Assembly: GCA_027486795.1 (NCBI GenBank)
Contig: JAIXOI010000049.1
Span: 124,001 to 188,000, forward strand
Reading direction: 5' to 3'
DNA length: 64,000 bases
DNA from: Sphingobacteriales bacterium
Lineage (GTDB): Bacteria; Bacteroidota; Bacteroidia; Chitinophagales; CAIOSU01
Below are positions 1 to 64,000 of this stretch, one piece after another. The notes below the pieces were generated by a model, which had not been told where the DNA came from, made no database searches, and saw only the letters and a program-made list of their open reading frames with translations. A program made the translations under genes and the position numbers. Each line of letters opens with the position of its first letter. Positions within the stretch are counted from its first letter, which is position 1.

Positions 1-246
1 GCGGGTTCGGAAAAGCACTTGGGAGCCAAGGCCAAAACCCCAGCGGGTTTCGGGGCTGTAATTGATAAGTGGCACTGGTATTAACCGCACTTTGTAAGGA
101 TTGCCCGAAGCGCTGAAGTATTGTTTAAACTTACTTTGTTTAGGTACGTTTTGCGCCAAACTTGCAACTGCTACCATAAAGCAACTGACGAATGCCAGCC
201 ACTTAATAGTATTTTTTACGGAATAGTAAGTTTGCAATACTGGCAT
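1..246 (-). CDS. Outer-membrane barrel protein, BamA/TamA-like (5' part only)
   Basis: The gene reads leftwards off the window edge, so only about 82 N-terminal residues are seen. They start MPVLQTYYSVKNTIKWL, continue through a hydrophobic segment ending ASLAQ (a likely signal peptide), and reach PVPLINYSPETRWGFGLG. A 'P-x-I-x-Y-S-P-E-T-x-W-G-F-G' stretch just after the signal peptide is typical of short Bacteroidota Omp85/surface-antigen-type barrels without POTRA domains. The ATG at 246 is the first in frame. The family call rests on this short motif alone; another outer-membrane barrel is possible. Confidence 0.6.
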   Translation of the reverse strand, partial: MPVLQTYYSVKNTIKWLAFVSCFMVAVASLAQNVPKQSKFKQYFSASGNPYKVRLIPVPLINYSPETRWGFGLGSQVLFRTR

Positions 247-254
247 AGCGCATA

Positions 255-294
255 AATAAAATAGGCTATCCCAAATTAAAGGGACAGCCTATTA
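255..294 (-). terminator. Rho-independent terminator of the small secreted-protein gene
   Basis: A 13-bp stem pairs 260-272 with 281-293 around an 8-nt loop. The only non-Watson-Crick pair is a G-U when read as minus-strand RNA; on the plus strand it would be an A/C mismatch. On the minus strand the stem is followed by a T-rich run, which fits termination of the gene ending at 316. Confidence 0.8.
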
Positions 295-315
295 TGTTAC
301 ATAGATTTTGTCGGA

Positions 316-693
316 TTATTGCTTTGGTGCTACCGTATTTGATGGCTTTACTACTGGTGTAGTAGTTTTTACTGGAGCAGTAGTACCAACGTTCACACGG
401 TTGTCAGGGTTTACCACATTGCCACGCGACGGAGCAGTAGTAGTTGATGGGGCTACACCACTTGGTTGCAACTGGCTATTTTCTGTTCTGCCTTTGTCTC
501 CTTGGCTAGTACGAGTTGATGGGGCAGGAGAAGTGGTGGTAGTTCGTAGGCCAGCGGCATCATTGTTAGGCCTTGGGGCCTCGCTCACCTGAGAGCTTTT
601 TTTAGGTGCGTTTGTGGTTGGCACAGAGCTTTGCGCTTGAGCAAAAAATACAATGCCAAATACGAAAGTGCCTACAGCGATAAATTTTTTCAT
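316..693 (-). CDS. Small secreted Thr/Pro/Ser-rich protein of unknown function
   Basis: 125 residues. A clear signal peptide (MKKFIAVGTFVFGIVFFAQAQ) is followed by a low-complexity chain rich in Thr, Pro, Ser, Asn and Val, with repeated TTTxP and VKTTTP-like words. No cysteine and no hydrophobic core are visible, so the mature protein is probably extended or disordered in the periplasm or at the surface. No family is recognised. A strong hairpin terminator lies directly downstream, so the gene looks like its own transcription unit or the end of the psd transcript (51 nt gap). That it is a real gene is supported by the signal peptide and the terminator. Confidence 0.7.
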   Translation of the reverse strand: MKKFIAVGTFVFGIVFFAQAQSSVPTTNAPKKSSQVSEAPRPNNDAAGLRTTTTSPAPSTRTSQGDKGRTENSQLQPSGVAPSTTTAPSRGNVVNPDNRVNVGTTAPVKTTTPVVKPSNTVAPKQ

Positions 694-743
694 GATGTAC
701 TGCGTTTAATATTTTGATAACTATACCCTAAAGATACACCTTT

Positions 744-1412
744 TTATTGTTCTGGCATACGGGCAATGATGGTTTTGCCACCACGTACTTTTTCTTTTAG
801 GTTTATTTCTATTTTGGCATCCAATGGCAAGTACAAATCAATTCTTGAGCCAAATTTAATGAACCCGAACTCGGCACCTTGTATCACTTGCTGGCCTTCT
901 TCAACATAATGCACAATGCGGCGCGCCAAAACACCTGCAACTTGCCTTACCAATACTTCCACGCCATCGTCTTCTATAACGAGTGTGTTCCGCTCATTAT
1001 GGGTCGACGATTTCGGGTTGTAAGCTACCAGGTATTTTCCAGGGTGGTATTTTACATATTTCACTACACCGCTTATTGGGTTCCAGTTGATGTGCACATT
1101 GCTGGGCGACATAAATATGGAAACCAAAAGACGCTTTTCGTTAAAATATTCTACCTCGTGTGTTTCTTCAATAGTTACAATTTTCCCATCGCAAGGGGCT
1201 ACTATGCACTGCGCATCGGTAATCATAGCCCTGCGCGGCTTACGAAAAAAGTACGCTACAAATAGAAAGAATGCTACCGATATGCCCGAAAGCAAATACA
1301 GCCCATTGTACGGCAACAAATTAGAGTAATGGAAGGCCAAATTGAAAGCCGCCAGCACCAAAAAGGTCACCAGTATTATTTTATATCCTTCTTTATGAAT
1401 CGAAAGTGCCAT
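744..1412 (-). CDS. psd: Phosphatidylserine decarboxylase proenzyme
   Basis: 222 residues, the size of the short (type II/archaeal-like) PSD proenzyme common in Bacteroidota. It decarboxylates phosphatidylserine to phosphatidylethanolamine at the inner membrane. Two hydrophobic segments lie at about residues 12-55. The FGSRIDLYLP motif near the C-terminus holds the self-cleavage site between Gly188 and Ser189; the Ser becomes the pyruvoyl group of the small alpha chain. SPSNVHINWNP and the downstream HPGKYLVAYNPKSS segment also match the family. It acts in the same pathway as the gpsA and PlsB-like genes near 54-56 kb. Confidence 0.93.
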   Translation of the reverse strand: MALSIHKEGYKIILVTFLVLAAFNLAFHYSNLLPYNGLYLLSGISVAFFLFVAYFFRKPRRAMITDAQCIVAPCDGKIVTIEETHEVEYFNEKRLLVSIFMSPSNVHINWNPISGVVKYVKYHPGKYLVAYNPKSSTHNERNTLVIEDDGVEVLVRQVAGVLARRIVHYVEEGQQVIQGAEFGFIKFGSRIDLYLPLDAKIEINLKEKVRGGKTIIARMPEQ

Positions 1413-1445
1413 GAAATAAGGTTAGCCAGAATTGTTGTTAGCCAA

Positions 1446-1453
1446 CAAAAATA
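1446..1453 (-). promoter_or_regulatory. Possible -7 box for psd
   Basis: Read on the minus strand this is TATTTTTG, a match to the Bacteroidota -7 consensus TAnnTTTG, 33 bp upstream of the psd start. No TTG is found at the usual spacing, so the call is tentative. Confidence 0.35.
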
Positions 1454-1697
1454 CTCCTTTTTTAGCCATAATACTACAACGCTCCGCAAAGCTCAATAGT
1501 TTTCTAAGATATGAAATTGTGTTCTGTTTCGGGTGTCTGGTTTCGATATGGAGCCTCTCTGATAGCGCAGGTGTCTGGTATGTTGTTGGTACCATTGCAG
1601 TTGAAGTGATAACATTGAAAAACGGAAGCATTAACTACCGAACTTCTGCAGTGCTTGTGGCGGCAGTTAGCTATCTTGAGCAAAAATGTAACCTGGC

Positions 1698-1934
1698 ATG
1701 TGGATAGAGAAAAACAATCAATTGCACCGCACCTTTAAGTTTAGTGACTTTTCAGAGGCATTTGCCTTTATGACACGGGTAGCACTGTTAGCCGAAAAGC
1801 ATAACCACCACCCAACCTGGTCCAACACTTACAACACCTTGGATATTTATCTATCTACCCACGATGCTGGAAATACCATTACTGATAAAGACCATAAGCT
1901 GGCCAGGGCAATTGACGGTTTGTTGGTGGCTTAA
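1698..1934 (+). CDS. phhB: 4a-hydroxytetrahydrobiopterin dehydratase (pterin carbinolamine dehydratase)
   Basis: 78 residues, short but complete for the alpha/beta PCD fold. The family signature EKHNHHPTW (about residues 33-41) carries the active-site histidines, and [18 protein letters not shown] matches the second conserved block (T-x-D-x-G-x-T-x-x-D). The enzyme dehydrates 4a-hydroxytetrahydropterin so that the cofactor of aromatic amino acid hydroxylases can be recycled. No hydroxylase gene is in the window. The ATG at 1698 opens directly on the conserved 'W' start of the family, so about 285 bp upstream, back to psd, are non-coding with nothing recognisable. Confidence 0.88.
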
Positions 1935-1982
1935 GCAGTGGCAAATTGCTTAGGGCAATGCTCTGGCATAGTTCTTATTGTG

Positions 1983-2017
1983 CAAAAAAAAGCTGCCTCA
2001 TAGTGATGAGGCAGCTT
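1983..2017 (-). terminator. Rho-independent terminator of the fasciclin gene
   Basis: A perfect 11-bp stem (1990-2000 with 2007-2017) with a 6-nt loop is followed on the minus strand by a run of eight T. It sits between two convergent genes, and the T-run orientation assigns it to the gene ending at 2045. Confidence 0.9.
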
Positions 2018-2044
2018 CTGAAATCAAACTTTAGCAATAAAATA

Positions 2045-2566
2045 CTATTTCTTTGGCATAATCACACCATCAATTACATGCACTACACCGTTGCTACCTT
2101 CCAAATCGGTGGCAGTTACATAGGCACTTGCGCCGGTAGCATCGGTAAGTTTTACTTTACCTTTATCTAGGGTCGCGGTTAGCTTCTCGCCTTGCACTGT
2201 GGTAACGATTAGTTTGCCTTTTCCTTTTTCGATACCAGCTAGTACATCAGCAGCTTTAAATTTGCCTGCAACTACATGGTAAGTAAGTATTGACGTCAGC
2301 TTTGCTTTATTCTCAGGCTTCAATAGTGTTTCTACTGTGCCTTTTGGCAATTTTTCAAAAGCGGCATTAGTGGGGGCAAATACAGTAAATGGGCCTGCAC
2401 CTTTCAATGTTTCTACAAGGCCTGCAGCTTTTACAGCGGCTACTAGGGTAGTGTGATCTTTGGAGCTGATGGCAATGTCAACCACGTCGCCACCTTGGTT
2501 TACTGGTGCTACAAAAGCGGTGGTGAAAACACCTACCATTAACATCATTACAATTGATTTCAACAT
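2045..2566 (-). CDS. Secreted fasciclin (FAS1) domain protein
   Basis: 173 residues: a signal peptide ([21 protein letters not shown]) and one FAS1 domain. Seen are the family blocks [14 protein letters not shown] (H1 box), LTYHVVAGK, and the C-terminal [14 protein letters not shown] (H2 box). FAS1 domains mediate weak adhesion in the periplasm or at the cell surface. It is a single-gene unit with its own terminator; the neighbours on both sides run the other way. Confidence 0.9.
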
Positions 2567-2956
2567 AATTTTGGATTTTGGTTTCTAAGGTTACATTAAT
2601 AATATCTATAACCAAACCCGACAGGTTTTAGTTTAGGCAATTAGTATTAATTTACAAATTAATAACACTTCTTAACTTTGTGAATATATTTTAAATTGTA
2701 AAATGAGGGCCGATAAACGTTGCACTAGGCTATTTGTGAGTTAGTGTAAGCTATGGAACTACGGCATCGGTAGCGCAAATTTAAGGTGGTTCATTTGTTG
2801 CTATTCTATGATAATCAATCAATTAACCGACGAACTACTTGTCATTTTTACCAATGCCCACAAATATTTCCCATCACCCCGTAACCTTTGCATATGTACT
2901 GCCGTAAAAGAGGGTGTGAAGAGTGATAGAGTGTTAAACGATTAACATTAGACGGG
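2567..2956. other. Non-coding gap with a possible plus-strand promoter box
   Basis: 390 bp with no convincing ORF, between the divergent fasciclin and sigma genes. AT-rich near 2640-2700. TAACTTTG at 2673-2680 fits the TAnnTTTG -7 box and could start a long leader into the sigma gene at 2957, but no TTG stands at the right spacing. A near match (CCTTTGC) lies at 2885-2891, closer to the gene. Confidence 0.4.
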
Positions 2957-3520
2957 ATGAGAGTTGAGAAGAAAGAAAACGGTTTGCGCGAGCGCCGATC
3001 TAAAACGGTGCGTACTTACCTAAACGAATACACGGCTAACCATGCCATAAGCGAAAAAGATACACTAGGCCTAGCTTCGGCGGCACGTTGTGGAGATCTA
3101 ACCGCACTGAATACCTTGGTTGATACACACCTTAGTTTGGTGAAAACCGTAGCACGAAAATATCAAAATCAAGGTCTTTCGTTCCAAGAACTTACTTACA
3201 CAGGCAATATTGGCCTCATTAAAGCTGCCAACAGGTTTGATGAGAGCAAGGGCGTAAGTTTTCGCACCTATGCCATCTGGTGGATTCGCCAAACAATTTC
3301 CAAAGCATTACAAGAACATTTGCGCATTAGTGAGGTAAAAGACGTAAGCCTTACCGACCTTTGGGTTATCCCAGAAAGCTTCAGCAACTGGGAGGCCATG
3401 GACGATACTGAGCCATCGCGCAAACAGATGTATGCCTTTCTTGAAACGAAGGTGTACGAAATAGCCAAACTTAACCCAAAGGCTCACCCCGAGCGCTTTG
3501 CTTGGCTTCCCCGCGCATAG
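2957..3520 (+). CDS. Sigma-70-like protein with region 2 only (regions 3 and 4 missing)
   Basis: 187 residues. Residues about 35-120 are a complete sigma region 1.2-2 (LVKTVARKYQNQGLSFQEL, GNIGLIKAANRFDESKG, FRTYAIWWIRQTISKAL), covering core binding (2.1-2.2) and -10 recognition (2.3-2.4). After about residue 125 the similarity to RpoD ends, and a 60-residue unrelated tail replaces regions 3 and 4 (-35 recognition). The 153 bp downstream hold no missing region in another frame. It stands directly before a full-length paralogue in the same direction. It may be a decaying duplicate, or a core-binding competitor of other sigmas; the open frame and clean region 2 favour recent or continuing use. 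Confidence 0.72.
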   Translation: MRVEKKENGLRERRSKTVRTYLNEYTANHAISEKDTLGLASAARCGDLTALNTLVDTHLSLVKTVARKYQNQGLSFQELTYTGNIGLIKAANRFDESKGVSFRTYAIWWIRQTISKALQEHLRISEVKDVSLTDLWVIPESFSNWEAMDDTEPSRKQMYAFLETKVYEIAKLNPKAHPERFAWLPRA

Positions 3521-3673
3521 GCGCATTCAAACCCAACCATTTATTGTAAACAATTTTGGCAGCCTAACCATCAGGTAACAGCATCCGTATGTCCGCATCG
3601 GAAACCAATGGAACAGCTTGCCACCCATGTAACAGCCGTGTGAACAGGGTTTTAAATTTTGAGGAATAAGGAT

Positions 3674-4537
3674 ATGAGGCAGTTGAGAATAAACCAAAGA
3701 TTTACCACCCGCGATTCGTTAGCACTTGAAAAATATTTCAAGGAAGTGGCTAAACAATCAGCTATTTCGTCTGACGAAGAGGGTATGCTGGCCAAGCGCA
3801 TCCGCATGGGAGACATGCAATCGTTAGATACTTTAGTGCGCGCAAACCTTAGGTTCGTAATATCGGTAGCCAAGCAATATGAAGGCTTCGGTATGCACCT
3901 AGAGGATTTGATAAGCGAGGGTAATATTGGCCTTATGAAAGCCGCACGCCGTTTTGATGAGAGCAAGGGCTATAAGTTTATAAGCTATGCCGTGTTCTGG
4001 ATAAGACAGTGCATACTCAAGTCGCTAAACGAAAATGCGCGTATTATTAGAATGCCAAGCAATCAATTGGCCCAGATTCAAAAAATGCACAGCACTTTTA
4101 GCCGATTAGAACAAATGTTTGGCCGCGAGCCTTCGGCCGAGGAGTTGGCCCTGGAGCTTGACCTTACACCGGCAGAGGTAAACAAGGTATTGTTTCAATC
4201 GCAAGGTTCGGTTTCTATTGATAGGCCTATTGGTAGCAACGAAGATGATGTCTCGCTTTTGGATAGGCTAAAGAACGAAGCGGAGGAAGCTCCCGACAAT
4301 TGCTTGATGCAAGAATCGGTTTCATTGGAGCTTGCACGTTGCCTTGATAGGTTGAATGTTCGTGAAGCAACTGTGATTAAAATGCACTTTGGCTTGGATG
4401 GGCAAACCCCTATGAAGTTTGAGGAAATAGCTGAAAGTATGGGATTGGGAAAAGAGCGTGTGCGACAGCTTAAAGTACAAGGCATAAGAAAACTGCAGAA
4501 CCTTACGCAACGTAGCGGACTGCTTAATAAGATTTAG
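3674..4537 (+). CDS. RpoD-like primary-type sigma factor (paralogue)
   Basis: 287 residues, the usual length of Bacteroidota RpoD, which lack most of region 1.1. The start MRQLRIN (ATG at 3674) fits the family MRQLKI start; a TTG 15 bp upstream is less likely. Region 2 (RFVISVAKQYE, DLISEGNIGLMKAARRFDESKG, SYAVFWIRQCILKSL), region 3 (FGREPSAEELALELDL) and region 4 (REATVIKMHFGLD, ..GLGKERVRQLKVQGIRKL) are all present. Several normally fixed positions differ from the housekeeping protein (FWIRQC for WWIRQS, RIIRMPSNQ for RIVRLPLNK), so this is probably an RpoD paralogue rather than the principal sigma. It is followed by the repeat array at 4541-5394. Confidence 0.85.
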   Translation: MRQLRINQRFTTRDSLALEKYFKEVAKQSAISSDEEGMLAKRIRMGDMQSLDTLVRANLRFVISVAKQYEGFGMHLEDLISEGNIGLMKAARRFDESKGYKFISYAVFWIRQCILKSLNENARIIRMPSNQLAQIQKMHSTFSRLEQMFGREPSAEELALELDLTPAEVNKVLFQSQGSVSIDRPIGSNEDDVSLLDRLKNEAEEAPDNCLMQESVSLELARCLDRLNVREATVIKMHFGLDGQTPMKFEEIAESMGLGKERVRQLKVQGIRKLQNLTQRSGLLNKI

Positions 4538-4685
4538 TAGAATTGGTTGATTGGTTAATCAGTTATTGGTTAATCAGTGATCAGGAGGGACTAAAAAACA
4601 GAAGACATCGAACGCTTGAAAAGCGAAGTGCAAAATATGAAAAGTACTAGTCACTATTCACTGGCAACTAGTTACTCAAAGAAAT

Positions 4686-4765
4686 GAGGTTGGTTTTGAG
4701 ACCTGAAGGATAATAGGGGGTTGGCCGTTTTTGTGCCACTCTTACGGGCAACCCCTGCCTTTAGG
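4686..4765 (+). repeat. Array unit 1: conserved box and hairpin
   Basis: Box 4686-4701. The outer stem is 4702-4709 with 4758-4765 (8 bp, one G-U). There is an internal loop of 7 nt on the left and 2 nt on the right. The inner stem is 4717-4723 with 4749-4755 (7 bp), extended by 3 bp after one mismatch. The stem sequence differs from the other units while the architecture is kept. An ATG at 4684 opens a 9-codon frame (MRLVLR...). Confidence 0.75.
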
Positions 4766-4985
4766 ATTTGGCTGATTGGTTATAGGTTAACAGGTTATTG
4801 GTTATTAGTTAATACGTTAACGAAAAGAGGGAACTATAAAATTGAGGATACCGCAAGCTTTATAAGCGATGCGAAAAAAGATAAAGAGTGCTATTTACTA
4901 ATCAACAGTAACTAGTTACTCAAGAAATAGTGGATTGCAAATAAGGATGCTAAAACATAACCTTACTCGCTCTCCGCACTGAAAT

Positions 4986-5058
4986 GAGGTTGGTTTTGAG
5001 ACTTAAAGGAAACGGGCTGCCGCGCCAGGCTGCAAACTTGCACGGCGGCCCCCTTTAA
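4986..5058 (+). repeat. Array unit 2: conserved box and hairpin
   Basis: Box 4986-5001. The outer stem is 5003-5009 with 5052-5058 (7 bp). A left-side bulge AAAC follows, then a 9-bp inner stem 5014-5022 with 5043-5051. Inner pair 7 is C5020-G5045, while unit 3 has T-A there. The frame from ATG 4984 runs 24 codons (MRLVLR...) to a stop inside the hairpin's 3' arm. Confidence 0.8.
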
Positions 5059-5145
5059 AGTATCTGAAGACTTATCCTAAAAAATAGTGGATTGTCGAAT
5101 ATTGGAAATGCAAACACACTCCATACTCGCTCTCTACACTGGATT

Positions 5146-5217
5146 GAGGTTGGTTTTGAGATTTAAAGGAAAACGGGCTGTCGTGATGTCTCCACCGTTG
5201 CGACGGCCCCCTTTAAA
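5146..5217 (+). repeat. Array unit 3: conserved box and hairpin
   Basis: Box 5146-5161. The outer stem is 5162-5169 with 5210-5217 (8 bp). A left bulge AAAAC follows, then a 9-bp inner stem 5175-5183 with 5201-5209. Compared with unit 2 the inner pair 7 is T5181-A5203, a compensatory change. The ATG seen in units 1 and 2 is ATT here, with TTG in frame. Confidence 0.8.
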
Positions 5218-5339
5218 GAGGTTGATTGTTTAATCAGTTATTGGTTGATTAATGAACCGAAAGACTTGTGGTAAAAAATAGTGGATTGTCGAATATTGGA
5301 AATGCAAACGCACTCCATACTCGCTCTCTACACTGGATT

Positions 5340-5394
5340 GAGGTTGGTTTTGAGACAGTAATATAGGCTCCTTAATTGGGGCCTTTACTGTTTT
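5340..5394 (+). repeat. Array unit 4: conserved box and hairpin with T-tract
   Basis: Box 5340-5355. The outer stem is 5355-5361 with 5385-5391 (7 bp). A left bulge TAT follows, then a 7-bp inner stem 5365-5371 with 5378-5384 (one G-U) and a 6-nt loop. Only this unit ends in TTTT, so it can act as a plus-strand Rho-independent terminator closing the array. Confidence 0.78.
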
Positions 5395-5400
5395 AGTAGG

Positions 5401-6435
5401 CTATAGTTGAGGGCAAGGAATGCTCAAACGGCGTTTGCCAACAGTGGTAAATAAACCTGAGTATATCAGCGATATCTCGTAAGCACCACGAGAGTCACTT
5501 ACTGTATTGAGCTTTGAGATGTTAACGTCATACGATAGCCCAATCATAAAGCGAACAAAATCTAACCTAGCACCAACAATAACAGCATCTGGGGTGGTGT
5601 TGCTTATGCGTCCCCAAGCGCCTAAAGCAAAGGCAACGTCTCCGTCATCACGGTACTCCATAACAAACTGGAGGTAAGTGCCAAAATTCGCCAATCTTGA
5701 GGGGCCTTGTTGGGCATACATGATACTTGGCAAAAAGTACATGCTGCGGGTAGCTTGAAATGAGCCTCCTGCATGAAATGTATATTTTGGCTCAAGGCTA
5801 TAGTTGGCACTTGATAAGAGCGATATTTTAGGTTGTAAAATGTGAGCATAGGCCGCGCCCAAGTATACGTTCACGAATTTATTGGGCATTATTTGGTAAA
5901 GTAGCCCTACACTAGCATCAGGTTTTAAGCCAGAACCTCCTGCCACGTTTTCGCCAGAGAGAATATCTGGGTCAACCTCAATGCCATTGTACTGGTTGTC
6001 GAAAATTAACTCTTCCGTATCAATGCGCTGTCCAATTAAGTTAAACTGGCCACCAATACCCAAAGTGTGTTTCACTTTACGCCCCAGTTGCTTCCTATAA
6101 CCAAGCGACAAAGTAAGCTGGTTGGTACCAAATGCCGCGGTACCTGCCACATCGTTATAAAAATGCAGACCAACTGCAAAATTATCGTCTTTTAGCTGTG
6201 CTTTAAACAAGGATAACTCAGCAGATGCTGCCGCGGTGCGGTAAGTATTGGTAAAACTACCCCATTGGCTGCGGTAGTTGGCTATAATGCGGTAATCGCC
6301 ATCAAAAAAGCCCGTGAGCGCTGGGTTTAGAAACAAAGGATTGGCGTTGAATTGGGAAAATTGCGGATCCTGTGCCTTCAGCACGGATGCCAAAGCCACC
6401 AAGAACAACAATATCACCAACCTACTATTCCTCAT
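5401..6435 (-). CDS. PorP/SprF family T9SS-associated outer-membrane protein
   Basis: 344 residues. A signal peptide ends at VLKAQ; the mature protein opens with DPQFSQFNANPLFLNPALTGFF, the hallmark of the PorP/SprF family, and continues as alternating strands of a barrel about 320 residues long (family usually 300-350). Members sit in the outer membrane and assist secretion or anchoring of a type B CTD partner. The start codon overlaps the end of the upstream gene by 4 bp, so the two are translationally coupled, and that gene encodes a type B CTD protein, its probable client. Confidence 0.93.
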   Translation of the reverse strand: MRNSRLVILLFLVALASVLKAQDPQFSQFNANPLFLNPALTGFFDGDYRIIANYRSQWGSFTNTYRTAAASAELSLFKAQLKDDNFAVGLHFYNDVAGTAAFGTNQLTLSLGYRKQLGRKVKHTLGIGGQFNLIGQRIDTEELIFDNQYNGIEVDPDILSGENVAGGSGLKPDASVGLLYQIMPNKFVNVYLGAAYAHILQPKISLLSSANYSLEPKYTFHAGGSFQATRSMYFLPSIMYAQQGPSRLANFGTYLQFVMEYRDDGDVAFALGAWGRISNTTPDAVIVGARLDFVRFMIGLSYDVNISKLNTVSDSRGAYEISLIYSGLFTTVGKRRLSIPCPQL

Positions 6436-7916
6436 CTCAATAAGGTTATATTTCCTTTTATGGTGCGCTCTTTACCATTGGCAAACTGCAGAACAGCATA
6501 ATACACATAAACGCCTTGCACTGCGGGTGTGCCCGCTTTATTGTTTCCATCCCAACCAATTCCTTGGTCAGTAGTCACAAACATTTCTTGTCCCCACCGG
6601 TCAAAAATCCTAAAATCTACACTTGCCAATCTTGGGCTTCTCAAAAACAAGAAATCATTTTTGCCATCCCCGTTTGGCGAAAATGCCGTCGGCACAAAAG
6701 ATGAGTTTTCATCTTTAATTACCGTTATCAAAATACTAGTGTCGGCCTCACAGCCATCCAAATCGACAACCTGAAGCGTGTAGAGCGTTGTTTGTCTTGG
6801 TTCGGCTCTTGGGTTGGGGCAGGTGCCGCACGACAAGCCAGTTATTGGTTCCCAAAAAAAAGTAATCAAAGGGTTCGGGCTAATAACTTGCAATGGCAGT
6901 TGGTCGCCATTAAATATAGTAGCCTCGCTAGGGTCAATGCTCAATATCACCGGCTCGCCAATATTAGGCAACAAACTATCAATCGTAAAAGTACAGCCTT
7001 CATCGTCAGTTATGGTCAGGTTATATTGCCCTTCCACAAGTTCTTCAATCTCAGGATCGCGTATGTCATTGTTCCAAATATATTCATATGGGCCGGTGCC
7101 GCCCGTGGCCAAAACCGACAGGTATCCGTTTGCCCCACGGCAGCGCTCTGGTGCTACTGAGTCAAACACGCCCAGCAAATCGGTGCTAGGTGCGCAAGGG
7201 CCATTGCATGCGTCAAAGGTAGGCGCTCCGCCTGTTTGCCAGTTGCCAGTTCCATCTAAGGTTCGGTAAATGGTCTGGTCGGCAGCTGGCGAGCGGCCAG
7301 CATAATTTATTTCTAGGCCGGCACTCATTTGGTCGGCGGCTTTAAAGCTGGCAGGGAAAGTACAGGTTGTGCTGCCCGGTGCGCAAGGTGTTCCGTCATA
7401 TTCGGGTTGGGCGCTTCTAGCATTGGGCTCGCCGGTGTTCAATGTCCAGTATACGGCATCGCTTACGGTACCGTCTTGTTGGTAAATGGCCAGCCAACCA
7501 TAGCCATTATTCAAGCTCCAGTTGCCGGCAGTACACAGGTTGCCCGTGCCGCAAAAGGCCGAAAGGTCAATATCGGCGCCTGTTACATTGGGGCCACCGA
7601 TAATTAAATGTCCAAGTGGGTTAATGATAGTGCCTGCAGGGAAAGTAAACGAGCCAAAGTTGGTTGGACTGGTGTAGCTTGCTAGCACGTAGCAACCCAA
7701 ATCAATGGTATCGCAACGCGAGCTGTTATAAATCTCTACCCACTCATAACCAAAATTGGTTTGGGCGCAATCAACTAAAGATTGGTAGAGTGGCGCTGCA
7801 GGGTCCTGTGGAGGATTGATGTATAACTCATTGAGTACAATTTGTGCTGAAATGGGGCCATTGGCCAGCCACGCCATCAACAATATCAACCCGACTTTTT
7901 TAGTAAAATACATCAT
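6432..7916 (-). CDS. T9SS type B cargo: lamin-tail domain protein with gliding-motility C-terminal domain
   Basis: 494 residues: a signal peptide (ends GPISAQ), then a lamin-tail-like domain at about 25-160 (IVLNELYINPP ... YEWVEIYNSS), then a SprB-like/PKD segment at about 245-320 (RGANGYLSVLATGGTGPYEYIWNN ... YNLTITDDEGC), another Ig-like segment, and a C-terminal type B sorting domain from about 410 (VPTAFSPNGDGKNDFLF ... FRIFDRWGQEMF ... GWDGNNKAG ... VQGVYVYYA). The type B domain directs export through the T9SS and attachment by the SprF/PorP route, and the next gene encodes such a partner. It is likely an adhesin or matrix protein on the cell surface; ligand unknown. Confidence 0.92.
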   Translation of the reverse strand: MMYFTKKVGLILLMAWLANGPISAQIVLNELYINPPQDPAAPLYQSLVDCAQTNFGYEWVEIYNSSRCDTIDLGCYVLASYTSPTNFGSFTFPAGTIINPLGHLIIGGPNVTGADIDLSAFCGTGNLCTAGNWSLNNGYGWLAIYQQDGTVSDAVYWTLNTGEPNARSAQPEYDGTPCAPGSTTCTFPASFKAADQMSAGLEINYAGRSPAADQTIYRTLDGTGNWQTGGAPTFDACNGPCAPSTDLLGVFDSVAPERCRGANGYLSVLATGGTGPYEYIWNNDIRDPEIEELVEGQYNLTITDDEGCTFTIDSLLPNIGEPVILSIDPSEATIFNGDQLPLQVISPNPLITFFWEPITGLSCGTCPNPRAEPRQTTLYTLQVVDLDGCEADTSILITVIKDENSSFVPTAFSPNGDGKNDFLFLRSPRLASVDFRIFDRWGQEMFVTTDQGIGWDGNNKAGTPAVQGVYVYYAVLQFANGKERTIKGNITLLR

Positions 7917-7926
7917 ACTACAATAG

Positions 7927-7934
7927 CAAAATTA
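7927..7934 (-). promoter_or_regulatory. -7 box for the type B cargo/PorP operon
   Basis: The minus-strand reading TAATTTTG fits TAnnTTTG and lies 10 bp before the ATG at 7916, giving a very short leader. No TTG is found at the usual spacing. Confidence 0.4.
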
Positions 7935-8146
7935 ATAAAACTGCACCAACCCGTGCACTATTGCCTAAACTATGATACAAAAACATATTTTGACCATTGC
8001 CGACGGTATCCATACATTGTTGATTTCTTCTAAAACGCTTAAAAGAACCTTACAGTATATTGCAGTACAATATGGTATTAACCAGTTACTTGGTTGGTAT
8101 TATTATAATTCAGTTATTGGTAAATTTTCAAATTGCATCCTCCAAC

Positions 8147-8926
8147 ATGGAATATGGCATTTGCGACCTGAGTGTAGCGCCCATTAGGGCTGAGCCTTCT
8201 GACAAAAGCGAGATGGTTAGCCAATTACTTTTTGGCGAAACGGTTTCGGTTATTCAACGGGAGAAAAGTTGGGTAAAGGTAGAGGCAGCCTATGACCACT
8301 ATGAGGGTTGGGTTGATGAGAAGCAGTTTATACCGCTCACAAAAGAGCAGTTTGTGCAAATGAATAGCAAGTTTATGCCCGTGGCATTGGATGTGGTGCA
8401 ATCGGCGGTAAGCTCTGAGAGGCATATACCTATCCTTATTGGCAGTAGTTTGCCAGGGTTCGATGGTATGAATTTTCGCGTTGGCAAGGAGAAATTCGTT
8501 TACAACGGCCAAGCCATACAACCCGACCATGACCGTATGCAAGTAGATAAGTTTATTGAGAAGGTTGCCCTACGGTTTATGAATGCCCCTTACCTATGGG
8601 GAGGGCGTAGTTTATTTGGCATTGATTGCAGTGGATTTACACAGGTAGTATATAAACTGCTTTGCATCCCCATTCCGCGCGATGCTTACCAGCAGGCCGA
8701 GGGTGGGCAATTGATTGATTTTGTTGCCCAAGCCCAAGAAGGAGATTTGGCATTTTTCGAAAACGACGAAGGCCGCATAACCCATGTAGGTATAGTGCTA
8801 AACGATGGCCGAATAATACATGCTGCTGGCCGGGTGCGCATTGATATGCTCGACCATTATGGCATTTACAATAAAGAAAAAAAGAAATACACCCACCGAT
8901 TGAAGGTGGTAAAGCGCTTTTTTTAG
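8147..8926 (+). CDS. NlpC/P60 cysteine peptidase with N-terminal SH3 region
   Basis: 259 residues from ATG 8147. A longer in-frame reading from 8060 exists, but MEYGICDLSVAPIRAEPSDKSEMVSQLLFGE is how this Bacteroidota family normally begins, so the shorter start is preferred. Residues 1-70 and about 75-135 form two SH3-like parts (WVKVEAAYDHYEGWVDEKQF). The peptidase domain follows, with Cys161 in FGIDCSGFTQVVY, the His in THVGIVLNDG, and a third polar residue in IIHAAGRVRID. The family cleaves gamma-D-Glu-diamino acid bonds in cell-wall peptides. No signal peptide is left with this start, which fits a cytoplasmic recycling enzyme. Confidence 0.9.
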   Translation: MEYGICDLSVAPIRAEPSDKSEMVSQLLFGETVSVIQREKSWVKVEAAYDHYEGWVDEKQFIPLTKEQFVQMNSKFMPVALDVVQSAVSSERHIPILIGSSLPGFDGMNFRVGKEKFVYNGQAIQPDHDRMQVDKFIEKVALRFMNAPYLWGGRSLFGIDCSGFTQVVYKLLCIPIPRDAYQQAEGGQLIDFVAQAQEGDLAFFENDEGRITHVGIVLNDGRIIHAAGRVRIDMLDHYGIYNKEKKKYTHRLKVVKRFF

Positions 8927-9144
8927 ACTTATGTAAGGTAAAAGCTATCCGTCGGTTTTGGTTCGATATAGCCTATTTTACTTTGGCCTAAATTTCCGTT
9001 CCATTTAACCGTTCATCCTCTTAATTGAACTATTCAACGATTTTATGGTTGGATATTCGTTGGAATTCCCTAAATTCAGCTTACGCACAGTCCGTTTGTG
9101 TTTACATGAATACTGTTATAATTTCCTGATAGTCCGACGACAGG

Positions 9145-9194
9145 GAGGGTTAAGACCGCTATGCTATACGTGCAGTAGTTTTAACCCTCTTTTA
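9145..9194 (+). terminator. Possible terminator hairpin after the NlpC/P60 gene
   Basis: A 9-bp perfect stem (9145-9153 with 9181-9189) has a 27-nt loop and is followed on the plus strand by TTTTATTTT. The large loop and the 218-bp distance from the gene end weaken the call. The T-tract overlaps the stop codon of the convergent gene. Confidence 0.4.
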
Positions 9195-10778
9195 TTTTGC
9201 AGGGTTTTCAAGCGTTGCTTTTTGCATTTTTGCCCATTCAATGTTATTCTGCGGAATTTCGTTGGTAGGGTCCAATGCCACGGCCTTGTTACAAGCATCT
9301 ATGGCTTTATCGTACTCTTTAAGTTGGTTGTAGGCAGCACAAATGTTGTTCCAAGCATCAAAACTTTTAGGGTTTAATTCTAGTATTTTCTGGTTGGCAG
9401 CTATACACCCTAAGTAATCGCCTTCATTGTATTTCTTGATGCCTATTTTAAACAAATCTTGTGGGGTAGGGGCTATGGTATCAATTATTACCAGTTCTTT
9501 CTTTTTGCTAAAAGTATCCAGCTCAAAATCAGGCAATACATCTGCCGCGTGCAGCAAGTTATAGGTTATGGGGTCGTAAATGTCATAATCGATAAACACG
9601 CGCTTAAATTGGGTTAAGTTGTAGGCCGCTATGCTCATGATGGCAAACACACCTGCGTAGAGCGCAATTTTTCTTTTTTGCACCAGTTGATTAATAATTG
9701 CCGGCAGCACAATGGCTACCATAAACAGCAGTATCCATTCCAAGTAGTTAATGTACCGTAAGTTTAGGGTTGCAAAAGTCACTGCCATGGCATCGAGCGC
9801 AAATAAGGCCACAATAATGAGCCCATCGGCTTGTCTTAGTTCTTTTTTAGCCATGTAATAACCCAAACACACCAGCCCAAGCAATAATAGCACGGGCGAA
9901 AGCAATGCATAATCTAGCAAAATTCTGTACCAATGGCCCTGTTGGTAAAGGTAGTGGTAGCTATTGTATTGGTTGTAGGCTATACCCTCGCCCATTACCG
10001 AAAAAATAGTCATGAAATTATCCCAACCGAGAAACACAGTGTATGCGGTGATAAGCAATATCGGAACAGCGGTAGCTACTATCAGACCGTCGGTAAATCG
10101 ATATTTCCCTTTTTCTTTGAAGTAGTAAGCCAGCCATACCAAAGCAAACCCGGGCAAAAACAAAAGGCTTGGCTCTTTTTCCAATACCAATAGCACCTGC
10201 ATTACTATAAAGTATGCCAGCCATTTATAGGAAGGTGTTTTTAAGTATTGCAAAAACGTAAAGACTGTGGCCACCACAAAAAGGTAATTGCTATTGTCCA
10301 TTAAGGCGCGCCTTGCTATGCCCAAACCCAAGGGCGCTGTAACCAATAACACGGCAAAGAGCAGTGCCGGTAGGGGGCCATACCGCTCTTTGGCAAACCT
10401 AAAAGAAAGGAAAACCACAAGACTATATGAAAGGGTGGATAGCCAACTAAGCGCAGCCATGCCATCAAAAATGTTTACAAAAACCCACGCCTGAAACAGA
10501 TGCACTATGCGCAATGGCGATGGCCATACGTACTTATCAGGTCTATCGGCATGGTATTTTGCAACGTGTTTCATGCCGTCCATAAAGCCATCGGCCTTAA
10601 GGGTAAGGGCATAATTCATATAGTTACCCTCATCGGCATTCAACCTATATTCGCCCTCGTTGGGGAAACTTAGATACAGGCCAAGTACCATACCTGCAAT
10701 GATTAGCAGGCAGGCAATCTCGTATTTTAATTTTATTAATGCCATATAGTAGCTGCTAAAATAGATAATGGGCGCCAT
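9192..10778 (-). CDS. GT39-like polytopic glycosyltransferase fused to C-terminal TPR repeats
   Basis: 528 residues. The N-terminal 410 residues hold about ten membrane segments; after the first comes the NADEGNYMNYALTL loop, whose Asp-Glu pair is typical of PMT/ArnT-type (GT-C) transferases that use polyprenyl-phosphate sugars. The last 90 residues are soluble TPR units (YNEGDYLGCIAANQKILELNPKSFDAW, YDKAIDACNKAVALDP), probably periplasmic given the topology. A second Met at residue 12 (ATG at 10745) is an equally good start. The sugar and acceptor are unknown; the TPR tail suggests a protein partner. No glycan cluster surrounds it. Confidence 0.75.
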   Translation of the reverse strand: MAPIIYFSSYYMALIKLKYEIACLLIIAGMVLGLYLSFPNEGEYRLNADEGNYMNYALTLKADGFMDGMKHVAKYHADRPDKYVWPSPLRIVHLFQAWVFVNIFDGMAALSWLSTLSYSLVVFLSFRFAKERYGPLPALLFAVLLVTAPLGLGIARRALMDNSNYLFVVATVFTFLQYLKTPSYKWLAYFIVMQVLLVLEKEPSLLFLPGFALVWLAYYFKEKGKYRFTDGLIVATAVPILLITAYTVFLGWDNFMTIFSVMGEGIAYNQYNSYHYLYQQGHWYRILLDYALLSPVLLLLGLVCLGYYMAKKELRQADGLIIVALFALDAMAVTFATLNLRYINYLEWILLFMVAIVLPAIINQLVQKRKIALYAGVFAIMSIAAYNLTQFKRVFIDYDIYDPITYNLLHAADVLPDFELDTFSKKKELVIIDTIAPTPQDLFKIGIKKYNEGDYLGCIAANQKILELNPKSFDAWNNICAAYNQLKEYDKAIDACNKAVALDPTNEIPQNNIEWAKMQKATLENPAK

Positions 10779-10901
10779 TTCGGCCTTATAATTGCGAAAA
10801 GATTATCATCAAACAACATTCGCTAGTGAATACTATTCCAAAAGCAATGGTTTCCACACCCTTTTGTTATTATCTACTAAATAAAATAGCCGAAGGGGTG
10901 T

Positions 10902-10909
10902 TATCTTTG
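10902..10909 (+). promoter_or_regulatory. -7 box upstream of the topoisomerase IV subunit A gene
   Basis: TATCTTTG matches TAnnTTTG exactly, 181 bp before the parC ATG. The inverted repeat at 10932-11067 would lie wholly in the 5' leader. No TTG at 18-20 bp spacing is seen. Confidence 0.4.
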
Positions 10910-10931
10910 TTATTGGAATAGTACTGAGGTT

Positions 10932-11067
10932 GATGTATAATGTACGATGTACAAAGTACGATGTAATTAAAATGAAGGATGAAGTAATCGTTCTTAGCAT
11001 TTCCTTTGTGCGCTTCGTGGTTAAACAAATAATACCATTGTACTTTGTACATCGTACATTTTACATC
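10932..11067. repeat. Long inverted repeat in the parC leader
   Basis: Left arm 10932-10959 and right arm 11040-11067 pair over 28 bp with one mismatch. Both arms are built from the words GTACGATGTA and CAAAGTAC. The 80-nt loop contains CTTTGTGCGCTTCGTGGTTAAA, itself made of the repeated word TTTGTG/TTCGTG. The right arm ends 23 bp before the parC start. Confidence 0.88.
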
Positions 11068-11090
11068 CAGAATACATTGTACATAAACCC

Positions 11091-14024
11091 ATGAGTGAAG
11101 AGCTAGAAGAGGATCTACCAGCAGACGAACAGCCCATTGAAGGCAGCGAGCAGCTATCGGGCTCGGTGCAGGTTGGTGGTATGTACAAAGATTGGTTTTT
11201 GGATTACGCCTCGTACGTAATTCTGGAGCGTGCTGTGCCTGCCATTGAAGATGGCTTGAAGCCCGTGCAACGACGCATACTCCACTCAATGAAGGTGATA
11301 GACGATGGCCGATTCAATAAAGTAGCCAACATTATTGGGCAAACCATGCAGTACCACCCCCACGGCGATGCCGCTATTGGCGATGCTATGGTGAACATGG
11401 GCCAAAAAGACCTGCTTATTGAGTGCCAAGGTAACTGGGGCGATATACGCACTGGCGACGGCGCGGCCGCGCCCCGATACATTGAAGCACGCCTGAGCAA
11501 GTTTGCTCTTGAAGTGGCTTTTAATGGCGATACCACCGAGTGGCAACTATCATACGACGGACGAAAGCAGGAGCCCGTAGCCTTGCCCATGAAATTCCCT
11601 TTGCTGTTGGCACAGGGCGTTGAGGGTATTGCGGTAGGTTTGGCAACCAAGGTATTGCCCCACAATTTTATCGAACTCATTGATGGTTCCATAGCGATAT
11701 TGAAAGGCGAGGACGTAGTTATTTATCCCGACTTTTTAACCGGCGGCTCGGTTGATGTAACCGAATACAACGGCGGGGCTCGAGGTGGTAGAGTAAAAGT
11801 GCGTGCAAAAATTGACAGCCCGGATAAGAAGACCCTCATTATAAGGGAAATACCTTACGGTACCACCACTACCAGCATTATCGATAGCATTATTAAAGCC
11901 AACGATAAAGGCAAGATTAAGATTAAGAAAGTAGTGGATAACACCGCTGCCGATGTAGAGTTAGTGGTAGAATTGGCACCGGGCATTTCGCCGGATGTAA
12001 CTATTGATGCGTTGTATGCTTTTACGGAATGTGAGGTGAGTATATCGCCCAACGCTTGTATCATCATCAAGGACAAGCCGCACTTTCTGAATGTAAACGA
12101 GATACTGAGGTTGTGCACGTTCCAGACCAAGGAACTGCTGCGCCAAGAGCTGGAGATTGAGAAGCGTGAACTGGAAGAGAAGTGGCACTTTGCCTCGTTG
12201 GAGAAAATCTTCATCGAGAACCGCATCTATCGCGATATTGAGGAAGAAGAAACCTGGGAGGGTGTAATAGCAGCCATTGATAAGGGTTTAGATCCGTTTA
12301 AGGGCATTTTCCATCGCGAGATTACCGAAGAGGATATTGTAAAGCTTACCGAAATACGCATTAAGCGCATTTCTAAGTTTGATGCCTTTAAGGCCGATGA
12401 GCTGATAAAAAAGCTGGAAGACGACCTAAAGCAGGTAAAACACCACTTGAAACATCTCACCGATTATGCCATTGCCTACTACCAACGCCTAAAAGACAAG
12501 TACAGCAAAGGCCGCCAGCGCAAAACGGAAATCCGTTTGTTTGATAGTATTCAAGCGGCACAAGTAGCAGTTGCTAACCAAAAGCTATACGTAAACCGTG
12601 AGGAAGGCTTTATTGGTTATGGCATGAAAAAGGATGAGTACATTGGCGATTGCTCTGATATTGATGACATTATCGTGTTCTTGTCCGATGGTCGCTACCA
12701 AGTAACCAAAGTGAGCGAAAAAGCTTTTGTGGGCAAAGATATAATTCACGCGGGCGTTTGGAAACGGGGCGATGAGCGCATGGTTTACAATGCCGCCTAT
12801 TGGGATACCAAGAGCAAACGTGCCTTTGTGAAACGGTTTAGTGTGCCAGCGGTTACCCGCGATAAAGAGTATGATGTAACCCAAGGGGCCAAGAGTAGTA
12901 AAGTGCTTTACTTTAGTGCCAACCCCAATGGCGAAGCCGAGATAGTGAGCGTGCTACTTACCCCAGGCAGCACCGCAAGGGTGAAGAAATTTGATTTTGA
13001 TTTTTCGACACTTGAGATAAAGGGCCGCACCAGTAAGGGTAATACCTTGACCAAATACCCGGTTAAGAAAATAGACAAGATATCGTCGGGTACTTCTACT
13101 TTGGGTGGTATTGATGTGTGGTTGGATGAATCGGTGGGTAGGTTGAATATGGAAGAGCGTGGCCGCTACTTAGGCAACTTTGAGGGCGATGACAAGATAT
13201 TGGTGATATACAAAGACGGCCACTACGAGATAACTGGCTTTGAAATGACCAACCGTTATGAGCTATCGGATATACTCATTATTAAGCAACTGAATATTGA
13301 AGAAGTGGTTACTGCTATCCACTACGATGCAGAGAAGCAGAACTACTTTGTGAAGCGTTTCTATATTGAGCAAACCAAGCCTGGGCAGAAGTACTTATTT
13401 ATTAGCGAAGCCAAGGATAGTAAGTTGGTATTGCTTACACTAGATAACCGCCCGAACGTGGAGGTAAAAGTAACCAAGGGCAAAGCCAAAACCCCAGAAA
13501 CAGAAGTGGTGGCCTTGGCCGACTTTATCGATATCAAGGGTTGGAAGGCATTGGGCAACCGCCTAAGCCTGAACGATGTGGTGAAAGTAACCAAACTGGA
13601 TAGCGACCCTGACCCTGAGCCAGAACCCATGCCCGACGGCAATGACGATGATGATGACAGCGGCGAAACCTTAGGCGATGATACTGCAGACGAGGGTAAT
13701 GATGATGCGGATGGTGATGAAATAACAGTTACGGAAGACGAAACCGAAGAGGAGACTAATGACGAGGCCGTTACCGATGAGGCCCCAGCACCTAAACTAG
13801 CACCTAAACCTACGCCAAAGCCAGAGCCTAAGCCTGCTCCTGTTGCCCCTAAACCAACACCTGCCCCAAAACCAGAACCAGAGCAGCCAAAAGCTGCAGA
13901 GCCAAAGCCAGAACCCGATAGCACAAAGCTAAACACCGGCAGCGAAGTAGAGTGGGATATGCAGAAAAAGACCAAAACCACTAAGCTGCCTCCGAATGAT
14001 ACTAGTCAGGGTAGTTTGTTTTGA
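11091..14024 (+). CDS. parC: DNA topoisomerase IV subunit A
   Basis: 977 residues. The breakage-reunion domain is intact: YASYVILERAVPAIEDGLKPVQRRIL, the QTMQYHPHGDAAIGDAMVNM helix, and the catalytic Tyr130 in PRYIEARL. The GyrA-box of gyrase (QxRGGxG) was not seen in the beta-propeller C-terminal domain, which fits decatenating topoisomerase IV rather than gyrase. After about residue 840 the protein ends in an unusual low-complexity tail: an Asp/Glu-rich stretch, then Pro-Lys-Pro-Glu repeats, then a short basic end. The partner parE is not next door. The gene is preceded by an inverted repeat and a -7 box. Confidence 0.93.
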   Translation: MSEELEEDLPADEQPIEGSEQLSGSVQVGGMYKDWFLDYASYVILERAVPAIEDGLKPVQRRILHSMKVIDDGRFNKVANIIGQTMQYHPHGDAAIGDAMVNMGQKDLLIECQGNWGDIRTGDGAAAPRYIEARLSKFALEVAFNGDTTEWQLSYDGRKQEPVALPMKFPLLLAQGVEGIAVGLATKVLPHNFIELIDGSIAILKGEDVVIYPDFLTGGSVDVTEYNGGARGGRVKVRAKIDSPDKKTLIIREIPYGTTTTSIIDSIIKANDKGKIKIKKVVDNTAADVELVVELAPGISPDVTIDALYAFTECEVSISPNACIIIKDKPHFLNVNEILRLCTFQTKELLRQELEIEKRELEEKWHFASLEKIFIENRIYRDIEEEETWEGVIAAIDKGLDPFKGIFHREITEEDIVKLTEIRIKRISKFDAFKADELIKKLEDDLKQVKHHLKHLTDYAIAYYQRLKDKYSKGRQRKTEIRLFDSIQAAQVAVANQKLYVNREEGFIGYGMKKDEYIGDCSDIDDIIVFLSDGRYQVTKVSEKAFVGKDIIHAGVWKRGDERMVYNAAYWDTKSKRAFVKRFSVPAVTRDKEYDVTQGAKSSKVLYFSANPNGEAEIVSVLLTPGSTARVKKFDFDFSTLEIKGRTSKGNTLTKYPVKKIDKISSGTSTLGGIDVWLDESVGRLNMEERGRYLGNFEGDDKILVIYKDGHYEITGFEMTNRYELSDILIIKQLNIEEVVTAIHYDAEKQNYFVKRFYIEQTKPGQKYLFISEAKDSKLVLLTLDNRPNVEVKVTKGKAKTPETEVVALADFIDIKGWKALGNRLSLNDVVKVTKLDSDPDPEPEPMPDGNDDDDDSGETLGDDTADEGNDDADGDEITVTEDETEEETNDEAVTDEAPAPKLAPKPTPKPEPKPAPVAPKPTPAPKPEPEQPKAAEPKPEPDSTKLNTGSEVEWDMQKKTKTTKLPPNDTSQGSLF

Positions 14025-14046
14025 TGGGGTGGTATAAATTACGGTT

Positions 14047-14991
14047 CTATTTGGTTAAGGTTATTTCCTCTATCTCCTTAAAATCGTAACTTCCCTTTTT
14101 GTTTTCAAAGTTTATAATGTTAGAACCAACAAATTCAGCAAGATTTACGGGCACTGCATTTCCAATCAACTGTTCTATAGTTGATTTATTCCCTAGCCAT
14201 TTAAAGTCTTTTGGAAAGGTTTGTATTTGCGCCCTTTCAATTGTTGATAAGGGTCTAATTTTCATTAAATCATGGCAAGGGTCTCCAGAATGGAATGAAT
14301 AACCAGGTGGAATAGGCCTGTTTACCCCTCTAATAGTTGGACTCGGTTCATCAATGCTAAATATTCCTCTTCTGGCATAACTTCTCGGATGGCGGTAATA
14401 GAATTCAGTACCTAGTTTGTCGTTGAAATATTCTCTTACACTTAACCTATTTGTTGATAAACCGTTTAAGATATTTGGTAAGATAAATCCGTTTACCTCA
14501 CCTAATTTGCCTATTAAAAAAAATCGTTTGCGTTTTTGTGGGACATTGCAATAACTTGCGTCTAATACTACAGATGTTAGCCCGTAACCTGCATTTTGTA
14601 AGGAGTTTTTGATTTTTTTTAGCACATTGGACTTTTCTATTCTGTCTACATTTTCCATTAGAAACCATTTAGGTTTAACACCAATGACAATGTCGCAAAA
14701 GGAAACAGACAAATCAGCTCTGCTGCCAGTTTCATCTCTCTTACCTGCGCTGGAAAAATCTTGACAAGGTGGACCACCAGCAATTAGATCTGGTTTAAAT
14801 TTTGTAATATGCTCAATTGCGTCATTAACCTTTTGCAAATCAAAGTGAAAAATGGGATGATCTTCAAAGTTATTTCTATAAACTTTAAGCGCAGGCTCCC
14901 AATATTCATAGGCCGCAGCAATATCAATTCCAGAATTTGATAAACCGAGGCTAAGGCCACCACAACCAGCAAATAAATCAATAGCCTTCAT
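14047..14991 (-). CDS. Type II DNA (cytosine-5) methyltransferase
   Basis: 314 residues with the m5C motifs in order: I (DLFAGCGGLSLG, residues 5-16), IV with catalytic Cys76 (GGPPCQDFS), VI (ENVD), VIII (QKRKRFFLIG), IX and X (GNAVPV). It methylates cytosine in the target of the restriction enzyme encoded 3 bp upstream, and so protects the host. The variable region between VIII and IX is only about 85 residues, enough for a simple target. The DNA is clearly more AT-rich than parC and dinB, as expected for a transferred restriction-modification system. Its 3' end converges on parC with a 22-bp gap. Confidence 0.92.
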   Translation of the reverse strand: MKAIDLFAGCGGLSLGLSNSGIDIAAAYEYWEPALKVYRNNFEDHPIFHFDLQKVNDAIEHITKFKPDLIAGGPPCQDFSSAGKRDETGSRADLSVSFCDIVIGVKPKWFLMENVDRIEKSNVLKKIKNSLQNAGYGLTSVVLDASYCNVPQKRKRFFLIGKLGEVNGFILPNILNGLSTNRLSVREYFNDKLGTEFYYRHPRSYARRGIFSIDEPSPTIRGVNRPIPPGYSFHSGDPCHDLMKIRPLSTIERAQIQTFPKDFKWLGNKSTIEQLIGNAVPVNLAEFVGSNIINFENKKGSYDFKEIEEITLTK

Positions 14992-14994
14992 AAT

Positions 14995-16068
14995 CTAGAA
15001 AATATCAGGTGAATTAACAATTACGGCATCAAACCTACGCTCTGGTGATAACATATTTTGGCCACCACCTAGTATTATTTCTTTTATTTCAGCCTTAGTT
15101 ATTCTAGGTTTTTCTAGTTCAGGGCTTTGCATAAATTTTTGAGTTTTTTTACCTGAAACTGAGAATGCTTTGTCATTCTTCACCGTAAAAGCTAACTTCT
15201 GAAAGATATCTTTTGGTTCAAAAGAACCCTTAATATAGAATTCATTTAGCATAAAGAATAGCTGTATCAAAGCTCTTGTGGGTCTGTCCACAGATACTGT
15301 GGGATCTAGAGGGCTTGATTTGGACTCGCTCATAAATAATCGTGTGAAGGCTAAATCCGACCAAACAAACACATCTAGGCAATTGTCAGCTAAAAGGGAA
15401 GATTTCCCCTTTGTTTTCCATATAGGCTGTATAATTGCAGGTTTCTGATTGTTTAAATTATCAATGATTAAATTATTCATTCTGCTCCAAATTTCACCAA
15501 TAATGGGATTAACTTGCGCGGCTTCTGTATAGCTTGAAACATTGCCAAAACCGTTTTTTCCAAAATACTTGCTCAAAGCTTTTCTATCCGTTTTATACAT
15601 GTCGGCAAGGCTGCAAGCCAAAAAATGAATAGAAGGCATTCTAATTACTAGTTCACAACCAAATTTATTTTCAGGTAGAAAATGGGTGCTTTCGTCTGGT
15701 AGAGTTGTTAATTTTACTTCATAACCAGCTAGTGCCTGATAAGTAGTTTTATTAAGTAGCATTAAATCTACCTTTGGTGCCGAACCTATGGTAATAGTTT
15801 GGTAAGGAGTATAGGCAGATTCAAAGGAGTAAAATAATGAGTCGTCTAATGGATGACTACGGAACAATTCGGTAGCACTAATATAATCCTTAGTGACCTC
15901 GCCTTTTTCATTTAGTTTGAGATATACGCTTGGTATACTTTTACTATCCATATATGCAATTAATGCAGCTGGAAATGTCGAATTAAATTTATTTTTCCCC
16001 CAATCCTCTTTTTTAGTGAAATCCCTATTAGAATGCTTTATGCCAAATAAACTAGGTTTGGATTTCAT
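14995..16068 (-). CDS. Type II restriction endonuclease, HindVP-like
   Basis: 357 residues from ATG 16068; an in-frame TTG at 16113, touching the stop of the upstream gene, would add 15. SLFGIKHSNRDFTKKEDWGKNKFNSTFPAALIAYM near the N-terminus resembles the HindVP (GRCGYC-cutting) family. A PD-(D/E)xK-type core is suggested by KVDLMLLNKTTY followed by AGYEVKLT. The gene is AT-rich and directly precedes the m5C methyltransferase in the same direction, as in a type II system. The family call is from remembered sequence character; the role as restriction enzyme is firmly supported by context. Its specificity is not readable here. Confidence 0.75.
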   Translation of the reverse strand: MKSKPSLFGIKHSNRDFTKKEDWGKNKFNSTFPAALIAYMDSKSIPSVYLKLNEKGEVTKDYISATELFRSHPLDDSLFYSFESAYTPYQTITIGSAPKVDLMLLNKTTYQALAGYEVKLTTLPDESTHFLPENKFGCELVIRMPSIHFLACSLADMYKTDRKALSKYFGKNGFGNVSSYTEAAQVNPIIGEIWSRMNNLIIDNLNNQKPAIIQPIWKTKGKSSLLADNCLDVFVWSDLAFTRLFMSESKSSPLDPTVSVDRPTRALIQLFFMLNEFYIKGSFEPKDIFQKLAFTVKNDKAFSVSGKKTQKFMQSPELEKPRITKAEIKEIILGGGQNMLSPERRFDAVIVNSPDIF

Positions 16069-16113
16069 GGAATTCAGATTACTATCATTATCAAACAAAT
16101 GATTATACTTCAA

Positions 16114-16905
16114 TTACGCTTTTCCCTTCAGCTGCATCACTTCGCGTTGCAGCTCCAGCATCATGCCCATCATGCGCTCAATGCTCATGTCTTGCTCGGC
16201 TGGGGCATGGCTAATGAAAAGTTTGGCTTTCCATACTTCCACCACATCTTCCAAGGGTATTTCGTAGGGGCTGTAGCTAGGGTTATCGGAGCGCAAAAGG
16301 AGCTTTTGCGTTTCGGGTAGTTGATTGAATAGGCGCTTATAAACAATACCATCGTTTCTGGAAACCACCACGTAAGTAAGGCCATCTTTTATGCCCGTCC
16401 AGTCTTGAATATACTCGCCCACTACCACTGAGCCCGGTTGCAAAGGCAACATACTATCTCCACTAATCTCAAAGGCACGGTAAGTACCTTCGCTTAAGAA
16501 CGGCAAACGGAAACGCGGTAGTTCTTCAATATACTCTGGGTCGGCATAGCCGTTTAGGTAGCCAGCGGCAGCCTTGGCAGGCACCAACTCAACAAACTCG
16601 CGGTTTTGCTCGTCCACGGTAATGGTAAGCACCCTAAGCTTGCGGCCTTCGGTATCAACGTTGCCTGCTTCTTCCTTAAATAGGTTTTTGGCGGCAATTT
16701 TGCTCAAGTTGCGGCTCAGTAGCTGATCCAACGATAGGTTGAACATTTTTGCTAAGGCGCGTTGTACATCCAAGTTGGGTTTGGCACGGCCTTCTTCGTA
16801 GGCACCCAAGGTGGCACGTTTAATTTTTAAAAGGTCGGCAAACTCTTGTTGGGTAATACCTTTCTGCTTGCGCAGAAAGCGAATATTGACGTTGATTATG
16901 TCCAT
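16114..16905 (-). CDS. XRE-type repressor with S24 (LexA/CI-like) peptidase domain
   Basis: 263 residues. An N-terminal helix-turn-helix at 1-65 (IRFLRKQKGITQQEFADLLKIKRATLGAYEEG) is joined to a C-terminal S24 domain. Seen are the possible Ala-Gly cleavage site in AKAAAGYLNGY, the catalytic Ser in ISGDSMLPLQPGS and the catalytic Lys in GIVYKRLF. Such proteins repress until DNA damage triggers self-cleavage. Divergent transcription from dinB with a 114-bp shared control region suggests it represses both itself and DNA polymerase IV. A Met-rich C-terminal helix (MSIERMMGMMLELQREVMQLKG) may help dimerise. It is a LexA analogue rather than LexA, judging from the XRE domain. Confidence 0.9.
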   Translation of the reverse strand: MDIINVNIRFLRKQKGITQQEFADLLKIKRATLGAYEEGRAKPNLDVQRALAKMFNLSLDQLLSRNLSKIAAKNLFKEEAGNVDTEGRKLRVLTITVDEQNREFVELVPAKAAAGYLNGYADPEYIEELPRFRLPFLSEGTYRAFEISGDSMLPLQPGSVVVGEYIQDWTGIKDGLTYVVVSRNDGIVYKRLFNQLPETQKLLLRSDNPSYSPYEIPLEDVVEVWKAKLFISHAPAEQDMSIERMMGMMLELQREVMQLKGKA

Positions 16906-16913
16906 GGCAGCTC

Positions 16914-16989
16914 TTGCGGTCGTCTAAAGAAATTAGTACCTTTGGCTAAAGATATTACAAATATACTAACAAATATCCCACAATTGCAA
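16914..16989. promoter_or_regulatory. Divergent promoters and possible operator between repressor and dinB
   Basis: On the plus strand TTG 16914-16916, 20 bp, TACCTTTG 16937-16944 forms a full Bacteroidota -33/-7 promoter towards dinB. On the minus strand TTTG 16990-16987, 21 bp, TATATTTG 16965-16958 points to the repressor. Two direct repeats, TTACAAATAT (16955-16964) and TAACAAATAT (16967-16976), lie 12 bp apart, one helical turn, and overlap the repressor -7 box. They are the best operator candidates. Confidence 0.55.
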
Positions 16990-17019
16990 ATCAGTCAATT
17001 TTCTTTAGTATTGTAGTGT

Positions 17020-18216
17020 ATGCCTACCGATAATGAGCGCACCATATTGCACATGGACTTGGACAGTTTCTTCGTCTCCGTTGAGCGGCTCAAGAACCCG
17101 GAGCTGGTAGGCAAGCCTGTAATTGTAGGCGGCAGCAGCAAGCGTGGGGTAGTGGCAGCCTGCAGCTACGAAACCCGGAAATTTGGCGTGCACAGCGCCA
17201 TGCCCATGATGCAGGCGCTTAAATTGTGCCCCGATGCTATTGTTATTAGTGGCAGCCATGGCGAGTATAGCCTGTGTAGCAAGCAAGTAACTAATATTAT
17301 CAGAGAAGAAGCGCCGTTGTTCGAGAAATCGAGCATTGATGAGTTTTATATCGACCTATCGGGCATGGAGAAGTATTTTGGCTGCTACCAATGGGCCACC
17401 AAGCTCCGGCAACGAATCATGACCGAAACCAACCTGCCCATATCCTTCGGCTTATCGGTAAACAAAATGATGGCCAAAATAGCCACGGGTGAGGCCAAGC
17501 CCAACGGACAATTGATGATACCTCGCGGCACGGAAGCTGAGTTTTTGGCCCCGATGAAGGTGGGCAAAATTCCGTTCATTGGCGAGAAAACCGAAGAGAC
17601 CCTTAATAAGCTGGGCATCAAAACCGTCGGCCAATTAGCTAACTACAATCCTAAACACTTAGAGCAGTTTATCGGTAGCCATGCCATCAGTTTGCAACAG
17701 CGGGCGCGGGGTATTGATAACAGCCCGGTTACACCTTTCCATGAGGCCAAGTCGGTGAGCACGGAGCGCACGTTTTATGAAGATACCATGGATGTGGTCT
17801 ACCTGCGCTCGCTGTTGAGCGCCATGGTGGAGAAGGTGGCTTTTGAGCTGCGCGATGATAACAAAATGGCGGCTTGCGTTACGGTAAAAGTGCGCTACCC
17901 CGATTTTAAAACCGTAAGCAAACAAGGCATGGTAGAGCTTACCGCCAGCGACCATATTTTTGCCGAAAAGGCCCATCAACTCTTCAATGAGCTGTGGGAC
18001 CATAAAACACCCATCCGCCTCTTGGGTTTCCGATTGGGTAACTTGGAACATGGCCAACAGCAATTGGATATGTTTAGGGATAAGCCTGAGCAGGTAAAGC
18101 TATATCAAGCCCTCGATAAAATAAAGAGCCTACATGGCAACAACAAAATTGCTCGTGCTAGCGGCATTGGGCATAAGATACACGATAAGGATGCGAATCC
18201 GTTTAGTAGGGAGTAG
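17020..18216 (+). CDS. dinB: DNA polymerase IV (Y-family translesion polymerase)
   Basis: 398 residues, full length. Palm residues are seen in HMDLDSFFVSVE (Asp13) and SSIDEFYIDLSG (Asp107, Glu108); the thumb helix-hairpin-helix (FIGEKTEETLNKLGIKTVGQLA) and the little-finger domain (RTFYEDTMD...) follow. It copies past damaged bases with low fidelity. No clear beta-clamp peptide is recognised at the C-terminus, which ends DKDANPFSRE. The shared promoter region with the S24 repressor implies damage induction. Confidence 0.95.
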   Translation: MPTDNERTILHMDLDSFFVSVERLKNPELVGKPVIVGGSSKRGVVAACSYETRKFGVHSAMPMMQALKLCPDAIVISGSHGEYSLCSKQVTNIIREEAPLFEKSSIDEFYIDLSGMEKYFGCYQWATKLRQRIMTETNLPISFGLSVNKMMAKIATGEAKPNGQLMIPRGTEAEFLAPMKVGKIPFIGEKTEETLNKLGIKTVGQLANYNPKHLEQFIGSHAISLQQRARGIDNSPVTPFHEAKSVSTERTFYEDTMDVVYLRSLLSAMVEKVAFELRDDNKMAACVTVKVRYPDFKTVSKQGMVELTASDHIFAEKAHQLFNELWDHKTPIRLLGFRLGNLEHGQQQLDMFRDKPEQVKLYQALDKIKSLHGNNKIARASGIGHKIHDKDANPFSRE

Positions 18217-18245
18217 TCCTCAGTTGACGGTCGACGGACCACGGT
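18216..18245. repeat. Single arm of the GGTCGA-type phrase repeat
   Basis: GTTGACGGTCGACGGACCAC-type text directly after the dinB stop is built of the same words as the inverted repeat at 56685-56830. No partner arm is nearby. Confidence 0.5.
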
Positions 18246-18359
18246 GTGCTCAAAGTAGTGTTTAATGATTGTCTCAAATTTTATAGAAAATATGTTGCTT
18301 AGCTCTTTTCTGAACTAAACCAACAATCCGTATATTTATCATTGAATAAACTAAGCAAT

Positions 18360-18602
18360 ATGTCATTAAAAGATGCACGAAGTAACCTGCACCTGCTCAT
18401 TGACGCGATTGATGACGAGGGTGTATTGAATATTTGTAGAGAAATACTGGAGCGTGAAAAGGTTCGTACCCAGGAAGCTTGGGATATGATTTCGGACGAG
18501 GAAAAAGCGAGTATTGAAAGAGGTTTGGCCGATATTGAAGCAGGAAAGGTAAGCAGCTATGAGGATGTAAGAAAATCCATTAAAGAGCGCTTTAACTTTT
18601 GA
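18360..18602 (+). CDS. Antitoxin of a type II toxin-antitoxin pair
   Basis: 80 residues from ATG 18360; a TTG at 18342 in frame is less likely. The C-terminal half, DEEKASIERGLADIEAGKVSSYEDVRKSI, is the common 'E-x-x-I-x-x-G-x-x-D-x-E-A-G' tail of antitoxins that partner RelE/ParE toxins. The N-terminal half is helical with no obvious DNA-binding motif. The stop is 1 bp before the toxin start, the tight coupling expected for such pairs. Confidence 0.75.
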   Translation: MSLKDARSNLHLLIDAIDDEGVLNICREILEREKVRTQEAWDMISDEEKASIERGLADIEAGKVSSYEDVRKSIKERFNF

Positions 18603-18603
18603 C

Positions 18604-18897
18604 ATGTTAAAGGAAAAGTGGTCCAAGGAAGCTGAGAGTAAGGTTAATGAAATCCTACAGTTTTTCGTAACCAATTGGACCGAGCGAGAAGCTTTTAAGT
18701 TTTTGCTTAAAATTGAGAGGGTTGTGTCAATGATAATAAAGCGACCGTTAATTTATCCCATCTTTAAGAACGACATTAGAAAAGAGGTGATTTTAAAACA
18801 GGTAACGCTGTATTACAGAATTAAAGGCCGAACACTGCTGATAGTCACCTTGTTTGATAATCGTCAGAGTCCAAGTAAACTTAAGAAGGTGAAATAA
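18604..18897 (+). CDS. RelE/ParE-type toxin
   Basis: 97 residues, normal for the family. WSKEAESKVNEILQFFVTNWTEREAFKFLLKIERVV is the N-terminal helical pair, RPLIYPIF the linker, and VTLYYRIKGRTLLIVTLFDNRQSP the beta-sheet core with the family 'Y-x-V/I-...-I-x-x-L-F-D-x-R' pattern. RelE members cut mRNA on the ribosome, ParE members poison gyrase; the sequence does not decide which. It is encoded directly after its antitoxin. Confidence 0.82.
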   Translation: MLKEKWSKEAESKVNEILQFFVTNWTEREAFKFLLKIERVVSMIIKRPLIYPIFKNDIRKEVILKQVTLYYRIKGRTLLIVTLFDNRQSPSKLKKVK

Positions 18898-18932
18898 GTA
18901 GCTAAGGTTAAGCCCATTGACGCCTTTTTCCC

Positions 18933-18965
18933 CAATCAACCAATCAACCAGTCAACAAATCAACC
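18933..18965. repeat. CAATCAACCAATCAACC phrase repeat
   Basis: A tandem run of (A/C)AATCAACC words lies just upstream of the DUF433 promoter box. It is the reverse complement of the TTGGTTGATTGG-type words in the array at 4541-5394. Confidence 0.55.
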
Positions 18966-18974
18966 AAAATACCC

Positions 18975-18982
18975 TACTTTTG
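18975..18982 (+). promoter_or_regulatory. -7 box directly before the DUF433 gene
   Basis: TACTTTTG matches TAnnTTTG and ends only 4 bp before the ATG at 18987, so the transcript would be leaderless or nearly so. Confidence 0.5.
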
Positions 18983-18986
18983 CCGC

Positions 18987-19196
18987 ATGGAATGGCGCAA
19001 CCACATTGTTTTGAACCAAGAGGGAAAACCAAGTATTAAGGGTACTAAAATTACCTTAGAGCAATTGATGGAAGGCCTTTCGCTAGAGTGGAGCTTGGAA
19101 GAATTGCTGGAGAACTACCCCCACATGCGCAAAAACGACCTTTTGGCCGTATTTGCCTACCTGCAAGAGTGCCTGCACGATAAGGAAGTGAAATAA
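18987..19196 (+). CDS. DUF433 family protein, orphan antitoxin-like
   Basis: 69 residues covering the whole DUF433 domain: RNHIVLNQEGKPSIKGTKITLEQLMEGL (the 'G-K-P-x-I-x-G-T-R/K-I-T' signature), SLEELLENYPHMRKNDLLAVFAYL. DUF433 proteins are usually antitoxins next to a DUF5615 PIN-like protein, as at 48735-49306 in this window. No such partner lies within 60 bp on either side; the next gene is galU on the other strand. It therefore looks like an orphan left after loss of its toxin. Confidence 0.82.
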   Translation: MEWRNHIVLNQEGKPSIKGTKITLEQLMEGLSLEWSLEELLENYPHMRKNDLLAVFAYLQECLHDKEVK

Positions 19197-19257
19197 TCGA
19201 AATTTAGCGGTAATGGTTTGCTAATAGCTTAATGGGTCAAACTCTATTAAGCAGTAG

Positions 19258-20121
19258 TTACATCTTCAGCTCTTTCAACCACTCTGCCAGCACAGGCCCA
19301 ATATCAGTGCGCTTCAGCCCGAGGGCAATGTTGGTTTTAATAAAATCGAGGGTGTTGCCTACATCATAGCGGGTGCCTTCATACACATACCCATACATAG
19401 GGTGTGCTTGCAGCATCATTTGCATGGCATCGGTTAGTTGTATTTCGTTGTTTACGCCGCGGCCGATTTGCTCCAAATAAGTAAATATCTCCGGATTGAA
19501 AATGTATCGGCCACCAATAGCCAAATTGCTAGGGGCGTCTGCTGCTTGGGGCTTTTCTACAAAGCTGCGGGCTTTAAATAGGTTATTGCCAATGTCTTCA
19601 CCATCCATAATGCCATAGCGGTGAACCTTTTCCATCGGTACACGCTCCATGGCCACTACGCTGTCGTTGGTTTTTTGGTATTGTACTATCAGTTGCGATA
19701 GCACTGGGTCGCCAGGATTATCCATAATGGTATCGCCCAACAGCACAGCGAATGGCTCGTTGCCTACATGGTATTTGGCATAGCTTATGGCATCGCCCAA
19801 GCCGTTCAAATCCTTTTGCCACACAAAGTGTATGTTGGCCATACTGCTTATGCGCTTTACCGAGGCCAGCAACTCGGCCTTGCCTTTTTCCTCTAGTTGG
19901 GCCTCTAGTTCGTAGCTGCGGTCAAAGTGGTCTTCAATGGCGCGCTTGCCCTTGCTTATCACCATCAGTATATCCGTTACACCCGATGCCACGGCTTCTT
20001 CTACCACATATTGTATGACAGGCTTATCCACCACGGGCATCATTTCCTTAGGTTGCGATTTGGTGGCAGGCAACATGCGGGTGCCAAATCCTGCTGCGGG
20101 TATTACTGCTTTGCGTATCAA
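19258..20121 (-). CDS. galU: UTP-glucose-1-phosphate uridylyltransferase
   Basis: 287 residues from a TTG at 20121 (MIRKAVIPAAGFGTRMLPATKSQPKEMMPVVDKP). A longer in-frame reading back to 20193 only translates the terminator of the upstream gene, so it is rejected. The nucleotidyl-transferase signature GFGTRMLPxTK, the VEEAVASGVTDILMVISKGKRAIEDHFD block, LGDTIM and FVEKP are all present. The enzyme makes UDP-glucose for surface polysaccharide and glycolipid synthesis. A near -7 box (TACCTTAG on the minus strand) lies about 25 bp upstream. The length matches the bacterial GalU family. Confidence 0.92.
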   Translation of the reverse strand: MIRKAVIPAAGFGTRMLPATKSQPKEMMPVVDKPVIQYVVEEAVASGVTDILMVISKGKRAIEDHFDRSYELEAQLEEKGKAELLASVKRISSMANIHFVWQKDLNGLGDAISYAKYHVGNEPFAVLLGDTIMDNPGDPVLSQLIVQYQKTNDSVVAMERVPMEKVHRYGIMDGEDIGNNLFKARSFVEKPQAADAPSNLAIGGRYIFNPEIFTYLEQIGRGVNNEIQLTDAMQMMLQAHPMYGYVYEGTRYDVGNTLDFIKTNIALGLKRTDIGPVLAEWLKELKM

Positions 20122-20154
20122 TGCATGGGTTTTTGCTTGCGCTAAGGTAATAAA

Positions 20155-20190
20155 TAAAAAAAGTAGCGCCCCAGTAACCAACTGGGGCGC
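20155..20190 (-). terminator. Rho-independent terminator of the DUF4397 repeat-protein gene
   Basis: A perfect 10-bp GC-rich stem (20166-20175 with 20181-20190) with a 5-nt loop is followed on the minus strand by TACTTTTTTTATTTA. It ends about 35 bp upstream of the galU start. Confidence 0.92.
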
Positions 20191-20222
20191 CAAAAATACT
20201 AACTATGAAAAAGACTACAATG

Positions 20223-23200
20223 TTATTCAATCACAATTTGGCGGGTTACTTGTTGGCCATTGCCTAATTGAATGTTGATGGCATATACACCGCTAGTCAA
20301 ACCTGCTACATCCAGACTGATGTTGCTATCACCGCTGTCAATAGTACCTAGGTTGTTGGTTGATACTACTTGACATAATGTATTGATTAGCGATACATTT
20401 ACGGTTTGTGCTTCATCAAGGCTCAACGATACTACCAAGTTAGTAGTAGTAGGGTTAGGATACAAGTTCAACTTGCCAGTAAAGGTTTTCTCGTTAATGC
20501 CTACATAGGTTGGTAGTGGGAAGGTAGTGCCGTCAGGCAAGGTTACCCATACACCAAATGATGGACCTTGTGCGCCATCCAAGAAGCCTGAAGCAAACGC
20601 TACGCCAGCACCACCTGCTAAGGTAGTAAGGTCGGCAGTATAGCTAGCGGCTGTTGCGCCACCTGCTGATACATTTACATCGATAATGTAAGATGAGGCA
20701 GGTACGGCAAGGTAACCAGCAAAATCGCCATAAGTCAAATCGTTGCCGATAGTAGCTACGCCGCGTGCATCAATATCCACAGTTGGGGCATCAGTAGCAC
20801 CATGGAACAGCAACAACTCAGTCATGTTGGCCATATCTGCGGCTTCTTTACCATTGGTAATGTACAAGTCAAAACCAATGCTTTCGCCTTGAGGATTGGC
20901 AGTAAAGCTAGCTGGTGCAAGCACGCCGTTAGCAATTACTACATAGGTTTCATCAGTTTCCAATTCAGTAGGGAAGGTTGCAAGAGCATCTGCTACGCTT
21001 GTGCTGGTGCCTGGGGCTACAGCTATTTCCAAAGGTTGGTTAGATGGCAAATTGATATATGGGGTAGCCGTGCGGAAATCGAAATCTTCCAATTTCGCAA
21101 TCACGGTATCGTCAGCAGTGCTTACAATATATACGTCAACAGTTGCAGCAGCAGGGTCGGCAGCGTTGTGTATTACTTGTACACGAGCGCTATCAATCAA
21201 TGGTAGCTCAATAGCTTGGGTGGTGCCTGGGAAACCAGCAATGGCTACATACAAACCAAAGCCTGGGCCTTGGCTACCATCCAAAAAGCCTGATGCAAAT
21301 ACAACCGCAGCAGCGCCGCCTGGTATACCAGCAGCAGAAGATAGGTCGGCGTAGTAGCTCAACAAGGTAGTAGTACCTGCACCATTCAATACATCAATAA
21401 TGTAATCGGTAGCTGGCACATTTAGATATCCTGCTGGGTTATAATCAGTGTAGCTCAAGTTGTCGGCTAGGGTAGCTACACCACGGGCAGCAATATCCAC
21501 AGTTGGGGCATCGGTTGAGCCATGGAAAATCAAAATATCGGCAGTTCCTGTTCCACCAGCACCTGCTGTAAGAGCTTGGTCGTATGGATATAAGTCAAAA
21601 GCAATGTTTACGGCATCTGGGTTTGCGGTAAAGTTACCAGGGGTCAATACACCGTTGGCAAAAGCTACGTAGTTTTTGTTTACTTCCAACGAATCTAGGT
21701 TGAGTGTATACACTACTGTTGCACTAGTTGCTGGAGTGATTTCAATTTCAATTGGCAAACCAGAAGGTACTGTCAAGAATGAAGACACGTCCAAGTAATT
21801 AAAGTTATCTAGAGTAAGAGCACCATTTACATATACGTCCACACTTGCGGCATTCGGGTCGGCAGCATTGTGTATTACTTGCAACTTGGCTGTACCGCTT
21901 GCTACTTGTTGGTATAGTGGCAATTCGAGCGCTTGACCTACAGTGGTCGCACCGCCTAGTGCTACAAACAAACCAAAGTCTGGGCCTTGGCTGTCATCCA
22001 AAAAGCCTGAAGCAAATACAGTAGCGGCACCGCCACCCAAACCAGTTAGGTCGGCAGTATAGCTGGCTACTAATACAGTTTGGTCGCTGTTATAAACGTC
22101 CAAAATATAGTTACCTGCAGGTACGTTGGCATAACCTTGGAAATCGGTGTAGCTCAAATCATCAATCAAAGTTCCTACGCCACGGGCAACTACGTCAACA
22201 GTTGGTGCATCGGTAGCACCATGGAACACTAACAAATCTACATCGCTTGAGCCGTTCTGGCCAATTAGGCGACCTGAACCGCTGATGTATAAGTCGAAAC
22301 CAATGCTCACTGCATCAGGGTTAGCGGTAAAGTTTGCAGGGACCAAAACACCATTTGCAATAGCAATATAGTTGGTGTTTTGTGCTAGTGAGTCTAAATT
22401 CAAGCTGTACACCACGGTGCTGCTGCCAGCAGGAGTAATTTCTACTTCAATTGGAGTACCTGCTGGTAATTCAATAAACGGGGTTGCATCGCGGAAATCG
22501 AAACCCGGGATAGCCAAGTTTCCGTTTACATATACATCAACGCTAGCTGCGTCTGGGTCGGCAGCATTATGTATCACTTGTAGTTTTGCAGTTGGGGCAT
22601 ATAATGGCAATTGTAGGGTTTGGCCTACAGTGGTTGCACCGCCCAGGGCTACGTACAAACCAAAAGCTGGGCCTTGGCTGTCATCCAAAAAGCCTGAGGC
22701 GAATACGGTAGCGGCACCACCACCCAAGCCTGATAGGTCGGCAAGGTAGCTGGCTACTAATACAGTTTGGTCGCTATTGTATACGTCCAAGATATAAGTT
22801 CCGGCAGGCACGTTTGCATAACCTTGGAAATCGGTGTAGCTCAAATCATCAATCAAAGGTCCTACGCCACGGGCTACAACGTCAACAGTTGGGGCATCGG
22901 TAGCACCATGAAACACCAACAAGTCCACATCGCTTGAGCCATTCTGGCCAGTTAGGCGACCTGAACCACTGATGTATAAATCGAAACCAATGCTAACTGC
23001 ATCAGGGTTAGCGGTAAAGTTTGCAGGAGTTAATACACCATTTGCAATGGCAATGTAGTTGGTGTTTTGTGCTAATGAGTCTAAGTTCAAGCTGTATACT
23101 ACGGTGCTGCTGCCAGCAGGGGTAATTTCAACTTCAATTGGAGTACCTGCTGGTAATTCAATAAACGGAGTTGCATCGCGGAAATCGAAACCTGGGATGG

Positions 23201-24029
23201 CCAGAGCTCCGTTTACATATACATCAACGCTGGCGGCGGCTGGGTCGGCAGCATTGTGTATTACTTGAAGTTTTGCTTTTGGCGCAAACAATGGAAGTTG
23301 TAACATTTGGCCAGTTGTAGTTGCTCCGCCCAAGGCTACATACAACCCAAAGGCAGGGCCTTGTGAGCCATCTAGGAAACCTGATGCTAACACGGTAGCA
23401 GCACCACCACCTAAACCAGATAGGTCGGCTAGGTAGCTGGCTACTAAAACGGTTTGACTACTATCGTACACATCTAGTATATAAGTACCAGCAGGCACGG
23501 TTGCATAACCTTGAAAATCGGTATAGCCCAAATTATCAATTAGGGTACTACCACCACGCACTACCACATCTACAAACGGTGCATCGGTAGCTCCGTGAAA
23601 TACTTGCAAATCTACGTTTGCAGCAGTGTTCTGACCAGTGGCTCGTCCTCCATTGGCATACAAATCAAAGTTGATATTGATGCCATTAGGGTTGGCAACA
23701 AAGTTAGCTGGGTTAATTACCCCATTAGCTATCAATACATAGCTTTGACCTGAAGCTAAAGGACCTACCGTGGTGGTGTATACCGCAGTAGCGCCTCCAG
23801 CTGGGCGTATTTCTATTGGCAATGATACACCTGAAGGCAGTTGAATAAATGGAGTAGCATCTCTAAAATCAAAGGATGCCAAGGCTAAGTTACCGCCAAC
23901 ATAAACGTCGACGCTTGCAGCTGCGGGGTCGGCTGCGTTGTGTATTACCTGCACGTTAGCAAATTGCGCCAGTAGCGGGACAGTTGCCATGCAGATAAGT
24001 AGCATAGTGAGTGAAAATAATCGATTCAT
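20223..24029 (-). CDS. Large secreted DUF4397 repeat protein with T9SS type A sorting domain
   Basis: 1268 residues. A signal peptide (ends VPLLAQ) is followed by five repeats of about 230 residues, starting near 28, 256, 486, 718 and 952, each opening with VQVIHNAADPxAAxVDVYV. Each holds paired DUF4397 sandwiches; the second half opens with LLVFHGATDAPTVDVVARGV. Repeats 2 and 3 are nearly identical even in DNA, so the copy number is probably unstable. A type A (Por secretion) C-terminal domain from about 1176 (LNLYPNPTTTNLVVSLSL ... LTSGVYAINIQLGNGQQVTRQIVIE) sends it through the T9SS for anchoring to the cell surface. The ligand is unknown. Confidence 0.93.
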   Translation of the reverse strand: MNRLFSLTMLLICMATVPLLAQFANVQVIHNAADPAAASVDVYVGGNLALASFDFRDATPFIQLPSGVSLPIEIRPAGGATAVYTTTVGPLASGQSYVLIANGVINPANFVANPNGININFDLYANGGRATGQNTAANVDLQVFHGATDAPFVDVVVRGGSTLIDNLGYTDFQGYATVPAGTYILDVYDSSQTVLVASYLADLSGLGGGAATVLASGFLDGSQGPAFGLYVALGGATTTGQMLQLPLFAPKAKLQVIHNAADPAAASVDVYVNGALAIPGFDFRDATPFIELPAGTPIEVEITPAGSSTVVYSLNLDSLAQNTNYIAIANGVLTPANFTANPDAVSIGFDLYISGSGRLTGQNGSSDVDLLVFHGATDAPTVDVVARGVGPLIDDLSYTDFQGYANVPAGTYILDVYNSDQTVLVASYLADLSGLGGGAATVFASGFLDDSQGPAFGLYVALGGATTVGQTLQLPLYAPTAKLQVIHNAADPDAASVDVYVNGNLAIPGFDFRDATPFIELPAGTPIEVEITPAGSSTVVYSLNLDSLAQNTNYIAIANGVLVPANFTANPDAVSIGFDLYISGSGRLIGQNGSSDVDLLVFHGATDAPTVDVVARGVGTLIDDLSYTDFQGYANVPAGNYILDVYNSDQTVLVASYTADLTGLGGGAATVFASGFLDDSQGPDFGLFVALGGATTVGQALELPLYQQVASGTAKLQVIHNAADPNAASVDVYVNGALTLDNFNYLDVSSFLTVPSGLPIEIEITPATSATVVYTLNLDSLEVNKNYVAFANGVLTPGNFTANPDAVNIAFDLYPYDQALTAGAGGTGTADILIFHGSTDAPTVDIAARGVATLADNLSYTDYNPAGYLNVPATDYIIDVLNGAGTTTLLSYYADLSSAAGIPGGAAAVVFASGFLDGSQGPGFGLYVAIAGFPGTTQAIELPLIDSARVQVIHNAADPAAATVDVYIVSTADDTVIAKLEDFDFRTATPYINLPSNQPLEIAVAPGTSTSVADALATFPTELETDETYVVIANGVLAPASFTANPQGESIGFDLYITNGKEAADMANMTELLLFHGATDAPTVDIDARGVATIGNDLTYGDFAGYLAVPASSYIIDVNVSAGGATAASYTADLTTLAGGAGVAFASGFLDGAQGPSFGVWVTLPDGTTFPLPTYVGINEKTFTGKLNLYPNPTTTNLVVSLSLDEAQTVNVSLINTLCQVVSTNNLGTIDSGDSNISLDVAGLTSGVYAINIQLGNGQQVTRQIVIE

Positions 24030-24250
24030 TGCTTTTTGGTTTTTTGGTTATTTAAATGTTAATCCGACTTAAATTGGTGTTTGTTTTTGCATTGTTATGG
24101 GATTAACATGGATGTTTTCATTTTGTTTAAAGGTTTTTGCCACATAATTGCATTTGACATTTCTATGACAATTCTATTTTTTACTGAAAAGCGCGGCAAT
24201 AATATATTTTACATTATTTTACCGATGTAAATGCACTACATATATAGTTT

Positions 24251-25084
24251 ATGCTCAACCGAATTTACTTAGGCATTGTTGTTATCCTGTTCATCATAAT
24301 TGTGTTGCTGGTGTTCAGTCCGTGGTCCATAATTAGGTTTCATCTTTCGTTGGAAGATAATTTGGGCATACACGTAAATAATGACTTGATGCTATCGGCA
24401 CAAGTGCAGGAGGGTTTGCAAATAAGGATGATGGATGACTTGATGACCAAAATAACGGTTACTGATAGTATGCGCATACCGCTTAACCTTGACGTGGAAG
24501 TGCCGCTAAACACGACCATATTTATGAATGATACTTTGGATGTGCAATTTGATCTCCCGGTGGATATTAATCTTTCGGCAGATGAATTGGGGCTTAAAAA
24601 TCTGGAGATTCCCTTTAACGAGCGCTTGTATATTGATGATGAATTGGTGTTGAACATTGTTATTCCGCTCGATACCCGCATCAGCACCAATTTTAAAGGG
24701 TTGCCCAATGTATCGGTACCGGTAAAGGGCGAAATACCTGTGAATACCATAGTGCCCATTAAGCAATACTTGCAAGTGCGCGATACCCTTACGCTGAACC
24801 CTACCAACTACACCATACCCATGAAAACTGTGATACCGGTAAATGCTCGCATACCGCTTAATCAAGGTGTGGCCGTGCAAGGCACTATCATGGTTCCGCT
24901 AAAACAAACTATTGTAGTACCAGTGCTCAACCAGTTCAATGCTAGGGTAGCGGTAGTAAATGCATTGCCAGTAAGTTTTGTAACGCCGCTTGAGGCACAG
25001 GCACAAATAAAAGATACCTTGAAGGTAAACATGCCGCCTCTTAAAATAGACCCGAGCAAGATTACTATTAGCATCTGCGATTGA
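24251..25084 (+). CDS. Unknown membrane-anchored protein built of short VPL/IPL beta repeats
   Basis: 277 residues, no family recognised. A single hydrophobic anchor at about 5-28 (IYLGIVVILFIIIVLLVFSPW) is followed by about 240 residues with a short rhythmic pattern: hydrophobic-Pro-hydrophobic, then Asn, Thr or Asp (MRIPLNLDVEVPLNTTIFMNDTLDVQFDLPVDINL, VIPVNARIPLNQGVAVQGTIMVPLKQTIVVPV). Such regular 8-14 residue strands suggest an elongated beta structure facing the periplasm. It has no cysteine apart from one near the C-terminus (ISICD). It stands alone: the neighbours on both sides run on the other strand. Confidence 0.7.
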   Translation: MLNRIYLGIVVILFIIIVLLVFSPWSIIRFHLSLEDNLGIHVNNDLMLSAQVQEGLQIRMMDDLMTKITVTDSMRIPLNLDVEVPLNTTIFMNDTLDVQFDLPVDINLSADELGLKNLEIPFNERLYIDDELVLNIVIPLDTRISTNFKGLPNVSVPVKGEIPVNTIVPIKQYLQVRDTLTLNPTNYTIPMKTVIPVNARIPLNQGVAVQGTIMVPLKQTIVVPVLNQFNARVAVVNALPVSFVTPLEAQAQIKDTLKVNMPPLKIDPSKITISICD

Positions 25085-25142
25085 TAAAAAAATTGCGCGA
25101 CGCCCCAATTAAGTGACGCCGCGCTTCGAATCATGATGTTAA

Positions 25143-25240
25143 TTTGGAAATTTGAAGATGTGCTAGTTTGAAAATTGAAGTTGGGTAATGTTACAAAAAG
25201 TCATTTCCAAATTTTCAAATTGCCTCATTTTCAAATTGCC
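25143..25240. repeat. AT-rich TTTGAAAATTTGGAAA inverted phrase repeat
   Basis: The left part (25143-25177) and right part (25202-25240) are imperfect inverted copies of words such as AATTTGAAAATG and TTTGGAAATTTG. The right arm ends one base before the stop codon of the next (minus-strand) gene. Single arms of the same family are at 27217, 42274 and 46654. Confidence 0.7.
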
Positions 25241-27025
25241 TTATTTCATTACCACCAGCTTCTTAACGCTGCTGATGTTGTTGCTAGTTACGTTGATGTT
25301 GTATATACCGTTGCTGTAGCCGCTAAAGTTCAAGTCGAACTGCTGTATGCCTTCAACTGAAGTGTAGTTGCGCTCTTCAATAACGCGGCCACTGATGTCG
25401 ATAACACGCATAGTTACGGTTGAAAGTTTGTCGCCAACATTCACGCTTAGTTTAGCATAGTTTTGTGTTGGGTTCGGAAACACATCAAACTCTAACATGC
25501 CTGGGGTGTGCACTTGCAGGCTGTTGTCGCCTTGTACTTTTTCGCCCATAGCCTGTGCAATTACTACATCGGTTAGGTGGTCGGTCAAAATTTCGAAGTC
25601 GAAATTGTTAACGCTTACCGGTATCACACGGATTTCGTATTCCGTATCTGGGTTCAAGCCTTCTAGGGTATAGTTGTGTGCGTTTACCTCGGTCATGTTC
25701 CATTCGGTTTCACCCATTGGGCGAGAGATTACCAAGAATTGACCATAGGCAGGTGCATCCCAGTTTAGGCTAGTAGCAGTTGGCTGAATTTGAGATACAC
25801 GTAAGTTCAAAATATGATTGATAAAATCGCTGCTGTTTTCGCTAGGGTAGCTTGTGCAACCGCCCAACCAACTATTGGCAAAGGTTGGCAAACCACCTTT
25901 ACTGTTTTTGCCAGCTAGGTGTAAACCGTTGTCAACATAGTTAGATTGAGTTCCGTCGTAGTCGGGGTCCATAATTACACCCAAATATTGGCTAGTGGTA
26001 AAACGGGCAACATAAATGCGTCCATCTGGGCCTAGCTCAATGCTACCAATACCCAAAGAGGTAGTAGTACCAATGTGTTTTTTAGTTGCTGCTGGGTCAA
26101 AGTTGAACAAGTTGTATTGGTAAATCTTTTTACCAACGCCGTCGCCTACATAAAGGTACTGGCAGTTTGGCGAGAAAGCCGCTGAGTAGCTAGCTTGGTT
26201 TAAATCAGTATGGTCGGTTATTTGGCCAGTTTCGGCATTAAAATGGAACAAAGAGGTCCAGTTTAGGCCTGAGTATACCAAACGCTCGCCATTGGTTGAT
26301 GCCTTCAGGGTACCCGCATAGTCAGGGGTTATTTTACCGATTTTCGTTTTTACTACACCCGCAATGCCGGTATGGTTTAGCAAATACACATAAAAAGAGT
26401 CGGTACGTAGTTTGTGCGTCACCACCCAATAGTCGATTCCGTTGGCATGTTGTATCGCTGTCAACGATTCGTCGGTGCGGTTAGTAAGCTGTTGGCCCTT
26501 TACCACAACATCGCCCAAACCACCATCCATGTTCATATCAATTACATTGTAGCGCAATCCGCCAAGCGAACCGTTTTCGATACAGTCGGTTGTAAATAGA
26601 TAGAAGATGTTGCCATTGCTACGGGGCAGTGGCAAAACCATTGACGATTGAAACGAGCTACCACAACCACCTGCATTGGCCATGTTGCCGTTTGGCATTA
26701 GTTGGTGGTTTCGGTTCCAAACACCACCAGCATAGGGTAGGCTGCCACCGTTGGTGTAAAACATTATTTGTCCGTTGTCGTCGCTAATAGCGGCGGTTCC
26801 TTCAAACGCTTGCATTTGGCTATTGGTAATTGCAGTAGGGTGTCCTGTGCTGAAATCCAAACCGGCTTTATCGCCGAAATACCATATGTTCGCTTTTAAG
26901 TGTTGCGCTGGTGCGTAGTTAATGTTGTTTGTTTGTGCTTCCAAGTAAAAAGGTAATCCTAAACACATAAATACCATTCCCACACCCTTGGCAATCCTTC
27001 GCTGCAAATCTCTCCTGCTGGCCAT
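25241..27025 (-). CDS. T9SS type A cargo: propeller-like protein with fibronectin III domain
   Basis: 594 residues. A long basic N-terminus precedes a hydrophobic signal segment ending FYLEAQ. The main domain opens with NIWYFGDKAGLDFSTGHPTAI and EGTAAISDDNGQIMFYTNGG, a common start of Bacteroidota surface proteins with beta-propeller-like repeats; it runs to about 395 (SPNCQYLYVGDG, LGPDGRIYVARF). A fibronectin type III-like domain (about 398-490: TSLNWDAPAYGQFLVISRP ... LNPDTEYEIRVIPV) and a type A sorting domain from about 515 (FDVFPNPTQNYAKLSVNVG ... YSNGIYNINVTS) follow. It is exported by the T9SS to the surface or medium; function unknown. Confidence 0.88.
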   Translation of the reverse strand: MASRRDLQRRIAKGVGMVFMCLGLPFYLEAQTNNINYAPAQHLKANIWYFGDKAGLDFSTGHPTAITNSQMQAFEGTAAISDDNGQIMFYTNGGSLPYAGGVWNRNHQLMPNGNMANAGGCGSSFQSSMVLPLPRSNGNIFYLFTTDCIENGSLGGLRYNVIDMNMDGGLGDVVVKGQQLTNRTDESLTAIQHANGIDYWVVTHKLRTDSFYVYLLNHTGIAGVVKTKIGKITPDYAGTLKASTNGERLVYSGLNWTSLFHFNAETGQITDHTDLNQASYSAAFSPNCQYLYVGDGVGKKIYQYNLFNFDPAATKKHIGTTTSLGIGSIELGPDGRIYVARFTTSQYLGVIMDPDYDGTQSNYVDNGLHLAGKNSKGGLPTFANSWLGGCTSYPSENSSDFINHILNLRVSQIQPTATSLNWDAPAYGQFLVISRPMGETEWNMTEVNAHNYTLEGLNPDTEYEIRVIPVSVNNFDFEILTDHLTDVVIAQAMGEKVQGDNSLQVHTPGMLEFDVFPNPTQNYAKLSVNVGDKLSTVTMRVIDISGRVIEERNYTSVEGIQQFDLNFSGYSNGIYNINVTSNNISSVKKLVVMK

Positions 27026-27216
27026 CTTGGTTAATTTTGAGGTTTAATAAACTTGATTTTGAGGTTTTTTAATCACCCCTGTTTACGCAAGTACATAAAC
27101 CATTGTTACATAAGGCCGATGAAAAAAATGAAGTATGGCCTTGAAAACCAAGAATAACAAGTAGCCCACCCTAGCCTAACACCCGATAGGCAAAGCAATT
27201 GGCAACGGATTGGGGA

Positions 27217-27258
27217 AAATCAATTTTCAATTTTCGGTTTTAAATTTTCAACTTGCCA
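27217..27258. repeat. Single arm of the AATTTTCAA phrase repeat
   Basis: A run of CAATTTTCAATTTTC-type words just upstream of the nitroreductase gene, of the same family as 25143-25240. Confidence 0.55.
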
Positions 27259-27276
27259 CCACAATACTTTAAAATT

Positions 27277-27858
27277 ATGATAGACATTAAAGCCTTTAAC
27301 AAACTTATTGCCGACCGTCGTTCGGTTTATCCTAAACAGTATAATAATACGCCTGTTGACGATGGTATTGTAAACCAAATGCTGGAGAACGCCAATTGGG
27401 CGCCCACGCATGGCCTCACTGAACCATGGCGGTTTGTAGTATTTTCCGGCGAAGCTCTTGGTAGGTTAGCCGATTTTTTCCAAACGGTATATAAAGAAAC
27501 GACCCCTAGTGAAAACTTTGATGAGGGTAAATATCAAAAACAGCGCGATAGTATCTTACAATCGTCGCATGTGGTGGCTGTAGTGATGAAGCGGCAAGAA
27601 ACGGGCAAAATTCCGGAAATAGAAGAGGTATGTGCCGTAGCCTGTGCCGTGCAAAACATGTGGCTTACTGCCACCGCCTATGGCGTGGGCTGCTATTGGA
27701 GTACTGGTGGTCCTACCTTTAAGGCACAAGGTAAGGCATACTTCGGTTTGGGAGAGCATGATAAACTATTGGGGTTTATATACATAGGCAATTATGATGG
27801 GGAGTTACCAGCGGGTAAAAGAAAATCGATTGAACAAAAAATTGATTGGAACCGCTAG
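27277..27858 (+). CDS. Nitroreductase family flavoprotein
   Basis: 193 residues from ATG 27277; a TTG at 27253 would add eight residues not like the family. It opens with the FMN-binding RRSVYPKQYNNTPVDD and ENANWAPTHGLTEPWRFVVFSG blocks, and ends with TAYGVGCYWSTGG and LGFIYIGNYDGELP, the pattern of small NfsB/YdjA-like enzymes. These reduce nitro groups, quinones or similar substrates with NAD(P)H; the natural substrate is not evident. It stands alone between two minus-strand or distant genes. Confidence 0.9.
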   Translation: MIDIKAFNKLIADRRSVYPKQYNNTPVDDGIVNQMLENANWAPTHGLTEPWRFVVFSGEALGRLADFFQTVYKETTPSENFDEGKYQKQRDSILQSSHVVAVVMKRQETGKIPEIEEVCAVACAVQNMWLTATAYGVGCYWSTGGPTFKAQGKAYFGLGEHDKLLGFIYIGNYDGELPAGKRKSIEQKIDWNR

Positions 27859-28059
27859 CAATGTTCAAATGCAATGAGCATATGCGGTATTTTATAAGAT
27901 GTTCCGACTCCCTGATTTAAAGGGTTTTAACGCTGTTATCACATTATGGCTAGGTTAAGTTATTGGCGTGGGGCTTTACAAACTGCCTATGTTCCAGTAC
28001 TTTGAACCTGTTGTAGAGGCAAAATCGCAATTAATAACAATGAGTTAATAGTCGCTTTG

Positions 28060-28067
28060 TAATTTTG
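28060..28067 (+). promoter_or_regulatory. -7 box of the 2136-residue surface-protein gene
   Basis: TAATTTTG matches TAnnTTTG, 46 bp before the start codon at 28114. No clear TTG at 18-20 bp spacing. Confidence 0.4.
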
Positions 28068-28113
28068 CCTGCCGTCGAGTTGTGAAATGTAATAATCAGG
28101 TTAAAATGTTCTT

Positions 28114-31100
28114 ATGAGGTACGCATACTTATTGTTGTTAGTTATCTTAGTTTCTTCCAGTCAACTATTAGCACAAGCCACCTTACCTGTTTCAAGAACT
28201 GCCTGGAATAGCACTGAACCTACTGGTTGGTCTCAAACAGGCACTGTCGACCGCACCACCACTTTTGCTTGCACTGGCAATAATGCCGCTACTTTTAATA
28301 GTACGGGCGATGTAACCACAGTTTTCTTTAACGCGGCGCCCAATCAGCTTGTTTTTAAATTAAAAAATGCCTCAATGAGTGGTGCATCGAGCATGCTCGT
28401 GGAAAGGTCGGATAATGGCACTGCTTGGACCACTATAGGAACTTATGGCACTGCTTCGGGTGCTACTGCAATATCAGATTGTGCCAATATTACTTTGTCG
28501 CTAACCGCTAACACTCGTTACGTTCGCTGGACTTTTACACAAGCAAATGGCAATTGCGATTTGGATGATGTATCCATATCAGCAGCAGCTGCGCCCGAAA
28601 TAAACGTAAAGCAAGGTAGCACCAATTTAGCGGACGGCAGTGGTAGCTATAGTTTCGGCTCTGTTAATACCAGCTCCTCTTCAAGTGCCATCACCTTTAC
28701 TATTGAAAACACTGGTTCTGCCAGCCTATCGATAAGCGGCACGCCCAAGGTAGCCATATCGGGCCATACCAGCGATTTTACTATCAACCAAACTAGCACT
28801 GCAGCCACAGTTGCAGCGGCAGGCACTACTACTTTTACCGTTACTTTCAATCCCACTGCTGCAGGCGCCCGTACCGCAACGCTTTCCATTGCCAATAACG
28901 ATGGCGATGAAGACCCCTACACTTTTGATGTAACCGGCACAGGGGTAACCCCTGCCCCCGAAATGAATGTAGTGCAAGGGGCAACTAATATTGCGGATGG
29001 CTCGGGGAGCTATAGTTTCGGTTCTATTAATCAAGGTGCTTCCTCCAGCGCTATCACGTTTACTATACAAAACACGGGCAGCGCTTCACTATCACTTAGC
29101 GGCACGCCGATAGTTGCCATTAGCGGACATACCACTGATTTTACCATTAACCAAACCAGCACCGCTGCATCGGTGGCGGCAGCGGGTACTACCACTTTTA
29201 CCATTACCTTCAACCCAACAACCACTGGTACCCGCTCGGCAGCCATATCCATAGCCAACAATGATGCCGATGAAAACCCTTACAACTTTACGGTAACCGG
29301 CACTGGCATTACCCCCGAAATGAATGTGCGCGAAGGCAGCACCAACATTGCCAGTGGCGGCAGTTACAGTTTTGGTTCAATTGCCACCAGCACCTCTACC
29401 GGAGCCATTACCTTTACAATTGAAAATACGGGCACAGCAGCATTGGCATTAAGCGGTATCCCGAAAGTAGCCATTAGCGGGGTTGATGCCGCCGACTTTA
29501 TTATTGTACAAACCAGCACTGCTGCCAGCGTGAGCGGGCCTAGTGGCACTACTACCTTTACTATTGAGTTTAACCCTACCACGGGCGGCTCGAAAACGGC
29601 CCAAATATCAATAGCCAACAACGACCTTAATGAAAACCCTTATACCATTAACCTTACCGGCACAGGGCTTACCTCGGCACCAGAGATAAATGTAAAACAA
29701 AGCACTAATGATTTGATAAGTGGAAGCGGAACATACGGTTTCGGCTCATTGGCCACCGGCGCATCATCAAGTGCAATAACCTTTACCGTAGAAAATTTAG
29801 GCAATGCCAATTTATCGCTAAGTGGTACCCCAAGGATTGCTATATCGGGCAATACCGGCGATTTCACCATCAACCAAACCAGCACCTTGGCTACCGTTGC
29901 GGCTAGTAGCAATACTACTTTTACCATTACTTTCAACCCAACTGTTGCCGGAGCCCGCTCGGCAACCATCAGCATTGCCAATGACGATAACGACGAGAAC
30001 CCATATACCTTTACCGTAACGGGCACGGGCTTGCAGTCAATAGCTACAGGCACCATTACGGGTTCGCCGTTTTGTGTAGGCAACACTGCCACAGCATCAG
30101 TTAGCGTGCCCTATACTATTGTGGGTAGCTATACCGTGGGCAATACCTTTACCGCAGTGCTTTCCAACTCCAGTGGCTCGTTTGCATCCGGCACTACCAA
30201 CATCGGCACTGCCACAAGCATTACTTCGGGTACTATCACTGCCACCATACCCGCATCGGTAGGTGCTGGAGCACTATACCGCATAAGGGTAGTAAGCAGC
30301 ACACCAAGCGTAACTGGCACTGATAACGGTGTTAACCTTACTGTTCAAGCCTTCGCAGGGCCATCATCAGTAGCGGCAAGCTGCTCCAATGCTACCGCAA
30401 CCGTAACTTGGGCCAACCCTAATTGCTTTGATCAGATAATGGTGGTTGCTAAAGCGGGTGCATTTACGAGCACACTACCAACAGGAGACGGCACTGCTTA
30501 CACCGCTAGCCTCACTTTTGGCACCGGCACTGCATTCGATGGTGGTCGCGTGGTTTACAAAGGCACGGGTACTGCCAGTGGCACCATTGCCAGCTTAACC
30601 AACGGTTCTACCTATTATTTTAAAACCTTCGCCCGCGTAGGCACCACTTGGGTAGCTGGCGGCACCGACAATTGTGCACCAGTGGCCGGACCATGCGGCA
30701 CGGAAAGCTTTACGAATCTTAATGCTTCCGGAAGCACCTACGGCAGTGGATCATACACAGGCGATAACGGTGTAACCTGGACTTATGTAGAGGCTCGCAC
30801 TCCATCAGGTACGTATGACATTACTGGCGGCACCATTGGCTTTTCTGATGCAGGTACTGGAAATGTACGTGCCAACTCAGGAACTGGCGGAGTAGGAAAT
30901 GTTACTTTTAGTATGCGCTCATACTTTACTGGTGGTGTGGCTTCGGACCGCACCATAGCCGTTTATGTAAATGGCACGCTTAAAGGCACCTTTACCTTGG
31001 CAGCCATGACTACCATATATACCCATACTGTTACTGCGAACGAGCCGGGCAATGTATTGATTCAATTCCGATCTACGGGCTCAAGGCAGGTGGTAATAGA

Positions 31101-34100
31101 TGACGTGAGCTGGACTTGCTACGTGGCCTGCACCCCGCCTGCCGACCCAATAGGTACTATAAGCGGCACCACGCCTGCTTGCGCTACCACATCGCTAAGT
31201 TTCTCGGGCTCAGCTACTGCACCCGTAACTAACTATTGGCAGACCAGCGCCACAGGCACTGCTACTAACAACAATGCCACTAGCAGCCTCACAGTAACTA
31301 CTAGCGGTAGCTATTATGTGCGTGCCTATAACAGCACTACCTTGTGCTGGAGCGACGGTGCAGTAGGTCCTTATAACGTAACTATTAATAATAACGCAAG
31401 TATTAGTGGCCAACCAGCCAACAGGTTAATTAATGACGGTGCCAATACTACTTTTACCGTAACGGCAAGTAATGCTGGCAGCTACCAGTGGCAAGTGAAT
31501 ACCGGCAGCGGTTTCGGCAATATTACCAATGGTGGTGTATACTCTGGCGCTACTAGCCAAACACTTACCATTACAGGCGCAACCCTTGCCATGAGCGGCT
31601 ACCAATATAGGGTGGTTATTGGCGGCAACTCGCCATGCACGGGTACCACATCAACCAATGCTACCTTAACCGTTAATGTGGCCGTGCCAGTTACTGACAA
31701 TGGTTGTATTGACGATGACTATGCTACGATGACCTTTAATGTTGCCAGCAATGTGCTGATTACAGATGTAAATATTGGTGTAAAGGCCACCGCCGACTGG
31801 CGCGGTGATTTGATTATCAAAGTAGTATCACCCCAAGGTACTGAAATAACCATTATGAACTCAGTGGGCAATGACTGGTTCGACCTTGATGCGTTGTTTG
31901 ATGATAGCGGCAGTGCAACTGGGCTTGATTTCTCAGATCATACGGTAGATGGCACTTACGACGAAACCGTGCAGGTGCAAGGTTCCCTTACCGATCCATT
32001 GAGTACCTTTAACGGAGAGTTATCGCAAGGTACTTGGACGTTAAAGGTTTGCGATGCGGAGGAGTTTGACCTGGCCTACATTAACGGATTTGAGGTTATC
32101 ATATCGGGCACTGCTGTTTGTACCCCCGCGGCCAGCATCACGTCTTTCGTACCTACTAGCGGCCCGGTGGGCACACAAGTTACCATTACCGGTAGCGGTT
32201 TTACTGGTGCTACTGCGGTAAGATTTGGCTCATTGAATGCAACATCGTTTACTGTAGTTAACGCTACTACCATTAGGGCCGAAGTTCCTGCCAATGCAGT
32301 AACCGGAAAAGTAAGCGTGCTAGATGCAGCCAGTTGCGCTGCCCCTTCTGCGGCCAACTTTATGGTTGTTGGTGAATCTGGAAGTTGTGGCAATGGTTCA
32401 ACGGCCGCCGAACTATTTATAAGCGAAATATATGACGCTACCAGTGGTGATTACCATTTTGTCGAAATTTTTAATGGCACCAGCTCGAGTGTAAACCTTA
32501 GCAATTATACTGTAAGAACGATTGCATACGGCAACAATGGCTCAAATGCCGAAAATATTGCCTTAAGTGGAACCCTAGCTAGTGGCGCTACTTACCTAGT
32601 GCGAATTGGAATAAGTAGCGGCCCATGTGGCGTTACTCCCAATATAACCGCTACCGCAGGCGGCTTTAATGGAAACGATGAAGTGATGTTGCGTAAAAAT
32701 GGCGTAACTATTGATTTTACAGAAAACCCGAACCAAGGTGCTGGCTTCTCACAATTACGCAAGGCCAGCGTAACTGGCCCAAGCCCTTCCTATAATCCTT
32801 CGCAGTGGGATATTACTTCTATTGAGTCTTGTACCAACCTTGGCACTAGCCCTTATGCGGCAGGCACGCAACTTACCATAAACACCCAGCCGGCCGATAT
32901 TGCTGGCTGTAGCGTAACTCTAGCAGTAACTGCTACTGCCAGTGCTGCCATTACCTACCAATGGAAATACAACAATGGCAGTGCAACTGGATGGACTAAT
33001 GTAACCACTTTCGGCGGTACTACTGTAACCGGCGCAACGGGCGCAACTTTGAGTATCAGCGGCACTACTAATACACTAAATGGTTATCAGTTTTATTGCG
33101 AGGTAACATCGGGTACTTGTACACAAAACAGCAATGCAGCGCAATATACTTTTGGGGTGTTGCCGGTTTTCCGCAGCAAAGCTACCGGTAATTGGAACAG
33201 CATAGCTACCTGGGAAATGGCCAACACCACTGCCGGCCCATGGAGCAATGCTTGCGACTACCCAACAACTGCCAATAGCACTCAGGTAATTGTGCAAATT
33301 AACCATAAAGTAACTTTGAACCTTGACTTGAGCATAGATAAACTGACTATTGACGCAGGTGGAGAAGTAGAAATTGCGACCAGCGCAACATTGACCATTT
33401 TGAACGGCCAAACGGGTGCTGATTTGTTGGTAAATGGCACCCTAACCGATAGGGGAAATAGCAGCGAAGGACTGGACTTTGAAAACAATACCGGCACTGC
33501 AAACGACGCCAGTTGGACACTAGGCAGTGCGGGAACGATTGTTAAAACGAATGCCTCAAGCGTGGTAAACTATCGTGATTTTTACCAAGGAGGTATAAGC
33601 ACCATACCGGCAACCGCAAACTGGTACTACCGCTACAATGGCGATGGCAACCCCAACACAGCTTTTGCTGATATGTACTACCCGAATCTGCATTTTGAAA
33701 ATACGGCCAACACAGGAAATTTTGCTTGGAACAATTTCTCCATGATACTTTCAGGCAGATTGACCACTGGCACCATAAAAGGGGACTTGAACATTGGTGT
33801 AACAGGAACTGGAACTGTAACCGTATTGAACAATAACATTAACAGCCAACCAGCAATAGTGCAAGGTGACTTGTTTGTAGAAACAGGTAGCACCCTTACC
33901 ACCGAAGCTAATCCTACCTTATCGGTTTCTAACTATGGCACAAGTGGCGGTAGCACGGGTACCTACGGGCATGGCACCGGATTTGAAGTGCGTGGGGCAG
34001 TGTATGTTGAGGGCACTTTGGATGCGAACACCGCTTCAACGGGTGTATTGCGCTTTGCGGGCACTGGCACACAAGATGTGCTAGGCGCCGGAACCTTAGA

Positions 34101-34524
34101 CCTTTGGAACGTTGAAAAAACAGCCGCCGGTACCGTTTTGTTGGATAGGGCTATTGTGATAAACAACAACATTAGCTTTAGTGCCGGTACTTTCAATGCC
34201 GATGGCAATAACATAACGGTTGGTGGCATTTGGAGCAACACTGGTGCTACCTACACCCACGGCAACAATACGGTTATTTTCAATGGCTCTGGCAACAGCA
34301 CCGTGCGCACCAATAACCAAGCCTTTTATAACGTGCAGGTGGCTACCACAGGTTCGGGTAAGGTATATCCTATAACAAATGATATGACCGTAACCAATTT
34401 GCTAAGCGTAACCCAAGGTGCTTTTGAAGTACCAGCCAGCCGCACGGTGAATACGGCCACCTTTAGCCAAACGGTATTGGGCACTACTACCCTAAAAGCA
34501 ACGGGCGTGTTGAATGTGGATTGA
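28114..34524 (+). CDS. Giant multidomain surface protein without a sorting domain
   Basis: 2136 residues: signal peptide (ends SSQLLAQ); four choice-of-anchor D (ASH-like) repeats starting near 159, 282, 400 and 522 ([19 protein letters not shown] ... [17 protein letters not shown]); Ig-like segments; a proprotein-convertase P domain at about 1190-1335 ([15 protein letters not shown] ... [23 protein letters not shown]); an IPT/TIG domain at about 1340-1420 ([20 protein letters not shown]); a lamin-tail domain at about 1430-1560; and a beta-helix-like region from about 1690. It stops at [11 protein letters not shown] within that region. No type A or B C-terminal domain follows, although the similar proteins nearby have one, so the 3' end was probably lost. 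Confidence 0.85.
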
Positions 34525-34617
34525 TGGAGGTAGCTACCCATGTGTAGTTTTACTATTTAATGACAATTGATAGGGTGCATAAATACCTTTTTAGTATTAT
34601 CTTGCTCAAAAGGATTT

Positions 34618-36111
34618 ATGAAACACACGCTACTCATTCTTTTTGTTTGCTTATCAAAGCTTGCTGTGGCCCAAAACTGGGCACCTGTAAATACTTCCGA
34701 CATTTACAACTACCAATTAGATACTGCTTCTGCTATATCGCATAGTTTGTGGGTCGATTCGGTGGGCTTTGATGGGGTTGATTCCATCTATTACCCAAAC
34801 AGGATTGTTAAGCATATTTCCAACTCTTTAGCGCTTAAAAATCAACCACAGTTTCTAAACAAACAGGTCACTGTTCAAGCCAATGGTCTATTTTTATATC
34901 AAGAGCCTTCAGTAATAAGTTATTATAGCCAAGCCAATGTAAGTGACAGTTACACTTACGATAGCACCAACAATATTACAGCAACGGTTTTGTCTGCCGA
35001 TACAGCAATGGTATTAGGAAACCTTGATTCCATAAAAATCATAGCCCTTTCTAGTGGCGACACCATAATTGCCAGCAAGGAGCATGGCTTTGTGCAATAC
35101 CCCATGGAGTATGGTAGTGGCAAATATTACCGTTTAGTTGGCATCGAAGGTGGCAGAAACCTTGGCGAGCACGTGCCTAAGTTCAATGACTTTTTTGATT
35201 ATTCGGTTGGGGATACGTTTTGGTATTATACGTTTTCAAGTTCGTGGAATGGTTATTATGGGGCAGATTATTTTGAAGAAAAGAAAGCCTATGTTATTGA
35301 TACTTTGTATCGTATAGGTGATACCATTTTCTATAGTTTTCCTGGTGTCAATAATTACTCAGTAAAGTATAATCTTGATTTACCAACTAATGACGTAAAT
35401 GGATTCCCCAATTCACTGAGAGAATTGCCAAATGCCAATATTGCCAACAATAACTACGATTACCATTTGCTTTGGTACAATGCACCATTTCCATACAACT
35501 ATTATGATAACATTCTTGCAATGCCAGAATGTGATTACCAACCCAATGATCCGACAATATATTTTTGTAGTTATACGCCCCTTGCTCTTGCGGGTGGCTT
35601 TAATGGAAAACGCTATAACTTTAGCTATTGTGGAAACACAGCAATGAGAGATACCTTAAATTATAGAAGGTATTATTACGCTAACAATGAAATGGGGGGC
35701 TCCGTAGAAAATAATAGAATTTTTTTAGAGCGCATAGGGGTGACAGAGGTTACCTTGGCTGGTTTTGAGAGCTTCGGAATTTGTAGAATGTATGCTTACC
35801 GCTTAGCCGGAGATAGCACAATTACCATTCTCAACCAATATTTAAATGACTTGATAATCGGTATTGATGAACCTGCGCAAGCTAATTTTAAACTACTGGG
35901 CAATCCAGTTTCCAACTCCATAAACCTTGAACTAGAAACTACCGAAGTACATACATTAACCCTTTACAACCTCAATGGCCAGCAGCTATTGCAGCAGCAA
36001 ACAGAAACCCAAACAATAAGAATGGATGTGGCGCATTTACCACAAGGTGTTTATTTGCTTGAGGTGCGAAACAAACAGGGCGTAACTAGGCAGCGAGTGG
36101 TGAAGCTGTAA
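34618..36111 (+). CDS. T9SS type A cargo, secreted protein of unknown function
   Basis: 497 residues from ATG 34618 (MKHTLLILFVCLSKLAVAQ, a clear signal peptide); an upstream ATG at 34567 gives an implausible N-terminus. The body (about 20-420) is rich in Tyr, Asp and Ser and has no recognised domain (DFFDYSVGDTFWYYTFSSSWNG ... YRIGDTIFYSF). A type A sorting domain closes the protein (FKLLGNPVSNSINLELET ... LPQGVYLLEVRNKQGVTRQRVVKL). It follows the giant surface protein by 93 bp in the same direction. Its stop directly touches the stop of the convergent tsaD. Confidence 0.85.
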   Translation: MKHTLLILFVCLSKLAVAQNWAPVNTSDIYNYQLDTASAISHSLWVDSVGFDGVDSIYYPNRIVKHISNSLALKNQPQFLNKQVTVQANGLFLYQEPSVISYYSQANVSDSYTYDSTNNITATVLSADTAMVLGNLDSIKIIALSSGDTIIASKEHGFVQYPMEYGSGKYYRLVGIEGGRNLGEHVPKFNDFFDYSVGDTFWYYTFSSSWNGYYGADYFEEKKAYVIDTLYRIGDTIFYSFPGVNNYSVKYNLDLPTNDVNGFPNSLRELPNANIANNNYDYHLLWYNAPFPYNYYDNILAMPECDYQPNDPTIYFCSYTPLALAGGFNGKRYNFSYCGNTAMRDTLNYRRYYYANNEMGGSVENNRIFLERIGVTEVTLAGFESFGICRMYAYRLAGDSTITILNQYLNDLIIGIDEPAQANFKLLGNPVSNSINLELETTEVHTLTLYNLNGQQLLQQQTETQTIRMDVAHLPQGVYLLEVRNKQGVTRQRVVKL

Positions 36112-37131
36112 CTATATAGCATACCGCGCCACGGGGCTTACATCCTGCGTAGTAAACTCGCCTTTTAGATATTTGTAGTAGGCCGTGATGCCAATCATGG
36201 CGGCATTGTCGGTGCAGTATTCAAAGCGGGGTATGTAGGTGTTCCAGCCAAAGCGCTGGCCAGTTTCATTTATGGCTTTTCGCAGTCCACTATTGGCCGA
36301 TACGCCGCCAGCGATGGCAATTTCCTTGATGTTATGCTCTATGGCGGCTAGTTCCAACTTCTCCATCAACATCTCTATAATGTGCCGCTGTATTGAGGCG
36401 CACAGGTCGTTCAAATTATTGGTAATGAATTCAGGGTCTTGTTTCTGCTGTTTTTGTATAGCATACAGCACAGAGGTTTTAAAACCGCTGAAACTAAAAT
36501 CGAGCCCCTCTACTTTTGGTTTGCCAAACGTAAAAGCTTGTGGGTTGCCCAGTTGGGCATACTTATCAATAAGCGGCCCGCCAGGGTAAGGTAGGCCTAG
36601 TATTTTAGCAGTTTTATCGAATGCCTCACCAGCCGCATCGTCTGTTGTGTTGCCTAGCACTTCCATATCCAAGTGGCTGCGCACCAGCACAATCTGTGTG
36701 TGTCCGCCCGACACAGTAAGGCAAAGGAACGGAAACGAAGGTTTTGGGTCTTCTATGAAATGCGCCAGCACGTGCGCTTGCATGTGGTTTACCTCAATTA
36801 GCGGCAAACCCAGTGTAAGCGCCAAGCCCTTGGCAAAAGTAGCCCCCACAAGCAATGACCCAATGAGCCCTGGGCCGCGAGTAAACGCAATGGCATTTAA
36901 TTGGTCTAAGGTTATGCCAGCCTTTTGCATGGCCGCATCTACTACCGGAATAATGTTTTGCAAATGGGCACGGCTGGCCATTTCTGGCACTACGCCACCA
37001 TAAAGGCGGTGAATATCTTGCGTGGCAACTAAATTGGCAAGGTTTTCGTCATTACGGAACACAGCTGCCGAGGTGTCGTCGCAAGACGACTCAATAGCTA
37101 ATAGATAAACGGTTTTCGGGCTTTGTGTCAT
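36112..37131 (-). CDS. tsaD: tRNA N6-adenosine threonylcarbamoyltransferase
   Basis: 339 residues, standard length. The ASKHA-fold signatures are present: LAIESSCDDTSAAVF at the N-terminus, the metal-binding HMQAHVLAHF, PYPGGPLIDKYA, and AGGVSANSGLR with DNAAMIG near the end. With TsaB/TsaE (not in the window) it transfers the threonylcarbamoyl group to A37 of tRNAs reading ANN codons, an essential step. It is divergent from the TamB-like gene across an inverted repeat, a pairing seen in many Bacteroidota. Confidence 0.96.
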   Translation of the reverse strand: MTQSPKTVYLLAIESSCDDTSAAVFRNDENLANLVATQDIHRLYGGVVPEMASRAHLQNIIPVVDAAMQKAGITLDQLNAIAFTRGPGLIGSLLVGATFAKGLALTLGLPLIEVNHMQAHVLAHFIEDPKPSFPFLCLTVSGGHTQIVLVRSHLDMEVLGNTTDDAAGEAFDKTAKILGLPYPGGPLIDKYAQLGNPQAFTFGKPKVEGLDFSFSGFKTSVLYAIQKQQKQDPEFITNNLNDLCASIQRHIIEMLMEKLELAAIEHNIKEIAIAGGVSANSGLRKAINETGQRFGWNTYIPRFEYCTDNAAMIGITAYYKYLKGEFTTQDVSPVARYAI

Positions 37132-37161
37132 AGAAAGTGTAAATTTAGCGTTTAGAATGCT

Positions 37162-37298
37162 AGTATCAAGTAATGAGTATCAAGTATCACGACTTTTATT
37201 AGGTACGAAGTACGATTTACGAGGTGCGATTAAATTGAATAATGAAAATTAAATACAGGTACCAAGTACTTGTTACTTGATACTCACTACTTGATACT
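37162..37298. repeat. Inverted repeat of GATACTTGATACT words between tsaD and the TamB-like gene
   Basis: Left arm 37162-37186 pairs with right arm 37274-37298 over 25 bp with one mismatch. A nested pair of GGTACGAAGTACG-type words lies inside. The right arm ends 2 bp before the TTG start at 37301, and the left arm is about 30 bp from the tsaD start, so the element fills the whole divergent promoter region. Confidence 0.88.
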
Positions 37299-37300
37299 GA

Positions 37301-40300
37301 TTGAAGAAATGGCTTAAAATATCGTTTATAATCCTGCTGTTATTGGTATTGATTATCAATGGCCTATACTATGCCGTGCAGTTGCCATCGGTACAAAACT
37401 GGCTCGTGCAGAAGGTTACCAACGTTATCAGCGATAAGGTAAAGGCCAAGGTTTCGGTAGGCCATATCCAATTCCGTTTCTTTACCCGCATGACGTTGGA
37501 GGACTTCTTGATTGAAGATCAATTGGGAGATACGCTGCTGTATGCCAAAACGTTGGATGTAGGCATAACCGATTTTCAACCTTTCCGGAAACGGATTTTT
37601 CTCTCCAACATACACTTAATTGACCCAAGCATCCATTTGTATCGGTCATCGAACGAGCAAGACTTCAATTTTCAATTTATAATTGATAGCCTCAGCAATC
37701 CGCAAGCGGAAACGGAAGATGATGGATTGTACGATATCCGTTTCGAGGAGGTATTTTTTTCAAATCTCCACTTCCGTATCGACGATAGCCTTTCCAATCA
37801 ATCATTGCATATTGCCTTTAATGAACTGGATATAGCAAGCGATAAAATAAGTGTGCTCGATAAGCATATCGACTTATCGAGAATGGTGGTAAATGGCACC
37901 GACATTGCTTACACTTATTTTGGCCCTTGGGCCTTTATGGTTCCTGCCGATGGCGAAGCAAGCCAAGAGTACCTGCAGGACAAGATTTGGGACCGATTGA
38001 ATACCGATTGCTGGGAGATAAATGTGGCGCAGCTGCAAGTAAAAGATTCTCGGTTTGCGTATGACAAGGTAAACCGCCCTCGCGATTTGAGGGGCATTGA
38101 CTATAGCCACATTGCGGTATCGGATATTGACCTTGATTTTAGGGAGGTAAAGTTGTTGGAGGATACCATTTTTGCCCATATTGAGCGCTTTAAAGCCAAG
38201 GAACAGTGCGGCTTTCAAGTGTTGAGTTTAAAAGGCGATGCGCTGGTATCGCCGGTGTTGGTTGAGGTAAGAAACATGCATTTAGTAACGCCCAATAGCG
38301 ATATTACCGATTACTATGCCATGAGGTTCAACAATCCATCGGGGTTTGCAAACTACGAGGATAAGGTGACCATGATAGGCCATTTTGATAAAGCTAAAGT
38401 CTCGTTTCAGGATATCGATTATTTCGCGAAGGCATTAAAGCCTTTAAGCCACAACACCGTGGTGCTCTCTGGTGATGTTTCGGGCCCTGTTAATAGCCTA
38501 AAGGGCAGAAATTTGATTATCGAGTATGGCAAGGTAAGCCGGTTTGAAGGCAATATGAGTTTTAAAGGCCTGCCTATTATCGAAGAAACGTTTGTATCGT
38601 TGGATGTGAAACGCATACGTACTACGGCCAACGAAATGCGCGAAATATTGCCTTCACTGCCTTTGCCAGATAACTTAAGTAAGCTAGGGCTGGTGCGTTT
38701 TTCGGGCCAGTTCGATGGGTTTGTGAACGACTTTGTGGCTAACGGGGAGTTGCTTACCCAGATTGGTTCGGTAAAATCAGACATTAACTTTAAACTCGAC
38801 GCCAATGGGCAGCCAAGTTATGTGGGTCATTTAAGTACTAACAAGTTTAACCTTGGCAAGTGGCTTGATAACGGCTACTTGGGCGAAATGACCGTGGCTG
38901 CCACTATTGATGGCGAAGGATTAAAACTAAGTACACTGGAGGCTACTGCAAAGGGTACCATAAAGAGTATAACCGTAAAGGATTATGAATACCGCGATAT
39001 TGCCATTGATGGTGCCTTCTCGAGGCGTAAGTTTAATGGCAGCTTTAAGGTAAGAGACGAACACCTTGATTTGGATTTTGCAGGGGTGTTTAACTTGGCC
39101 GACTCGCTGCCGACATTCAACTTTAGCGCAATAGTTCGCAAGGCCGATTTAATGCAGTTGAATATATTGAACGATAGCATCAGCTTCAGTTCTAACATTT
39201 CGTTAGATATCAGCGGCAATAGGTTGGATAACCTAAACGGTGAGCTAAACATCAGCCAAACCAACATATCCAAAGGCGATACCTCTTTTTATCTGGAAAA
39301 CTTGTTTTTTGAAGCATACGAAAGTGGGCAGAAAAAAATAATGAGCTTGAACTGCGATATTGCCTCGGGTTGGGTAGAGGGCAATTACAATTTTGCCGAT
39401 TTACCGGGTGCGGGTAAGTATTTCTTGCAGCGATATTTTAATCCGGGTTTTGTTGATACGGTCTCGGGAACGGGCAAAATGGTGCAACAAGACATGAAGT
39501 TTGAGTTTAAAATTGATGATACCAGAAACCTTACCCAACTGTTTTTTCCTCGCTTAAAAAACATCGGTGGCGGAGTTATTAAGGGCTCTTTCGATAGCGG
39601 ACACAATAACTTGGATGTAACAGTGGATGTACCGTCTATTACGTTTGATAAATTTAAGTTTGGCAATATTTCGCTGGTTTCGGGCACTCAATTGGGCATG
39701 GTAGGCCTATATACCCAAGTCGATTCTATTTTTTATAACGATAGCTTGCTCACCCAAAAGTTTGTGCTCGATGCGGGTATTATTAAAGATTCCGTTGAGT
39801 TTAGCGTTACGCTAGAAGACTCATTGGCCCCGAATAGCCTTGATTTGAAGGGGAGCCTAAAAACCGACTTCAAAGAAGTTTTTGTTAGTTTCAAAAAATC
39901 CATCATTAAGGTGGAGGGCACCGAATGGACCGTTTCGGACGACAACCATTTGGTGTTTGATGGCAAAACATTGGATGTAAAAAACATGGCGCTTCGCAAC
40001 GGCGAAAACGAGCTTAGCCTAAATACCTACATCGTAAACCAAACCACCCATCTAGGCATTTCTTTTAAAGACATCCAGCTTAGGCAGTTTATTCCGAAGC
40101 TTGATATCATTACTGGCTTGGTTTTAGATGGCAAATTAAACGGGAGTATAAACGTTATGGACCTTTTTGGCAACCCCAATGCCATGGCCAATATTTTAGT
40201 GGATGATTTCAAAATCGAAAATGATTTATTGGGCAGCATAAAGTTGCAAGGTTCGCTCATGAACGGCTCCGACCGATTGCAAATACGGGCATTGGTGGAT

Positions 40301-42169
40301 GGCCCTGGCAATATGGCCAATATAACCGGAAGCATAGGCTTAGGCATTGATGCGCCAATGGATTTTACCGCCAACATTGAGCACTTTAATGTAGCTTTCC
40401 TCGAAAAATTTACCAACGGTTTGGTCGACAAAGTGCGCGGCAATGGCAGTGGTTTAATGTACTTAACGGGCAGCCCTACAGCACCGGTGCTTACTGGCAA
40501 CATGAAGCTTACCGATGCAGGCGCACGGGTCGATTTTTTGAATACCGACTACACCCTTCACAACCAAACGGTTCATTTTAAAGAGAACTCAATTGAATTG
40601 GTGAGTATTAAACTCAACGACCAAAATAATAATGTGGCTACGCTCTCGGGCGAAATACTGCACCAGCACCTTAAAGATTTCCGTTTGAATCTTGATTTGG
40701 AAACCAATAATTTCCAGTTTCTAAATACGGGTGTCAACAGTACTGAATCTTTTTATGGTAAGGTATTTGCCAAGGGGTACGTGTTTATTACTGGCACGCC
40801 ATCGTTGGTTGAGTTGTATGTAGCGGCTACCACTACCAAGGGCACGCAATTCTCCATACCCGTGAGCAGTAGCCGCGATGTGGGTACCTACACTTTTTAT
40901 CAGTTTACCAATACCGACACTACCCGAACCGACTTAGCAAAAGACTTTATTCCTCATACTACCGGTGTGAACCTTAACCTTGACATACAAGTTACCCCGG
41001 ATGCCGAAGTAAGCTTGATATTGAGCGAGGAGGAAGGTGACGTGATAACAGCCCGCGGCAAGGGTAATATATTGGTAAGCTACGACGAGCTGGAAAATAT
41101 GAGCATGATAGGTAACTATGAGGTTACCAGTGGTGAGTACACCTTTTCTATGCAAAACATCATCAGCAAAAAGTTCGATATAACGTCCGGTAGCCAAATT
41201 TTATGGACCGGCGACCCATACGATGCTCGCTTGGCAGTGCGTGCAGTTTACAAACTTCGTGCGGCACCATACGATCTTATTGGCGATGTGCTAAAGCAAG
41301 ATGTGCCATTGCAACAATCGCGCAGCCGCATACCCACTTTTCTGTATCTTAAGCTTAATGGCTCTTTGTTGTCGCCCGATATTAGTTTCGATATTGCTGT
41401 GCCTGATGCCGATGCTGCCATAAGGAACGCATTGGATGCCAAGCTGCAGATGATAAGGCTTGACCAAAGCGAATTGAACAAACAAGTGGTTGGTCTATTG
41501 GTGCTTAATCGCTTTTTGCCGTCCGCCCCATTGGGGTCTTCGCCAAACAGCAATGTGGCATTGGGTGTAAACAATACCGTGAGCGAGTTTATCAGTAATC
41601 AACTTTCGCTCTATTTATCCGATTGGATCTCGAAATTTGTAACCCAAGTGGAACTGGACATAAACTTCAGGAACTACCAGAACGAAATTGCCGGTACCGA
41701 TGGACAAGAGGTCGATTTCCAAAACAGGAGAGAGTTGCAACTGGCCCTTACCAAGTCGTTCTTTAATAACAGGGTTGAGGTTGACGTAGGCGGCAACTTT
41801 GATTTTGGCGATGCCAATGGCAACACCAATACATCAACCAACACACAGCCCGACCCGAACGACCCGAACGCAACTGGCAGCACTAAAATTGCTAACAACA
41901 TTGCCGGCGATTTTGAAATACGATATAACATTACCGGCGATGGGCGTATAAAGCTGAAAGTGTTTCGTAAAGGGCAGTATGACGTGTTTCAAGAACGAAA
42001 CCGAAACCAAACCGGTATTGGTATAGCCTACCGTAAAGAGTTTGACTCAGTAAAGGAAATAGTGCAGGAATTCAAGAATAAGCGGCTAAACCGGAAGCGT
42101 AAGCGAGAAGAAAAACAAAAGCGCGAGGAGCTCCCAAGCAATCCGGCTAAGCCCGAGGACGAAATTTAA
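37301..42169 (+). CDS. TamB-like translocation/assembly module protein (AsmA/DUF490 type)
   Basis: 1622 residues. TTG at 37301 gives MKKWLKISFIILLLLVLIINGLYYAV, an N-terminal inner-membrane anchor; no ATG gives a better start. A long region of repeated beta strands (TLYAKTLDVGI, LNGELNISQTNI ...) forms the hydrophobic-groove bridge of AsmA-like proteins. The last 400 residues are the TamB/DUF490 domain (NILVSYDELENMSMIGNYEVTSGEYTFSMQNI, FDITSGSQILWTGDPYDARL, VGLLVLNRF, YNITGDGRIKLKVFRKGQYDVFQ). It links inner and outer membranes for lipid or barrel-protein transport. The C-terminus is Lys/Arg/Glu-rich. Its start is almost inside an inverted-repeat arm. Confidence 0.88.
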   Translation: MKKWLKISFIILLLLVLIINGLYYAVQLPSVQNWLVQKVTNVISDKVKAKVSVGHIQFRFFTRMTLEDFLIEDQLGDTLLYAKTLDVGITDFQPFRKRIFLSNIHLIDPSIHLYRSSNEQDFNFQFIIDSLSNPQAETEDDGLYDIRFEEVFFSNLHFRIDDSLSNQSLHIAFNELDIASDKISVLDKHIDLSRMVVNGTDIAYTYFGPWAFMVPADGEASQEYLQDKIWDRLNTDCWEINVAQLQVKDSRFAYDKVNRPRDLRGIDYSHIAVSDIDLDFREVKLLEDTIFAHIERFKAKEQCGFQVLSLKGDALVSPVLVEVRNMHLVTPNSDITDYYAMRFNNPSGFANYEDKVTMIGHFDKAKVSFQDIDYFAKALKPLSHNTVVLSGDVSGPVNSLKGRNLIIEYGKVSRFEGNMSFKGLPIIEETFVSLDVKRIRTTANEMREILPSLPLPDNLSKLGLVRFSGQFDGFVNDFVANGELLTQIGSVKSDINFKLDANGQPSYVGHLSTNKFNLGKWLDNGYLGEMTVAATIDGEGLKLSTLEATAKGTIKSITVKDYEYRDIAIDGAFSRRKFNGSFKVRDEHLDLDFAGVFNLADSLPTFNFSAIVRKADLMQLNILNDSISFSSNISLDISGNRLDNLNGELNISQTNISKGDTSFYLENLFFEAYESGQKKIMSLNCDIASGWVEGNYNFADLPGAGKYFLQRYFNPGFVDTVSGTGKMVQQDMKFEFKIDDTRNLTQLFFPRLKNIGGGVIKGSFDSGHNNLDVTVDVPSITFDKFKFGNISLVSGTQLGMVGLYTQVDSIFYNDSLLTQKFVLDAGIIKDSVEFSVTLEDSLAPNSLDLKGSLKTDFKEVFVSFKKSIIKVEGTEWTVSDDNHLVFDGKTLDVKNMALRNGENELSLNTYIVNQTTHLGISFKDIQLRQFIPKLDIITGLVLDGKLNGSINVMDLFGNPNAMANILVDDFKIENDLLGSIKLQGSLMNGSDRLQIRALVDGPGNMANITGSIGLGIDAPMDFTANIEHFNVAFLEKFTNGLVDKVRGNGSGLMYLTGSPTAPVLTGNMKLTDAGARVDFLNTDYTLHNQTVHFKENSIELVSIKLNDQNNNVATLSGEILHQHLKDFRLNLDLETNNFQFLNTGVNSTESFYGKVFAKGYVFITGTPSLVELYVAATTTKGTQFSIPVSSSRDVGTYTFYQFTNTDTTRTDLAKDFIPHTTGVNLNLDIQVTPDAEVSLILSEEEGDVITARGKGNILVSYDELENMSMIGNYEVTSGEYTFSMQNIISKKFDITSGSQILWTGDPYDARLAVRAVYKLRAAPYDLIGDVLKQDVPLQQSRSRIPTFLYLKLNGSLLSPDISFDIAVPDADAAIRNALDAKLQMIRLDQSELNKQVVGLLVLNRFLPSAPLGSSPNSNVALGVNNTVSEFISNQLSLYLSDWISKFVTQVELDINFRNYQNEIAGTDGQEVDFQNRRELQLALTKSFFNNRVEVDVGGNFDFGDANGNTNTSTNTQPDPNDPNATGSTKIANNIAGDFEIRYNITGDGRIKLKVFRKGQYDVFQERNRNQTGIGIAYRKEFDSVKEIVQEFKNKRLNRKRKREEKQKREELPSNPAKPEDEI

Positions 42170-42273
42170 GCCGCTCCCGTGCCGTTTGATTTTAAAATAC
42201 CGGAATAGCCTGGTTAGGAAATCTGAGAACCCACCTACCGTCAGGTTTGACAATAGTGTTATGCTTTTTTGCT

Positions 42274-42315
42274 ATTGCCAAATCTTCAAATTGGCTCATT
42301 TTCAAATTCAATGGC
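42274..42315. repeat. Single arm of the TTCAAATTGGCTCATTTTCAAAT phrase repeat
   Basis: Same word family as 25202-25240 (TTCAAATTG-CTCATTTTCAAATT), immediately before the prfC -7 box. Confidence 0.6.
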
Positions 42316-42325
42316 TCAAAATCCC

Positions 42326-42333
42326 TATCTTTG
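42326..42333 (+). promoter_or_regulatory. -7 box of prfC
   Basis: TATCTTTG, exact TAnnTTTG, 19 bp before the prfC ATG. Confidence 0.5.
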
Positions 42334-42352
42334 CAGCCAATTTTAGCATGCA

Positions 42353-43948
42353 ATGAAGATAGAAGAAGAGATTGTTAAAAGGCGCACTTTTGCCATTATA
42401 AGTCACCCCGACGCGGGCAAAACCACTCTTACCGAGAAATTTCTGCTGTTTGGTGGCGCTATACAAACGGCTGGTGCGGTTAAAAGCAATAAGATAAAGA
42501 AGAGTGCTACATCCGACTTTATGGATATTGAGCGCCAAAGGGGTATCTCGGTGGCAACTTCGGTTATGTCGTTTGAGTACAACGATGTGTTGGTAAATCT
42601 TTTGGATACGCCCGGTCACAAAGATTTTGCCGAAGATACCTACCGCACCCTTACCGCCGTGGATAGTGTTATCCTAGTAGTTGACTGTGCCAAGGGCGTG
42701 GAAGAGCAAACCAAAAAGTTAATGGAGGTTTGCCGCATGCGCGATACGCCCGTAATTATCTTCATCAACAAACTCGATCGTGAAGGTAAAGACCCGTTTG
42801 ATTTGCTGGATGAGTTAGAAGAAACCTTGAACATTAAAGTGCGCCCATTGAGCTGGCCTATAAGCATGGGCCAGAGTTTTAAGGGTGTATATAACCTTTA
42901 TGACCATAGTTTGAACTTGTTTACACCGGGCCAGCAGCGCCTTACCGACGACAATATAAACATCAGCGACCTTAACGATCCGTTGGTAGATAAATTGGTT
43001 GACAAGCGCTATGCCGACCAACTGCGCGATGATGCAGAATTGCTCGATGGTGTGTACGATCCATTTGATATGGAGCAGTATCGCACGGGGCAATTGGCGC
43101 CTGTGTTTTTTGGCAGTGCCATTAACAATTTTGGTGTGAAGGAATTGTTGGAGACTTTCATCGAAATTGCCCCGACGCCTCGCCCACGCGAGACCGACCA
43201 ACGATACATTAAGCCAGAGGAGAACAAGTTTACAGGCTTCATTTTTAAGATACACGCCAACCTCGACCCAAAACACCGTGATAGGATTGCCTTTTTGCGG
43301 GTAACAAGTGGCAAATTTGAGCGTAACAAATTCTTTTATCACAGTAGATTAGACAAGAAGGTTCGATTTAACAGTCCATTCAGCTTTTTGGCGCAAGCCA
43401 AAAACGTGGTTGATGAGGCCTATCCTGGGGACGTAATCGGTTTGTATGATACCGGAAATTTTAAAATTGGCGATACCCTAACCGAAGGCGAGCAACTGCA
43501 GTTTAGGGGCATACCCAGCTTTTCGCCGGAGATATTTAAAGAAGTGCAAAACCTTGATCCAATGAAGACCAAACAATTGGAAAAAGGCCTACAACAACTT
43601 ACCGACGAAGGCGTGGCTCAGTTATTTGTACATGAAATGGGCCAGAAAAAAGTGATTGGCACTGTGGGCGAGCTTCAGTTCGACGTTATTCAATACCGTT
43701 TGCAACACGAGTATGGTGCCAGTTGCCGTTTCAATCACGTTTCGTTTTTCAAGGCTTGTTGGATAACCGCTACCGACCCGCTAAAACTGAACGAATTTAT
43801 GCGTCGCAAATCGGAGTATGTGTTTGAGGATAAAGACGGCAATGCCGTCTTTATGGCTGAATCGGCATGGATACTAAATGTGATGAAACAAGATTTCCCG
43901 GGCGTTACCTTCCACACTACCAGCGAGTTTAAGACCGAAATGGCTTAA
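42353..43948 (+). CDS. prfC: Peptide chain release factor 3
   Basis: 531 residues, normal for RF3. GTPase motifs: G1 [16 protein letters not shown], switch I with [14 protein letters not shown]3 [19 protein letters not shown]4 [12 protein letters not shown]. Domain 2 and the RF3 C-terminal domain follow (GEPQFDVIQ-like block [18 protein letters not shown]). [26 protein letters not shown] separates RF3 from EF-G. It uses GTP to remove RF1 and RF2 from the ribosome after termination. Confidence 0.96.
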
Positions 43949-43964
43949 GTATTTAAGATTTTTT

Positions 43965-44060
43965 GATTTACGATTTACGATTGAGAAGTGGGAGTATAAC
44001 CTTTAACTTCATGTGTCATTCGTCATTCGTAAATCGTAAATCGTAAATCGTAATTCGTAC
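43965..44060. repeat. Inverted repeat of GATTTACGATTTACGATT words between convergent genes
   Basis: Left arm 43965-43982 and right arm 44032-44049 are perfect 18-bp inverted copies; the right side continues as a tandem CGTAAAT array to 44060, touching the stop codon of the next gene. A second small word, CATTCGTCATTCGT, is repeated inside. The element could fold in either transcript and act as a two-way terminator of prfC and the hydrolase. Confidence 0.85.
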
Positions 44061-44990
44061 TTATAAAGTGGCTCTCAACAAAAAGGCCCTAGTATCCGCA
44101 GCTGTTTTTGCGGGTATTTCTTCCATTGGCACATGCCCAACACCAGGGTACACGATTAGTTCTGATTTAGATATTTCTTTATCGAATAGTTTGCCGTGCT
44201 CAAGTGGTATCCACTTGTCACCTTCGCCCCAAAGAATTAAGGTAGGGGTGTTTATCTCCGGAATGCGCTCTGTTTGGTATTGGAAGGTGGTATTTGCCCG
44301 GGCTACAAAAGCCGCTCTATTTCCATCGCGGAGCGTAAAATTGTAGTATCTATCTACTAGCTCATCGGTTATCAAGTCATCATTTCCATATACGTCTTCA
44401 ATACTTTTCCGAATCATGAATTTTGGGGTGATGTAAGCGAATACGTCCTTTACCACTGGTATTCGGGCGAGTTTAAAAACGAAAGGTATCTGGCGGTTTA
44501 AGCTATACCCCGCAGCATCAATAAGCACTAATTTTTTTACTTGGTTTGGGTAGGTTAAGGCATAGTTCCAAGCTATTTGCCCACCAAGCGAATTGCCCGC
44601 AAGGTGAAACTCGTAAATCCCTATTTTATCCATAAACCGGTGCACAAAATCTACGTAATACTTTATGCTGTAGTCATTTGTTGGGTTTGGTCCGGTTAGT
44701 CCAAAGGCAGGCAAATCAAGTGTAATGATTTTAAATTCTCCCTTCAGTTCGTTAGCCCAACCCTCCCAGGTATGCAAACTGGCTGCAGTGCCATGCAGTA
44801 ATACCAAAGGTGGTCCGTTGCCCTCAACCCTGTAATGCACCTGCATACCATCCACTTCAATAAATTTCGATTCGGTATTGGTATATTTTGGGGTCAATTC
44901 GCTTACCGGAATATTGCAGCGCAGTTGAGTAAGTGTTATGACTAACAACAACGCAATGGTATAACTTAAGTACTTTAGCGCTTTCAACAT
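44061..44990 (-). CDS. Alpha/beta hydrolase with N-terminal membrane anchor
   Basis: 309 residues. The N-terminus (YLSYTIALLLVITLTQLRC) is a signal anchor. The hydrolase core has the oxyanion motif VLLHGTAASLHTWEGW, the nucleophile Ser in LAGNSLGGQIAW, the acid Asp in LILWGEGDKWIP and the His in YPGVGHVPMEE, all in family order and spacing. Lid sequence LNRQIPFVFKLARIPVV resembles carbon-carbon bond hydrolases and haloalkane dehalogenase-like esterases, but the substrate cannot be told. It would act at the periplasmic face of the inner membrane. Confidence 0.88.
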   Translation of the reverse strand: MLKALKYLSYTIALLLVITLTQLRCNIPVSELTPKYTNTESKFIEVDGMQVHYRVEGNGPPLVLLHGTAASLHTWEGWANELKGEFKIITLDLPAFGLTGPNPTNDYSIKYYVDFVHRFMDKIGIYEFHLAGNSLGGQIAWNYALTYPNQVKKLVLIDAAGYSLNRQIPFVFKLARIPVVKDVFAYITPKFMIRKSIEDVYGNDDLITDELVDRYYNFTLRDGNRAAFVARANTTFQYQTERIPEINTPTLILWGEGDKWIPLEHGKLFDKEISKSELIVYPGVGHVPMEEIPAKTAADTRAFLLRATL

Positions 44991-45091
44991 AAGGGAGTTA
45001 TTTATGATAATAATTTGGCTTACTGCGTTTTAAAAAATACACTTCGAAAATTTTGTCACCGATTCTTTACCTAATTTGCACTATTATTTTC

Positions 45092-45099
45092 TACATTTG
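45092..45099 (+). promoter_or_regulatory. -7 box of the candidate small RNA
   Basis: TACATTTG, exact TAnnTTTG, on the plus strand where no protein gene follows. A TTTG stands at 45075-45078, closer than usual (13 bp). Confidence 0.4.
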
Positions 45100-45104
45100 T
45101 GCTT

Positions 45105-45224
45105 CGATAATGATTAGTCGCTTAATTTTTTAGTGGCTTTATACATAAAGAATCATTTGGTTGCTTCGGTAGCCACTTGTCGCGCCTTGCTTGGTTTCGC
45201 CCTTTTTCCAAGTGAGGCGTTTTT
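45105..45224 (+). ncRNA. Candidate small RNA of about 120 nt with its own terminator
   Basis: A -7 box (45092-45099) predicts a start near 45105. A strong terminator follows: a 12-bp stem 45183-45194 with 45208-45219 (two G-U pairs) and a TTTTT run at 45220-45224. Between them a second stem, 45133-45138 with 45171-45176 (GTGGCT/AGCCAC), closes a 32-nt loop. No convincing protein is encoded on the plus strand. The terminator orientation does not serve the minus-strand gene ending at 45232, because no T-run follows on that strand. No known RNA family was recognised. Confidence 0.42.
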
Positions 45225-45231
45225 ATGCAAT

Positions 45232-45654
45232 CTAGTCAGATTTCCTGCTCAACATAGCCATTACCAAACTAATAATTGCCCCAACTACCAACGATATGGC
45301 CAAATCAATTGGCAGCGAGTCGGTGTACTCATTTGGATACCAACCCATAAAGTATAGCACCACTCTGTTTACGGTTTGCATAATAACGTAAATACCGCCA
45401 CAAATAATGAGTGCGCTTCGTAAATCGTGGGCTGCATTTCTCTTCTGGTAATAGAAATTTAGCGTGGTATTCATCATTATCATAGATATTAGCACCAAGA
45501 GTATGCTCTGAAGCATTAAATTGGTTTGAGGCGCCATAAGCGAAAATACCAGCTTCACCACTCCTGCAAAGCATCCACCAGCAAGTAAGTATGGCCAAAT
45601 AGGAGCGGTTTCAATGGACTTAATCTCGCGGTCCAGTATTTCTTCTTCTTCCAA
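45232..45654 (-). CDS. Uncharacterised small integral membrane protein
   Basis: 140 residues with an acidic start (MEEEEILDREIKSIE) and four predicted membrane helices (PYLLAGGCFAGVVKLVFSLM, LMLQSILLVLISMIMM, ALIICGGIYVIMQTVNRVVLYFM, LPIDLAISLVVGAIISLVMAML). No family recognised; the layout resembles small Bacteroidota DUF membrane proteins. It stands alone between the hydrolase and the next plus-strand hydrolase. No motif points to a function. Confidence 0.72.
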   Translation of the reverse strand: MEEEEILDREIKSIETAPIWPYLLAGGCFAGVVKLVFSLMAPQTNLMLQSILLVLISMIMMNTTLNFYYQKRNAAHDLRSALIICGGIYVIMQTVNRVVLYFMGWYPNEYTDSLPIDLAISLVVGAIISLVMAMLSRKSD

Positions 45655-45762
45655 TGGGTCTAGTTTTATTCAGTTTTTAACGGCTAGTAGAACAGTATAT
45701 TTTATGCCCCAGCCGTTGATATAAATATAACATCTTTTTATAGCAAATGAAGGTGCCCTTTT

Positions 45763-45794
45763 AATCTTGATACTTGATACTCATATCTTGATAC
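45763..45794. repeat. CTTGATACTTGATACT phrase repeat at a promoter
   Basis: Three copies of (T)CTTGATAC occur in a row, the same words as in the inverted repeat at 37162-37298. One copy supplies the TTG of the next gene's promoter. Confidence 0.65.
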
Positions 45795-45802
45795 TATCTT
45801 TG
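45774..45802 (+). promoter_or_regulatory. Promoter of the alpha/beta hydrolase gene at 45807
   Basis: TTG 45774-45776, 18 bp, TATCTTTG 45795-45802, a full Bacteroidota -33/-7 pair. The box ends 4 bp before the ATG, so the mRNA is leaderless or nearly so. The -33 TTG lies inside the phrase repeat. Confidence 0.6.
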
Positions 45803-45806
45803 CGCC

Positions 45807-46661
45807 ATGAAAGTACGCAACCAAGCCGAAGTAGACCGCACTTTAAAGTGGGTGCAATATTTGTTTCGGTTTTTGGAGGTAGTATCCAAACCTTTAGCGG
45901 CTAAGTTTGCAGCCTATTGGTTTTTCAAACCTTTGCGCTACGATGCTCCTCGCAAAGAGTTAGTTGCCGCAAACGAAGCACAAAAATTTACTTTGGTGGT
46001 AATGGGCGTGCCAATACAAGCATATGCTTGGGGCGAGGGTCCGGCGGTGGCCTTTATTCATGGGTGGAGCGGCCGTGGCACGCAATGCCGTGAGTTTATT
46101 AAACCTATTACCGAAGCGGGTTTTACACTGGTAGCGGTGGACGCAGAAGGGCATGGTGCTTCGCCAGGTAAAGTTTCTGATATTACTCGTTTTAATGGAG
46201 CAGTTAAAGCAATTAGTGAACATTACAATGGGCAATTAGCGGGTGCCATCGGCCATTCGTTGGGCGGCGCTGCCATATTATTGGCCATTAAAGAAGGTTT
46301 GCATGTGCCACGCGCTGTGGTCATCAGCACCCCATCTATAGCAACCGATATACTCTCGGAGTTTTTGCAGCGAGTAGGTGGCAGCCCACAGACGGGCGAG
46401 TATTTAAACCAGCTCATCAAAAAGCGCCACGGTCACACATTGGAAGAATTTAGTGCCTACCAATCGGCAAAGGAGCTGCCCGCAGTGCCGGTATTATTGG
46501 CATACGACCGCACCGATACCGATGTGCCTTTTTACCATGCCCAACCGCTGTTGGATACCCTGAAAGATGCACGATTGCTTACTACCGAAGGCTACAGCCA
46601 TACCCGCATTCTCCGCAGCCCTGAGGTGATTAAGGAAACGGTGGCGTTTCTTTCAATTTGA
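45807..46661 (+). CDS. Alpha/beta hydrolase
   Basis: 284 residues. The core motifs are VAFIHGWSGRGTQCREF (oxyanion), the nucleophile in AGAIGHSLGGAAILLA, the acid in LLAYDRTDTDVPFYHA and the His in TTEGYSHTRILRS. The first 60 residues (VQYLFRFLEVVSKPLAAKFAAYWFFKPLRY) form an amphipathic N-terminal extension often seen in Bacteroidota members of this hydrolase group. Cytoplasmic or membrane-associated; substrate unknown. The stop codon is made of the first bases of an AT-rich phrase repeat, so the last residues (LSI) are partly repeat-encoded. Confidence 0.88.
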   Translation: MKVRNQAEVDRTLKWVQYLFRFLEVVSKPLAAKFAAYWFFKPLRYDAPRKELVAANEAQKFTLVVMGVPIQAYAWGEGPAVAFIHGWSGRGTQCREFIKPITEAGFTLVAVDAEGHGASPGKVSDITRFNGAVKAISEHYNGQLAGAIGHSLGGAAILLAIKEGLHVPRAVVISTPSIATDILSEFLQRVGGSPQTGEYLNQLIKKRHGHTLEEFSAYQSAKELPAVPVLLAYDRTDTDVPFYHAQPLLDTLKDARLLTTEGYSHTRILRSPEVIKETVAFLSI

Positions 46662-46706
46662 AAATTTGGAAATGTGCTAATTTGGAAATGTGCTAATTTG
46701 AAAATG
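46654..46706. repeat. CAATTTGAAAATTTGGAAATG phrase repeat overlapping the hydrolase stop
   Basis: Tandem words AATTTGGAAATGTGCT (twice) flanked by AATTTGAAAAT. It begins inside the last codons of the hydrolase gene. Same family as 25143-25240. Confidence 0.65.
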
Positions 46707-46768
46707 ATACTAACCTAGTAACAGCAAGTATATACTAAAGGCCAGTTCTTTTCAATCAGCAACTTGTA

Positions 46769-46795
46769 CCCATTCGACTACGCTCAGGGTGACAT
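46769..46795 (+). repeat. Left copy of a 27-bp inverted pair around the GNAT/lysC genes
   Basis: CCATTCGACTACGCTCAGGG-type element. Its reverse complement stands at 48659-48685 with 24 of 27 bases equal. The pair encloses the GNAT and lysC genes. Confidence 0.75.
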
Positions 46796-46823
46796 TACCC
46801 GCAACCCACAACTAGCAACAATT

Positions 46824-46852
46824 CTTGTGTCTTGAGTCTTGAGTCTTGTGTC
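46824..46852. repeat. CTTGAGTCTTGAGTCTTGTG phrase repeat at a promoter
   Basis: Four copies of CTTG(A/T)GT(C) lie directly upstream of the GNAT promoter; one copy supplies its TTG. Confidence 0.6.
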
Positions 46853-46867
46853 TATTTAATATCTTTG
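46839..46867 (+). promoter_or_regulatory. Promoter of the GNAT/lysC operon
   Basis: TTG 46839-46841, 18 bp, TATCTTTG 46860-46867. The ATG follows after 8 bp. Confidence 0.55.
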
Positions 46868-46875
46868 CCGCCTAA

Positions 46876-47358
46876 ATGACTACTACAACCACAACCATCA
46901 GACCCGCTTTTGCTGACGATGCCGCGGCCATTATGCAGCTGGTGCGCCATTTGGCGGAGTATGAAAAAGCCCCCCATGAGGTACTCGTGAATGAAGATGA
47001 TTTACTTCGGGAAGGCTTTGGTACCGACCCCGTGTTTACGGTGCATGTGGCAGAGGTGGCGAATGAAGTGGTAGGCATGGCCTTGTTTTATAATGGCTAC
47101 AGTACTTGGAAAGGCCGAATGGTATATCTGGAGGACTTGGTAGTTAAACAAGAGCACCGCAACAATGGCATTGGAAAATTGTTACTAGAGTCGGTATTTG
47201 AATATGCCAAGTATACCGGTGCAGCTTTGGTAAAGTGGCAAGTGTTGGATTGGAATGAGCCTGCCATTAAATTTTACAAACAGTATCCGGTTTCGTTTGA
47301 CGGCGGGTGGCTAAACTGCCGTATCATGACAGAAGCAATTATAACTTCAGAATCGTAA
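46876..47358 (+). CDS. GNAT acetyltransferase, diamine (spermidine/spermine) type
   Basis: 160 residues. After a Thr-rich start come IRPAFADDAAAIMQLVRHLAEYEKAPHEV, typical of the SSAT (diamine acetyltransferase) branch. The acetyl-CoA loop is VVKQEHRNNGIGKLLLESV (R/Q-x-x-G-x-G/A), and WQVLDWNEPAIKFYKQYPVSFDGGWLNCRI is the SSAT C-terminal block. It would acetylate polyamines or small diamines in the cytoplasm. It is 3 bp upstream of the aspartate kinase gene and probably cotranscribed; the metabolic link is not obvious. Confidence 0.88.
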   Translation: MTTTTTTIRPAFADDAAAIMQLVRHLAEYEKAPHEVLVNEDDLLREGFGTDPVFTVHVAEVANEVVGMALFYNGYSTWKGRMVYLEDLVVKQEHRNNGIGKLLLESVFEYAKYTGAALVKWQVLDWNEPAIKFYKQYPVSFDGGWLNCRIMTEAIITSES

Positions 47359-47361
47359 ACC

Positions 47362-48645
47362 ATGCGTGTATTCAAATTTGGCGGTGCATCCATCAAAAAC
47401 GCAGATGCCATCAGAAATGTGGCCGATATTGTAACCAACTACCAAAACGGTAAGCTGGTGCTGGTAGTGTCGGCATTGGGCAAAACTACCAATGCCCTAG
47501 AGGTAATAACTGATGCGGTGTATAATAAGGAAGCCGAAAAGGCCGCCGAACTGATACAGCAATTGAAGGATGGCCACTTTGCTATTTTGAACGACTTGTT
47601 TGAAGATAAGCAGCACGTGGCTTTCCGCGATTTGGAGCAGTTTTTTGAACGGCTATTTGATATACAACGCCTGTACACGCTTAAAAGCATTACCATTGAT
47701 GCTGGCTATGATTACCTGTACGACCAGATAGTATCGTTTGGCGAGCTAATGAGCACCAACATGGTGAGTAACTACCTGCGCTTGCGCGGTTTGCCCATCT
47801 ATTGGTTGGATGTGCGCACCGTTATCAAAACCGATAGCCGCTACCGGGAAGGTGGGGTGCACTGGGAAGTGACCGAGCAATTAATTAAAGCTAAACTGGA
47901 ACCGCTTATTGATAGCCAGTTGGTAATTACCCAGGGCTTTTTAGGCAGCACCGTGGAGAACCATACTACTACGCTCGGCCGCGAGGGCTCAGATTATACG
48001 GCAGCTATTATGGCCTTTTGCCTCAATGCCGAAGAACTAGTTATCTGGAAAGATGTGCCGGGTGTGCTGAACGCCGACCCGCGCCAGTTTGCCGATGCCC
48101 GGTTGTTGAAGAAAATCTCTTACCGCGAGGCGGTGGAGCTGGCCTATTATGGTGCTACGGTTATCCACCCAAAAACTATTAAACCGCTGCAGAATAAGAA
48201 CATTGTGTTGCGCGTGCGATCGTTTATCCATCCTGAGGATGAGGGTACCATTGTTAGCAACAATACTGACCACGATACCGAAATTCCGTCCATCATATAC
48301 AAGCAAGACCAGGCATTGGTCACGCTTAGTACCAAAGATTTCTCTTTCATCATCGAAGAAAACCTGAGCCAAATCTTCCGCTTGTTTGCCGATTTTGGCG
48401 TGAAGGTGGGTTTAATGCAGAGCACCGCCATCAACTTTACGGTATGCATCAACCACGATAAAACCAAGTTGCCATCGCTCTTGAAAGCACTGGAGCAACA
48501 CTACAAAGTAGAGTGCACCGAAAATTTAGAGTTAGTAACCATCCGCCATTTTGATGCCGATACCCTTACCAAAGCCCTCAAAGGCAAAGAACCCATCATT
48601 AGCCAAGAAGGTAAGGTGATGGCAAGGTACGTGGTGGCGGGGTAG
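47362..48645 (+). CDS. lysC: Aspartate kinase
   Basis: 427 residues, a monofunctional aspartokinase. The amino acid kinase domain starts MRVFKFGGASIKN (family KFGGTS, here Ala for Thr), with LVLVVSALGKTTNALE, GFLGSTVENHTTTLGREGSDYTAA and DVPGVLNADPR. Two ACT domains at about 300-427 (ALVTLSTKDFSFI, KVGLMQSTAINFTVCIN) allow feedback control by lysine or threonine. It makes aspartyl phosphate, the first step to Lys, Thr, Met and diaminopimelate for the cell wall. Confidence 0.95.
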   Translation: MRVFKFGGASIKNADAIRNVADIVTNYQNGKLVLVVSALGKTTNALEVITDAVYNKEAEKAAELIQQLKDGHFAILNDLFEDKQHVAFRDLEQFFERLFDIQRLYTLKSITIDAGYDYLYDQIVSFGELMSTNMVSNYLRLRGLPIYWLDVRTVIKTDSRYREGGVHWEVTEQLIKAKLEPLIDSQLVITQGFLGSTVENHTTTLGREGSDYTAAIMAFCLNAEELVIWKDVPGVLNADPRQFADARLLKKISYREAVELAYYGATVIHPKTIKPLQNKNIVLRVRSFIHPEDEGTIVSNNTDHDTEIPSIIYKQDQALVTLSTKDFSFIIEENLSQIFRLFADFGVKVGLMQSTAINFTVCINHDKTKLPSLLKALEQHYKVECTENLELVTIRHFDADTLTKALKGKEPIISQEGKVMARYVVAG

Positions 48646-48658
48646 TTACGGGTTATGA

Positions 48659-48685
48659 GTGTCACCCTGAGCGAAGTCGAATAGG
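48659..48685 (-). repeat. Right copy of the 27-bp inverted pair around the GNAT/lysC genes
   Basis: GTCACCCTGAGCGAAGTCGA-type element starting 13 bp after the lysC stop. It is the inverted partner of 46769-46795, and is followed at 48684-48705 by two GTACGA(TTTCCGAA)GTACGATT words of another phrase family. Confidence 0.75.
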
Positions 48686-48734
48686 TACGATTTCCGAAGT
48701 ACGATTGAGGAAGGTAGAGAAAGAGATTTGGTAT

Positions 48735-49073
48735 TTAGCCTCGATAAATTTCTATGCATGCCAGCGTATCATCTTTCATAAAGTTGATTATTTCATTGTG
48801 CCGTTTTTCTAAAATTGCTTTGACTTCAGAAGTAGGTAAGTTTCCAATTCTAAGCCACACTATTTTAGGTGGGTGCCCTTTTACTAGTGATATTTCGTAA
48901 AAGTCTATATCCTTGGTAACGATTGTGAAATCGTTCTTTTTGGCAAACTCCCAAACCTTTACATCATCATCTTCTTGCAAGTTAAAGCTAGTAACGTGAA
49001 TCGATTCAGGGAATGACTCCCTTAGCAAAGTAACTAGTTTAAAAGAAAGATTTTGATCAAACAGCAGTTTCAC
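48735..49073 (-). CDS. DUF5615 PIN-like toxin
   Basis: 112 residues. MKLLFDQNLSFKLVTLLRESFPES is the hallmark DUF5615 start, with an acidic residue (Asp6) of the PIN-like active site. DDDVKVWEFAKKNDFTIVTKDIDFYEI gives the second acidic cluster. The family is predicted to be the nuclease toxin of DUF433 pairs. Its start overlaps the end of the DUF433 gene by 4 bp. Confidence 0.88.
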   Translation of the reverse strand: MKLLFDQNLSFKLVTLLRESFPESIHVTSFNLQEDDDVKVWEFAKKNDFTIVTKDIDFYEISLVKGHPPKIVWLRIGNLPTSEVKAILEKRHNEIINFMKDDTLACIEIYRG

Positions 49074-49306
49074 GAGGCGAGGTGGTAAATACGGTTCTCA
49101 CGGTCAGCGGCAAAAAGTAAGGCGGCACGAATATCATTTTCGGTAAGCTCTGGAAAGTCATCAATAATTTCAGTAACCGTCATACCTGCTCCAAGCCAAC
49201 CCAGAACATCATAAACAGTAATGCGCATATTACGTATGCATGGCTTTCCACCCCTTTTCCCTGGTTCGAAAGTAATAACATCTCGATAGTTAATTTCTGG
49301 AGCCAT
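49070..49306 (-). CDS. DUF433 antitoxin
   Basis: 78 residues. YRDVITFEPGKRGGKPCIRNMRITVYDVLGWLGAGMTVTEIIDDFPELTENDIRAALLFAADRE is the complete domain, with the 'G-K-P-x-I-R-x-x-R-I-T' motif. It is the upstream gene of the pair and probably neutralises the PIN-like toxin. Compare the orphan copy at 18987-19196. Confidence 0.9.
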   Translation of the reverse strand: MAPEINYRDVITFEPGKRGGKPCIRNMRITVYDVLGWLGAGMTVTEIIDDFPELTENDIRAALLFAADRENRIYHLAS

Positions 49307-49361
49307 AGATACGAGCTGTATAGCTAAGTTACAAAATTTTTTTATCCTTAGTTCAATGTCT

Positions 49362-51047
49362 TCATTCCAACACCACCCCTGAATACCCTTCCAACCTATT
49401 TACCCAACTGGGCTGCGACAGCATAAGCAACACTTTGCGCTCGGCCATTATGGGCAAATCCACCGCATCCTTATTAAAGTTCAATAGCACCAATACCCGG
49501 TCTTTGCCCTCACCACGGTAGTAGCCCAATACATTTTTGGGCAGCGAATCTTCGGGTACCAACTCCAAAACTGGGCTGGCGAACGCCTTATGGCTTTGCT
49601 TAAGGTGCAACAGCCTGCGGTACAAAGTCAAAAGGCTCGTGGGGTCGGTCTCTTGGGCGGCCACGTTGGTGGTGTCGCAGCCTGCCGTTACGGGCAGCCA
49701 CGGCTGGGCCGTAGGCGCACAAAAGCCCGCATTGGTGGTGCCGTCCCATTGCATGGGCGTGCGGCACTCGTCGCGGTTAAGGCTCTCGTTGGCCATGTTG
49801 GCCATAAACTGTGGTATCCAGCGGTAGCGCAACGCCAGCGAATCTTTGGCCTGCTTAAGCGGTATGCGCGCCTGTACCATGCCTATCTCCTCGCCCATAT
49901 AGGTAAAACTTACGCCGCGCACCGTCATTTGTAGCATAGCCAGCAGCTTGGCCTTGGCCACACTATTGCCAATGCGCGAAATGCTGCGCTTGCGGTCGTG
50001 GTTACTAAATACCCAAGTGGGCGTGTACGGGTGCGGAAACTCGCCCTCTAGCTTGGCTATCAGCTTGCGGAAATACTTCGCCTCAAACTTAAAGGCCAGC
50101 ATCTCGAACAGGAACACCGTATGCAGCCCATCATGCTTCTCGCCAATGTACTGTTTCAGCACCTTGGCATCGCCAAACACCTCGCCCACCAAGTAGCGCG
50201 GCGGGTTGCTATACTCCTCTAGCACGGCGCGCAGCTCTTTGGCAAAGGCAAAGTTGCCGGGGTGGTTTATGGTGTGCTCCATGTGCTGAAAGAACCCATC
50301 GGGGTTGCTCTCGTTGGGCAGCATCGCAAAACTGAAGGGGTTATCCCTAAACTGGTCGTCTTCGTATAGCGAATTGAAAATATCGAGCCGGAAGCCGTCT
50401 ACGCCCTTATCTAGCCAAAAGCGCACATTGTCTAACATGGCTTGGCGCACCTCGGGGTTGTGGTAGTTTAGGTCAGGCTGAAAGGGTAGGAACGTGGCCC
50501 AATACCACTGTTGCGTGTGCGCATCATATTGCCAGCCGCGGCCACCTATCATGGCCTTCCAGTTAGTGGGTGGTTTTTTGTGTGGCTGCTTGCCCTTGCC
50601 ATCGTGCCACACATACCAATCGCGTTTGGGGTTGTCTTTGCTGCTTTTCGACTCCAAAAACCACGGGTGCTGATTGCTGGTGTGGTTCATCACCATATCG
50701 AATATGATGTGCATGTCGCGGCGGTGCACCTCTGCTATCAGTTTATCAATGGTGGCCAGCGTGCCGTACTCCGGCGCACAGTCACGATAATCGCTGATGT
50801 CGTAGCCAAAATCGCCCTGCGGACTCGCAAAAAACGGCGACACCCAAATGGCAGTGAACCCCATGCTCTTAATATAATCCAACCGAGCAATAATGCCCTC
50901 CAAATCGCCAATACCATCGCCATTACTATCCTGGTACGAGCGTGGGTATATCTGGTACACGGCGGCATTGCGCCACCATTCGTTTTGCGCTTGCGCTTGT
51001 GCGGTGATGGTTAGCATGAGTGCCAATGAAAGGAGTAAGGGTTTCAT
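49362..51047 (-). CDS. Secreted GH13 alpha-glucosidase (oligo-1,6-glucosidase/trehalose-hydrolase type)
   Basis: 561 residues. A signal peptide (ends ITAQAQAQ) is followed by a full GH13 barrel: WWRNAAVYQIYPRSYQDSNGDGIGDLEGI, DMVMNHTSNQHPWF, the nucleophile Asp in GFRLDIFN, the acid/base Glu in LVGEVFG, and the transition-state Asp in FSNHDRKRS. QIYPRSYQDSNGDG is the subfamily signature of alpha-1,6/1,4-glucosidases. A beta-sandwich C-domain follows. It would split malto- or isomalto-oligosaccharides in the periplasm. The DNA is richer in G+C than its neighbours. No Sus-type genes lie beside it. Confidence 0.93.
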   Translation of the reverse strand: MKPLLLSLALMLTITAQAQAQNEWWRNAAVYQIYPRSYQDSNGDGIGDLEGIIARLDYIKSMGFTAIWVSPFFASPQGDFGYDISDYRDCAPEYGTLATIDKLIAEVHRRDMHIIFDMVMNHTSNQHPWFLESKSSKDNPKRDWYVWHDGKGKQPHKKPPTNWKAMIGGRGWQYDAHTQQWYWATFLPFQPDLNYHNPEVRQAMLDNVRFWLDKGVDGFRLDIFNSLYEDDQFRDNPFSFAMLPNESNPDGFFQHMEHTINHPGNFAFAKELRAVLEEYSNPPRYLVGEVFGDAKVLKQYIGEKHDGLHTVFLFEMLAFKFEAKYFRKLIAKLEGEFPHPYTPTWVFSNHDRKRSISRIGNSVAKAKLLAMLQMTVRGVSFTYMGEEIGMVQARIPLKQAKDSLALRYRWIPQFMANMANESLNRDECRTPMQWDGTTNAGFCAPTAQPWLPVTAGCDTTNVAAQETDPTSLLTLYRRLLHLKQSHKAFASPVLELVPEDSLPKNVLGYYRGEGKDRVLVLLNFNKDAVDLPIMAERKVLLMLSQPSWVNRLEGYSGVVLE

Positions 51048-51145
51048 TGGTGTGAAAATAGGGAAAGTAGCACTAAACTACTTGCCTCTCCAAACAGAAA
51101 GTAACTATTTTAGTGATTACCTCGTTATAGGTGATTGAAGGACTA

Positions 51146-51176
51146 TTGATAAATATAAAAACAGTGATTAACTTTG
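51146..51176 (+). promoter_or_regulatory. Promoter of the small protein/GNAT pair
   Basis: TTG 51146-51148, 20 bp, TAACTTTG 51169-51176; the ATG at 51187 follows after 10 bp. Confidence 0.6.
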
Positions 51177-51186
51177 ACATATACTT

Positions 51187-51354
51187 ATGGCTACCGAAAT
51201 TAGAAATATCCCCGTTTTAACCGAATCCCAAGCCGCTGCTTTTGTGGACAAGGCAGAGCATGCCGCCAAGCGCGAAAAGGGTTCTATCGATTTCACGAAG
51301 CAAGTGGCAATTGGCAAACAAATTCTCGAAAAGGCCAAAATCGATAAGCCATAG
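51187..51354 (+). CDS. 55-residue protein, probable partner (antitoxin) of the GNAT protein
   Basis: The frame begins at ATG 51187 (MATEIRNIPVLTESQAAAFV) and ends with TAG at 51352-51354. It is charged and helical (DKAEHAAKREKGSIDFTKQVAIGKQILEKAKIDKP). It has a full -33/-7 promoter of its own and ends 23 bp before the GNAT gene. Antitoxins of TacT-like GNAT toxins are small upstream proteins, usually DUF1778 ribbon-helix-helix proteins of about 90 residues. This one is shorter and not recognisably DUF1778. Coding is inferred from promoter, spacing and composition. Confidence 0.62.
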   Translation: MATEIRNIPVLTESQAAAFVDKAEHAAKREKGSIDFTKQVAIGKQILEKAKIDKP

Positions 51355-51377
51355 TTAATCTGCTACAAGACTGTGTA

Positions 51378-51941
51378 ATGTTCAAGCATGACCAACTGCA
51401 ATTGGAAGCGCTGGCGAACTTTGATTGCGGCAATGACGATTTAAACGAATTTTTTCGGGCTGATGCCAAAGTGTTTGAGGAAGGGCTAATGGGCAAAACT
51501 TATGCTTTCGTGCTCGAAAGTAACCCTTTAGAGATAGTTTGCACCTTTGCCGTTTCCAACGATAGTATTAAGGCATCCTTGCTTGCCAACTCTCGCAAGA
51601 AGAAGGTAGAAAAAGAGGTTCGCCGCACCAAGCAGATGCGCACCTATCCTGCGGTTATGGTCGGTCGTCTGGGGGTTAGCAGTAAATTTGCTGGACAAGG
51701 TATTGGGCGGCAATTATTAGACTTTATCAAATATTGGTTCTCTGAAGCAGCTAACAAAACAGGCTGCCGCTTTGTGGTAGTGGATGCTTACAAAACCGAA
51801 CAGGCTTTGGCATTTTACCTGAAAAACGGATTTGAATACGTTTTTAGCACCGAAGAACAAGAGGCCGAGTACAATAATTTTGAAGGCGAACTTAAGACGC
51901 GGTTAATGTTTTTCGACTTGATTAAGTTGAGGACTTCTTAA
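51378..51941 (+). CDS. GNAT acetyltransferase, TacT-like
   Basis: 187 residues. FDCGNDDLNEFFRADAKVFEEGLMGKTYAFV is typical of the GNAT branch that contains the TacT/AtaT toxins and related proteins ('F.CG...LN.FL'). The acetyl-CoA site is VGRLGVSSKFAGQGIGRQLLDFI, followed by CRFVVVDAYKTEQALAFYLKNGFEYV. TacT-like enzymes acetylate aminoacyl-tRNA and stop translation. The upstream 55-residue gene is a good antitoxin candidate. A non-toxic GNAT is the alternative. Confidence 0.82.
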   Translation: MFKHDQLQLEALANFDCGNDDLNEFFRADAKVFEEGLMGKTYAFVLESNPLEIVCTFAVSNDSIKASLLANSRKKKVEKEVRRTKQMRTYPAVMVGRLGVSSKFAGQGIGRQLLDFIKYWFSEAANKTGCRFVVVDAYKTEQALAFYLKNGFEYVFSTEEQEAEYNNFEGELKTRLMFFDLIKLRTS

Positions 51942-52149
51942 GCTTTCTCTTAACCATTCCCGCATTTGCACATTAAGTTTTGCAAGATAAAACTTGCCTA
52001 ATTGTTTATGTGAGGGTTGAGACAGCCCCCTACTCTGCGCATCCGATGCCTGCACAAAACTGAAGTTTAAAAGCCATCTATTAGCACGCAACACGGTAAA
52101 ACTTCAGGTAAAGCCCTACTTTCAGTATATTTATTGCTAAAAAAGAAGC

Positions 52150-52446
52150 ATGGATTTGTTCGATAGAATATTTGGGGAGAAGGAACCGACGGAAAACTAC
52201 AATCAGGCGGTATTCACGCAAAAGCAGATATTTCAGGGAGCGCCAATCTTTTTAGCAGTGCATGATGAAGATGGAGAGTGGCAATTTTTAACTGGCGAAC
52301 TGGTAACAGAAGCTGACATGATGATAGTCTCGCTTGGTCAAATTTTGAAACATGATGATTCAATAAAGCAAGTCTTGTATATTCCAAAGGGAACTAGTGC
52401 CACAAGGGCAACGGATAAAGATTCTTGGGTGATTGAAAAAGCTTGA
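52150..52446 (+). CDS. Uncharacterised 98-residue protein
   Basis: MDLFDRIFGEKEPTENYNQAVFTQKQIFQGAPIFLAVHDEDGEWQFL opens the protein; the middle (GELVTEADMMIVSLGQILKHDDSIKQVLYIPKG) looks like an alpha/beta fold, and the end is WVIEKA. There is no signal peptide, so it is cytoplasmic. The composition and length resemble small immunity-type or phage-defence-adjacent proteins, but no family is recognised. A near -7 box (TATATTTA) lies about 20 bp upstream. Confidence 0.72.
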   Translation: MDLFDRIFGEKEPTENYNQAVFTQKQIFQGAPIFLAVHDEDGEWQFLTGELVTEADMMIVSLGQILKHDDSIKQVLYIPKGTSATRATDKDSWVIEKA

Positions 52447-52639
52447 TCAATACATCCCCTTAGTAGCCCATAAGTTCAAAATCACAAAAGTAACTTTCGC
52501 GCCAGAAAAGGGTAAAGACTAAGTTCAACAAGCTTGCCATTGCAAATAGACATAAGTTATTGGTTGCCAATTAATTAAACTATAGCACCCTGGCAACTAC
52601 CTGTAAATCAACCACCTACACCTTCACCACCCCGCCCCA

Positions 52640-52842
52640 GATTAGATAAGAAATATGAGATAGGAAATGAGAAACGTAGGGTCTGTTAGTTGTGCTGAAA
52701 ACCCCATCAATACTAGATAAAAGTACACGACAAAACCCCCGATTTAGATAAGAAATAGGAGATAAGAAATGAGAAACGGATGGGCTGTTTGCCGCGCTGC
52801 AAACCGCATCAATACTAGTTAAAAGTACACGACAAAACCCCC
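52640..52842. repeat. Tandem duplication of a 101-102 bp unit
   Basis: Unit A 52640-52740 and unit B 52741-52842 share the same start (GAT(T)TAGATAAGAAATA.GAGATA) and the same end (ATCAATACTAG.TAAAAGTACACGACAAAACCCCC). The middle 30 bp differ; in unit B it holds a GTTTGC/GCAAAC stem. Inside each unit AGATAAGAAAT-type words are repeated. Confidence 0.82.
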
Positions 52843-52858
52843 AGTTTAAATTTCAAAG

Positions 52859-52998
52859 GTGTCATGGTGAGTCTCGTTTGAAACGAGAAACCATCCATAA
52901 TGTAGGTGGCATAACTCCTTGTTCCTGTGTTTTGTGCCCGTGTTTCGTGACCCGTGTTTCGGATGGTTTCTCGTTTCAAACGAGACTCACCATGACAC
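52859..52998. repeat. Perfect 38-bp inverted repeat with inner palindrome
   Basis: Arms 52859-52896 and 52961-52998 are perfect reverse complements. Each arm contains its own palindrome TCTCGTTTGAAACGAGA, so the element can form either a long hairpin or two short ones. The 64-bp loop carries the word CCGTGTTTCGTGA in near-tandem copies. A minimal, non-autonomous repeat or mobile remnant is possible; no transposase is present. Confidence 0.9.
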
Positions 52999-53061
52999 AA
53001 AAAGCTACAAGCCGCATCAATAATCACTTCCTGCACGACAAAACTCTGGGTTGGTGGTTTG

Positions 53062-53850
53062 CTAAACCCCAGCGCCATCTATTTGGGTGGGGACGTTGGG
53101 CAGGCCGTAATCGGTGGGGGGCAGCGGCGCTCCGCTGTCGGTTTCGCGGAAGTCCTTTTTCTTGAAATTGGCTACGGTATAAGCCAGCATTTCCTCCTTG
53201 GGGTACGACCTAATCATGCTTAGCCTGTCGTCGGCGGAGAGGGAGGTATCGAGCCAAGCGGGTATCTCCTCGGGTAGCAGTATGGCGGGCATGCGGTAGT
53301 CTTCGGAGCCTTTGGGCTGGTTGTGTATAAAGCCTAGCAGGCTGTTTGCGGCCGTGGTGCAAAGCGTGGTGCCGGTGTAGGTTCGGTTGGGGTCGGCAAG
53401 GTCATGCCAGGTAGCGGTAAGCCCCGCTATCGGGAAGGTTTCGCCGTCTTTTAGGCCAATATAGTAGGGTACTTTGGTTTTGCCGTCGGGCAGGGTGTGC
53501 CACTCAAAAAAGCCACTCACCAGTATTACGCAGGGCTTATTGGCTGCTTGCTTAAACATGCTGTTTTCGTGGGCGGCCAGTTTATGGCGCAAGGTATCGG
53601 CACGGCAGTTGAGGCTGCGGTTTTTCCAGATGGCAGCATCTTTGGCATTTTTGGCGAAGGCTGGCACAAATCCCCAATAGAGGGCCTTGATTACGTGCGG
53701 CTCATCGGGGGTAATTGCGGGCAACTTGGCATTGCCAAACCCAGAAACGCGCAGGGGTAACTCCAATACCTCATCGGTGGGCTTTATGGCTCCGTAGCGC
53801 TTCTCTAGCTTCTTGAGCTTACCCTTAAGCAATTGCACATCGTAGCACAT
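53062..53850 (-). CDS. SOS response-associated peptidase family (SRAP/HMCES/YedK) protein
   Basis: 262 residues. Cys2 directly after Met is the catalytic residue that crosslinks to abasic sites in single-stranded DNA. NCRADTL, the Glu in GFFEWHTLPDGKTKVPYYIG, GLTATWHD, and IHNQPKGSEDYRMPAILL follow the family order; the His before RMP sits in a slightly longer loop than usual. The family protects abasic sites during replication and fits with the DinB/S24 pair at 16-18 kb. Its 3' end runs towards the inverted repeat at 52859-52998. Confidence 0.9.
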   Translation of the reverse strand: MCYDVQLLKGKLKKLEKRYGAIKPTDEVLELPLRVSGFGNAKLPAITPDEPHVIKALYWGFVPAFAKNAKDAAIWKNRSLNCRADTLRHKLAAHENSMFKQAANKPCVILVSGFFEWHTLPDGKTKVPYYIGLKDGETFPIAGLTATWHDLADPNRTYTGTTLCTTAANSLLGFIHNQPKGSEDYRMPAILLPEEIPAWLDTSLSADDRLSMIRSYPKEEMLAYTVANFKKKDFRETDSGAPLPPTDYGLPNVPTQIDGAGV

Positions 53851-53871
53851 AGCGTTTTCGGTAAGGGGTAC

Positions 53872-54918
53872 TCAATCGATAAAATCGACGTCCACATCAA
53901 AGGGGTACTTCATGAGTTGGCGCAGGCCCTCGCTGGCGGGCACGCCCTTAAACAGGGTGTAGTATATAGTGCTGATGATGGGCACGCGCACGCGGTAGTG
54001 GTCGGCCAGCAGCTTTATGATCTCTACGGTATTAATACCTTCGGCCACTTCGTCGCTGGTGTCCAATATCTGTTGCAGGGTTTCGCCTTTGGCCATGCGG
54101 TAGCCTACGCTAAAGTTTCGGCTGCTAGTGCTGCTGGAGGTGGCAATAATATCGCCAATACCGGCCAGGCCCAAGAAGGTCTTTACATCGCCGCCCAACA
54201 CGCGCCCAATGCGTATCACTTCGCCCAAGCTTTTGGTTATGAGCAGGGCGCGGGCGTTTTCGCCCAATTCGAGAGCGGATATAGAGCCAGAGGCCAGGGC
54301 AATGATGTTTTTCAACGAGCCTGCTAACTCAACACCCGTTAAATCTTTACTACCATATACTTGAAAGCGGTGGCTTTTAAGGGCGTTGCGGCCAAGGCGT
54401 ATTACCTCATCAAAGTGACTGGCAATAACGGCACCTGCGGGCTTGTGCTGCGATAGTTCGCTGGCCAAGTTGGGGCCCGATATGCAGCCCACGCGTATTA
54501 CGTTGGTTTCGCGGCGTATCAGTTCGCTCATGGTATATATACTGTCGCGGCCAAGCTCTTTTATGTCTTCCTCTTTCTCTTCCTCGCTTACATTTATATG
54601 GAAGCCCTTGGTACCGTGTATGAGTATATGGTCGGGGCGCAGGTAGGGCACCATTTGCAACAGCACCTCCCTAAAATATGCCGAAGGGATGGTAGGGAAG
54701 ATGAGGGTACAGGTTTCGCACACTTCCTTAATGTCGCCGGTAGCGCGCACCCGCTCATGCATGGGCTGGTTGGCGTTTTCGCGTTTGATATTAATGTTAT
54801 CAATCGCTTCCACGCGGCGCGCGTAAACCAGCACATCGTAGTTTTCGGCAATAAGGTTGGCCAAGGCCGTTCCGAAACTGCCTGCACCTATTACGCCTAC
54901 AGTTTTCAAATCAGACAT
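53872..54918 (-). CDS. gpsA: NAD(P)-dependent glycerol-3-phosphate dehydrogenase
   Basis: 348 residues. The Rossmann motif GVIGAGSFGTALANLIAEN opens it; ILIHGTKGFH, ISGPNLASEL (family GPSFA), the catalytic Lys in ELAGSLKNIIALASGS and LAGIGDIIATSSSTSSRNFSVG follow. It makes sn-glycerol-3-phosphate for phospholipid synthesis. Its 5' end overlaps the upstream acyltransferase gene by 8 bp, so the enzyme making the acceptor is coupled to the one that acylates it. Confidence 0.95.
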   Translation of the reverse strand: MSDLKTVGVIGAGSFGTALANLIAENYDVLVYARRVEAIDNINIKRENANQPMHERVRATGDIKEVCETCTLIFPTIPSAYFREVLLQMVPYLRPDHILIHGTKGFHINVSEEEKEEDIKELGRDSIYTMSELIRRETNVIRVGCISGPNLASELSQHKPAGAVIASHFDEVIRLGRNALKSHRFQVYGSKDLTGVELAGSLKNIIALASGSISALELGENARALLITKSLGEVIRIGRVLGGDVKTFLGLAGIGDIIATSSSTSSRNFSVGYRMAKGETLQQILDTSDEVAEGINTVEIIKLLADHYRVRVPIISTIYYTLFKGVPASEGLRQLMKYPFDVDVDFID

Positions 54919-56635
54919 ATTGCGCCAGTTGATAGCCTTCTAGGCGGTTATGATAAAAGAGTAATAGTTTCAGGTCTTCGCTGGTTATATCGCCATCCTT
55001 GTTGCGCATCAGGGTGCTGGCGTTGTGGTATAGGCCAACGTTATCCAATCCATGCTGGATGAGGTCGTGCAGGCCGTTTTCGTGAAAGTGTCTTGGGGTA
55101 ATAATTTTCCCTTCCTTCTCCAATTCGTAAATGCGGTCGCGAACGCGCCCTACGGCTGCTGCAAAATCGGCATAAGGTATTACCCGGTCTTCTTTTGGTA
55201 GGCGAAGAATATCATACAAATCGTGCCTACGGAAGCGTTTCTTAAGCATCGTAAAGGCCACATAAGATACCATGTGGCTGCTAAACACTACGTTGTAATC
55301 GTGAAATTTTTTCACAATCACATCGCCCAAAAGCTTCACATACTCGCCATTTCGCTGTTGGTCTTCTTTTAGTTCGCCACCCGAAAGGAAGTAGTTTTTG
55401 ATGTCTATCTCCTCACCGCGTTTGTCAATGCTTCTTCCGTCGGGCGTTACTTGGTTGCCAAATAGGTCCATGCACGGGGCATACGATAGGTATATTTTAG
55501 AGCTCTTGGTAAAGAACTTCCAGATAAAGCTCAGCATCTTAAACGAAGTACTATACCGGTCGTTTTCTACCAAGTACTGCTCTTTACCAGTTGCCTTCAA
55601 GTGCTCGTCGATAAGGCCTGGTGCCTCAAGTACAAAGTGGTAGCTAATGGTTACCGGCACCACAATTATCTTTTTGGCGCTTTCGGGGTTGCCTTCTTTT
55701 TCGGCCTTGATGTAGTTTAGGTATTGCGCATCTACTGCGGTGCCTAGTAAGCCGAGTTTCAGGCGTTTTTCAATTTCGCCGCTGCGCGAGCGGGTGCCAC
55801 CCGGAAAAAACAGGCTGTGCACGCCGTCGTGCAATGCTTGGGTGCTATATTCTTTAAGCGTTTCGAGGTAAATAGGGTGCTTTTTGCGCCTATCTACCTT
55901 ATAAGCGCCAAGGCGCTCAATAAAGTAGGCTAGTATGCGAATGCCAAAAAGGTTAAGCCCTGCACCATATATAAAGGCAGGCAAGCCCATTTCGTGTATG
56001 GCCCAACCGATTACCATACTATCGAGGTTGGTAATGTGGGTGGGTACTATTATAACGGTATGGCTTTTGGCAAGCTCTCTAATGCTTTCCAAATCGCCTT
56101 CGTAAATAAAGCGGTTGTGGGTGCTAAATTGCTGGCTGAGTTTTTCTTTGAACTTGATGCCTAAGTTAGAGCGCAGTAACCTTGAAAAACCGAACGGTAA
56201 TGCACGACTGGCAAATTCATATATCGATGGGTCAAAATTGCCGATAATCTCATTGGTGTAATGAGATATCATAGAGTTTAGCATCTCTTTGGCCTCTTCT
56301 TCCTGCTTCTTGGGGTCGTCGGTTATGCCGCTAATGCGCACCAGGCGCTTCTTTAGCTCGTCCCAATATTCTTTCTCGTCTTCCGGGTCGGCTTTCCATG
56401 CTTTTTCGGTAAGGCGAATACGCTCTTGATAAACGGTACGGGCCAGCTCGTCCAACAGTGCCTCGGTAGTGGGAAAACTCTTGAGCAGTTGAGCATTGGT
56501 GCTACTTATTATATCCTGAATAAACTCGTACCGTTTGGTACTGAGTTTATAAATGGGCCATTGCTCAATATCAGGAATGATAGGCGGTAAGCTGCCTTTG
56601 TGTTCCTTTGGGTCATTTGTTACTGGTTGCTGCAT
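54911..56635 (-). CDS. PlsB-like glycerol-3-phosphate acyltransferase
   Basis: 574 residues, between short PlsC (about 250) and PlsB (about 800). The acyltransferase motifs are I HITNLD (His-x4-Asp) in VIIVPTHITNLDSMVIGWA, II in GAYKVDRRKKHP, III in LFFPGGTRSRSGEIEKRLKLG, and IV in IVVPVTISYHFV. The N-terminal 200 residues and C-terminal 200 residues are family-specific helical parts. It is the first gene of a coupled pair with gpsA, which supports glycerol-3-phosphate as acceptor. Confidence 0.88.
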   Translation of the reverse strand: MQQPVTNDPKEHKGSLPPIIPDIEQWPIYKLSTKRYEFIQDIISSTNAQLLKSFPTTEALLDELARTVYQERIRLTEKAWKADPEDEKEYWDELKKRLVRISGITDDPKKQEEEAKEMLNSMISHYTNEIIGNFDPSIYEFASRALPFGFSRLLRSNLGIKFKEKLSQQFSTHNRFIYEGDLESIRELAKSHTVIIVPTHITNLDSMVIGWAIHEMGLPAFIYGAGLNLFGIRILAYFIERLGAYKVDRRKKHPIYLETLKEYSTQALHDGVHSLFFPGGTRSRSGEIEKRLKLGLLGTAVDAQYLNYIKAEKEGNPESAKKIIVVPVTISYHFVLEAPGLIDEHLKATGKEQYLVENDRYSTSFKMLSFIWKFFTKSSKIYLSYAPCMDLFGNQVTPDGRSIDKRGEEIDIKNYFLSGGELKEDQQRNGEYVKLLGDVIVKKFHDYNVVFSSHMVSYVAFTMLKKRFRRHDLYDILRLPKEDRVIPYADFAAAVGRVRDRIYELEKEGKIITPRHFHENGLHDLIQHGLDNVGLYHNASTLMRNKDGDITSEDLKLLLFYHNRLEGYQLAQYV

Positions 56636-56684
56636 AGGGCACGCCTCAAAACATACGGGGTGAAATTATGGCTTTTTTCCGAAA

Positions 56685-56830
56685 TGGTCGATGGTCGATA
56701 GTCCATAGTCGATGGAAAAGCCCATGTATTGTGAGGAATGGATATAAAAAAGTAAGAGACGCTATCATAATAACGTCTCTTACTTTTATTCGTTTTTATC
56801 TGTGGACCGTGGACTGTCGACCATCGACCA
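56685..56830. repeat. Inverted repeat of GGTCGATGGTCGA words around a terminator
   Basis: Left arm 56685-56712 pairs with right arm 56803-56830 (24 of 28 bases). The arms are built from TGGTCGA and AGTCCA words. The terminator hairpin 56748-56787 sits inside the loop. Confidence 0.82.
56748..56787 (-). terminator. Rho-independent terminator of the SPOR-protein gene
   Basis: A 14-bp perfect stem (56748-56761 with 56774-56787) with a 12-nt loop and T-rich flanks on both strands. It can serve the minus-strand gene ending at 56835 and may also shield the plus strand. Confidence 0.88.
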
Positions 56831-56834
56831 AAAA

Positions 56835-57467
56835 TTACTTCTTCTTCTTAAGGTCGCGTATCGGTTGGCCCAAGATGCTTTCTGCTTCTTCATCGGTAAT
56901 GCGAACGCCATCTTTGTAAGGCACCAACCATGAGTCTTTGATACCCATTTTCTTCATATCGCTTTCGAAGCCTTTAGCTGCCTCAAGAGTAGTAAAGTAG
57001 CCAATAACGTATTTGTTGGTTCCATTTACGTCCTCGTAGCTTATCTTCTTGGTTTCGGTAAAGTATTGGTTGATGTTAAATTTCTGGTAAGCACCTATTT
57101 GCACTTTAAAGGCAATGCCTTCTGGTTTTACATTCACTGGGTCAACTACTACTGGAGCTGGTTTTAGCTTCTCGGCAGTAAGTTCGTCTTGCAATTGGTT
57201 TACTTCATCCTCTTTTTGCGCAACTGCGGTTTTTAGGCGTTCGTTTTCGGCTTGCAAGTTTTTTATCTGGCTATTAAGCTGGTTCACCATTATATTTAGG
57301 TCGTCCTTGCTTGGTTTTTTTACTTTTTCTTTTTTCTTTTTTTCCTTTTTGCCTTTTTTACCGTCGTTTTCAACTTGGCCATCCGTATCGGCTTGCGCAT
57401 GAACATTTAACACCGGAGCCAATGTCAATATCATCATCAACAGTGATACGATTACGTGCTTTTTCAT
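56835..57467 (-). CDS. Secreted SPOR-domain protein with coiled coil
   Basis: 210 residues: signal peptide (ends NVHAQ), then a Lys-rich stretch (GKKGKKEKKKKEKVKK), a coiled coil at about 55-100 (LNIMVNQLNSQIKNLQAENERLKTAVAQKEDEVNQLQDEL), a Pro/Val linker, and a C-terminal SPOR-like domain from about 120 (IAFKVQIGAYQKF ... NKYVIGYFTTLEAAKGFESDMKKMGIKDSWLV). SPOR domains bind denuded septal peptidoglycan. It probably sits in the periplasm, with the basic region near anionic glycans or membrane. Confidence 0.88.
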   Translation of the reverse strand: MKKHVIVSLLMMILTLAPVLNVHAQADTDGQVENDGKKGKKEKKKKEKVKKPSKDDLNIMVNQLNSQIKNLQAENERLKTAVAQKEDEVNQLQDELTAEKLKPAPVVVDPVNVKPEGIAFKVQIGAYQKFNINQYFTETKKISYEDVNGTNKYVIGYFTTLEAAKGFESDMKKMGIKDSWLVPYKDGVRITDEEAESILGQPIRDLKKKK

Positions 57468-57603
57468 TAGGTTGGTTTTGGGTTTTGTACTATTAATGCC
57501 TAAAACTAAGCATTATCGCTAATAATAAACACCTTTGCATAAGGTAAGTAATGGTAGTTGTTGGTGTTGATTGGGTAAATTGTTGTACACTTTTCTTTTA
57601 GCT

Positions 57604-58242
57604 ATGGGTTTAAAGTTGCCGATTTTTCCATTGGGTTTAGTTGTTTTTCCGGGCGAAAAGCTCAACCTGCATATATTTGAGCCTCGCTACAAAGAGTTGT
57701 TGACCGATGTGTTGCAGGAGCATATCACGTTCGGGATACCCGCATACATTGAGAACGAATTGAAGCCATACGGCACCGAAGTAGAGCTTTTGGGTATAGA
57801 AAGGGTATATGCTAAGGGTGAAATGGATGTGCGCACCATAGGCAAGCGTATTTTTCGTATTGCAGATGTTATTAATCCAATGCCCAGTAAACTTTACTCA
57901 GGCGCCTATGCCGATTATGTTGACCAAGTTGATAATCCTGATCCTAAATTAGGAGCCGAAATTGTGGACATGATGCGCCAATTGCACTTGACCTTAAAGG
58001 TGGAAAAGGAAGAGCTCAAAGGCATGGACGAAACGTTTTCAACCTTTCAGTTGGGTCACTTTGTGGGCTTTAATGTTCAACAAGAATATGATTTTCTTAC
58101 ACTGCCTAGCGAGCGCGACAGGCAGTTTATGATTTTGCAGCACCTCCGTAAAATTTTGCCTTACGCTACCGAAACCGAACGTCTAAAAGAGCGCATACAA
58201 GCCAACGGGCACTTTAAAGATATTTTACCGCCCAATATTTAA
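57604..58242 (+). CDS. LON peptidase substrate-binding (Lon-N) domain protein
   Basis: 212 residues from ATG 57604; a TTG at 57571 adds only a weak N-terminus. KLPIFPLGLVVFPGEKLNLHIFEPRYKELLTDVL is the Lon-N signature, with no ATPase or protease part. Stand-alone Lon-N proteins are common and of unclear role, perhaps adaptors in protein quality control. It lies in the same direction as the sensor kinase gene, 93 bp upstream of it. Confidence 0.88.
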   Translation: MGLKLPIFPLGLVVFPGEKLNLHIFEPRYKELLTDVLQEHITFGIPAYIENELKPYGTEVELLGIERVYAKGEMDVRTIGKRIFRIADVINPMPSKLYSGAYADYVDQVDNPDPKLGAEIVDMMRQLHLTLKVEKEELKGMDETFSTFQLGHFVGFNVQQEYDFLTLPSERDRQFMILQHLRKILPYATETERLKERIQANGHFKDILPPNI

Positions 58243-58335
58243 GGTTCCACAACCTAAGGTTGATTCTATTTTCATTTACAGCCTCAAAGCGCAACTTTTG
58301 TAAACAGTTAACCTTAAATAATCCATATTTGTAAG

Positions 58336-61215
58336 GTGAGAATTTTGTTCGCTGTTGTGGGTTGTTTGCTGTTGTCCGCTACCTCAAGGGCACAATACCC
58401 CTTTTATCACAGTATCACTACCGAAGAAGGCCTGCCCAGCAATGAAGTTTATAGCGTTGTGCAAGACAAAGCCGGGTTTATCTGGATTGGTTGCGATGTA
58501 GGTTTGGTTCGTTACAATGGGGTCTCGTTTAAGCAATATAAAAATCAGGCACAAAAAAGCAGGGTAATGGCAGGCCTAGTCGTTTCGCCAGGTGGGCGTA
58601 TATATGGCACCAATTTCAGTAACCAAATATTTTACTACGAAAATGATAGCCTACACGAATTGAAAGGATGGCAAGGTAATGTTGCAAACATATTCATTGA
58701 CAAGGAAGCGAACTTGTGGGTATCGGGTTTAGATGGGCTATTTGTTTATAACGAGCAAAACAAAACGTGGAGCGAACCCGATAGCAGTATAACCGGGATC
58801 CGAGGTGCCATCGTTAATAGCACAGGTGAGGTATGGTTTTTGAACTCAAAAGAAAATAAGGTGGGTAGCACGCAAAATGGCTCGACCCAATTTTATGAAG
58901 TGAAACACCCAGAGAATTTCGATTTTAACCTAGCCACCTACTATTTGTTTGTAGGTACCAGTGGTGAATGGGTAATATCGGTGGCCAATGGCGATTTGTA
59001 TAAGCGCAAAGAGAAGGATTTCGTGCCATTTGTATCAAATAATCTTAACAAGGAGTTGGTTGGCAGAAAGTATAATCATATAAGGGAAATGCCAGACGGT
59101 AATATATGGTTCTGCTCGTTTAGTGGCATAGTAGTGTATAACCCCAATACCGATGAGGCCAATGTACTGTTCGATGGCATATCGTTCTCAAATTTATTAT
59201 TGGATAGTGAGCAAGGCTTATGGCTTACTTCTTTAAACTCTGGGTTGTTGTACATTCCGGATTTAAGATTTATGAGCTGGAGCAGCGAATTTAATGCCAT
59301 ACCCACCAACAATACTACCCAGCTTAGTCTAGCTGATAGCAACCTATATTTTGCGACATCCGATGGTTATTTTGGAAGTATGGACGTTGCAACCAGAAAG
59401 GTTGAAAGCTATTATTCAGGATCGCGAACCGATATAAACGGGCTGTATTTCGATGCCCAAACGCAAACGCTCTCCTTTAATAGTTTTAGTAATTTGTATA
59501 GTTGGCATGGCGATAAGCTGAAATTGCATCCAGTTGCTTCTCCGCCCGTGAAAGCAATATTGAGGGTAAAGGAAAAACTGTTTTACGCAACTTCATTTGG
59601 TGTTTATGCAGCCGATACAATTTTAGGCGACCCAAGCAGCCGTAAGCTAACCGATGTATGGGCAAGAGACTTGCTACATAACGCAACTGATAATAACGTT
59701 TGGGTAGCTACCGATAATGGAGTTACATTGATTGATGCGGTTTCGGAAGCAATGGAAACGGTATTCTTTTCGGGCAAGCAGATAATTGCTTTAGGCAGCG
59801 AAAGCGCAAACATTTATGCATTGGTTTATACGGGGCAAATAATGGTTATCGACTCTCGAAACCAAACCAAACTATTGGCCACGCTGCCAAACAATGCTAA
59901 TGGCAACGATATTGAACTTGCTGATGGTAAAATATTGGTAGCCACCAACCAAGGGCTTTGGGTTTACCATTTGGCATCAACGTTATGGAGCCGTATTGAT
60001 AAGACTATGGGTTTGGCATCCAACAACGTTAAGGCCATTAAAGTATTCAAAAACCAAGTTTGGCTGGCAACTGGCAACGGATTGCAAACCATACCACTGG
60101 CATACAAGTATGATAAGCCATTAGCAAAAATGTATTTGGCACAGCTTGCCGTAAATGGCATAATTAAACCAATTACCCAGCTACTGCAACTGGAGTACAG
60201 AGATGTTTTTAGTTTTGTGCCAGAAGCAGCCGCTTTTAGTTCGCTAGGCAAATTTCAATATGCTTACCGAATAATAGAGGCCGACACAACATGGCAATTG
60301 TTGCCAGCCACTACCAAATTATTTGCCGTGCCCAGTATAGCACCGGGCAACTTTACCTTTCAGCTCAAAGCCATTGATCATTCAGGGCGCGATTCAGAGA
60401 ATATTATAACTGTCAAAGGATATATGCAGCCGCCTTTTTGGCAACGCTGGTGGTTTTATGTTTTGTTGGCAGCTTTAGGGGTTGCTTTGGCTTTTGTTGG
60501 CTTTAGATACCGACTAGCTTCTATCCGACGAAAGCAACAGTTGGAGCTAGATCGGATTAGAATGGAGAACGAGTTGGAACTGTCTCAGCAGGCAGCATTG
60601 AAAGCACAAATGAACCCACATTTTATTTTCAACGTACTAAACTCTATTAAGAGTTATGTTTACGAGAACGATAAAAAAAGTGCAGCGGAGTACTTAAACA
60701 CCTTTGCAAAGCTCATTAGGCGAATACTAACTATGAGCAGCGAAGCGAATGTAAGTTTGGAGGAAGAGCTTAATGCCCTAGAGTTATACATACAGCTCGA
60801 AGGCATGTTGCTCGAGCCTCCGTTTGAATATTCAATAGTAGTAAATCCGGAAATTGACACTCACGCTATGCGTTTGCCCGCGTTATTGATTCAGCCGTAT
60901 GTAGAAAATGCCTTTAAGCATGGCCTCCGGCACCAACAGGGTTTTAAGAAACTGGACATTGATATTGAGCAATTAACAACTGGTCTTTTGAAAATATCCA
61001 TTCAAGATAATGGTATAGGTAGGCAAGCGGCTAATTTATTGAACCAGGATAGGCCGACCGAACACCAATCATTTGCAACTGCGGCAAACAGCAAACGATT
61101 GGCTTTGTTGAACAAAAACCAAGCAGGAAGCGTAAATGTAATATACATTGATAAAACTAGCAATTCGGGCTTGAATGCGGGCACAGCCGTAATTATCACT
61201 ATTAAAACTTTATGA
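58336..61215 (+). CDS. Membrane sensor histidine kinase, propeller sensor with LytS-type kinase
   Basis: 959 residues from a GTG start (MRILFAVVGCLLLSATSRAQ, signal peptide). The periplasmic part to about 620 is a two-component regulator propeller (EEGLPSNEVYSVVQDKAGFIWIGCDVGLVRYNG ... repeated WV/LAT-xNG-L blades). A Y_Y_Y-like segment (about 630-700: FQYAYRIIEADTTWQLLP ... FTFQLKAID) and one membrane helix (about 706-728) follow. The His_kinase domain has the phospho-acceptor in MNPHFIFNVLNSIKSYV (His near 761) and the ATP-binding LIQPYVENAFKHGL. It is coupled to the LytTR regulator by a 4-bp overlap. The signal sensed is unknown. Confidence 0.93.
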   Translation: MRILFAVVGCLLLSATSRAQYPFYHSITTEEGLPSNEVYSVVQDKAGFIWIGCDVGLVRYNGVSFKQYKNQAQKSRVMAGLVVSPGGRIYGTNFSNQIFYYENDSLHELKGWQGNVANIFIDKEANLWVSGLDGLFVYNEQNKTWSEPDSSITGIRGAIVNSTGEVWFLNSKENKVGSTQNGSTQFYEVKHPENFDFNLATYYLFVGTSGEWVISVANGDLYKRKEKDFVPFVSNNLNKELVGRKYNHIREMPDGNIWFCSFSGIVVYNPNTDEANVLFDGISFSNLLLDSEQGLWLTSLNSGLLYIPDLRFMSWSSEFNAIPTNNTTQLSLADSNLYFATSDGYFGSMDVATRKVESYYSGSRTDINGLYFDAQTQTLSFNSFSNLYSWHGDKLKLHPVASPPVKAILRVKEKLFYATSFGVYAADTILGDPSSRKLTDVWARDLLHNATDNNVWVATDNGVTLIDAVSEAMETVFFSGKQIIALGSESANIYALVYTGQIMVIDSRNQTKLLATLPNNANGNDIELADGKILVATNQGLWVYHLASTLWSRIDKTMGLASNNVKAIKVFKNQVWLATGNGLQTIPLAYKYDKPLAKMYLAQLAVNGIIKPITQLLQLEYRDVFSFVPEAAAFSSLGKFQYAYRIIEADTTWQLLPATTKLFAVPSIAPGNFTFQLKAIDHSGRDSENIITVKGYMQPPFWQRWWFYVLLAALGVALAFVGFRYRLASIRRKQQLELDRIRMENELELSQQAALKAQMNPHFIFNVLNSIKSYVYENDKKSAAEYLNTFAKLIRRILTMSSEANVSLEEELNALELYIQLEGMLLEPPFEYSIVVNPEIDTHAMRLPALLIQPYVENAFKHGLRHQQGFKKLDIDIEQLTTGLLKISIQDNGIGRQAANLLNQDRPTEHQSFATAANSKRLALLNKNQAGSVNVIYIDKTSNSGLNAGTAVIITIKTL

Positions 61216-61979
61216 GCCAACCTATAACTGCAATAATAGTAGATGATGCAGCCCAAGCGCGCAAGTTATTGCGGCTTATGCTTGCCGAGCATGCCCCCCA
61301 AGTGGTGGTAAAAGGTGAGGCAGCCAATGTGGTTGAGGCTTTGCAATTGGCCATAACGGCCCAACCCGATGTGGTGTTTTTGGATATTGAAATGCCCGGA
61401 AAATCAGGTCTTCAACTAGCGGAAGAGTTGCACAAGGCTGCTTTACCTTGCGACGTGGTTTTTACCACTGCCTACAATAAATATGCGGTCCAAGCTTTTC
61501 GTCTTTCAGCAGTTGATTATCTTTTGAAACCGATTGATGAAAGCCAATTGATTGAAGCTGTTGAAAAGGTAACAGGCAGAAAAAACGTAGCTAATGGCAA
61601 CGAGCGTTTGGGGCAGCTAGTCGAAAACTTGAAATCGGGAACGCAGGATACACTTAGTATACCTATAATTAATGGTTACCAATTTGTGAGTGTGGGCAGC
61701 ATTATTAGCATTACGGCCGATGGCTCTTACGTAAATATAGTGCTTGCTGATGGCACCACAATGGTTGTATCAAAAAACCTAAAGTACTTTGAGCAGGCGC
61801 TAGAAGGGTTTCCGCAATTTGTGAGGGTGCATCGGTCATACCTCATCAACTTGCAGCAAATGAAACGTTTTGAGCGCAGTGGCCGCGGAACAATTATTAT
61901 GAACGACAACAGCGAAATTGATTTGGCGCGCGAGAGAAGGGACAGTTTTTTTGCCGCCTTAGAGCAATTTAAAAAGTAA
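61212..61979 (+). CDS. LytTR-family response regulator
   Basis: 255 residues. The receiver domain has acidic Asp11-Asp12, phospho-acceptor Asp58 (VVFLDIEMPGKSG), Thr in VVFTTAYNKYAVQAF and Lys in YLLKPID. The C-terminal LytTR domain runs from about 155 (FVSVGSIISITADGSYVNIVL ... FPQFVRVHRSYLINL). It would bind promoter repeats when phosphorylated by the kinase directly upstream. Its ATG overlaps the kinase stop (ATGA). Confidence 0.95.
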   Translation: MSQPITAIIVDDAAQARKLLRLMLAEHAPQVVVKGEAANVVEALQLAITAQPDVVFLDIEMPGKSGLQLAEELHKAALPCDVVFTTAYNKYAVQAFRLSAVDYLLKPIDESQLIEAVEKVTGRKNVANGNERLGQLVENLKSGTQDTLSIPIINGYQFVSVGSIISITADGSYVNIVLADGTTMVVSKNLKYFEQALEGFPQFVRVHRSYLINLQQMKRFERSGRGTIIMNDNSEIDLARERRDSFFAALEQFKK

Positions 61980-62056
61980 CGAGAAGCAAAAGCTAAGGTT
62001 GTCTCGGTTATTAACAGTGAATGAAAGAACCATCGCCCGAAACCCGATGTTATCAT

Positions 62057-62064
62057 TATATTTG
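62057..62064 (+). promoter_or_regulatory. -7 box of the M16 peptidase pair
   Basis: TATATTTG, exact TAnnTTTG, 42 bp before the ATG at 62107. No TTG at the standard spacing. Confidence 0.4.
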
Positions 62065-62106
62065 TTGGCACATTGCCCACCGGGCCAAAAGAGCAATTGA
62101 ACTATT

Positions 62107-63348
62107 ATGGTACAATACGAGCGGTTTACGCTAGATAACGGCCTGCGGGTATTGGTACAGGAAGACCAAACAACCCCACTGGCGGCAGTGAATATACTTT
62201 ACGATGTGGGCTCTAGGGACGAAACGCCTGAAAAGACTGGTTTTGCCCATTTGTTTGAGCACCTTATGTTTGAGGGCTCGGCCAATATCGAAAACTTTGA
62301 TGAGCCCCTGCAGCGTGCTGGTGGCGAAAGTAATGCCTTTACCAACAGCGACATAACCAACTACTACGATATTTTACCAGCCGCCAATTTAGAGACTGCT
62401 TTTTGGTTGGAATCGGATAGGATGTTGAGTTTGGATATTAACGAGGAGAGCCTTGAGTTGCAACGCAAAGTGGTAATAGAAGAGTTTAAAGAAAACTACC
62501 TAAACCAACCATACGGCGATGTGTGGCACTTGATAAGCGATCTTGCTTACAAAGTGCACCCATACCAGTGGCCAACTATTGGCAAAAACTTGGCGCATAT
62601 TGAAGCTTTTAAGCTGAACGATGTAACTCAGTTTTTTAAAAAGTTCTACGTACCCAATAATGCCATATTGGTAGTAGGCGGCAGTGTAACGGTTGACCAA
62701 GTGCAATCACTTTCCGAAAAATGGTTTGGTGGCATACCTGCGGGCAAACCTATTAATAGGGATATTCCATTTGAGCCTATACAAACCAGCAAACGAGAGT
62801 TGGAAATAGTTGCCGATGTGCCAGGCGATGCCTTGTACAAGTTGTACCACATGGGCGATCGTAACTCTACCAATTTTTATGTGATGGATTTGGTGAGCGA
62901 TGTATTGGCGCAAGGCAATGCTTCATTGCTTTACCGCAGGTTGGTAAAAGAGTTGAGCCTTTTTACCGAAATTGAAGCCTATACCACAGGTACCATGGAT
63001 GCTGGGCTGTTTATAATTGAAGCAAAAACGGTGCCCGGAGTGGATATGAAAAGGGCCGAAAAAGCCCTAGATGATGAATTGGCCCGGTTTGCCGAAACCA
63101 GAATATTGGAGCGAGAACTCTTAAAAGTAAAAAACAAGCAGGAGAGCGCAACGGTGTTCAGCGAAGTGAATATACTGCACCGTGCCATGAACCTAGCATA
63201 CTATGAGTTGATTGGCGATGCTGGGTTAATCAATACCGAAATGGATAAGTATCTGGCCGTTACAGAAGCAGACGTGCTACTACATTCGCAACAAGTTTTT
63301 AAGCCGGAGAATTGCTCCACGATATACTATTATGCCAATAAAAAATAA
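62107..63348 (+). CDS. M16 zinc peptidase, catalytic subunit
   Basis: 413 residues, normal for one M16 subunit of the PqqL/MPP type. The inverted zinc motif HLFEH is His48-x-x-Glu51-His52 (GFAHLFEHLMFEGS), and the third ligand Glu lies in the downstream VVIEEFKENYLNQPYGD. An RGG-like loop and the second half (YHMGDRNSTNFYVMDLVSDVL) complete the fold. It acts on peptides, probably in the periplasm of the cell or in the cytoplasm; no signal peptide is seen. It works with the non-catalytic subunit encoded directly downstream. Confidence 0.92.
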   Translation: MVQYERFTLDNGLRVLVQEDQTTPLAAVNILYDVGSRDETPEKTGFAHLFEHLMFEGSANIENFDEPLQRAGGESNAFTNSDITNYYDILPAANLETAFWLESDRMLSLDINEESLELQRKVVIEEFKENYLNQPYGDVWHLISDLAYKVHPYQWPTIGKNLAHIEAFKLNDVTQFFKKFYVPNNAILVVGGSVTVDQVQSLSEKWFGGIPAGKPINRDIPFEPIQTSKRELEIVADVPGDALYKLYHMGDRNSTNFYVMDLVSDVLAQGNASLLYRRLVKELSLFTEIEAYTTGTMDAGLFIIEAKTVPGVDMKRAEKALDDELARFAETRILERELLKVKNKQESATVFSEVNILHRAMNLAYYELIGDAGLINTEMDKYLAVTEADVLLHSQQVFKPENCSTIYYYANKK

Positions 63349-64000
63349 CGGAAAACTAGACCGCAGTGTAACACCTGCACTAGCGCGGGTGGAGCACTTG
63401 AATATATTGCGGCCCCAAAAGCTGTCGCTGCCTAACGGCATACCAGTATATGTGTTTACCGGTTTGCAGCAAGATGCGGTGCGCATTGAGTGGATATTTA
63501 ATGCCGGTAAGTGGTATGAGCAAAACACCTTGCAATCGTCAATGGCGGCGAGGATGATGAAGGAAGGTAGTAAAGCCTATCCGTCGCATGAGTTTAACGA
63601 TTTACTCGATTTCTACGGTGCTTCGGTAAAAGCACATGGTGGGGCCGACACGGCAAGCTTTCAGTTGTACAGCCTCAACAAGCACTTGGCACCAGTGTTG
63701 CAAATTGTTGAAGAGGTAGTTAAATCTCCATTGATTGACCCACGAGATTTGGAAATAGTAACCCAAAGCAACCGCGAGCAATTGAAGGTGAATATGATGA
63801 AGCCAGATTACCTGGCCGATAAAGCATTCACTGAGTCGTTGTATGGCAGCAAGCACCCTTATGGGCATGAGTTGGAGTTGGAAGATTACGATAATCTTAC
63901 CCGCGAAAGTTTGTTATCATTTCACAAGCAATTTTACACAGCGAGTAATTGCAGTATTATTGTTTCGGGTAACATTAATGACCAAGTAATAAAATTGCTT
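63332..64000 (+). CDS. M16 peptidase, non-catalytic subunit (5' part only)
   Basis: ATG 63332 overlaps the catalytic gene by 17 bp. The visible 223 residues (MPIKNNGKLDRSVTPALARVEHLNIL ... LSLPNGIPVYVFTGLQQDAVRIEWIFNAG) match the M16 fold, but no HxxEH is present: at that place the chain reads SSMAARMMKEGSKAYPSHEF. This is the usual state of the partner subunit. The gene runs off the window edge. Confidence 0.85.
   Translation, partial: MPIKNNGKLDRSVTPALARVEHLNILRPQKLSLPNGIPVYVFTGLQQDAVRIEWIFNAGKWYEQNTLQSSMAARMMKEGSKAYPSHEFNDLLDFYGASVKAHGGADTASFQLYSLNKHLAPVLQIVEEVVKSPLIDPRDLEIVTQSNREQLKVNMMKPDYLADKAFTESLYGSKHPYGHELELEDYDNLTRESLLSFHKQFYTASNCSIIVSGNINDQVIKLL

Follow-up and report, generated by a model that had tools for sequence, protein, structure and literature searches.

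A tandem array of box-hairpin RNA units behind a sigma factor gene in an uncultured Chitinophagales genus

Introduction

Many Bacteroidota lack Hfq, and the organisation of their small RNAs is only now being worked out. Among the repeated RNAs and hairpins described in bacteria, LhrC, Qrr and other tandem or multicopy paralogous small RNAs carry a promoter and a terminator for each copy, and the BOX, REP/BIME and attC repeats are modular hairpins of variable copy number that are dispersed or mobile. In the sponges CsrB and RsmZ, one RNA holds many copies of a short motif between hairpins. Within the Bacteroidota, Bacteroides thetaiotaomicron possesses the FopS family of small RNAs, which are bound by RbpB and whose genes lie genome-wide, with their own promoters and Rho-independent terminators (PMC11697453).

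Here we analyse a 64,000-nucleotide stretch of DNA, referred to as the window, from an uncultured freshwater bacterium with a 3.9-Mb genome (G000) that belongs to an uncultured Chitinophagales genus. Behind a sigma factor gene, this stretch carries an array of four units, each with an invariant box followed by a hairpin. The array resembles CsrB and RsmZ in placing many copies of a short motif between hairpins, but its box motif is not a GGA in a hairpin loop, it matches no Rfam model, and its genome lacks CsrA. It shares with LhrC and Qrr that the units are paralogous, but no promoter was recognised ahead of its copies and a terminator only weakly at the last one, and it differs from BOX, REP/BIME and attC repeats in that the family is confined to two fixed loci. 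The likeness to FopS lies in the phylum, the multiple copies and the conserved 5' box ahead of a hairpin, and one FopS member is itself derived from a 3'-UTR (PMC11697453). Unlike the FopS genes, the units described here follow a single gene one after another; no promoter was seen for them, and they match no Rfam model.

Results

Architecture of the array

A unit opens with a spacer, which in many cases forms a hairpin (H1); next comes the 16-nt box, and then a hairpin in two parts (H2) whose internal loop is A-rich and left-sided. The features of the region are the following:

2957-3520, plus strand: truncated sigma-70 paralogue, 187 aa, first of a tandem pair; Pfam Sigma70_r2 only
3528-3540, plus strand: CAAACCCAACC, a candidate anti-box flanking the full sigma gene on its 5' side; box-duplex energy -15.2 kcal/mol
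3659-4537, plus strand: full-length RpoD-like sigma factor, 292 aa; Pfam regions 1.2, 2, 3 and 4
4686-4701, plus strand: box 1, exact match
4702-4765, plus strand: hairpin H2 of unit 1, with an 8-bp outer stem, 6/1 loop and 8-bp inner stem; from folding and covariation
4930-4979, plus strand: spacer hairpin H1 before box 2, GTGGA...TCCGCAC
4986-5001, plus strand: box 2, exact match
5002-5060, plus strand: hairpin H2 of unit 2; from folding and covariation
5087-5139, plus strand: spacer hairpin H1 before box 3, weak
5146-5161, plus strand: box 3, exact match
5162-5217, plus strand: hairpin H2 of unit 3; from folding and covariation
5281-5333, plus strand: spacer hairpin H1 before box 4
5340-5355, plus strand: box 4, exact match
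5356-5394, plus strand: terminal hairpin and short T-tract, CAGTAA...GGCTCC/GGGGCC...TTACTG; sequence largely kept in 4/4 arrays

A preliminary description of this DNA had noted four copies of the box, and all four are indeed exact 16-mers (GAGGTTGGTTTTGAGA) on the plus strand; shuffles of the whole window yield a mean of 0.52 matches at up to 3 mismatches. Units 2-4 also have spacer sequence in common, giving larger repeats in the region. When each unit is folded alone, the hairpins of units 1-4 reach z values of -2.3, -2.8, -3.0 and -4.9, with internal loops (left/right) of 4/0, 5/0 and 3/0 in units 2-4 and an outer stem of 8 bp in units 1 and 3. The two-part hairpins first described were thus recovered in every unit, the one correction being the loop of unit 1, which is 6/1 and not 7/2, and the reported change of inner pair 7 from C-G to T-A between units 2 and 3 is real. 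The T-tract noted after unit 4 is present but weak (TGTTTTAG) and reads TGTTTAAG in the closest relative, so that it makes no strong intrinsic terminator. A small frame, MRLVLR, opens in units 1 and 2 only; since its position reads TTG, TAG or other letters in many units of the relatives, it is not a conserved gene, and we rejected it as a coding sequence.

Distribution in the genus and beyond

Syntenic arrays follow the sigma gene in four genomes of the genus, with 4 units in the window, 5 in G003, 6 in G001 and 4 in G004, spanning about 0.8-1.1 kb for 4-6 copies; in the fifth genome, G002, the contig stops before the position of the array. The box core TTGGTTTTGAGA is kept in 19 of 19 units, three of which have one additional T. 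The first unit is recognisably orthologous between genomes (CCT...AGG), as is the last (ACAGTA...TACTGT with GGCTCC/GGGGCC), and the middle units have multiplied and diverged. The gene 3' of the array is a minus-strand PorP/SprF gene in the window, in G003 and, judged by sequence, in G004; in G001 it is another gene. Because the downstream gene differs in G001, the array travels with the sigma gene and not with its downstream neighbour. The downstream difference was seen in a comparison of L190:190-972 with positions 5401-6435 of the window.

Outside the genus, a box pattern search revealed no box clusters among about 85,000 species genomes, and viral contigs showed scattered single matches only. 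Building a covariance model, as had been proposed, recovered the units of the genus, but two such models (R1 and R2) run on 199 and 398 relatives of the order found no convincing unit beyond it; those weak matches outside the genus that were read resemble coding DNA or common terminators. The whole window has no Rfam match at the gathering score (Rfam 15) and positions 4500-5450 have none at E values up to 1, in line with the earlier statement that no described family with this architecture was known. For FopS and GibS, this absence of a match at E up to 1 is to be read with the reservation that the release may not hold a FopS model, FopS having been deposited in Rfam (PMC11697453). The array is a real, undescribed and genus-restricted structured RNA.

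Stems are maintained as plus-strand RNA

Covariation was assessed in an alignment of 19 units (18 distinct) from four genomes. In this alignment, which was fitted to the model structure so that its counts are biased towards that structure, standard pairs fill 92.5% of the cells, both-sided changes occur in 14 of the 16 pairs, and the covariation score reaches 0.549 where shuffles score 0.198 +/- 0.022 and slid pairings no higher than 0.159; units folded singly give the same hairpins. Such compensatory changes indicate selection on pairing. Moreover, the stems contain 47 G-U pairs in 392 versus 4 A-C mismatches, and in 17 of 18 units folding is better for the plus strand than for the minus strand, an asymmetry characteristic of a plus-strand RNA and contrary to a DNA cruciform. 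Compensatory change keeps the stems intact as plus-strand RNA, and together with the conserved location this gives good support to the original proposal of a structured plus-strand RNA family with covarying stems.

The same regularity is not seen in the spacers. In G001 and G004, several of them are long imperfect inverted repeats of the TTGGTTATTGG / CCAATAACC type, with z down to -7.2, and some in the window and G003 carry an unrelated hairpin, GTGGA...TCYRCAC; the H1 sequence is wholly different between G000/G003 and G001/G004. As some spacers fold without significance (z of -0.1 for one spacer in G004 and -0.7 for one in the window), H1 is a tendency and no rule. Heptamer-like TTGGTTA / TAACCAA repeats also occur in the spacers (4540-4580, 4777-4812 and 5220-5255; L042:1700-2770), in the relatives as long inverted repeats. 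Predicted accessibility of the box is 0.25-0.60, no better than the array mean of about 0.38, and folding gives no support for a single-stranded box as an array-wide rule.

The sigma gene pair and transcription of the array

Both sigma genes are present in 5/5 genomes of the genus. The full-length factor is 86-100% identical among them and at most about 50% identical, over its full length, to proteins outside the genus; by these comparisons, it is genus-specific. Its listed start is the TTG at 3659, and the conserved protein starts a few codons later with MRQL. Directly ahead of it, the truncated paralogue retains region 2 without regions 3 and 4 and is under strong purifying selection among close genus members (dN 0.006-0.010 versus dS 0.18-0.26); it may be a modulator of the full sigma factor.

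How, then, is the array transcribed? No canonical Bacteroidota promoter (TTTG ... TAnnTTTG) precedes any box of the window array at thresholds of at least 3/4 and at least 5/6 matches, and the first box in G003 begins about 15 nt past the sigma stop codon, which makes co-transcription with the sigma gene the simplest reading. The array, located in the 3' flank of the sigma gene, is most likely made within the sigma transcript. A motif of the form TTTG-N22-(T/G)AAGTTTG is found at 4388-4421, within the 3' end of the sigma gene, and is kept in G001 and G004; it might serve the array as an internal promoter, although it lies in conserved coding sequence.

These observations give no support to either functional class suggested at the outset. 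Separate small RNAs fit poorly with the missing canonical promoters and with a T-tract in the last unit only, and the per-copy promoter that marks FopS and GibS genes is likewise not found in the window array; the hairpin is there, but no T-tract follows H2 except, weakly, in the last unit. Nor does anything point to a ligand switch or attenuator, as the array is followed by no same-strand coding gene, the PorP/SprF gene being on the minus strand.

A solitary second copy in a conserved noncoding block

Only one other locus carries the box and hairpin, as a solitary copy in all five genomes of the genus, where it ends a conserved noncoding block. Its box, ending in GAGC, is found about 118 nt downstream of the gene for a predicted surface protein (G000:C18:4580), and its stem compensates as well, with AAAAGCC/GGCTTTT in G000 and AATAGCC/GGCTATT in G004. 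The block measures about 155 nt and closes with the hairpin (L189:1481-1636; G000:C18, about 4480-4635). It is 88-89% identical to its counterparts in G001 and G004, compared with 71-76% for the coding end and 28-47% for the downstream DNA. The block opens, upstream of the box, with AAACC(A/G)GCC, which is predicted to pair with the block's own box at a mean probability of about 0.9 in three genomes and 0.31 in G001. The block probably represents a separate, new RNA that contains a complement to the box; beyond the genus it has short terminator-like matches only.

When both strands are searched and up to 2 mismatches allowed, box matches outside the two loci stay at the level of the reversed control. 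Most of those inspected fall within long open frames, and no comparable hairpin follows any of them; an antisense partner with long complementarity was rejected, as off-locus matches do not exceed the control level.

Discussion

An invariant box in diverging surroundings, next to stems under selection for pairing, argues that a factor acting in trans reads the box. Our tentative preference, held at somewhat less than even confidence, is that the co-transcribed array serves as a multivalent platform of boxes for such a predicted factor. The transcript of the sigma gene would carry an array presenting 4-6 copies of the box, which an RNA-binding protein (for example the only RRM_1 protein of the genome) or a pairing RNA would read by sequence, and the hairpins would separate and protect the boxes. 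In this way the array would act as a multivalent binding platform, either as a decoy or sponge or as a store of processed small RNAs. What could the reader be? Hfq was not found in the genome, CsrA gave no match although the positive controls worked, which removes a CsrA sponge from consideration, and one RRM_1 protein is encoded, at G000:C27:13839-14048. Proteins of this class bind small RNAs of the FopS family in Bacteroides (PMC11697453). This combination favours the platform, and small RNAs in the manner of FopS become its main rival; the RRM_1 protein is a candidate reader by its presence in the genome. Beyond this, the array would link sigma factor expression with the regulation of the second RNA and of other ligands. 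A specific form of this idea, in which one operon would join a sigma factor to an RNA sponge and competition for the box-reading factor would couple sigma to the second box RNA, is unlikely.

The main rival, itself on the unlikely side, takes the units as tandem, separate trans-acting small RNAs in the manner of FopS, with the box as seed and H2 as 3' end; the box would pair with translation-initiation regions of mRNAs, perhaps with the sigma mRNA itself. An anti-box-like AACCC(C)AACC in the interval between the two sigma genes, shortly before the full-length one, is kept in all five genomes, and AAACC(A/G)GCC stands upstream of the box in the second RNA. However, the candidate site at 3528-3540 is among the best 0.4% of single sites in the window by energy and insignificant for the whole region, which makes it suggestive only as a box-pairing site. 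The units also have no recognisable promoter and a terminator only weakly at the last one, and an additional T in the box is tolerated in three units.

Quite unlikely, in our estimate, is a cis-acting 3'-UTR element whose hairpins stabilise or end the sigma mRNA, with the box as a site for an RNase or termination factor. The array does lie directly past the stop codon, and the copy at the second locus likewise follows a coding gene. Yet 4-6 copies over about 0.8-1.1 kb far exceed what stability needs, an invariant box demands a reader of sequence, and in the second RNA conservation also covers about 85-100 nt ahead of the box.

Could the box instead be a DNA element, for example a promoter for the neighbouring sigma factor, with H2 as the start of the transcript? 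We consider this improbable. TGGTTTTG is similar to TAnnTTTG, the -7 element of Bacteroidota, H2 starts immediately where the box ends, the array is linked to a genus-specific sigma factor, and the plus-strand RNA signature would be compatible with it; but no common -33 sequence is found at a fixed distance upstream, box and hairpin occur at two loci of the genome only, neither ahead of the sigma gene, and the second copy lies within a conserved noncoding block. A mobile repeat, decayed or active (REP/BIME-like, MITE or integron attC array), is suggested by the tandem arrangement, the variable copy number and one-sided loops that recall REP and attC sites, but is highly improbable given two loci per genome, both at conserved places, where REP/BIME elements have many dispersed copies, no box clusters elsewhere, compensatory changes that reflect selection on pairing, conserved sequence on the 5' side of the hairpin only, where attC has core sites on both sides and an integrase, no transposase or integrase recognised among the few neighbouring genes scanned, and neither empty sites nor scattered copies of the array seen in the genus genomes.

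Taken on its own terms, the array points to a real, undescribed regulatory RNA. If the platform reading is true, a sigma factor would share its transcription unit with a multivalent regulatory RNA. With its invariant box, its strongly covarying hairpins and its fixed place behind the sigma gene, the array offers a clean bait for an RNA-binding partner in Bacteroidota.
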